23,625 nucleotides of DNA from a virus, in IMG/VR virus record IMGVR_UViG_3300032893_000273, positions 1 to 23,625 of that record; one strand, 5' to 3'. Positions within the stretch are counted from its first letter, which is position 1, and each line of letters starts with the position of its first letter. This document shows, piece by piece, positions 1-23,625 of this stretch. The notes under the pieces were generated by a model. The model worked only from the letters and a program-made list of their open reading frames with translations, was not told the DNA's origin and ran no database searches. The translations under genes were made by a program, and so were the position numbers.

Positions 1-92
1 GTCGTCCATTCATTTTTTGAACCAACCCAACCACTCCGCTTGTCTTCAAGCAGTCCTCCGCTGAAATTCGTTATGTTTACGAGATTGACCAT
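1..92 (-). CDS. Start of a phage tail/structural protein (cut by window edge)
   Basis: The reading frame opens with ATG at 92 and stays open to the left edge, giving 30 residues that begin M-V-N-L-V-N-I-T-N-F-S-G-G-L-L-E-D-K-R. An N-terminal NFSGGL-type segment is common at the start of phage virion proteins encoded next to tail fibre genes. It follows the collar gene after a short gap that holds only an 11-codon frame (92-127) whose TAA overlaps this ATG. The rest lies outside the window, so the call rests on this short segment and on position. Confidence 0.5.
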   Translation of the reverse strand, partial: MVNLVNITNFSGGLLEDKRSGWVGSKNEWT

Positions 93-130
93 TAGAATAC
101 GTTACCTTGTTCGTAAATGTCGGGCATTGG

Positions 131-1081
131 CTAGTATTTGATGATGTAATTGAGAATAATATAAGGTGAAACGGTGCTTATATTGGATGGAGAAGAGGTG
201 CCATATGAATTGAAGGTGAAGCTGAAACCACCACTGGCACCAACAGATTGGAAAGCAGTAGAACCCCCCGAACCGCCGAGAATCTGAGACGCTCCACTGA
301 TAATCGTGGGCGTAAATAATGGAAGATTGCTGGTAGTGATTGCAACGCTCGTAGCGCCGCCAGTTGTTCCCAGGGTTGTGGAGAGTGATCCTCCTGGCCC
401 CGCTGCGAAACGACCCCGCAAATCTGGGACATTGAAATTAGCTCCACTGCCGCCATACACATAGCGAATCATGGTGAATAAGCGCGGATAAGTGGACGTT
501 GCATAAGAAGAACCGTCACAGAGAAGCCATCCAGCGGGAGCCGATGATGTTGCATACATTTCGATGACACCGGCTGGTATTAAGTTAACGGAATCAGTCG
601 AAGTTGGCGCAGTGGATGTCGCGGTAGAAAACGTCCAGATACCGGTTAAGTTATAGTTGTCCGCCGTATTAAATCCAGCTGCACTGATACTCACTGATGT
701 TGGGGTGGTGGTAGTAAGGAGACCTCCTCCAAAAATGACGCTTTTCCATGTTGGTATTGAATCTGACGCCGAAAGGAATTGGGCATCTGAAGGGCTTGTG
801 CCCATCCCCGTCCCGCCTGAACCGACTGCGAGTGGGGTATTTTGCGAAACGATATTCCCATATCCGGCTTGTGTTGAAGTAATGGAGGCGATTTCGGAAT
901 CTATGTTCGTGAAATTGGTGTTGACGTTCGTCCGAAATGTCCCTAGCGTATCGGTAAGTTGAGTTTGGATGGATGAACCGAGTTTTATTTGATGCGCCTG
1001 ATAGTATTCATACCCCGCAAACGCAACCGAAGCCGCCGCGACAAGAACCAAGAGAACAACACCGATAAATCCTTTCTTCAT
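131..1081 (-). CDS. Tail collar/tail fibre protein with N-terminal membrane anchor
   Basis: A 316-residue protein with a phage tail collar domain at about residues 168-225. The domain shows the typical order: an AGVIEMY strand, PAGWLLCDG, a Y-P-x-LF segment, then F-N-V-P-D-LRGRF and a glycine-rich stretch. Residues 83-95 carry the VGSGGTGMGT segment seen in tail fibres. The C-terminus ends in a hydrophobic SPYIILNYIIKY strand, as in collar and receptor-binding proteins. Residues 1-24 (MKKGFIGVVLLVLVAAASVA...) form a signal or membrane-anchor helix, which is unusual for a virion fibre. The middle is rich in Thr, Ser and Ala. The start codon overlaps the previous gene's TGA as ATGA. The likely role is receptor contact or surface display. 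Confidence 0.85.
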   Translation of the reverse strand: MKKGFIGVVLLVLVAAASVAFAGYEYYQAHQIKLGSSIQTQLTDTLGTFRTNVNTNFTNIDSEIASITSTQAGYGNIVSQNTPLAVGSGGTGMGTSPSDAQFLSASDSIPTWKSVIFGGGLLTTTTPTSVSISAAGFNTADNYNLTGIWTFSTATSTAPTSTDSVNLIPAGVIEMYATSSAPAGWLLCDGSSYATSTYPRLFTMIRYVYGGSGANFNVPDLRGRFAAGPGGSLSTTLGTTGGATSVAITTSNLPLFTPTIISGASQILGGSGGSTAFQSVGASGGFSFTFNSYGTSSPSNISTVSPYIILNYIIKY

Positions 1082-1308
1082 GGCGAGGTTTTATTTTGGG
1101 GCGTTAGGGTTGTGTTATTTTTGTTCGGGCTAGTCCATACTTGGTCTTCAATTTCGACGAAAGTCGTGTCTTTCACCAATTCCCCGTTATTGAAAAACGA
1201 ATCATTGAACGTAAGATTTTGGACATCTTCAATGCGCGGGGCTTTCCCATGCCTGATAGGAAGCGAAAGGGAGACGTTGTTCTTATTGGGTGAGGTAAGC
1301 GAACTCAT
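1078..1308 (-). CDS. Small hypothetical protein between HNH and collar genes
   Basis: A 76-residue protein of unknown function. It is joined to both neighbours by ATGA overlaps (1305-1308 upstream, 1078-1081 downstream), which is good evidence for real translation in the tail operon. The sequence is polar, and the heptapeptide TSPNKNN occurs twice, near residues 5-11 and again near 59-65. No known domain is recognised. Position suggests a minor tail or tail-assembly factor, but this is inference only. Confidence 0.65.
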   Translation of the reverse strand: MSSLTSPNKNNVSLSLPIRHGKAPRIEDVQNLTFNDSFFNNGELVKDTTFVEIEDQVWTSPNKNNTTLTPQNKTSP

Positions 1309-1850
1309 CGGAATGATTTAATTATTTGCATAGTTTTCAAACGTATTTTGTCATGACAATCAGAACATAGCGTAATTCCGTTTTCTACCATTAAACGAAT
1401 CCTAGGAAATGCCGCAAAGGGATAAATATGATGTGCATGCAGATAGATGCTATTTCCTTTTTCGCTTCTCGCGCCACAATCAAAACAACGATAATCATCT
1501 CGCTCAAAAACAGCTTTGCGCCATTCTTGATAAGCCTGTGAATTACGAACTAATGTTTGCATTGGTGTTATGCCACCTTTCCAGTTCCTTATAGGATTAT
1601 TCATGCGAACCGCTTTTAATTTTATACGGATATCTTCTCTGCATGGTTTTCCTTTATTCCACGGGGCATGCCCAAGCGGACCTTTTGCCTTGCCACCATT
1701 TTCGTGCCAAATCCGAAGTGCATCATTCGTTTTTTGATGAGTTCCCTTCATCCACGATGCCGCCCTCAATTTTGCACGATGCTCATCGGATAATTTCTTA
1801 CCTCGAAAAAAATTGCCGATTTTCTTTTTAGTTTCTTCTGTGTGTCTCAT
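1305..1850 (-). CDS. HNH homing endonuclease with NUMOD3 repeats
   Basis: A 181-residue free-standing homing endonuclease. Residues 3-30 hold two NUMOD3-like DNA-binding segments (HTEETKKKIG and LSDEHRAKLRA), with another N-K-G-K / R-x-x-I-x-x-K-L-K repeat near 65-80 and W-K-G-G at 90-93. The HNH nuclease occupies about 105-170: C122 and C125 (CFDC), the H138/H140/H141 cluster, N157, then C162-x2-C165-H166. Such enzymes nick or cut phage DNA and drive their own spread. It sits one base after the neck gene and overlaps the next gene by ATGA, so it has inserted cleanly into the tail operon. Confident in family, not in target site. Confidence 0.9.
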   Translation of the reverse strand: MRHTEETKKKIGNFFRGKKLSDEHRAKLRAASWMKGTHQKTNDALRIWHENGGKAKGPLGHAPWNKGKPCREDIRIKLKAVRMNNPIRNWKGGITPMQTLVRNSQAYQEWRKAVFERDDYRCFDCGARSEKGNSIYLHAHHIYPFAAFPRIRLMVENGITLCSDCHDKIRLKTMQIIKSFR

Positions 1851-1851
1851 A

Positions 1852-2583
1852 TTAGCGAAAAGTGATAGGGCGCATTGTCATTTTCTTTGCCTCGTCACGG
1901 GAGCGATTACTATAGAAATCTATGATGTCACGTTTCAATCCCGTTGGCGGAATGGTATCACCGATTCTCCGCAAGAGTTCCGCAACTCTGTCCTTTTTAT
2001 ATTTCGCGCAATAACTTATTGAAGCCATGTACGCCAAGATGACGTGATAAGGAATGGCGAAGCCAGGCGTCGCTGTCGTATCAGAGCCGTCAGCGGAAAA
2101 AAGCGACGCGGGACGCTTAAAACCGACCTTCATGCCGCCGGTTAAAGTCACTACGCCAGCCGCCGGAGCCGGATAGAGCCGGATGGTATCCCCTACTTTG
2201 TCATACATAACGGGAAAAGCATTGGCAATGAGCCAATCTTCCAACGGCCTATCGGTCATGGATTGGTCTACGGGCGGGATGAGTTGCCAGTATCCTCCTG
2301 TGTTTTTTATCTTGACCCATTCGACATCAAGGAATGTGTTGGCGAAGGAATAATCCGACTGCCCCACGACCAAATCCGTTGTGCCTTCGGGAATCGTCGA
2401 ATAATTCTCATCATCGAATTGCCATACCCCATCGGCTTGGCGAATCCATCCCTCAACCGTTTCAAGGGCGATGTTTAATTCCCGCGCTTTGTCGGCGAGG
2501 GGGTAATTGGTATTGTCGGAATCGCACTCAAAGTTAATCTTTTCGACAAGCCCGCTTTTATTGGTTGAATCGGAGAATTGCAT
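1852..2583 (-). CDS. Putative head-tail connector (neck) protein
   Basis: A 243-residue protein directly downstream of the capsid gene. An N-terminal helical region (LADKARELNIALETVEGWIRQ, about residues 29-48) precedes a segment of short beta strands with a central D-T-I-R-L-Y-P-A-P turn. The C-terminal helix is rich in Tyr, Arg and Lys. This layout, and the order capsid, then neck, then tail, match the gp4/gp11-type connectors of podovirus-like phages. No catalytic motif is seen. It could instead be another tail-completion protein. The ATG at 2583 has no Shine-Dalgarno sequence. Confidence 0.5.
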   Translation of the reverse strand: MQFSDSTNKSGLVEKINFECDSDNTNYPLADKARELNIALETVEGWIRQADGVWQFDDENYSTIPEGTTDLVVGQSDYSFANTFLDVEWVKIKNTGGYWQLIPPVDQSMTDRPLEDWLIANAFPVMYDKVGDTIRLYPAPAAGVVTLTGGMKVGFKRPASLFSADGSDTTATPGFAIPYHVILAYMASISYCAKYKKDRVAELLRRIGDTIPPTGLKRDIIDFYSNRSRDEAKKMTMRPITFR

Positions 2584-2640
2584 TGATGGGGCTATGCGCC
2601 CTATCCTGTTCCCCTCACAAGGAGGAACAGAGAGGATGCA
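2584..2640 (-). promoter_or_regulatory. Structured spacer between capsid and neck genes
   Basis: The spacer can fold as CTGTT..CCTC / GAGG..AACAG (about 2608-2632) followed by GGGC/GCCC around 2587-2599. There is no clear U-tract on the minus strand, so it may be an attenuator or mRNA-stabilising hairpin that lowers expression after the capsid gene. Inference from inverted repeats only. Confidence 0.35.
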
Positions 2641-3504
2641 CTAAGCTACGACCACATTAAAGAGCAATGGCTTTGTCTTCGTCCACGCAATGACTTGGAA
2701 GTCAACACGGGAAACGACGGACACGCCTGATGTTGCCTGCGGGTCTTTGTCATCAACCATGATTTGACCATAGGTTGACTTCACGATGCCCAAGTGCAAC
2801 AGCTTCTTCACGCCAGCGATAAGGTGTCCGGCCGTCAGCTTGTTCGAGGTGTAGTGGGTGAAACCCATGTACTCGAACCCACCGAAACCTGAACCCAAAC
2901 CGTTGCGGAGTGCCTGGTCGGACGTTACGAAACCATTTGCGGAAGCGAAAGCCCACAAGAGGTTGAAGTCCGCGGGCCGCCAAACGAAGAACGCGCCATT
3001 CTGGTCGAGCAACGCGCCGCCGTTCGCAGTAAGAATCTGCTGATGGACGCCACGGATGATATCGTCGATGTTCGTCGCCGATACCGTGATGGAACCCGAA
3101 CCGCCCTCCAAGGTCGAATCATCGAAGGTCGTGAGGGAACCGTAGTACCCATAGACGCCCTTTTCGATTTCTTCGTTCAGAAGGACAGCTTGGCGATCAG
3201 ACATTTCCATCTGCTTCAAGTAGCCGGACTGCGCCAAATCAGCGCGGTCAATGAACATCGGCAGAATCTTGAAGGTGTTGATGGTGATGGATTCGTCCGT
3301 TTCCGTGATGGCCTGGAAGGCATACGGCGATGAACGAGTTCCCGTCTGAACCGTCGGATCAGTAAGGTAGGGATTGTGCAGAATCTTCGTGTCCGTGTAT
3401 TCGACGTTGCAAATGTCCTTCCATTTGTTCGGTTCGTTCAAACGGGCCTGAAGATTGGCCGCCCAATCCTCCTTATTAACAATCGTATTACTTACGAGAC
3501 TCAT
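2641..3504 (-). CDS. Putative major capsid protein
   Basis: A 287-residue protein, within the usual range for small HK97-fold coat proteins. It follows the scaffold gene and precedes the neck gene. The N-terminus (about 1-60) is helical and acidic, and a T-E-T-D-E-S-I-T-I segment near 68-76 is followed by alternating strands and helices. Residues 95-120 (YLKQMEMSDRQAVLLNEEIE) resemble the spine helix of HK97-fold coats, and the C-terminus returns to hydrophobic strands (VDFQVIAWTKTKPLLFNVVV). Its codons are GC-richer and more uniform than its neighbours', as expected for a highly expressed gene. The ATG at 3504 has only an A/T-rich leader. The family is assigned by position and overall pattern. 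Confidence 0.72.
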   Translation of the reverse strand: MSLVSNTIVNKEDWAANLQARLNEPNKWKDICNVEYTDTKILHNPYLTDPTVQTGTRSSPYAFQAITETDESITINTFKILPMFIDRADLAQSGYLKQMEMSDRQAVLLNEEIEKGVYGYYGSLTTFDDSTLEGGSGSITVSATNIDDIIRGVHQQILTANGGALLDQNGAFFVWRPADFNLLWAFASANGFVTSDQALRNGLGSGFGGFEYMGFTHYTSNKLTAGHLIAGVKKLLHLGIVKSTYGQIMVDDKDPQATSGVSVVSRVDFQVIAWTKTKPLLFNVVVA

Positions 3505-3552
3505 ATATTTTTTTCGATATTACGCCCCTATGAGCGAGGGTACTACGAGCGA

Positions 3553-4137
3553 CTATACAACGGGATGTTCGGTAAAGTGATTCTTATTTTCAGCCGCCGT
3601 CCGGCGGGCCTTCACTACTTCTGAACGAAGCTGAAAGTCGGGAATGTCCATAACGGTTGCCGTACCCGCTTCAATCTTCGCCAGCCAGTAGTCTTTGGAA
3701 TCACGCCCCGCGTTCCCTGACCGTGTCGAGGATGGCATAGCATCCTTCGCTTTGCGGTCATCGGAACGGGCTTTCAAGGCCTCTTGGACGTATTTGAATC
3801 CCAAGATGTCCTTCAATTCCTTCCCTGTGCTCTTGGCTTCGCTCAAGAGAAAGTCATGGTCTTCATCAGATATGCCTTTCGCCGTGAGATACGCCAATTC
3901 TCCGTAGTCGAACCCTGTTTTTTCTTTTGAATTTGCTTTTTTTTCGGATGGCTGGGCTTGTTCGCGCAACTTCTTCAATCGCGTCGCGTTCCGCTTGGCG
4001 ATACCCGCTTGTTGTCGGGCAAGTTCCTGCGCTTTCAATGCTTCAGCCTTCCAATCGGTAGTTTCGGTATCGGGGATGTCAGCGATATCATCGTTGGTAT
4101 CCTCGATTTCGTCTACCTTTACTTCGTCATTTGCCAT
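3553..4137 (-). CDS. Putative capsid scaffolding protein
   Basis: A 194-residue, highly charged, Glu/Lys/Asp/Ala-rich protein. Residues 1-30 are acidic (VDEIEDTNDDIADIPDTE), residues 30-70 form a likely coiled coil (KAEALKAQELARQQAGIAKR), and the C-terminal half is helical and basic. This composition, and the position just before the capsid gene, are typical of phage scaffolds that guide coat assembly and are absent from mature virions. No protease motif is seen. The leader before ATG 4137 has no Shine-Dalgarno sequence. Confidence 0.62.
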   Translation of the reverse strand: MANDEVKVDEIEDTNDDIADIPDTETTDWKAEALKAQELARQQAGIAKRNATRLKKLREQAQPSEKKANSKEKTGFDYGELAYLTAKGISDEDHDFLLSEAKSTGKELKDILGFKYVQEALKARSDDRKAKDAMPSSTRSGNAGRDSKDYWLAKIEAGTATVMDIPDFQLRSEVVKARRTAAENKNHFTEHPVV

Positions 4138-4163
4138 AATGATAATGTGAATTATTTTTGTTT

Positions 4164-4233
4164 CGGAATAATAACCGGGTTACTTCACTTTTCGGGAGTG
4201 ATAACCCAGTGATTTTTGGCGGGAATCATAACC
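4164..4233 (-). repeat. Three degenerate direct repeats plus a hairpin upstream of the surface-protein gene
   Basis: On the plus strand the unit CGG(G)ANTNATAACC occurs at 4164-4176, 4193-4206 and 4220-4233, about 27-30 bases apart. The middle copy also builds a hairpin: GGGTTA (4177-4182) pairs with TAACCC (4202-4207), enclosing TCACT/AGTGA (4185-4189 / 4197-4201). It lies in the 103-base gap between the scaffold stop side and the next gene. It could be a regulator-binding array, an RNA processing site, or an mRNA stabiliser. Confidence 0.6.
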
Positions 4234-4240
4234 CCTGCAC

Positions 4241-4660
4241 TTAATGGATGATGCACACTTTCGCCGTCCCTGTTGCAAGGTCAATGGCCGCGTTCGTTGT
4301 GCCAAGATTTTCAACCTCTAACGTCGTGGTCGCCGTCCCCGTTACCTGACATGAAACTGCGATTGCCGATGTCGTAGCAGACGTGAGCGACCCAATGCAT
4401 TTGTCGCCCAGAACCGCTCCCGTAACGGCAATATCAGTCGTTGTCGCATTGCCGATAGTGCTTGTCGTCAAGTTGCCTGGGTTAAAGGTAGCCGTCGCAC
4501 ATCCGACACCGCTCCGCAATACACCTCCGTAGAAGTTCTCCTGGTTATAATGGTCTGGCCCCGAAGAAGCTCCTAAAGGAACTGAGACAGGACGAAAGGC
4601 GAAGCCGAGCGCGACAAAGGCCGCGACCAGCGCAACGCCTACTAATACTTTTTGAATCAT
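4241..4660 (-). CDS. Membrane-anchored, Thr-rich surface protein
   Basis: A 139-residue protein with an N-terminal hydrophobic helix (residues 2-22, IQKVLVGVALVAAFVALGFAF) acting as signal or anchor. The rest is predicted extracellular, rich in Thr, Ala, Gly and Ser, with ATTT-type clusters and four cysteines. This style is common for secreted proteins of Parcubacteria and their phages. It is the last of three overlapping small genes and shares an ATGA junction with the 32-aa gene upstream. It resembles the product of 5235-5636 in design. Probable role: virion decoration or cell-surface modification. Function unproven. Confidence 0.6.
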   Translation of the reverse strand: MIQKVLVGVALVAAFVALGFAFRPVSVPLGASSGPDHYNQENFYGGVLRSGVGCATATFNPGNLTTSTIGNATTTDIAVTGAVLGDKCIGSLTSATTSAIAVSCQVTGTATTTLEVENLGTTNAAIDLATGTAKVCIIH

Positions 4661-4755
4661 TTTTTTTTGCGTCTTTGTTTACGCTCGACCTTTGGTTCCG
4701 TAACTCCTTTGATTTGTTTGCGCTGATTACGCGCTTTCACTTTAGGGATGCTCAT
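4657..4755 (-). CDS. Very short basic peptide gene (32 aa)
   Basis: ATG at 4755 to TGA at 4657-4659 encodes 32 residues beginning M-S-I-P-K-V-K-A-R-N and ending in R-K-Q-R-R-K-K-K. More than a third of the residues are Lys or Arg. It overlaps both neighbours by ATGA (4752-4755 and 4657-4660), so the frame is locked into the operon. A peptide this basic could bind nucleic acid or phage DNA in the capsid, but no family is recognised. Confidence 0.6.
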   Translation of the reverse strand: MSIPKVKARNQRKQIKGVTEPKVERKQRRKKK

Positions 4756-4925
4756 TTGTACGATGGATGTTTTGATTTGACCGTGCCGCGTTTGGCGTGA
4801 ATCTTGGGACGACTTTCTCCGGCAACTGATAAGGCGATAGCGATAGCTTGCTTTCTGGGCTTTCCAGCTGCCATTTCCGTTTTTATGTTCGCCCCGATAT
4901 TCGCTTTGCCTTTAAGAAGCGGCAT
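4752..4925 (-). CDS. Small basic phage protein with KQAIAIALS segment (57 aa)
   Basis: ATG at 4925 to TGA at 4752-4754 gives 57 residues. The segment P-R-K-Q-A-I-A-I-A-L-S-V-A-G at about 23-36 is typical of a small conserved family found in phages and bacteria (DUF6496-like proteins). The C-terminus H-A-K-R-G-T-V-K-S-K-H-P-S-Y-K matches the C-terminus of the next gene upstream, so the two share a tail motif. It overlaps neighbours by TAATG and ATGA. Function unknown. Confidence 0.65.
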   Translation of the reverse strand: MPLLKGKANIGANIKTEMAAGKPRKQAIAIALSVAGESRPKIHAKRGTVKSKHPSYK

Positions 4926-5110
4926 TATTTCTTGTAGCTTGGATGGCTCGACTTTGTCGTCCCACGCTTCGCATGAATGACTGTATGGGACTTGCCGCGA
5001 ATCTTTACCGGATAGGGATTTTTCGATGGCCCAGCATGAATATGCATATGCACATATGCCATATTCTTCTTGAATGCCGCCGCCGAGCTGAAGTTTCTAG
5101 TTGTAGGCAT
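4925..5110 (-). CDS. Small His/Lys-rich protein sharing a C-terminal motif with its neighbour
   Basis: A 61-residue protein. Residues about 19-27 hold a histidine-rich YVHMHIHAG stretch, and the C-terminus (HAKRGTTKSSHPSYKK) is nearly the same as that of the following gene. Its TAA overlaps that gene's ATG. The ATG at 5110 lies just after an intrinsic terminator and follows an A-rich sequence without Shine-Dalgarno. The shared tail suggests a common partner such as another virion protein. Function unknown. Confidence 0.6.
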   Translation of the reverse strand: MPTTRNFSSAAAFKKNMAYVHMHIHAGPSKNPYPVKIRGKSHTVIHAKRGTTKSSHPSYKK

Positions 5111-5117
5111 GGTTGTT

Positions 5118-5146
5118 TTAATAAAAACAGCGTCTTCGTAGACGCT
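5118..5146 (-). terminator. Intrinsic terminator upstream of the small basic gene cluster
   Basis: On the minus strand AGCGTCT-ACGA-AGACGCT forms a 7-bp stem (5129-5135 / 5140-5146) with a 4-base loop, followed by GTTTTTATT. It would reduce transcription from the portal side into the 5110-4241 genes, in line with graded expression. Confidence 0.7.
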
Positions 5147-5162
5147 TCATCTGGGCGGAAGG

Positions 5163-5215
5163 ACTCTTGCAAAGTAACCCGCCGCCCACATGGAGCGCCT
5201 CGAAGTTGCAAGAGT
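5163..5215 (-). repeat. 10-bp inverted repeat closing a 33-nt loop
   Basis: ACTCTTGCAA (5163-5172) is a perfect reverse complement of TTGCAAGAGT (5206-5215). With the terminator just downstream, the gap 5111-5234 reads as a leader: large stem-loop, then terminator. It could be an attenuator or an RNA-processing hairpin. Confidence 0.55.
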
Positions 5216-5234
5216 TTTCCAGCAAAGAACTATC

Positions 5235-5636
5235 TCACCACTGCGTATAACTTAACGTTGTGGTTGCTGATGCCAAGCAGAATATCGTACCGCGCCATAA
5301 GTTTCCCTGGTCTTCTGCCATAGAGAATGTAGTTGAGCCATAGAGCGGGATACCGGCATTTGCACTGGTGAATCCCGTGCTGGTTGCGCTTTCCCACAAG
5401 TACGCCGTATTCGTCCCAATATTTGTGATGCTGCGGAACGTCAATGCCGAATTAGCCGATAACACTGCCGATACCGCACCACTGCATGTCGTGCTCGCAT
5501 TGGTCGTCGCGTAGTTTATTGGCGGCGAATAGGTAACGCCCCTCAAAGACGATGACGTGGGAGCAATGGCCGTAAATGCCCATACTGCGATGCTGATAAC
5601 GATTACGATAACCGCTCCGATAAGATATTTGTTCAT
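5235..5636 (-). CDS. Membrane-anchored, Thr/Ser-rich surface protein
   Basis: A 133-residue protein. Residues 3-25 are a hydrophobic anchor (KYLIGAVIVIVISIAVWAFTA), followed by a polar Ser/Thr/Ala/Asn-rich domain with two cysteines and ATSTG/ATTT clusters. It resembles the product of 4241-4660 in plan but not in detail. It overlaps the upstream gene by ATGA and is followed by the structured gap and terminator. Probable export to the cell envelope or attachment to the virion. The exact role is unknown. Confidence 0.6.
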   Translation of the reverse strand: MNKYLIGAVIVIVISIAVWAFTAIAPTSSSLRGVTYSPPINYATTNASTTCSGAVSAVLSANSALTFRSITNIGTNTAYLWESATSTGFTSANAGIPLYGSTTFSMAEDQGNLWRGTIFCLASATTTLSYTQW

Positions 5637-5971
5637 TTTGCCGGATTGGTCTTAGTCCCGACCTTTGGTTCTGCCACAAATTCGCTTATTTTACCGAATC
5701 CTACCTCAATCTGCGATACGCCCTGCCACAATGCCCGGAGATCGGCCCCGATTTCCTCGTTGGAGAAGCTGTCCCCCATTTTTCCCTCCATGGAAAGCAA
5801 TCCGAACGCGCCGTTATACATGGGATTAGGTTCAATGCCCGGTTTCAAGCGTCCGTTTTCGTATAAAGCCGACAGCAAAACTTTCTTTACGGCTTGTTTC
5901 ATCGTTTCGGAACTATTGAAGACAATCAATGCCTTCTTTTCGTTCTCGTCAAGGAAATCGGGTTGTGCCAT
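5633..5971 (-). CDS. Hypothetical protein downstream of portal
   Basis: A 112-residue soluble, mostly helical protein (FLDENEKKALIVFNSSETMK at about 6-25). It starts one base after the portal stop and overlaps the next gene by ATGA, so it is co-translated with the portal. No recognised domain. A role in capsid assembly or as a small internal protein is possible from position only. Confidence 0.6.
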   Translation of the reverse strand: MAQPDFLDENEKKALIVFNSSETMKQAVKKVLLSALYENGRLKPGIEPNPMYNGAFGLLSMEGKMGDSFSNEEIGADLRALWQGVSQIEVGFGKISEFVAEPKVGTKTNPAK

Positions 5972-5972
5972 A

Positions 5973-7790
5973 TTATACGGTTGCGGTTACCGTCTGCGGG
6001 ACGGGGATATTATTGTTCGGTTGTTGCGGTTGAATCGGCAATTTTGGCGTTTGCTGTGGTATATTCTTATCTTGCGCATCCATTCCGGAGAAGTCAAGTG
6101 GCTCCAAACCTGAATATTCAAGCATCTGGTTAAAAAGCTTTGCCATGACGGGATTTTGGAGTATCTGACCCTGGGTCTGGACAATAAGGCCGACAACTTT
6201 CGTGATGACTTCTAGCATCCCGCCCGTATCCACCTGTTTATTCTTGATGGAAATTTCCAAATCGAGCGAAATATCCTTGAACTCGCCTTGCAATATTTCG
6301 ATGAAATGCTTGTTTCCGGATTTTTGGAATGATTCCTGGATATTCTGCTTCTGCTGAACTTCTTCCTGTTGTGTCCAGGTCTTGCCTGAAAGGGTAAGGT
6401 TCTTTTTCCAGTCGTTCAGTTCACAATTCGTAACCGCTTCGCCGACTTGCTTCAATTCATCTACCGATAACGTAGCAAGGAATGTCGTGCCATTGGTTAT
6501 TGAACGGGCAATATCAGGCAAAAACCATTCCCGATATAATTCTTCGACAAAGGTTGCAATCTTTCCCTGCCGATAAGAATGAAGTTGTTGGGCTAACTGG
6601 TAGGCAAGCATCATCGCACGATAATTCACTCGGCTTCCACCCGCGCCCATCAAAGCATCGGAAGCTCCTGCGATATCATGAGCATTCGATTCCCATTCTG
6701 CTGCAGCACGTTCAAATGCAGGAAGGTTCACGGGAGCGGTCTGCACTTGTTCCAATCGTTTGTTGTCGGCCACGACAACCACTTCAAGATTATCCAAATC
6801 ACGGAGTCCCGATGGATGGCGGGCGGCCACGGCTGGGTCAGTTGTCTGCAAGATAATCTTCGATGCCGCATCAAGCATTTCCTGCATACGGATAGCATCA
6901 TAGTTCGTCCACATTTGCGCATCGAATAATTCTTCAATGCCACCCAATCCTAACGCCCGTCCATAAATGGGATCGCGCAATAACAATCGGTAGGGAGATT
7001 CTGATTCTTTTACCGAGAATAAACTGATGCCTTTCTGGTTGCCGTAGTCATCTTTGTAAAACGAAACAATGTGCATCTGCCGTGAAAGTTGCTGTTCGGC
7101 CTGTTCATCACTTAACGATTCATTCATTTCATCGTCTTCGTTTTCCAACCAATCGTTTGGAAACATGCCGTGCAGTTCAAAGACTTCGATATATTTCCCT
7201 GGAGTTTGATTCTGCCGGGTGCCACGGTCATTCGTCCGCATCTTATTTGCCAGCGTAATGACTTCATCCACATTCTGCCATCCTTTCATTTTCAAAATCT
7301 CATCGGGAGAAAAATAGTGCGCTTCGCAAATCGGGCCTGCCAATAAATCAGTCTGATCGCAGAACGCCAATCTCCGCAACGGCACGACTTCCGGCCTCAC
7401 GCCTTTCGTCTTTTTGATTAGCGCCCCGCCGTAATCAATCCACGATTCAATAAGCTCATCGAGGAAGGTATCCATCTTGTTCTTGTACGCCCATTTCTCG
7501 TGGTATTTCCGGATAAGGAATGACTTATAATAATTTTCCGCATCATCAACAAAGAGCTGAACATCTTTCACATCAAATCCCTCCGTCTGGTATTGGAGGT
7601 TGAGCATCGGGCGGACGATGTTCTTGAATGGACGGTTGCCATCGTTGTCGCCTTCGCTGAACTTTGAGTTTTTGTAGAGCGTCGAAATCCGAACGTGTTG
7701 GAAAAAACTCCATTCCCATCCTTCCGACAATTGGATGCGGTTCGTCGTAAACGCGTTCTTTTCGGCGGTGATAAAATCAAAAATGGTCAT
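5973..7790 (-). CDS. Phage portal protein
   Basis: A 605-residue protein with the size, gene order and composition of P22-type portals. The portal forms the ring at one capsid vertex through which the terminase pumps DNA. Visible features: an N-terminal helical wing, a central region with strand-rich blocks around 150-260 including acidic E-N-E-D-D-E-M-N-E, and a helical stem and crown. The segment Y-D-A-I-R-M-Q-E-M-L-D-A-A-S-K near 296-310 and G-A-S-D-A-L-M-G near 381-388 are typical of portal stem regions. The C-terminal 50 residues are Pro/Gln/Asn-rich and probably disordered. It overlaps the upstream gene by ATGA. Confidence 0.85.
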   Translation of the reverse strand: MTIFDFITAEKNAFTTNRIQLSEGWEWSFFQHVRISTLYKNSKFSEGDNDGNRPFKNIVRPMLNLQYQTEGFDVKDVQLFVDDAENYYKSFLIRKYHEKWAYKNKMDTFLDELIESWIDYGGALIKKTKGVRPEVVPLRRLAFCDQTDLLAGPICEAHYFSPDEILKMKGWQNVDEVITLANKMRTNDRGTRQNQTPGKYIEVFELHGMFPNDWLENEDDEMNESLSDEQAEQQLSRQMHIVSFYKDDYGNQKGISLFSVKESESPYRLLLRDPIYGRALGLGGIEELFDAQMWTNYDAIRMQEMLDAASKIILQTTDPAVAARHPSGLRDLDNLEVVVVADNKRLEQVQTAPVNLPAFERAAAEWESNAHDIAGASDALMGAGGSRVNYRAMMLAYQLAQQLHSYRQGKIATFVEELYREWFLPDIARSITNGTTFLATLSVDELKQVGEAVTNCELNDWKKNLTLSGKTWTQQEEVQQKQNIQESFQKSGNKHFIEILQGEFKDISLDLEISIKNKQVDTGGMLEVITKVVGLIVQTQGQILQNPVMAKLFNQMLEYSGLEPLDFSGMDAQDKNIPQQTPKLPIQPQQPNNNIPVPQTVTATV

Positions 7791-8065
7791 CGCATTAGCA
7801 TCATCAATCGTTTTTCAGTAATCACCTGCATATCCCTATTCACGCCGAGCCGACGCATTAAAATAGGCCGAAAAAATAATTCGGCCTTCTTGCCATCGTG
7901 TTCTGCTTTCAAAACGCCCTTAACCTTAAAAACTTTCGGGTCGAGTTGTCTGATGCCTTCGGCGATGGAATTAGCGTAGGTTTCGTATTTAATATCGCCC
8001 GTCATTAAAACCACATGAAACGCTCCTTGCTCTATTTTCGGTTTCGGTTTCCGTCCGCGTGGCAT
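7787..8065 (-). CDS. Small basic hypothetical protein before portal
   Basis: A 92-residue protein starting with a basic, AT-hook-like MPRGRKPKPK segment. The rest alternates strands and helices and ends in a basic MLMR. It shares an ATGA junction with the portal gene, so it belongs to the packaging operon. It is unlikely to be the terminase small subunit because a better candidate lies at 10240-10482. Possibly DNA-binding, from the PRGRKPKPK start. Function unknown. Confidence 0.6.
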   Translation of the reverse strand: MPRGRKPKPKIEQGAFHVVLMTGDIKYETYANSIAEGIRQLDPKVFKVKGVLKAEHDGKKAELFFRPILMRRLGVNRDMQVITEKRLMMLMR

Positions 8066-8082
8066 GTAATTAGTATATCAGA

Positions 8083-9102
8083 TTACGCATAAAAGATAAT
8101 GTGGTCTTTCTCCTTGTCGGCGAGCTTTCGTATTCTCCATCGTTCTTCGTATGAAATCCCTCCGAAATTGTATGAAATATAACCGAGGCAAAAATAGAGG
8201 TCGGCATCATCGAGCTTCATTTTCGCCGCATCTACTTCAAGTAAAACATCCTTGATGAAATTGTCAATATCGGGATATCTCCACAAGATAACCCGCAACG
8301 CCCGTTTGAGCCACTGCCACTTATGCCCTACACCCTGGATCCCCGCCTCGCGGCTGATAAGGGTATCGAGCATGGTAAAGAGGTCTTTTGAGAAAGCATC
8401 CTGTACCCTGAACCGATATGCAGTGTCTACTTCGAGGAAATAGGCAACCAAGACGGAAACGCAGGCCATAAGGTGTTGCCATGTTCCATCCCATGCTGGA
8501 AAGTCATACTTTTCGGGGTCATTGGTAAAAACCGTGTATGTTTCGGCGTCAAATCCATACCGCTTCAAGACCGCGAAACATGCCCGTTGCACCTCTCGTG
8601 GAACTGGGTTGTAGCCATGCTCTAAGCCAAGCCAGCGCAGATTCCTCGTGATGAGGACGGTAAAGAGCCGATCAAGCATCCGTATCGTCCGTTTTTTGCT
8701 GGAAAGTACCATTAGCCCCAATGGAATGGCAAGCCATTTATTCTCTCCGATAACCTCGCGGGGAATTTCCGATATCATCGACTTCGCTAAGTCAAAAGCA
8801 TGGAGCTGATGCCCCTGCTTGCTCAGTTTCAGCCGATAACTGATCCCCCAGAGCTTGAGTTCCGTCCCTCCGGCTTCGGGATAGATATATTCTTCGATGA
8901 ACGCATTGGCTCCTTCGCGCTTTTCATGCAAAGCCCCATACGCGACATTTATCTTCTCACCTTTCGATTTCTTATCGGCAAGCCACCGATAAAAACGCGT
9001 CTTTTCGGCTTTCATGGCATCCGATTCCTGCGGCAACTGCGCCGTGAAAGTATTATGTCCCCGCGCCATTGCGTCGATTGCTCGTCTATCATGTCGATTC
9101 AT
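8083..9102 (-). CDS. Hypothetical 339-aa protein between terminase and portal
   Basis: A large helical protein of unknown function. The first residues, M-N-R-H-D-R-R-A-I-D-A-M-A-R-G, match a start often seen on phage proteins. The body is Trp/Tyr/Leu-rich with helical repeats and no evident catalytic motif, and hydrophobic runs (MACVSVLVAYFLEV) look buried rather than transmembrane. Its ATG overlaps the TerL stop by ATGA. In most phages this slot holds a short gene or none, so a 1-kb unknown here is notable. Confidence 0.7.
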   Translation of the reverse strand: MNRHDRRAIDAMARGHNTFTAQLPQESDAMKAEKTRFYRWLADKKSKGEKINVAYGALHEKREGANAFIEEYIYPEAGGTELKLWGISYRLKLSKQGHQLHAFDLAKSMISEIPREVIGENKWLAIPLGLMVLSSKKRTIRMLDRLFTVLITRNLRWLGLEHGYNPVPREVQRACFAVLKRYGFDAETYTVFTNDPEKYDFPAWDGTWQHLMACVSVLVAYFLEVDTAYRFRVQDAFSKDLFTMLDTLISREAGIQGVGHKWQWLKRALRVILWRYPDIDNFIKDVLLEVDAAKMKLDDADLYFCLGYISYNFGGISYEERWRIRKLADKEKDHIIFYA

Positions 9103-10286
9103 AATGCTGGATTTACTTTTCTTTGGTTTCGGTAATGGCGAGGCAGAGGAAGCGAATCGATATACTCCTGCCGCCGGATGATAGGAACCAAGCTGGTAAT
9201 CGCATATCGCGCGGCATCCATCGTGTGATCGTATCCTGATTCCGGCACGCCAGGAATGATATTACCGTCCCGATCAGTCGCCCATAGGTAATTCCGATAT
9301 TCCTTGATAATGTTCAATGAGCGCGAGGTTACTTGAATTACTTGGTCTTGGAGTATCTTAATCCCATGTTTTACCGAATCAGCTCCCTTTTCGCACGGGA
9401 CAACATTCAATCCAAATCCTTTCAGTTCATCAATGCTTTTCGGTTCAGCTGAGTCAGCAACAATAAGCGCACGGTCAATGTTCAGAAATATCGAAGCGAT
9501 GTTGGAATTTTTGAGTTCAGGCGAGAACGCCACTTCATCGAGAATATAATTGCCATTAAATAAATACACAGCCACAATAGCCGTAGGGTCAGGACGATAG
9601 CCGAAATCTAAACCGTAGCGTTCCAATCGGGCTTCTTTCGGTATCTCGCCTATGATATGCCAATCGGTATAAATAGCCCCTTCAATCTCGCCCAATTCGC
9701 CTTCGCCAAACACTTTCCACCATCCTTTGCGATGCTTGCGGTCTTCGATGGAAGAAACAATGCGTGGGTCAAGGGCTTCGTTATCCCGATACGTCAAAAT
9801 GATTTTCTGCCCGTCAAGATGCAAGCCCCAGAAATCGGCGACGGGATTATAGTCGAGAATGACAAATTGTTTCGTGCGGACTTCTAGTTGTTCGTGGGTT
9901 TCAAAGGGAATATTGTTTGCTTCATTCTCGAATAACCTATCACGGCGCGGACCTCGCACTTTCCCTGGCTGGTCGGCGGAAAAGAACTCCATCTTCGACC
10001 CTGTTTCAAACGTATAGACATAATCGGTTTTGTTCCACCGCTTTTCACTGAAATAGTGTTGCTCTTGCATGATGGAAAGGAAATCCCTGATAACGCCGCG
10101 CTTCAAATGGGGAAAGCTCTCGGAAACGATTGAGGTTAAGGTGGGTCTTTTGTCCCGTTGGGCGAGGTCAATCAAATGCTGAAGGATGCCGATAGTTTTA
10201 CCGGCTGATGTTCCGCCTTGAACAATTCTGATTCTTCCTTCAAGCGCCCGTATTTTTCGCGTCGCTTGGGTTAACTGGTAAGACAT
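9099..10286 (-). CDS. terL: Terminase large subunit (packaging ATPase/nuclease)
   Basis: A 395-residue motor that cuts concatemeric DNA and drives it into the procapsid. The ATPase domain shows a Walker A GGTSAGKT at residues 24-31 and a Walker B-like RLFENE with catalytic Glu at about 117-122. The RNase H-like nuclease domain has its acidic residues at D227 (LDFGYRPDP), D278 (IVADSAEPKS) and D353/D357 (YDHTMDAARYA). The length is near the short end for the family but all motifs are present. It overlaps the small terminase gene by 47 bases and the next gene by ATGA. Packaging strategy (cos or pac) cannot be read from this. Confidence 0.95.
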   Translation of the reverse strand: MSYQLTQATRKIRALEGRIRIVQGGTSAGKTIGILQHLIDLAQRDKRPTLTSIVSESFPHLKRGVIRDFLSIMQEQHYFSEKRWNKTDYVYTFETGSKMEFFSADQPGKVRGPRRDRLFENEANNIPFETHEQLEVRTKQFVILDYNPVADFWGLHLDGQKIILTYRDNEALDPRIVSSIEDRKHRKGWWKVFGEGELGEIEGAIYTDWHIIGEIPKEARLERYGLDFGYRPDPTAIVAVYLFNGNYILDEVAFSPELKNSNIASIFLNIDRALIVADSAEPKSIDELKGFGLNVVPCEKGADSVKHGIKILQDQVIQVTSRSLNIIKEYRNYLWATDRDGNIIPGVPESGYDHTMDAARYAITSLVPIIRRQEYIDSLPLPRHYRNQRKVNPAL

Positions 10287-10482
10287 TCAAGATAGGGATT
10301 GGTTCGCCATCGGGGCCGGATACTTCATTCAATCGGGGAAGAATGGTGCTAGCGAACCGAAGCAATAATCCTTCATAGAGTTCTTTCGGCTTTTTCTTCT
10401 CTAAAATCTCATAGCTTCGTTCTAAAGCTAAGGTTCGTACTTTCGCCGCTAACTCTCTATCTTGAAAAGATTTTCCCGCCAT
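10240..10482 (-). CDS. terS: Putative terminase small subunit
   Basis: An 80-residue protein just upstream of and overlapping TerL. Residues 8-60 are helical with a charged ELAAKVRTLALERSYEILEK segment. The C-terminus contains L-N-E-V-S-G-P-D-G-E-P-I-P-I, a sequence style often seen at the end of phage small terminases. The small subunit binds the packaging start site and regulates TerL. No clear helix-turn-helix is visible and the protein is short, so it may be a minimal or divergent form. The ATG at 10482 lies 14 bases after AACTAA. Confidence 0.6.
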   Translation of the reverse strand: MAGKSFQDRELAAKVRTLALERSYEILEKKKPKELYEGLLLRFASTILPRLNEVSGPDGEPIPILNVLPVNPSDAKNTGA

Positions 10483-10510
10483 AGAATCAATTTGACTTAG
10501 TTATAGCTTT

Positions 10511-10540
10511 ATTTTAGAACGTGTCTTTTCGTTTCGTCAA
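10511..10540 (-). promoter_or_regulatory. Candidate promoter for the packaging/structural operon
   Basis: On the minus strand TTGACG (10535-10540) and TAAAAT (10511-10516) are 18 bases apart, 29 bases before the small terminase ATG. A second TATAAC lies just downstream. It marks the start of the long late operon. Matches are good but not perfect, so confidence is moderate. Confidence 0.5.
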
Positions 10541-10541
10541 G

Positions 10542-11078
10542 CTAATCGGTGCAATTCAGGGTTATATCTTGGCTTAATCCGTTCCCTGATACCGTTAACG
10601 TATGGTTTCCGCTCGTTGCGGGGCGGTAAAAGAACTCCGTGCAAGCATGGCCGTCATTATCACACTGGTTTCGGGGGTTGAACTCCCCCTCGATGGATGA
10701 AGAAGCATAGGTTGCCCCTGCATTATGGGGCGCGGCGAGCCATGCTGGTTCATCCGTTGTCAGGGTGAATTGGAAATCCTGGTTTGGCTGGTACGCTCCG
10801 TTTATTTGGTAATAAGCATCAATGAGAGTATTCGTTCCCGTCGTGCAGTCCCCTTTTTGATTGATAAGGATATTTCCTATCGGTTGCGGGGCGGCTTGCA
10901 ATACAGGCGATGATTCCTGGACTTCGGGAATGTTTATAACGTATTGGGTCGTCGTAGCAGCAGGTTGGGTTGTCGTTGCGGGAATCGTCGGCGTTTGCGC
11001 CGCTAATTGTGCTGAATAGAGGGCTACGAGAGCTTCTAGGGCCGCGATAAGCTGTTTTAAGGTTGTAATATAGTCCAT
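10542..11078 (-). CDS. Surface or virion protein with Thr/Ala/Pro linker
   Basis: A 178-residue protein. Residues 4-28 are an alternating hydrophobic helix (TLKQLIAALEALVALYSAQLAAQ), amphipathic rather than a classic signal peptide. Residues 29-48 are a Thr/Pro/Ala linker (TPTIPATTTQPAATTT), and the C-terminal 110 residues look like a beta-sandwich with four cysteines and a final DITLNC strand. Helix, linker and sandwich architecture is frequent in secreted Parcubacteria-type proteins. It overlaps the 39-aa membrane peptide by TAATG, suggesting the two act together. Function unknown. Confidence 0.6.
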   Translation of the reverse strand: MDYITTLKQLIAALEALVALYSAQLAAQTPTIPATTTQPAATTTQYVINIPEVQESSPVLQAAPQPIGNILINQKGDCTTGTNTLIDAYYQINGAYQPNQDFQFTLTTDEPAWLAAPHNAGATYASSSIEGEFNPRNQCDNDGHACTEFFYRPATSGNHTLTVSGNGLSQDITLNCTD

Positions 11079-11197
11079 TATTTTTGTGCGATTATCGTTA
11101 ATAATTCGACGATTCTATAGAGATAGTAAACCACAATTCCCCCGCCGATGCAATAGAGAACTACTTTTGTCGCTTGCATTGAGTTCCAATCTTTCAT
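11078..11197 (-). CDS. 39-aa single-span membrane peptide
   Basis: ATG at 11197 to TAA at 11078-11080. The peptide starts M-K-D-W-N-S-M-Q-A-T-K and has one hydrophobic span (VVLYCIGGGIVVYYLYRIVELLTIIA). It overlaps the upstream gene by ATGA and the downstream gene by TAATG, so translation is well supported. A holin-like or anchor role is possible, since a phage with a secreted lytic enzyme may still need a membrane trigger. This is inference. Confidence 0.65.
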   Translation of the reverse strand: MKDWNSMQATKVVLYCIGGGIVVYYLYRIVELLTIIAQK

Positions 11198-11481
11198 ACT
11201 TTCGGCTGTTCCAGCGTTACGATGACCTTATTGCCCTCGAACGTGTATTTTTTTATGGGTTTTGGCGCGGGTTTTTGGAAGCTCCAGCCCGTTATATATT
11301 CTGTTTTCCGGCGCGAAAGTCCCATGATAGCGTGCGCGTGGCCTTCCGAGCATAATTCTCTCATCCTACGTTCCATATTCGACACGCGATACCCTTCTTC
11401 AGTAGTAAACGTAGCCAGTTCCCCGAAACTCACTTCCCCTTTCGTTTCTATTAACTTTTTGAGGCGGTCTTTTAAGCTCAT
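11194..11481 (-). CDS. Putative winged-helix DNA-binding protein
   Basis: A 95-residue protein. Residues 1-50 follow a helix-turn-helix pattern: KDRLKKLIETKG, VSFGELATFTTEEG, VSNMERRMRELCSEG, then a wing (AHAIMGLSRRKTEYI). The C-terminus is basic and Pro/Lys-rich. It is linked by ATGA junctions on both sides. It could be a transcription regulator or a DNA-binding accessory protein. The fold is inferred from helix spacing only. Confidence 0.5.
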   Translation of the reverse strand: MSLKDRLKKLIETKGEVSFGELATFTTEEGYRVSNMERRMRELCSEGHAHAIMGLSRRKTEYITGWSFQKPAPKPIKKYTFEGNKVIVTLEQPKV

Positions 11482-11924
11482 GATATCCGGCCAAGTATAG
11501 TTTCTACGATTTTTTCGAGGTCAGCTTCGTTGAGGTTTTTTATCATTTTGGCGCGGGCGGCGTTCCATCCACAAGTAGGCGTACATTCCATATGTTCATT
11601 TTCCGAACAATCCGCCTCTCGTGTTTCTGGCACCAAACTCATAGCCCAATTTTTCAGGTCGTTTTTTATGGTATCGGCGCGGTCATCATTGTACGCTTCG
11701 GTTTGTATTCGGTGCAATTCTTTTAACGCTTTTAGTGGGTCGCCAGTTCCTTTTACTAATTCTGTTTCTTCGCGGTTGGAATCCTGATGTGCGGGATTCT
11801 TTTCTTTGAAGCAATATGTATGTCGGGTTTGCCATCCGCCTTTTCCGTCGCGCTCGAAATAACCGTTATCAATTTCAACAGTTTTCCCGCAAACGTAGCA
11901 TATCCCCTCGTACATATTCCTCAT
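11478..11924 (-). CDS. Hypothetical protein with N-terminal zinc motif
   Basis: A 148-residue protein. Residues 9-38 form a likely zinc site (C9-x2-C12 ... H35-x2-C38). A charged helical middle follows, then a second Cys-rich patch (D-C-S-E-N-E-H-M-E-C-T-P-T-C-G-W) and a C-terminal helix rich in Asn and Leu. The start could be ATG 11924 or the internal ATG encoding M4 (MYEGICYVC). It overlaps the winged-helix gene by ATGA. Function unknown. Confidence 0.6.
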   Translation of the reverse strand: MRNMYEGICYVCGKTVEIDNGYFERDGKGGWQTRHTYCFKEKNPAHQDSNREETELVKGTGDPLKALKELHRIQTEAYNDDRADTIKNDLKNWAMSLVPETREADCSENEHMECTPTCGWNAARAKMIKNLNEADLEKIVETILGRIS

Positions 11925-11935
11925 TGGTTTATTGG

Positions 11936-12163
11936 TTATTTTTCGGGGCGAGATTTTCGGCGCGGTTTTTCTGGTTCCATTAAATCAACGCCGCGCAAGT
12001 ACCAATGCCCACAATCGAAACACATTAAAGGAATATCGAGGTCTTTTAAGTGTTCATGCGCTCCATTGCAATTCCAACACGAACGCATAGCATATTCGCC
12101 TGGGTGTTCATTGTTGAAGGCGATGACTTCTTTCCTCAATTTTTCTATCTCTTTCTTCTTCAT
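11936..12163 (-). CDS. Zinc-ribbon protein
   Basis: A 75-residue protein with a basic helix (KKKEIEKLRKEVIAF) followed by a four-cysteine ribbon: C29-x2-C32 and C48-x2-C51 with an H-rich loop. The C-terminus is basic (KPRRKSRPEK), suggesting nucleic-acid contact. It starts at ATG 12163 in an A-rich leader, with no Shine-Dalgarno. Function unknown. Confidence 0.62.
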   Translation of the reverse strand: MKKKEIEKLRKEVIAFNNEHPGEYAMRSCWNCNGAHEHLKDLDIPLMCFDCGHWYLRGVDLMEPEKPRRKSRPEK

Positions 12164-12168
12164 GTCTT

Positions 12169-12363
12169 TTATTGGGATAGGGAAGGGTTAGAATTTTCTG
12201 TTTCTTTTTCGCAGTTTTTGCAATTATCTATCCCCGCAATTTCTTCCGAATAAACATACGTTCCGAGGGCTTTTCCGAGCGCAACTAATTGCCGCGCGTG
12301 TTCGAGGCAAACATCCACAGGGCCAGTCGGCCAATGAACTCTACATGTAGCTTTTACTTCCAT
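12169..12363 (-). CDS. Small Cys/His zinc-binding protein
   Basis: A 64-residue protein with metal ligands in two blocks: C7, H10, C19, H22 (C-x2-H ... C-x2-H) and C48-x2-C51. ATG 12363 is preceded by AACTAA with a 14-base gap and by a CCGCA/TGCGG hairpin in the gap 12364-12407. Proteins of this shape are frequent in phage accessory regions, but no function is established here. Confidence 0.62.
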   Translation of the reverse strand: MEVKATCRVHWPTGPVDVCLEHARQLVALGKALGTYVYSEEIAGIDNCKNCEKETENSNPSLSQ

Positions 12364-12407
12364 AGTTTTATTTTAATTTAGTTCCGCACGAGGTTTGCCT
12401 TGCGGGG

Positions 12408-12671
12408 TTATTTATTTTCTAGATTTACCGCGCCGTAATTTTCTTGCGACACAATGACATTATTTCCCAATTCGACATAGCAATCCCCAGCCCAGAAACT
12501 ATAGAACGTGGGCTTTTGAATGGCGCGACCAAAAGCGGGGCACGAAATATACTTGTTACCAAGGTATGCAAGTGTTCCAATAACTATCACCAAAGCAACT
12601 ACCCAAAAGATAATAGGTTGTCCTATACCTTCCCACGCCGTATCCGCATCTAAGTCTGGTATGATTTTCAT
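12408..12671 (-). CDS. Single-span membrane protein
   Basis: An 87-residue protein with one long hydrophobic helix (GQPIIFWVVALVIVIGTLAYLG, about residues 17-38) and a soluble C-terminal domain with two cysteines. The first 16 residues are acidic, so the orientation is probably N-out or C-out and is not clear. Two overlapping AACTAA copies lie 4 and 9 bases before the ATG; the TAA of the farther copy is the stop of the upstream gene. Function unknown. Confidence 0.6.
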   Translation of the reverse strand: MKIIPDLDADTAWEGIGQPIIFWVVALVIVIGTLAYLGNKYISCPAFGRAIQKPTFYSFWAGDCYVELGNNVIVSQENYGAVNLENK

Positions 12672-12680
12672 ATTTTTAGT

Positions 12681-13142
12681 TTAGTTTTTTGCCGCACGAC
12701 CACACTTTCCATAGTAACCGCATTGTTCGCACTTCGTAACACCGCTACACACTTCTTTTTTTGATTGCTTGCGGGGCGCGTCCAGGATTTTCAACCCGTA
12801 ATTTACCACCGCTTGTTGGAACGCCGTCTCGAAATCTTTTTTCTTTTCAAGTATCGGCGCGAAATTCTTACGATAGGACACCAGCCAATTCTCAACCGTG
12901 TGGGTCGCCGGACTGTAATTCATCTTTTTGAACATCTCCTTTATCGGCGCGAGTGAGAGGTAGGCCTCCAGCTCCTTGATGGAATCCCGCGCTCCGGGAT
13001 TCGAGATTCGGGAATCCACATACCGATAACAGAGCCACAGCTTCAGTTTTTGCGTTGATTCGTACATACCGACACAATACTCCCTTATCCCTTCGGCGGT
13101 TTCTTCTGCATGGGCTTCAAGCGACTTGGCGAGCTTGTTCAT
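12681..13142 (-). CDS. Helical protein ending in a Cas4/AddB-like cysteine motif
   Basis: A 153-residue helical protein. The final 24 residues hold C-x5-C-x2-C-x5-C (CSGVTKCEQCGYYGKCG). The last three cysteines match the spacing of the C-terminal 4Fe-4S motif of Cas4- and AddB-type nucleases. None of the RecB nuclease motifs (D, ExK) is seen, so it is not a typical Cas4. It may be a remnant, a fused cluster domain, or a zinc site. It overlaps the putative ssDNA-binding gene by ATGA. Confidence 0.55.
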   Translation of the reverse strand: MNKLAKSLEAHAEETAEGIREYCVGMYESTQKLKLWLCYRYVDSRISNPGARDSIKELEAYLSLAPIKEMFKKMNYSPATHTVENWLVSYRKNFAPILEKKKDFETAFQQAVVNYGLKILDAPRKQSKKEVCSGVTKCEQCGYYGKCGRAAKN

Positions 13143-13492
13143 AAGTCGGGCAATTCGTCGGCCTTTGGCAACCGCTCGGCAATCAGCTTGTATAACGCCC
13201 GTAAACCTTCGATGATTTTATCGAGCCGCTCGACGATTTCCTTGTCGCTCTTTCCGCCCCGCTTTTGCCCAGCTAAGCCGACGATCGTGTAATTCTTGTA
13301 CGATTTATCCCCTTTCTGAACGTCCTCGACTTCAATCTCGAAGTCCGTCGGCTTTCCAATGTAAGGCGTAAGGTTAGTGAAGCTCGAATACTTCTGACTT
13401 CCTTCCCAAGCGTGGTAGATAGTCCACGCTTTGCCACGGGTAACCCCTTCCTTGAACACTTCGCACTTATCAAGATTCAGTTTTTTATTCAT
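13139..13492 (-). CDS. Possible single-strand DNA-binding (OB-fold) protein
   Basis: A 117-residue protein from ATG 13492; the TTG two codons upstream is a less likely start. The central part is strand-rich: K-A-W-T-I-Y-H-A-W, S-S-F-T-N-L-T-P-Y-I-G-K-P, D-F-E-I-E-V-E-D-V and Y-K-N-Y-T-I-V-G. This resembles the five-strand order of OB-fold phage SSBs. The C-terminus is a charged helix ending in an acidic DELPDL tail, as SSBs often have. It overlaps the next gene upstream by 8 bases. Assignment is by pattern only. Confidence 0.45.
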   Translation of the reverse strand: MNKKLNLDKCEVFKEGVTRGKAWTIYHAWEGSQKYSSFTNLTPYIGKPTDFEIEVEDVQKGDKSYKNYTIVGLAGQKRGGKSDKEIVERLDKIIEGLRALYKLIAERLPKADELPDL

Positions 13493-13907
13493 CTCCAAAA
13501 TCGCTAATCACGTCAATTTCAGCGGCGTTTTTAGCGTCCTGCTTTACTTCGACTTTTCTTGCCTTAGCATTTTTCTCCGCATCCAATTCCCGCTTATAAG
13601 CGTTCACCGATTTTAATGTCTGGGCTTTGCAAAAGTCATAGAGGGCTTCGGCTACCTCGCTCGCATCGTTCCACTCGCACTCTGCCTTTTGGCTGGTAAA
13701 GAAATCACGATTTTCGTAGCCGGGTAATGACATTTTGTACGAGAATGACCGCGCTATCTCCACCATTACGCCTTCGGTAGCATCAAGATTGTTTAGTTCT
13801 TCTGCAAGTGCCTCTATCCGCTTACTCTGTGCGTTTGTTCTTTCCTCTGGCAAGATATCCTGTAGTTCCGCAAATTCCTTTTTCAGTTGTGCGTACTTTT
13901 TACTCAT
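13485..13907 (-). CDS. Hypothetical protein paired with the putative SSB gene
   Basis: The best start is ATG 13907 (MSKKYAQLKK), giving 140 residues; the frame can extend to 13925. An N-terminal coiled coil (about 1-45) precedes a compact domain with the segment F-S-Y-K-M-S-L-P-G-Y-E-N-R-D-F-F and a later L-Y-D-F-C-K-A-Q. The C-terminus is lysine-rich then acidic (ISDFGDE). The tight overlap with the OB-like gene suggests a DNA-metabolism pair, though no enzyme motif is seen. Confidence 0.6.
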   Translation of the reverse strand: MSKKYAQLKKEFAELQDILPEERTNAQSKRIEALAEELNNLDATEGVMVEIARSFSYKMSLPGYENRDFFTSQKAECEWNDASEVAEALYDFCKAQTLKSVNAYKRELDAEKNAKARKVEVKQDAKNAAEIDVISDFGDE

Positions 13908-14103
13908 GTTCGTGTAAATCTTCATCGTCTATATCAACCTTTGATTCGTCCTCGTCGTCAGGATTTTCGCCGTCCGGCTCGTCGAATGAAGTGAACTCGC
14001 CCCGACACTTATTGCACTCCGCCACGCCCCAATACGAACCGAGCCACGCCCGTCCGCATGAAACGCATAACATATCCTCTAAGATTCTTGGTAAAGTTTT
14101 CAT
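13900..14103 (-). CDS. Zinc-ribbon protein with acidic tail
   Basis: A 67-residue protein with C13-x2-C16 and C30-x2-C33 forming a ribbon. The last 25 residues are almost all Asp and Glu (DGENPDDEDESKVDIDDED). Such tails can mimic DNA or bind basic partners such as polymerases. It overlaps the next gene by 8 bases. Function unknown. Confidence 0.62.
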   Translation of the reverse strand: MKTLPRILEDMLCVSCGRAWLGSYWGVAECNKCRGEFTSFDEPDGENPDDEDESKVDIDDEDLHEHE

Positions 14104-14105
14104 GG

Positions 14106-14303
14106 TTATTTTTTATTGGTTAATCCGCGCCGCGCGAAACTTTGCACATTTTCTTTCTGTATCTCCCACAGCCCGTAAATGCCCGCCAAGCGGTTCAAGT
14201 CCCGTGCGGCTTCCTCGAACCGGCCGAGCTTCCGCCGGTTATTTATCCGGCGGAAATACCGTCCGGTGATCTGCTTTTGATGCTGTTCTAAGATGTTTTC
14301 CAT
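14106..14303 (-). CDS. Possible independent 65-aa gene inside the HNH reading frame
   Basis: An in-frame ATG at 14303 gives M-E-N-I-L-E-Q-H-Q-K-Q-I-T-G-R-Y-F-R-R, a 65-residue helical basic protein. The upstream AACTAA (14308-14313, 4 bases before the ATG) matches the element found before other starts in this window. This suggests that the C-terminal part was once, or still is, translated on its own. Alternative: simply the C-terminal domain of the HNH fusion. Confidence 0.45.
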   Translation of the reverse strand: MENILEQHQKQITGRYFRRINNRRKLGRFEEAARDLNRLAGIYGLWEIQKENVQSFARRGLTNKK

Positions 14304-14699
14304 AGTTTTAGTTTCCGCGATTTGAGGGGAGGGGAAGCTACTTATTTTTTTGCATTGACTCATAAATTCCTGTACCCCCATTGTATTTTTCATTTTATTA
14401 CAGACCTTACAACACGCTACCACATTCTCAAACGTATATCCGATTTTATTATCCAATCTATCAATACCGATATTTTCTATGGACACCCCGCAATAATAAC
14501 AATTTTTCTTCCAAAATTGACTAAATTGTTCTAAGGATAAATAGAATGGATAATTTCTTGCCTTTGCACCTCTACGATAATGAAGAAAATGATATTTGGG
14601 GCTGGCGAGAAGTTTAATCTTTTTTCTCGCCATGTATCCGTTTATTTTTCTCCTCTCGTATTGCCTTCGATTCCTAACTTTATTATCTTTGTAAGGCAT
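14106..14699 (-). CDS. HNH endonuclease fused in frame to a second small protein
   Basis: From the ATG at 14699 (MPYKDNKVRNRRQYERRK, a common start for phage HNH proteins) the frame gives 197 residues; a GTG at 14789 could extend it. The HNH core spans about 65-105: C67-x2-C70, D80/D83, N92, C97-x2-C100-N101-x2-K104. The last 65 residues (from M133) form a helical domain that looks like an independent small phage protein. The internal ATG for that part is preceded by AACTAA. The enzyme likely acts as a homing endonuclease; it may have lost its stop and been fused to the next gene. Confidence 0.72.
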   Translation of the reverse strand: MPYKDNKVRNRRQYERRKINGYMARKKIKLLASPKYHFLHYRRGAKARNYPFYLSLEQFSQFWKKNCYYCGVSIENIGIDRLDNKIGYTFENVVACCKVCNKMKNTMGVQEFMSQCKKISSFPSPQIAETKTMENILEQHQKQITGRYFRRINNRRKLGRFEEAARDLNRLAGIYGLWEIQKENVQSFARRGLTNKK

Positions 14700-14776
14700 T
14701 TCATAATTCGGGGAAGGAATACCGGAACCGATAACCCTCCCCCGAATGTTCCCGTATTTTAGTTTTAACGACTTTT

Positions 14777-14866
14777 TTACCGCCCGCACAACACCAGCCC
14801 CGCAAAACAGAGAAACCCGACTATCAAGAGAAACGTAAGCGTTGCGTAGAGTTTATCGTGTTTCAT
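14777..14866 (-). CDS. 29-aa single-span membrane peptide
   Basis: ATG at 14866 to TAA at 14777-14779. The peptide has a hydrophobic core (TFLLIVGFLCFAGLVLC). It overlaps the end of the upstream zinc-protein gene by 14 bases. It could be a tiny membrane factor or a leader. Its short length keeps confidence low. Confidence 0.45.
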   Translation of the reverse strand: MKHDKLYATLTFLLIVGFLCFAGLVLCGR

Positions 14867-15062
14867 TTTCTTGTGCGGGCAAAACTTTCAATCCAACAAA
14901 CTTATATCCGATGCAACCGCAAGTATAACAAGACCGCTCTTCGGAACGTGTATCGTGGTCGGCTTTTTCGTGTCCACATTCACACATTGAAGCAAGATAG
15001 GGAACCGTCATAATCGGCGCGCCAAGATACTCCATTGGATTTGTATTTTTTATGCCGTACAT
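14853..15062 (-). CDS. Small zinc protein with C-x-C-G-H motif
   Basis: A 69-residue protein. The ligands are C27, C29, H31 and H36 (MCECGHEKADH), then C45, C48 and C50 (CYTCGC), a pattern found in many small phage proteins. ATG 15062 follows AACTAA with an 11-base gap and lies about 40 bases after a candidate promoter start. Function unknown. Confidence 0.6.
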   Translation of the reverse strand: MYGIKNTNPMEYLGAPIMTVPYLASMCECGHEKADHDTRSEERSCYTCGCIGYKFVGLKVLPAQENETR

Positions 15063-15109
15063 GGTTTTTGTTATTAGTTTCGGGGGTTCGACGACTTCCC
15101 CTTACTTAA

Positions 15110-15137
15110 ATACTAGCATGTCCACCCCATAGCGCAA
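15110..15137 (-). promoter_or_regulatory. Candidate promoter with TTGCGCTATGGG element
   Basis: Minus strand: TTGCGC (15132-15137), a 16-base spacer and TAGTAT (15110-15115). The first twelve bases, TTGCGCTATGGG, resemble the promoter at 18832-18860 (TTGCGCTTTGGG), and both contain ATGC shortly before the -10. Start would be near 15103, ahead of ATG 15062. Confidence 0.5.
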
Positions 15138-15151
15138 GGGCTTAAAAACCC

Positions 15152-15343
15152 TTATTTTATCGCACTATCCACAGGGGATAGCTTCTCAAATTGCCCTTTT
15201 TCGTTCCTCTTGCGCTTCTTTGACCACGCTACCCATTCTGGGCGGCCGCCTTTCCAGCTTAATTTCGCCGCTTGCCGCATGGCCTCGGAGAGCTGTTTTT
15301 TGGTGAGCGTCGAATCCTGACGCGCGGGATTGTTTCGTTTCAT
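15152..15343 (-). CDS. Small basic hypothetical protein
   Basis: A 63-residue basic protein with a helical start and a Lys/Arg/Trp-rich centre (W-K-G-G-R-P-E-W-V-A-W-S-K-K-R-K-R). WKGG also occurs in the NUMOD3 HNH protein at 1305-1850, but that may be chance. It is linked to the upstream gene by ATGA. Function unknown; nucleic-acid binding is possible. Confidence 0.55.
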   Translation of the reverse strand: MKRNNPARQDSTLTKKQLSEAMRQAAKLSWKGGRPEWVAWSKKRKRNEKGQFEKLSPVDSAIK

Positions 15344-15819
15344 TGGAGGTGTTTGAGGGATTGGAGGGCGGAGATGATTTCTTTTGCCACAGCTATTGCC
15401 GCCGCAAAATCATCACTTATTCCTGTATCAGATTTTTCCATTTCTTCCTCGTATTTTTGCCAATACTCATTCGATTTCTTTTCCACCGCCTTAATCGCAT
15501 CATCAAGCGCGGCGTTTCGGGCATCCTTTTCCACTTCGTCTTTGAGCCAGCGTTCTTTTGCGTGTCCGGCCTGAAAACCTTTCTCATATGCTTCGGCTCG
15601 GATCTTCTCATCATGTTCGGATAATTTCGAGCCGAGCGTCCATAGCTTTTCGTTTTCCTCTTCCCGCGCATCCCCATACTCCATAAGAGCGTGGCGGAGG
15701 AAAGATTCAAGCCGTTCAATGTAAAATCCTTCGCCGTGAGTTCTTTTGGCTTGTAAGGCATATTCCCGAAAATCTTTTATAATCTCATCGAGCATATTCC
15801 CAGATGTATCCTTTGGCAT
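15340..15819 (-). CDS. Hypothetical coiled-coil protein
   Basis: A 159-residue acidic protein, nearly all helical, with coiled-coil heptads from about 50 to 130 (ARNAALDDAIKAVEKKSNEY and similar). Two starts are possible, ATG 15819 or the internal ATG encoding M9 (MLDEIIKDF). It overlaps the upstream HNH gene by 35 bases, which suggests that insertion of the HNH gene changed this junction. Function unknown. Confidence 0.55.
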   Translation of the reverse strand: MPKDTSGNMLDEIIKDFREYALQAKRTHGEGFYIERLESFLRHALMEYGDAREEENEKLWTLGSKLSEHDEKIRAEAYEKGFQAGHAKERWLKDEVEKDARNAALDDAIKAVEKKSNEYWQKYEEEMEKSDTGISDDFAAAIAVAKEIISALQSLKHLQ

Positions 15820-16312
15820 ATTTTTTGTTGTTTTTTAATACTGGATGTAAATGGCTGCAACTCACTATCCCCGCGAGGCAAACCTGATGGGCATAGTCCC
15901 ACACCTTCACGACCTTTCCATCGAGCGTTTTCTGAACAACCTTATCGCCATTTTGCGCTCGACTATGGTTCATTCTCCACGAAAAATCTCTAGGGATACC
16001 ACTTAATGCCTCGCTCTGACGTTTTCTCGTTTCTACGGATGCTTTCTTTCCGAGCCGCATTAGCCGCATCTTCTGAAGCGTTATATCGTCAATATCGTAC
16101 TTTGAATGGCATGAACGACAAAGCATCATAAAAGCGTTCCTATTCTTTGCATACTCGCACCCATGTTTCAATGCCCACTGGAACGATTTATACTGACCCA
16201 AACAATTTTCTCCTTCGCAACAATTAGCTTTGCCATAATGGTACTTTAGCCACTGATGCACCCTCGCATAGTGCTGTTTATCCACTTTTTTCCTAACGCC
16301 CCATTTTGCCAT
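15785..16312 (-). CDS. HNH endonuclease with C-terminal NUMOD-like domain
   Basis: A 175-residue protein. Residues 30-75 contain the nuclease part: the C31/C32 and C37 cysteines, H50, N58, and C65-x2-C68-H69 with Y72 and D73. A basic linker (KKASVETRKRQSEALSG, NUMOD3-like) leads to a C-terminal module at about 125-172 (V-V-Q-K-T-L-D-G-K-V-V-K-V-W-D-Y-A ... W-E-Y-A-R), resembling NUMOD1 DNA-binding domains. It is a probable free-standing homing endonuclease. It overlaps both neighbours by 20-35 bases. Confidence 0.8.
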   Translation of the reverse strand: MAKWGVRKKVDKQHYARVHQWLKYHYGKANCCEGENCLGQYKSFQWALKHGCEYAKNRNAFMMLCRSCHSKYDIDDITLQKMRLMRLGKKASVETRKRQSEALSGIPRDFSWRMNHSRAQNGDKVVQKTLDGKVVKVWDYAHQVCLAGIVSCSHLHPVLKNNKKYAKGYIWEYAR

Positions 16313-16799
16313 TTAAGTAATCAATAATCTCATTGACCTTTGCCGCCAAACGGGGAATATCATGGACTTCGCCATCGGGGAACTTCTGAAAGCCCGTTAT
16401 CGTGTCTAATCTTTCGATTTTTATATACGCCTCGATGTCGGGTGGAGGTGGGAGGGATTTGGATTTTGATTTTTCACGAATTTCTCGGTGATACTCACAA
16501 TCCTTTTCTGTATGGGGCACTTTCATCCGCACACAAAATTCACACATTTGTTCTTCCTGCGCGGCATCATGACATTTGCAATCACAATGGTAATTCCCGC
16601 CATATACTTCTTCAGCTTGTTTTAGTCCTGCACCATAGAGTTCGGGGTTGCAATGCCCGCACTCAATCATGCGTCCAACTTGGAGAAAATTAGCTTTCGG
16701 CGCGGGGTCTTGCGGGCGACCACATTTACCACAAGCGTAATATCCTTCATCTTTCAGGACATAGGGATAGCCGCAATTTTTACAGAGTTCTTTAGTCAT
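16293..16799 (-). CDS. Multi-zinc-knuckle protein
   Basis: A 168-residue protein with three metal-binding blocks: C6-x2-C9 ... C23-x2-C26; C47-x2-C50 ... C72, C74, C76; and C86-x2-C89 ... H96, C101, H104. A helical C-terminal domain follows a proline-rich linker (SKSLPPPPDIE). Such clusters often bind nucleic acid or assemble complexes. ATG 16799 has no Shine-Dalgarno sequence. Function unknown. Confidence 0.65.
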   Translation of the reverse strand: MTKELCKNCGYPYVLKDEGYYACGKCGRPQDPAPKANFLQVGRMIECGHCNPELYGAGLKQAEEVYGGNYHCDCKCHDAAQEEQMCEFCVRMKVPHTEKDCEYHREIREKSKSKSLPPPPDIEAYIKIERLDTITGFQKFPDGEVHDIPRLAAKVNEIIDYLNGKMGR

Positions 16800-16803
16800 G
16801 GAA

Positions 16804-17013
16804 TTACTTTATGTTCCCCTGGGGGTTGGTTTCTTTGGGCTGCTCAATCGCCGCAGGGGCTTTTGAGAGTTCTTGGTAAACCTGTTGCTCTTCTTTGAAT
16901 GGATCGCCGAACGGCCAAGAGGAAAAGTCCATCAATAAGTCCCTCGCTTCGCCAGGTTCAATGCCATACTTTTTACTAATTCGCTTGATAACTACAACGC
17001 AGGTTTTACACAT
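16804..17013 (-). CDS. Small protein with N-terminal CxxC
   Basis: A 69-residue protein starting M-C-K-T-C, followed by a helical part (KYGIEPGEARDLLMDFSSW) and a disordered, Pro/Gln/Glu-rich tail. ATG 17013 is 12 bases after AACTAA, whose TAA is the stop codon of the gene upstream. Function unknown. Confidence 0.55.
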   Translation of the reverse strand: MCKTCVVVIKRISKKYGIEPGEARDLLMDFSSWPFGDPFKEEQQVYQELSKAPAAIEQPKETNPQGNIK

Positions 17014-17025
17014 TAAGGTCTTAGA

Positions 17026-17328
17026 TTAGTTAATAGTTTCAAAAAATGTTTTCGCGCTTTTCCCTTTTGCAAGCCATTCAATAAACCAATGCCATTGCAT
17101 TTTCCATTCGTCCACCAGTGGACTTTCTGGTAGAATCTGGCCGTCGTTGAATAGAAATGCGTCCTTGCCCATGATTACTTTTGTCCATTGTAGCCGCCGT
17201 CCAAGAGCTTGCCAGAAATACGGATCAAGGAATAACTCCGATTCTGGTCTGTCGAGAAAACGAATCTCGGCTAATTTCTTATCTTCGCATCCTTCGATGG
17301 CTTTTGTAATCGCCTCGCTAATCTTCAT
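17026..17328 (-). CDS. Hypothetical phage protein
   Basis: A 100-residue protein with conserved-looking aromatic and acidic segments: R-F-L-D-R-P-E-S-E-L-F-L-D-P-Y-F-W-Q-A-L-G and W-K-M-Q-W-H-W-F-I-E-W-L-A-K-G-K. The L-D-P-x-F-W-Q-A-L-G and W-H-x-F-I-x-x-L-x-x-G-K pattern is shared with small unassigned proteins of many phages. It starts 11 bases inside the next gene upstream. No function known. Confidence 0.65.
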   Translation of the reverse strand: MKISEAITKAIEGCEDKKLAEIRFLDRPESELFLDPYFWQALGRRLQWTKVIMGKDAFLFNDGQILPESPLVDEWKMQWHWFIEWLAKGKSAKTFFETIN

Positions 17329-17497
17329 ATTTTAGTCGTTTTAATCTTTCCAATAATTCTTGCGACCATATTCTATCTCCACATTTTCCTTCATTGTTTC
17401 CGATAACCATTTCACCGAGGATATTGATAAGCTCATCCCAATTCCATTCGGCAAATCGCTTGCGGAGTTCTGCTTTTTCTTTGTCAGTTATTGCCAT
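17318..17497 (-). CDS. Small helical hypothetical protein (59 aa)
   Basis: ATG at 17497 to TAG at 17318-17320. The sequence is charged and helical (MAITDKEKAELRKRFAEWNW at the start, then L-I-N-I-L-G-E-M). It overlaps the next gene by 11 bases. The start has an A-rich leader, and AACTAA sits 12 bases upstream; its TAA is the stop of the preceding gene. Function unknown. Confidence 0.6.
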   Translation of the reverse strand: MAITDKEKAELRKRFAEWNWDELINILGEMVIGNNEGKCGDRIWSQELLERLKRLKYED

Positions 17498-17509
17498 AGT
17501 TATTTCTTC

Positions 17510-17698
17510 TTAGTTCTGTGGGTTAGAGTTTGGTTTTCCGGCGCATTGATCGCACACTTGATGCCAATGTTTTTCGCAACCGCACGTTCTCGTATCGGTT
17601 AAATGTTCGCGGTGCTGTTTATAAAACATATACTGAAAAAATGGCACTTGTTCGCCGCACACGTTGCACGGCCGTATGTTTGTGTTATCTGGGTTCAT
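17510..17698 (-). CDS. Zinc-binding protein with double CxxC
   Basis: The best start is ATG 17698 (MNPDNTNIRPCNVCGEQ), giving 62 residues. Likely ligands: C11-x2-C14, H29, H32, C39, C41, H44, H46 and C49-x2-C52, enough for two zinc ions. AACTAA lies 14 bases before the ATG. The frame extends upstream to 17803, but that part runs over the next gene and has a different composition. Function unknown. Confidence 0.6.
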   Translation of the reverse strand: MNPDNTNIRPCNVCGEQVPFFQYMFYKQHREHLTDTRTCGCEKHWHQVCDQCAGKPNSNPQN

Positions 17699-17702
17699 GT
17701 TT

Positions 17703-17915
17703 TCATTTTTTCTTAGTTCTTTTGGAAGGGGAGGGCTTGGAAAGGTGGATTTCGACCTTGATGATTTCCCAGCTTTTTGTTGCGCCGCGAAAAATAACTG
17801 CATCGTTGCGAGTCGGAAATGTCATATAGGTTCTTTCGCCATCATAAGAAAACGTATAAGGAATTAGCTTATTATCCTCAATGACTGCCCACGCTTTTAT
17901 AACTTTCTTTTTCAT
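17703..17915 (-). CDS. Small basic hypothetical protein
   Basis: Start chosen at ATG 17915 (MKKKVIKAWAVIEDNK), giving 70 residues. It has a strand-rich core (WAVIEDNKLIPYTFSY ... AVIFRGATKSWEIIKVEIHL) and a basic tail (KPSPSKRTKKK). The longer frame to 18050 overlaps the upstream HNH gene, so it is unlikely. Function unknown. Confidence 0.55.
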   Translation of the reverse strand: MKKKVIKAWAVIEDNKLIPYTFSYDGERTYMTFPTRNDAVIFRGATKSWEIIKVEIHLSKPSPSKRTKKK

Positions 17916-17932
17916 AGATGTTCTTGGGGGTT

Positions 17933-18301
17933 TTAATACAAGATTAGCCGTCCACTGTGAACTTGCTGATGATGCTTCTGACAAAGCCACTCGACCCTTA
18001 ATGGCTTGGAATAATCGGGATGATGGCCGCGCGATTTCGGTTCGCCGCACACTATGCAGGGCTGTTTCATCAGTTCGCCGTTTTTGACCGCATTCCGAAC
18101 CTTTCGTCTAGCAGAAATCTTATTTTTATTGGTTTCGTAATAGTGCTTCTGATATTCGAGAAAGTATTTGCGCCGCTGGTCATACCTCTCTTTAGTCCTA
18201 TCAACATCTCTAGCTACGCTACAGGGTATGCAACGAGTGTCGGTCTTATAATACTCCGATAATGGCTTATATTTTTTGCATACGGCACATCTCCTTTTCA
18301 T
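17933..18301 (-). CDS. HNH endonuclease with N-terminal zinc finger
   Basis: A 122-residue protein. Residues 5-27 are a four-cysteine finger (C5-x2-C8 ... C24-x2-C27) of a type common at the start of phage HNH proteins. The nuclease part includes C82-x2-C85, H93, H94, D96, W105, C107, H110, H111 and H115 (RGHHPDYSKP ... WLCQKHHQQVH). It is transcribed behind a 200-base structured leader (18302-18504). Likely homing or DNA-processing enzyme. Confidence 0.85.
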   Translation of the reverse strand: MKRRCAVCKKYKPLSEYYKTDTRCIPCSVARDVDRTKERYDQRRKYFLEYQKHYYETNKNKISARRKVRNAVKNGELMKQPCIVCGEPKSRGHHPDYSKPLRVEWLCQKHHQQVHSGRLILY

Positions 18302-18331
18302 ATTCTTTGTATAGGGGGGTGATTCACGGGC

Positions 18332-18438
18332 TGAAAGCGCGGCGCGAGGGTTACTTCTGCAGAAGATGTCCTCACGAGAGTGATGGTACTTCTAGCCGCT
18401 AAGCTAGTTTCCGTACACAGTGTCTTCCCGCGCTTTCA
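18332..18438. other. Cloverleaf-like structured intergenic region
   Basis: An 11-bp closing stem (TGAAAGCGCGG 18332-18342 with CCGCGCTTTCA 18428-18438) encloses three hairpins: CTTC-TGCA-GAAG (18354-18365), TCAC-GAGA-GTGA (18372-18383) and CTAGC-CGCTAA-GCTAG (18392-18407). On the plus strand the second has a GNRA loop. A TATAAT at 18469-18474 would read it on the minus strand as the leader of the HNH gene. Transcript strand is not settled. Confidence 0.55.
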
Positions 18439-18468
18439 ATCCGAGAACCACGTTTGTGCGACCTTGAG

Positions 18469-18474
18469 ATTATA
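18469..18474 (-). promoter_or_regulatory. Candidate -10 box (TATAAT) for the HNH leader
   Basis: A perfect TATAAT on the minus strand, with a start expected near 18462, about 160 bases before the HNH ATG. No convincing -35 is found; TTAACC lies 19 bases upstream. Weak support. Confidence 0.35.
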
Positions 18475-18504
18475 CTTTGATGACTGAATGGGCGGTTAAT
18501 TTAT

Positions 18505-18780
18505 TTACTGAACGAACTTTTTGAATTCTTCTATTTGGTCAGCCATTTTTTTCATTCGCGGCAAAAGCACATCCAACTTTTTTTGTGCTTCCGCTTTCTT
18601 TGCGCTAACCTCCTCTAACCGCTTCATATATCGTTCTGGATATTTTTCGGCGATCCGTTCTAACTCTGCGACCTGCGACCCATAATTGAATATATTGGTG
18701 TTGATGCTTTCAATCACATCCTCCAAATGTTTGGAGTACCGCGAGAACATATCCATCGCGAACTCATAGTCAATAGACAT
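18505..18780 (-). CDS. Hypothetical coiled-coil protein
   Basis: A 91-residue helical protein from ATG 18780 (97 residues from the alternative ATG 18798). It has a long coiled coil (about 25-85 of the longer form; AELERIAEKYPERYMKRLEE, PRMKKMADQIEEFKKF). A good promoter lies at 18832-18860, so this gene begins a leftward transcript. Function unknown. Confidence 0.6.
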   Translation of the reverse strand: MSIDYEFAMDMFSRYSKHLEDVIESINTNIFNYGSQVAELERIAEKYPERYMKRLEEVSAKKAEAQKKLDVLLPRMKKMADQIEEFKKFVQ

Positions 18781-18831
18781 ATTTGTTGTGTTGCCCATTC
18801 AGTTTTCAAAGTACAACCGCTACCTAGATTC

Positions 18832-18860
18832 ATTATATACGCATAGCTCCCAAAGCGCAA
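18832..18860 (-). promoter_or_regulatory. Promoter for the leftward transcript from 18825
   Basis: Minus strand: TTGCGC (18855-18860), a 17-base spacer and a perfect TATAAT (18832-18837). Start near 18825, 27-45 bases before the two possible ATGs. It shares the TTGCGCTxTGGG element with the promoter at 15110-15137. Confidence 0.65.
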
Positions 18861-19061
18861 TAGGGGGCAAAATCATCCTGTGGAAAAGTCATCTGGCGTG
18901 GCTTATAAGTCGTTTTTCGGCGATTTTTCAAAAATTGGATGTAGGTTTTCCGCGCAAAAATGAAGTCAAGTTTTTCAAAATCCGCCCCGCAAGCCATAAC
19001 AGGCGACATCAGAAGCCAAAAAATAGCACAACACAAAAATGCGATTTGATAAAATGGAAGT

Positions 19062-19115
19062 AGATGGATAAACCATCTCGGTTGCGAAAACCGTTATCAG
19101 GTGAGCGCGGCACCT
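19062..19115 (+). promoter_or_regulatory. Three-hairpin leader of the plus-strand gene
   Basis: Three hairpins stand side by side: AGATGG-ATAAA-CCATCT (19062-19078), CGGTT-GCGAA-AACCG (19079-19093) and AGGTG-AGCGCGG-CACCT (19099-19115). A TAAAAT at 19050-19055 could be the -10, so the RNA would start at about the first hairpin. The ATG follows AACTAA directly. It may be a translation-control leader; no known riboswitch class is recognised. Confidence 0.5.
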
Positions 19116-19125
19116 TACCAACTAA

Positions 19126-19443
19126 ATGAACTCAAAAGAATTTGCTGAACCTACGGCAAAGGGACATTGCGTCAACTGCGCCGCGCCGATCTATCAACAC
19201 GAAGATGGTCGCGGAGCTTATGAAGTAGGATTGCAGAAATGGTTTTCCTCGATTGAGCCGTGGCCGACCATCGTTCTCCTCTGTAAGCCATGCTTCAGAA
19301 AATTGATAAGCAACCTCGACCTCACCTCTTGGCAAAAACTCGAAATAGAGAAACAAGAGGCGCGGCGAAAAGAATTACCAAATGAAAAAGCCGTTAGCAA
19401 GGATTCTGCCAACGACTTTCTGAACAAAGCGTTCTTCGGTTAA
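19126..19443 (+). CDS. Plus-strand zinc-binding protein
   Basis: The only gene on the plus strand; 105 residues. C15-x2-C18 and C53-x2-C56 form a zinc ribbon, followed by a charged helical C-terminal half (LTSWQKLEIEKQEARRKE). It is flanked by a structured leader and its own intrinsic terminator, so it is a self-contained transcription unit. This makes a regulator or an immunity-type function possible, but no helix-turn-helix is recognised. Function unknown. Confidence 0.65.
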   Translation: MNSKEFAEPTAKGHCVNCAAPIYQHEDGRGAYEVGLQKWFSSIEPWPTIVLLCKPCFRKLISNLDLTSWQKLEIEKQEARRKELPNEKAVSKDSANDFLNKAFFG

Positions 19444-19453
19444 ATCATACCAC

Positions 19454-19488
19454 ACCCTAGCTACCGCGCAAGCTAGGGTTTTGGTTTT
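19454..19488 (+). terminator. Intrinsic terminator of the plus-strand gene
   Basis: A perfect 9-bp stem ACCCTAGCT (19454-19462) / AGCTAGGGT (19471-19479) with an 8-base loop, then TTTGGTTTT. It lies 10 bases after the TAA of the plus-strand gene and would stop transcription before the opposing HNH gene. Confidence 0.85.
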
Positions 19489-19535
19489 CGGCGCGAAATC
19501 TCGAATCCTGCGTATCGGGACGCGAAGATTCCCGA

Positions 19536-19907
19536 TTAACGGGAAAGTTCGGCTTTTATCCGCGCGAAATCCGCTTTGAAGTTCGAGGAATCGTAGATGG
19601 TTTTAGCTTTTTTCCTAAGCGTCGCAAAATTTTCCTCCCCCATGCGCTCGATAATCCATAGGGTAAATTCAACTGGCTTGCGATGCGCCCAATGGATGTG
19701 GCATGGGTAGCAAAGTCCGAGCGCATTGTCTTTATCCCAGCGCGTTGTGAGATTTCCGCGAGTGAAGATATGAGCTGCTTGGCTCGCCGGAGATGATAGA
19801 CACTTTTGACAAACTTTGTCTCGACTTCGGATGGCCCGCGAGAAAAGAGTATCGAGTTCCCTTTTTGCTTTTTTGACATTGAATTTCTTGATTTTCGTTC
19901 GCTTCAT
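19536..19907 (-). CDS. HNH nuclease of phage recombination (NinG-like) type
   Basis: Start chosen at ATG 19907 (MKRTKIKKFN), giving 123 residues; a GTG two codons upstream is also possible. After a basic helix come C33-x2-C36, H46 (QAAHIFTRG), W57-D58, N61 and C66-x2-C69-H70. The tail (W-I-I-E-R-M-G-E-E-N-F-A-T-L-R-K-K) resembles NinG and similar phage recombination nucleases, which cut branched DNA. It could instead be a homing-type HNH. Confidence 0.75.
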   Translation of the reverse strand: MKRTKIKKFNVKKAKRELDTLFSRAIRSRDKVCQKCLSSPASQAAHIFTRGNLTTRWDKDNALGLCYPCHIHWAHRKPVEFTLWIIERMGEENFATLRKKAKTIYDSSNFKADFARIKAELSR

Positions 19908-19913
19908 ACTCAC

Positions 19914-20156
19914 TTAGTTATTCGGTGGGGAGGATTTCTTTGAAGGTTTAAGTTGCCTTTTCTTTTTGGCGGTTTGCGAAAGTCCAAATGAGAGTATTTG
20001 CGCCGCGACGCTCGAAGGGACAACGAACCGCGCCGATAAATTACCCGCCTCGAATTTTGAGCCGCGCACGACGATTTCAACCGTACCTTCTGGGATTGCT
20101 CGTTGTTTTAATGGTTTCATAGATTTTTTCGCGCTGCTATCCTTTTTATTGGACAT
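19914..20156 (-). CDS. Small basic hypothetical protein
   Basis: An 80-residue protein with lysine/serine-rich ends (SNKKDSSAKKSMK and KKKRQLKPSKKSS) around a strand-rich core (GTVEIVVRGSKFEAGNLSA). Its final N-N-TAA supplies the AACTAA before the HNH gene start. Basic ends suggest nucleic-acid binding, but no family is recognised. Confidence 0.55.
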   Translation of the reverse strand: MSNKKDSSAKKSMKPLKQRAIPEGTVEIVVRGSKFEAGNLSARFVVPSSVAAQILSFGLSQTAKKKRQLKPSKKSSPPNN

Positions 20157-20161
20157 AGGGG

Positions 20162-20422
20162 TTAGGGGTTAGCTTTTAATATGAATCCTCTCCATCGGCC
20201 ACTCGCACAATTCTTTTTATAAAATTCGGTTTTTTTGAAATCCGCCTCGCTCATGCTTCCTTTGTTGTGGTTGCAAAACCGGCACGCATAGACCCGATTG
20301 TTCGGCATAAAACGGATTCCGCTTGCCCGAGAATAACGGTGGTCATCCGTTCCCGTCCCCACGCAAATCATTCCACAGTAATAGCACTCGACTGTTTTAT
20401 CCGATAAATGGCGACTTCTCAT
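20162..20422 (-). CDS. Compact HNH endonuclease
   Basis: An 86-residue protein that is almost only the HNH core: C13-x2-C16, D26-D27-H28 (GTDDHRYSR), N42, then C47-x2-C50 with H52 and K54. No NUMOD DNA-binding repeat is present, so specificity is likely low or given by a partner. It lies in a block of small zinc proteins. Homing or DNA-processing function is inferred. Confidence 0.75.
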   Translation of the reverse strand: MRSRHLSDKTVECYYCGMICVGTGTDDHRYSRASGIRFMPNNRVYACRFCNHNKGSMSEADFKKTEFYKKNCASGRWRGFILKANP

Positions 20423-20455
20423 ATTCTCTGAAGTAGGGGAGTCAAGAATTTTTAT

Positions 20456-20749
20456 TTATTTCGACTTTTTCCGCGCGGGCATATTCGGCGGCAAAGATTC
20501 GCTTCCTTGCGTTCTCGACTTTTCTAACGATTGGATGAAGTCATGTAATTGTCCATATTCGTGTTCCCAAATGTAGGCACGAAACGGCTTCTCCACCTCA
20601 TTCCAAATTATCTGCCGGACTAAACTTTTAATCGCTTCTTCCTGTTTTTGCGGCAAGCCAATAGATTCAACGAGGGTAAGTAATTTTCCCTCAATCGAAC
20701 GGATTTCGTATAAATCTATCACGACTTCCGCATGCATTGGTTCGTTCAT
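20456..20749 (-). CDS. Hypothetical helical protein
   Basis: A 97-residue protein. It is mostly helical (LYEIRSIEGKLLTLVESIGL, then E-A-I-K-S-L-V-R-Q-I-I-W) with a basic, disordered C-terminus (NMPARKKSK). ATG 20749 has a leader of GCTAAG repeats and no Shine-Dalgarno. Function unknown. Confidence 0.6.
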   Translation of the reverse strand: MNEPMHAEVVIDLYEIRSIEGKLLTLVESIGLPQKQEEAIKSLVRQIIWNEVEKPFRAYIWEHEYGQLHDFIQSLEKSRTQGSESLPPNMPARKKSK

Positions 20750-20777
20750 TTTCTTAGCTTAGCTTAACTCCCCTATT

Positions 20778-20924
20778 TCAAAGAACCATACCTTTATTAT
20801 CCCCCCTATTTTTGTATTTGTAAAGGGGGAGATTTTTTCGGCGAGCGATTCTTTTGGCCTTTTTATCGGCGGCGCGAATTTTATCGGCGCATTTTTTACA
20901 GAGCTTTGAAATTGGAAGGTTCAT
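20778..20924 (-). CDS. Small basic protein with CKKC motif (48 aa)
   Basis: ATG at 20924 to TGA at 20778-20780. The peptide has C-K-K-C at residues 9-12 and a strongly basic helix (DKKAKRIARRKN). It shares an ATGA junction with the upstream zinc-ribbon gene. A single CxxC suggests a half zinc site or redox pair. Function unknown. Confidence 0.55.
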   Translation of the reverse strand: MNLPISKLCKKCADKIRAADKKAKRIARRKNLPLYKYKNRGDNKGMVL

Positions 20925-21181
20925 TTGCTTTTTAATTTTTCATTGATTGAAAATCCACAAGCTTTACATTTTATAGTTAAGGTATCTTTTCCTTCGTTAT
21001 AAAATTTAAACATTTTACCCCCGCACTTTGAACAAATAAATTTCTTTATCTTTTTTATCAAAAAAAGAGCATCAGATTGTCTTACTTTGAAAACGGCCCC
21101 AACTAAATCTTCAATTTCTCTCTCACTACAGAGCGCTATATCTTTTCCGTCAAATGTTATCTTTATAACTACGTTCTTCAT
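20921..21181 (-). CDS. Zinc-ribbon protein
   Basis: An 86-residue protein with a strand-rich N-terminal half and a C-terminal ribbon: C50-x2-C53-G-G and C72-x2-C75-G. It is locked by ATGA overlaps to genes on both sides. The ribbon resembles those of small transcription or translation factors, but there is no family match. Function unknown. Confidence 0.62.
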   Translation of the reverse strand: MKNVVIKITFDGKDIALCSEREIEDLVGAVFKVRQSDALFLIKKIKKFICSKCGGKMFKFYNEGKDTLTIKCKACGFSINEKLKSK

Positions 21182-21324
21182 TTAGATTTCTTTTTACGAG
21201 GAATCAATTTTATAATCTCACCACTTTTTAAAGTAATTGTTTTTTCTTTTTTCTCTCGTATTCTTTTGGGCTTAGTTCCTAACCACATTCGGAACCGCCC
21301 CTTACCTAAATTCTCAATCTCCAT
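21178..21324 (-). CDS. Small basic leaderless-type gene (48 aa)
   Basis: ATG at 21324 to TGA at 21178-21180; the peptide starts M-E-I-E-N-L-G-K-G-R-F-R-M-W-L-G and is rich in Lys and Arg. It overlaps the next gene by ATGA. The -10 of a strong promoter ends only 6 bases before the ATG, so the mRNA probably starts at or next to the start codon. Function unknown. Confidence 0.6.
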   Translation of the reverse strand: MEIENLGKGRFRMWLGTKPKRIREKKEKTITLKSGEIIKLIPRKKKSK

Positions 21325-21330
21325 ACTTCA

Positions 21331-21359
21331 ATTTTACTCCTGTCCGTGGACAAAGTCAA
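21331..21359 (-). promoter_or_regulatory. Strong promoter, probably giving a leaderless mRNA
   Basis: Minus strand: TTGACT (21354-21359), a 17-base spacer and TAAAAT (21331-21336); the ATG is at 21324. The spacer contains the inverted repeat TGTCC-GT-GGACA (21341-21352), a possible repressor site. It drives the leftward cluster starting at 21324. Confidence 0.75.
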
Positions 21360-21360
21360 C

Positions 21361-21369
21361 TGTGCATAA
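21361..21369 (-). other. DnaA-box sequence next to promoter
   Basis: TTATGCACA on the minus strand matches the consensus TTATNCACA. It adjoins the -35 of the promoter at 21331-21359. One box alone is not an origin; it could be regulatory or chance. Confidence 0.35.
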
Positions 21370-21393
21370 CTTTCGCCGAAAAATTTTTTGCCG

Positions 21394-21597
21394 CTAATTC
21401 GTTAATTTTTGTTGCCATGGCGGTTTGTTGTAGGTGAACTTGCAATCAGGCCATCGGGTGCAACCTAAGAAGACGCCGAACTTACTTTTTCTCCGTTTTA
21501 ATTTCCCGATGAACTCTTTTTTGCGCCAATCATGCGAACGACAGGACGGACATAATTCGCCTTCATAATGTTCCGGCCGATTTTCGATAAAAGACAT
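21394..21597 (-). CDS. Topoisomerase-type zinc-finger protein
   Basis: A 67-residue protein whose finger, C16-x2-C19 ... C46-x5-C52 (F-L-G-C-T-R-W-P-D-C-K-F), matches the C-terminal C4 zinc finger of type I topoisomerases (zf-C4_Topoisom), here as a stand-alone unit. It probably binds single-stranded DNA. It lies downstream of the short terminated RNA. No topoisomerase catalytic domain is next to it. Confidence 0.75.
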   Translation of the reverse strand: MSFIENRPEHYEGELCPSCRSHDWRKKEFIGKLKRRKSKFGVFLGCTRWPDCKFTYNKPPWQQKLTN

Positions 21598-21604
21598 AAA
21601 GAAA

Positions 21605-21709
21605 TCAGATACCTCGTAAGAGGGAAGGAAGGATTGGTATGGATTCAGAGCTGAATTCGTAGGGAGTAAAAAAGGGGAAGTGTTCCGTTGTCATTTCGGG
21701 TAGGTTCAT
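21605..21709 (-). CDS. Possible 34-aa peptide gene
   Basis: ATG at 21709 to TGA at 21605-21607, 8 bases before the next start. The peptide (M-N-L-P-E-M-T-T-E-H-F-P-F-F-T-P-Y-E-F) is rich in aromatic residues and Pro/Ser. No promoter or Shine-Dalgarno is obvious, and nothing like it is recognised. May be a chance frame. Confidence 0.3.
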   Translation of the reverse strand: MNLPEMTTEHFPFFTPYEFSSESIPILPSLLRGI

Positions 21710-21867
21710 GGGTAGAGTCAGTTCGTTGTCCTGATGCGGCACTATCCCATAAGTGGCTATCCTTCCTCGTACTGCTTTACCGGATTCTTAGAATCTTGAA
21801 GTCCAGCGAGGGGCAGAAAAAATCGCCGAAAAAACTTTGAGCTACGAATTAACAAAGAAACGTGGGG

Positions 21868-21947
21868 AAACAAAAACCCATTATTCTGCCTTCAATTGCG
21901 CGGCTCACCTCGCGGGAAAGCCATAAATTGAAAGCATAATAATGGGT
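21868..21947 (-). terminator. Long intrinsic terminator hairpin
   Basis: On the minus strand ACCCATTATT (21938-21947) pairs with AATAATGGGT (21876-21885); three and seven further pairs follow across two mismatches (to 21897/21926). A TTTTTGTTT tract follows at once (21868-21876). It ends the short RNA that starts near 21993. Confidence 0.8.
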
Positions 21948-21993
21948 GCGAGGTGAAAGCGCGGATAAGAAGTTTTGAACGGGGAATTGTTCT
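21868..21993 (-). ncRNA. Candidate short RNA (about 125 nt) or attenuator leader
   Basis: A near-consensus promoter (22000-22027) and a strong terminator (21868-21947) frame this RNA. The eight bases just before the terminator stem (CACCTCGC, 21955-21948) can pair with GCGAGGTG in its loop (21913-21906), making a pseudoknot-like fold. A small frame (21905-21937) lies inside the hairpin. It may be a regulatory small RNA, or a leader that limits read-through to 21709-21394. No known RNA family is recognised. Confidence 0.65.
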
Positions 21994-21999
21994 GATTCC
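21983..21999. promoter_or_regulatory. Possible operator overlapping the RNA start
   Basis: GGAAT-TGTTCTG-ATTCC is a 5-bp inverted repeat with a 7-base centre. It covers the predicted +1 of the promoter at 22000-22027, where a bound protein would block initiation. Confidence 0.4.
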
Positions 22000-22027
22000 A
22001 TTATACGCTTCAGGTCTGGATTGTCAA
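22000..22027 (-). promoter_or_regulatory. Near-consensus sigma70 promoter
   Basis: Minus strand: TTGACA (22022-22027) and TATAAT (22000-22005), both perfect, with a 16-base spacer. The predicted start is A at 21993. The -35 overlaps the stop of the upstream gene. One of the best promoter matches in the window, and it serves no obvious large gene. Confidence 0.85.
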
Positions 22028-22272
22028 GTACTTTCCCGCGCTTCGGGATTCTTTGCTTTCAGCGCGGCCTTCTTTTTCGCTATATTTTCCATATGATGCA
22101 GGTGACAGAGCTTGTCTTCCCAGTGTTGTGGATAGAATACTGTCTTTCGGACTTTTCCACAGATTGGACACACAACCGTAAAAACATCGTGGTAGACAAT
22201 ATCCTCGCCAAAAGCGAATTTTAGGGTATTCAGTTTGGCCAAGGCGATCTTTTCTTCCAATCGTTCGTTCAT
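22024..22272 (-). CDS. Zinc-finger protein in the lysis operon
   Basis: An 82-residue protein: a helical start (ERLEEKIALAKLNTLKFAFG), then C35-x2-C38 and C56-x2-H59-H60 as likely zinc ligands, then a Lys/Ala helix. It overlaps the gene upstream by ATGA and is the third gene after the transglycosylase. Function unknown. Confidence 0.62.
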   Translation of the reverse strand: MNERLEEKIALAKLNTLKFAFGEDIVYHDVFTVVCPICGKVRKTVFYPQHWEDKLCHLHHMENIAKKKAALKAKNPEAREST

Positions 22273-22454
22273 AGCGTGGGAGGGTGGGCGCGGCGGTAAT
22301 CATCTTCATACCGTTGCAGGTTTTTGCCGAGATCGACGATGGCTTCGATGCTTAATTCGTGCCATTCCCGCCCGATATCATCTGGACGATACCTGAAGTA
22401 TTTTCCGTCTTCGACGATAATGGCCTCGAAGATGTCAGAGCGGGGGATTTTCAT
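22269..22454 (-). CDS. Small hypothetical protein in the lysis operon
   Basis: A 61-residue protein, acidic and aromatic (FEAIIVEDGKYFRYRPDDIG), with a helical second half. It overlaps the transglycosylase gene by 20 bases and the next gene by ATGA. No known family. Confidence 0.58.
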   Translation of the reverse strand: MKIPRSDIFEAIIVEDGKYFRYRPDDIGREWHELSIEAIVDLGKNLQRYEDDYRRAHPPTL

Positions 22455-22956
22455 TTGCGTACCAGAGAAAACGATATTTCCATGTTGACCATTGCGAGAT
22501 ATTTCCTTTGAGAATCCAGTTTAAGCTCCAGTCCGTCGAGCAGGTGATTGAGTACGCGCACGCGTCGCCGACTTCGGGATGGAACTTTGATGAGATTTGC
22601 CATAACCCTCTTGATTGTCCGTCATCGCCTGTTCGGGTGGGGTCAAACTGACTTTCGTGAGCAACAATCCACAAGGCATCGGTTGGATTAACACCATATG
22701 CTTTTGCCTCGTTTTTGACATAGTTTTTGATGCTCGAAGTGCCTGTTATAGGGCTGATTCCCGCCCCTGTGGCTTCATTAGGCAAGCCGGAGGGTGGCAA
22801 AGCATGGGTGGTAGCGATAATTTCGGGCTGATTTGACGGACTTCCATTTGCATTACCTGATATATTTATCGTTCGCGCCGGAATCTTATACGCCGCAAAA
22901 ACGGTTAAAGGGACGAGAGGAATTGTAATTAAGAGAAAACATATTATTCGTTTCAA
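22435..22956 (-). CDS. Secreted lytic transglycosylase (lysozyme-like)
   Basis: A 173-residue peptidoglycan-cleaving enzyme. A signal peptide covers residues 1-21 (KRIICFLLITIPLVPLTVFA, with an A-x-A-like cleavage site). A Ser/Pro/Thr linker leads to the lysozyme-like domain at about 75-172, with A-L-W-I-V-A-H-E-S-Q-F-D-P (catalytic Glu101), the G-D-D-G-Q-S-R-G-L-W-Q-I-S signature and the final W-S-T-W-K-Y segment. Cysteines 133 and 139 could form a disulfide. The start is TTG at 22956. It cuts the glycan strands at lysis or at entry. The style matches proteins of Parcubacteria and their phages. Confidence 0.88.
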   Translation of the reverse strand: MKRIICFLLITIPLVPLTVFAAYKIPARTINISGNANGSPSNQPEIIATTHALPPSGLPNEATGAGISPITGTSSIKNYVKNEAKAYGVNPTDALWIVAHESQFDPTRTGDDGQSRGLWQISSKFHPEVGDACAYSITCSTDWSLNWILKGNISQWSTWKYRFLWYANENPPL

Positions 22957-22986
22957 TTATTCGCCGCGCACTTTCACCTTGCGGCA

Positions 22987-22998
22987 GCCACTAGTGGC
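22987..22998. promoter_or_regulatory. Perfect 12-bp palindrome upstream of the transglycosylase
   Basis: GCCACTAGTGGC is fully self-complementary and sits 31 bases before the TTG start. It may be a dimeric regulator site or a restriction target. Its nearby copies were not found by eye. Confidence 0.35.
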
Positions 22999-23039
22999 AA
23001 GTACCGATTTAACGGCACAGATTAGTTTATTTCGACGAG

Positions 23040-23151
23040 CCATCGGTTGCGGGTCTTGGGATGGAGAACCGATGGGAATCCAAGGAAAGAGATAATGAAA
23101 AACATTGTTCCTGGTCGATGCCGGAAACTATTTAATTGTTCCAAGACCCGC
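23040..23151. other. Pseudoknot-like element in the transglycosylase leader
   Basis: A 9-bp stem CCATCGGTT (23040-23048) / AACCGATGG (23067-23075) has a loop whose GCGGGTCTTGG (23049-23059) is an 11-bp match to CCAAGACCCGC (23141-23151). The gap 22957-23254 (298 bases) otherwise holds only the terminator 23204-23240, the palindrome and a weak 27-codon frame (23022-23105, minus). Confidence 0.55.
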
Positions 23152-23203
23152 TGATTTAATGGTAAAGGTTTTCCGGCGAAAATCCAGAGCTGAGTTTTGC
23201 ACA

Positions 23204-23240
23204 GGTAAAAATGCGCCGTTTTATGGGATGGGTACGGCGC
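23204..23240 (-). terminator. Intrinsic terminator after the Cys-rich gene
   Basis: Minus strand: GCGCCGT (23240-23234) pairs with ACGGCGC (23219-23213) over a 14-base loop, followed by ATTTTTACC (23212-23204). It follows the stop of the gene at 23255-23488 and separates it from the transglycosylase operon. Confidence 0.72.
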
Positions 23241-23254
23241 GACCCTGGAGGGAT

Positions 23255-23488
23255 TTAGGCAGTTTCGGGCAGCTTGAGTTGTTGCATGGCTTCAAGAGAA
23301 GCCAACGTTTCGCACATCTTTTTCCGGCAGTCATCGCAGAGATAACTGTCGGCCAGTTCCTTGAAGGACTTGACCCCCGTCATTTTCATGACGTTTTTCA
23401 GCTCGGAGATGGGGACGAGCCAGCAGTCGTCGCAGTCCGGCAAGCCTCGGCAAACGATGAGAAAGCAGTCCTCTAGTCGTGTCCGCAT
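23255..23488 (-). CDS. Cysteine-rich hypothetical protein
   Basis: A 77-residue protein with cysteines at 8, 13, 19 and 22 (C-R-G-L-P-D-C-D-D-C) and at 51, 54 and 59 (C-D-D-C-R-K-K-M-C), spanning two possible zinc sites. ATG 23488 has a clear Shine-Dalgarno (GGAG, 5 bases before), unusual in this window. It overlaps the partial upstream gene by 16 bases and is followed by an intrinsic terminator. Confidence 0.65.
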   Translation of the reverse strand: MRTRLEDCFLIVCRGLPDCDDCWLVPISELKNVMKMTGVKSFKELADSYLCDDCRKKMCETLASLEAMQQLKLPETA

Positions 23489-23625
23489 GGCTTCTCCTTC
23501 AGGAACAGATCAAAGCAGGTTTCGCCCCGTTCGGCCTTGTTGCCTTGCGGGTCAGTTAAGACGTGATAGTAGACCCCGTTCAGGATGGCCGCACTATCCC
23601 TAATTTCCTTTCCACACGTCCCACA
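23473..23625 (-). CDS. C-terminal part of a Cys-rich protein (cut by window edge)
   Basis: The frame is open from the right edge to TAG at 23473-23475, giving 50 residues: C-G-T-C-G-K-E-I-R-D-S-A-A-I-L-N-G-V-Y-Y ... G-H-D. The C-x2-C opening, two later cysteines (in E-T-C-F and P-C-G-H) and a terminal His suggest a zinc ribbon. The start lies outside the window. Its 3' end overlaps the next gene by 16 bases. Confidence 0.62.
   Translation of the reverse strand, partial: CGTCGKEIRDSAAILNGVYYHVLTDPQGNKAERGETCFDLFLKEKPCGHD

What the first reader, a model, noticed from the sequence alone, without database searches (positions are those of the whole stretch)
21868..22027. Short RNA unit with near-perfect promoter, operator, and terminator
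TTGACA-16-TATAAT (22000-22027) leads, within about 125 bases, to a 20-bp terminator hairpin with a U-tract (21868-21947). A GGAAT/ATTCC repeat covers the start. This is the shape of a small regulatory RNA or a conditional attenuator, with no large gene that it serves directly.
Basis: seen in the sequence. Interest (0 to 1): 0.8.

Follow-up and report, generated by a model that had tools for sequence, protein, structure and literature searches.

The report
Self-pairing RNA gate before phage genes
A very strong start signal in this uncultivated phage makes a short RNA that runs at once into a stop hairpin, and a stretch near the RNA's start can pair with that hairpin's loop; distant relatives keep this layout with entirely different letters, which points to an RNA switch in front of the phage's early (replication) genes.

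Summary
The promoter and terminator are real. TTGACA-16-TATAAT is the only 12/12 site in the window (0.01 expected by chance), and the terminator is a 72-nt hairpin of -35.7 kcal/mol with a U-tract. The GGAAT/ATTCC "operator" is chance level. A:A' is the favoured fold until the last ~8 nt of the terminator emerge. Sequence is not conserved in related phages, but the anatomy is. Promoter-led terminators in 81 related records show leader/loop complementarity (permutation p 5e-5); 45 terminators without promoters do not (p 0.18). Units before a primase gene, and one at the same place in the closest relative (60% terminase), keep the pairing with unrelated sequences. In that relative the unit sits between lysis genes and a replication-initiation gene; in the window, between lysozyme and a region with a NinG-like gene. 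Best reading: a conditional terminator (attenuator) heading the early operon, working like but not demonstrably related to phage P4's CI-RNA/seqA system. The short RNA may also act in trans. No Rfam family matches. No transcript evidence exists.

The parts
22000..22027 (-). sigma-70 promoter TTGACA-16-TATAAT; the -35 overlaps the stop codon of the upstream 82-aa ORF (22024-22272)
   Evidence: only 12/12 match in the window; 0.01 expected
21948..21993 (-). untranslated leader from the presumed +1 (~21993; not mapped) to the terminator
   Evidence: position relative to the -10; no plausible gene inside
21948..21957 (-). segment A, UUCACCUCGC, complementary to the terminator loop; a further CGCG just upstream also pairs
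   Evidence: leader-shuffle p 0.003-0.005; pairs best with its own loop among the loops of 29 units; forms first in growing transcripts
21926..21947 (-). P5', 5' arm of the terminator stem
   Evidence: 91% complementary to P3'; fold -35.7 kcal/mol
21904..21913 (-). segment A', GCGAGGUGAG, in the terminator loop region
   Evidence: complementary to A
21876..21897 (-). P3', 3' arm of the terminator stem
21868..21876 (-). U-tract TTTTTGTTT
   Evidence: read directly; strict terminator scan
21605..21742 (-). possible 45-aa ORF (GTG start), first reading frame after the terminator; uncertain
   Evidence: ORF listing only
21394..21597 (-). first credible gene after the terminator: 67-aa Top1-type zinc ribbon
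   Evidence: Pfam PF01396, 4.6e-10
19536..19913 (-). NinG/Rap-like endonuclease gene, about 2 kb downstream; marks an early, nin-like region
   Evidence: PHROG 5034, 2.4e-14
22435..22956 (-). transglycosylase (lysis) gene upstream of the unit
   Evidence: Pfam SLT_3 5e-6 and SLT 9e-5

Best explanation
The unit is an RNA attenuator, a conditional intrinsic terminator, at the head of the phage's early operon. RNA polymerase starts at the consensus promoter and makes a ~125-nt leader. Segment A pairs with A' as soon as A' emerges. This holds the 5' arm of the terminator inside a loop and delays the terminator, favouring read-through. When A is occupied or A:A' is displaced, P5'/P3' forms and transcription stops at the U-tract. 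The likely occupant is A' of an already released short RNA, which would make the circuit self-limiting; a phage or host protein is the alternative. Shown here: promoter, terminator, A/A' complementarity, its recurrence with changed sequences in relatives, and folding energies. Inferred: that A:A' forms in the cell, that it changes termination, that the downstream genes are the regulated ones, and what occupies A.
For: Promoter and terminator exceed chance. A:A' is the minimum-energy fold from nt ~94 to ~112 and the terminator wins only from nt ~114-118 of 118. A ends 0 nt before a 22-bp stem, so A:A' and the base of the stem are sterically hard to combine (inference). Promoter-led terminators in 81 related records carry leader/loop complementarity: Fisher p 1e-3, 5e-3, 2e-3 and 1.5e-6 by promoter class; own loop beats other units' loops, permutation p 5e-5 (n=29). 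Terminators without a promoter do not: p 0.44 and 0.18. Units before a primase gene keep the pairing with unrelated sequences, A' often an apical loop (p 1.5e-4). The closest relative by terminase (60%) has a unit between a transglycosylase and a replication-initiation gene with a different pair, CATATCGTCA/TGACGATATG. Units directly before replication genes have A/A' (Fisher 2e-5); units before the terminase operon do not (0.90).
Against: No transcript, start site or termination efficiency was measured. The window's own A/A' rests on one genome, because no close relative of the unit was found. The final fold favours the terminator by ~4 kcal/mol, so much transcription may simply end there. 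Several A/A' pairs in relatives are only 6-8 bp and could not by themselves block a 20-26 bp stem. Some A/A' units stand alone, antisense to the late genes (G026, G038 minus, G040 unit 1), which an operon attenuator does not explain. No replication gene was identified downstream in the window itself.
Confidence: 0.5

Rival explanations
1. A stand-alone ~125-nt noncoding RNA with a pseudoknot or loop-exposed seed, acting in trans on phage or host RNA; the terminator is simply its 3' end.
For: Some units with A/A' have no same-strand operon after them: G026/G013 minus, G038 minus, G040 unit 1. A' is the apical loop in several units, the usual way to present a pairing seed.
Against: Units directly before replication genes lie only 17-51 nt from the gene or its operon. 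A and A' (9-10 nt) occur nowhere else in the window, so no second target was seen.
Confidence: 0.22
2. A lambda/P22 pR'-tR'-type gate: constitutive promoter plus terminator opened by a phage antitermination protein, with A/A' incidental.
For: Several relatives have exactly promoter plus terminator before TerS/TerL without A/A' (G035 plus, G038 plus, L018, L142). P22 P-late is followed by tR' within ~40 nt.
Against: The window unit and the replication-operon units do carry A/A' beyond chance. No Q/N-like protein was recognised near the unit.
Confidence: 0.13
3. An ordinary terminator of the lysis operon with an adjacent strong promoter; leader/loop complementarity is local GC-rich chance.
For: The upstream lysis genes run into it on the same strand. 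The window's own A/A' p value is only 0.003-0.005 before any correction.
Against: The same feature recurs in relatives, while promoter-less terminators in the same genomes serve as a negative control.
Confidence: 0.1
4. DNA-level signal: A and A' are inverted operator copies for a repressor or replication protein, not RNA pairing.
For: Perfect inverted repeats just downstream of a promoter are also what an operator pair looks like.
Against: A' lies inside an RNA hairpin loop in many units and is followed by a U-tract. The sequences differ completely between relatives. A and A' (9-10 nt) have no further copies in the window.
Confidence: 0.05

Closest known systems
Phage P4 CI RNA with seqA/seqC (RNA immunity; antisense-RNA-dependent termination)
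   Same: Promoter, untranslated leader, short RNA with a segment complementary to an upstream (seqA) or downstream (seqC) leader sequence; premature termination controls replication genes (summarised in PMC4825925). Relatives here place the unit before primase genes, and L157 has the complement downstream, as seqC is.
   Different: No sequence similarity. CI RNA is made by processing of a primary transcript (PMC4825925), whereas here the short RNA would end at an intrinsic terminator. The same strict scan of the P4 leader found no such terminator and no run of 9 or more complementary bases with the interleaved layout.
Gifsy-1 IsrK sRNA
   Same: One prophage promoter gives a terminated short RNA and a read-through mRNA, and the short RNA pairs with the long one (PMC4825925).
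   Different: IsrK acts mainly on translation and its target lies downstream; here the complement is in the 5' leader.
lambda/P22 pR'-tR' late gates
   Same: Strong promoter followed closely by an intrinsic terminator before a long operon (P22).
   Different: Opened by Q/gp23 protein; no leader/loop pairing. Better match for the late-operon units of the relatives than for the window unit.
pT181/pIP501-type plasmid attenuators
   Same: Replication-gene leader in which one pairing prevents and another permits the terminator (own knowledge; related papers listed).
   Different: Those use a separately transcribed countertranscript; none was found here.
H-type pseudoknot riboswitches (for example SAM-II, preQ1, fluoride)
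   Same: Interleaved A-B-A'-B' pairing next to a terminator.
   Different: No Rfam family matches the window or nine relative loci, and the paired sequences are not conserved, unlike a ligand pocket.

Membership tests
Intrinsic terminator | stable hairpin immediately followed by a U-tract | tested here: met
   -35.7 kcal/mol hairpin, TTTTTGTTT
RNA attenuator | alternative pairing that competes with the terminator | tested here: met
   A:A' favoured until nt ~112 of the growing transcript, terminator after ~114-118; energy calculation only
RNA attenuator | signal-dependent read-through into downstream genes | not testable with these tools
   needs transcription assays or RNA-seq
P4 CI-RNA/seqA type | short RNA segment complementary to a sequence in its own leader, unit heading replication genes | tested here: inconclusive
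   A/A' present in the window; relatives have primase, prim-pol, DnaD-like or replication-initiation gene next, but in the window the next genes are small and only a NinG-like gene was recognised
P4 CI-RNA/seqA type | sequence or structural homology to P4 CI | tested here: not met
   no similarity beyond 11-mers
P4 CI-RNA/seqA type | RNA-mediated immunity in trans | not testable with these tools
   no host or lysogen available
lambda Q-type late gate | promoter plus terminator before terminase or lysis genes and an antiterminator protein | tested here: not met
   the unit lies after the lysozyme gene and ~11.4 kb before TerS; no Q-like protein in the tested neighbours
Known Rfam family | score above the gathering threshold | tested here: not met
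   best sub-threshold match a plant miRNA model at E 3.1

The most novel reading that the evidence does not exclude
A widespread, undescribed class of phage RNA element in which the short terminated RNA represses its own nascent transcript in trans (loop A' on leader A), setting replication level or superinfection immunity. A/A' would be the specificity determinant, explaining why it changes completely between relatives while staying complementary.
Probability: 0.22. Interest if true: 0.85.

Novelty: new variant of a known kind. Interest (0 to 1): 0.66.

Why it matters
RNA-only control of phage early genes is known mainly from P4, P1/P7 and a few prophages. A structurally conserved RNA gate with freely changing sequence across a large uncultivated phage group would show that such control is common and invisible to homology-based annotation. 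Each phage would carry its own matched A/A' pair, so immunity groups could in principle be read from sequence, and a simple in vitro termination assay with compensatory mutations would test it.

Tried and rejected
Operator reading of GGAAT/ATTCC: chance level. Known Rfam RNA: none. tRNA or tmRNA: none. Homologous DNA in annotated phages: none; in 38 related virus records only 11-20 nt chance matches out of order. Coding explanation: a 50-aa ORF covers the RNA but starts inside the -10 box, so it was rejected. Type III antitoxin: considered from memory; no repeats in the leader and no ToxN-like gene seen. A first terminator scan allowing multiloops gave many false hairpins and was replaced by a strict scan. 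Searches with single proteins found almost no relatives; alignments worked. Lambda, P4, P22 and four Flavobacterium loci as outside controls gave only 3 promoter-led terminators, none with A/A', too few to say the feature is absent elsewhere.

Full report
What is there. The window is a complete IMG/VR virus record of 23,625 bases, classed linear, from a tailed phage with terminase, portal and major head protein on the minus strand. At 22027-22000 (minus) lies TTGACA-16-TATAAT, the only 12/12 promoter in the window; shuffled sequence gives 0.01. About 52 nt after the -10 a 72-nt hairpin (21947-21876) of -35.7 kcal/mol begins, followed by TTTTTGTTT. The transcript is far more stable than shuffles (z -4.8). 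The GGAAT/ATTCC repeat is no more than chance (20% of shuffles).

Leader segment A (UUCACCUCGC, 21957-21948) is complementary to A' (GCGAGGUGAG, 21913-21904) inside the terminator loop; shuffled leaders reach this in 0.3-0.5% of cases. The order A-P5'-A'-P3'-U interleaves the two pairings. Folding ever longer transcripts shows A:A' as the best structure from about nt 94 to 112, with the terminator taking over only when its last few bases are present. A abuts the 22-bp stem with no linker, so both cannot be fully formed at once; that last step is a geometric inference.

Relatives. No similar DNA was found in annotated phages. Using a portal-protein alignment, 80 relatives were fetched at 38-50% identity and 38 records searched for the unit's DNA, without homologous sequence. 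A scan for promoters followed by intergenic hairpins with U-tracts in 81 records (1.2 Mb) found the window unit and others of the same build. Leader/loop complementarity was then tested without using it for selection. Promoter-led units deviate strongly from shuffled leaders (Fisher 1e-3, 5e-3, 2e-3 and 1.5e-6 for promoters with 12, 11, 10 and 9 matches), while 57 terminators without a promoter do not (0.44). In a permutation test each leader fits its own loop better than other units' loops (p 5e-5, n=29; control p 0.18, n=45); 13 of 29 leaders fit their own loop best, the window among them. Two units (G032, G026) that the strict scan missed were added from the earlier scan. Identical units from near-identical contigs were counted once.

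Covariation by position. One relative (G022) has the unit 28 nt before a primase-helicase gene (VapE-like and NrS-1 polymerase-like domains). Relatives of that primase carry at the same place a promoter, a long stem, often a three-way junction, and an A/A' pair with unrelated letters: AAAGGTTTCA, CATGAC, GCATTAC, ACATAAGA, TGCTTAGA, TGCATTAC, TTCGGCA, CCATTAC (three of these share ATTAC); in several, A' is the apical loop. L165 shows only a pair with a G-U, noticed by eye. Other primase relatives (L169, L170, L171, L172, L174, L175, L179) show no such unit next to the gene. In L157 the complement lies 3' of the hairpin. The permutation p for the nine is 1.5e-4; I chose the hairpin nearest the gene by hand in that set, so this is supporting rather than independent. 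These leaders cannot be aligned by sequence, so this is covariation between positional equivalents, not within one alignment.

Position of the window unit. The closest relatives by terminase are contigs binned with DPANN archaeal MAGs (60%). One, G040:C10, holds two units. The first lies between a transglycosylase gene and, 17 nt on, an 84-aa ORF and then a replication-initiation protein (PHROG 2.8e-23); promoter TTGACA-17-TATTAT, A CATATCGTCA, A' TGACGATATG, linker 2 nt. The window has the same order: lysozyme (22435-22956), unit, then small genes on the same strand and a NinG-like gene at 19536-19913 (PHROG 2.4e-14). I therefore read the window unit as the head of the early operon. No replication gene was recognised in the window, which by comparison with 30-40 kb relatives is probably incomplete.

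Two kinds of gate. Units before the TerS/TerL operon (G035 plus, G038 plus, L018, L142) have promoter and terminator but no A/A' (Fisher 0.90); units directly before replication genes (G035 minus, G022, L014) have it (2e-5). The late ones look like lambda/P22 pR'-tR' (P22 annotation). The numbers are small and the split was noticed after the fact.

Mechanism. The most likely mechanism is attenuation: A:A' delays the terminator and allows read-through; occupation of A favours termination. What occupies A is open. The short RNA's own A' is attractive, since phage P4 controls its replication genes by premature termination through CI RNA pairing with seqA and seqC upstream and downstream of it (PMC4825925), and since rapid change of a matched pair is what immunity or copy-number specificity would produce. 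It is not a member of the P4 family on the evidence: no similarity, and the P4 leader does not show the same strict anatomy.

Limits. Nothing here shows transcription. The host is unknown; the consensus promoter suggests a bacterium. Stand-alone units in G026, G038 and G040 show that not all units head an operon, so a trans-acting RNA remains the main rival.

Noticed in passing
window 22040-22031 and 21920-21911 (-): Ten bases just upstream of the -35, within the 3' end of the upstream ORF (CGCGGGAAAG), are perfectly complementary to the 5' half of the terminator loop (CTTTCCCGCG). Transcripts entering from upstream could therefore refold the terminator differently from those started at the promoter.
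   Followed up: partly
window 21359-21331 (-): A second promoter-like site TTGACT-17-TAAAAT (10/12) directly before the gene at 21178-21324; such sites occur at chance frequency here.
   Followed up: no
L101-L138 records: G035 plus 8346-8478, G038 plus 10541-10667; L018 plus 6007-6147; L142 terminator ~9497-9563: Promoter plus terminator before the TerS/TerL operon without leader/loop pairing: candidate lambda-tR'-like late gates in this phage group.
   Followed up: partly
L105:911-1159 (+): Related phage G032 encodes a sigma-70 region 4 protein (Pfam 9e-15) near the start of its record, among early genes.
   Followed up: no
L139-L141 (genome contigs): Contigs of this phage group with terminase 58-60% identical to the window's are binned in Micrarchaeota, Aenigmatarchaeota and Nanoarchaeia MAGs. 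At least the G040 contig carries sigma-70-type promoters, so mis-binning or a bacterial partner host seems likelier than an archaeal host.
   Followed up: partly
promoter-led terminators of the relatives: The tail TTTTGTT follows the stem in 6 of 11 terminators led by promoters with 10 or more matches against 10 of 74 others (Fisher p 0.005).
   Followed up: partly
L157 (~130 nt before the primase-like ORF): Here the hairpin loop TTTAGCGAGGTT is complementary to AACCTCGCTAAA downstream of the hairpin instead of to the leader, and there is no U-tract; comparable in layout to P4 seqC.
   Followed up: no
G040:C10 10529-10638 (+), in L186: A 32-nt hairpin whose loop is exactly the 12-nt complement of the leader (TTGGTTTAGCAA/TTGCTAAACCAA), transcribed antisense to the late genes with no same-strand gene after it.
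   Followed up: partly
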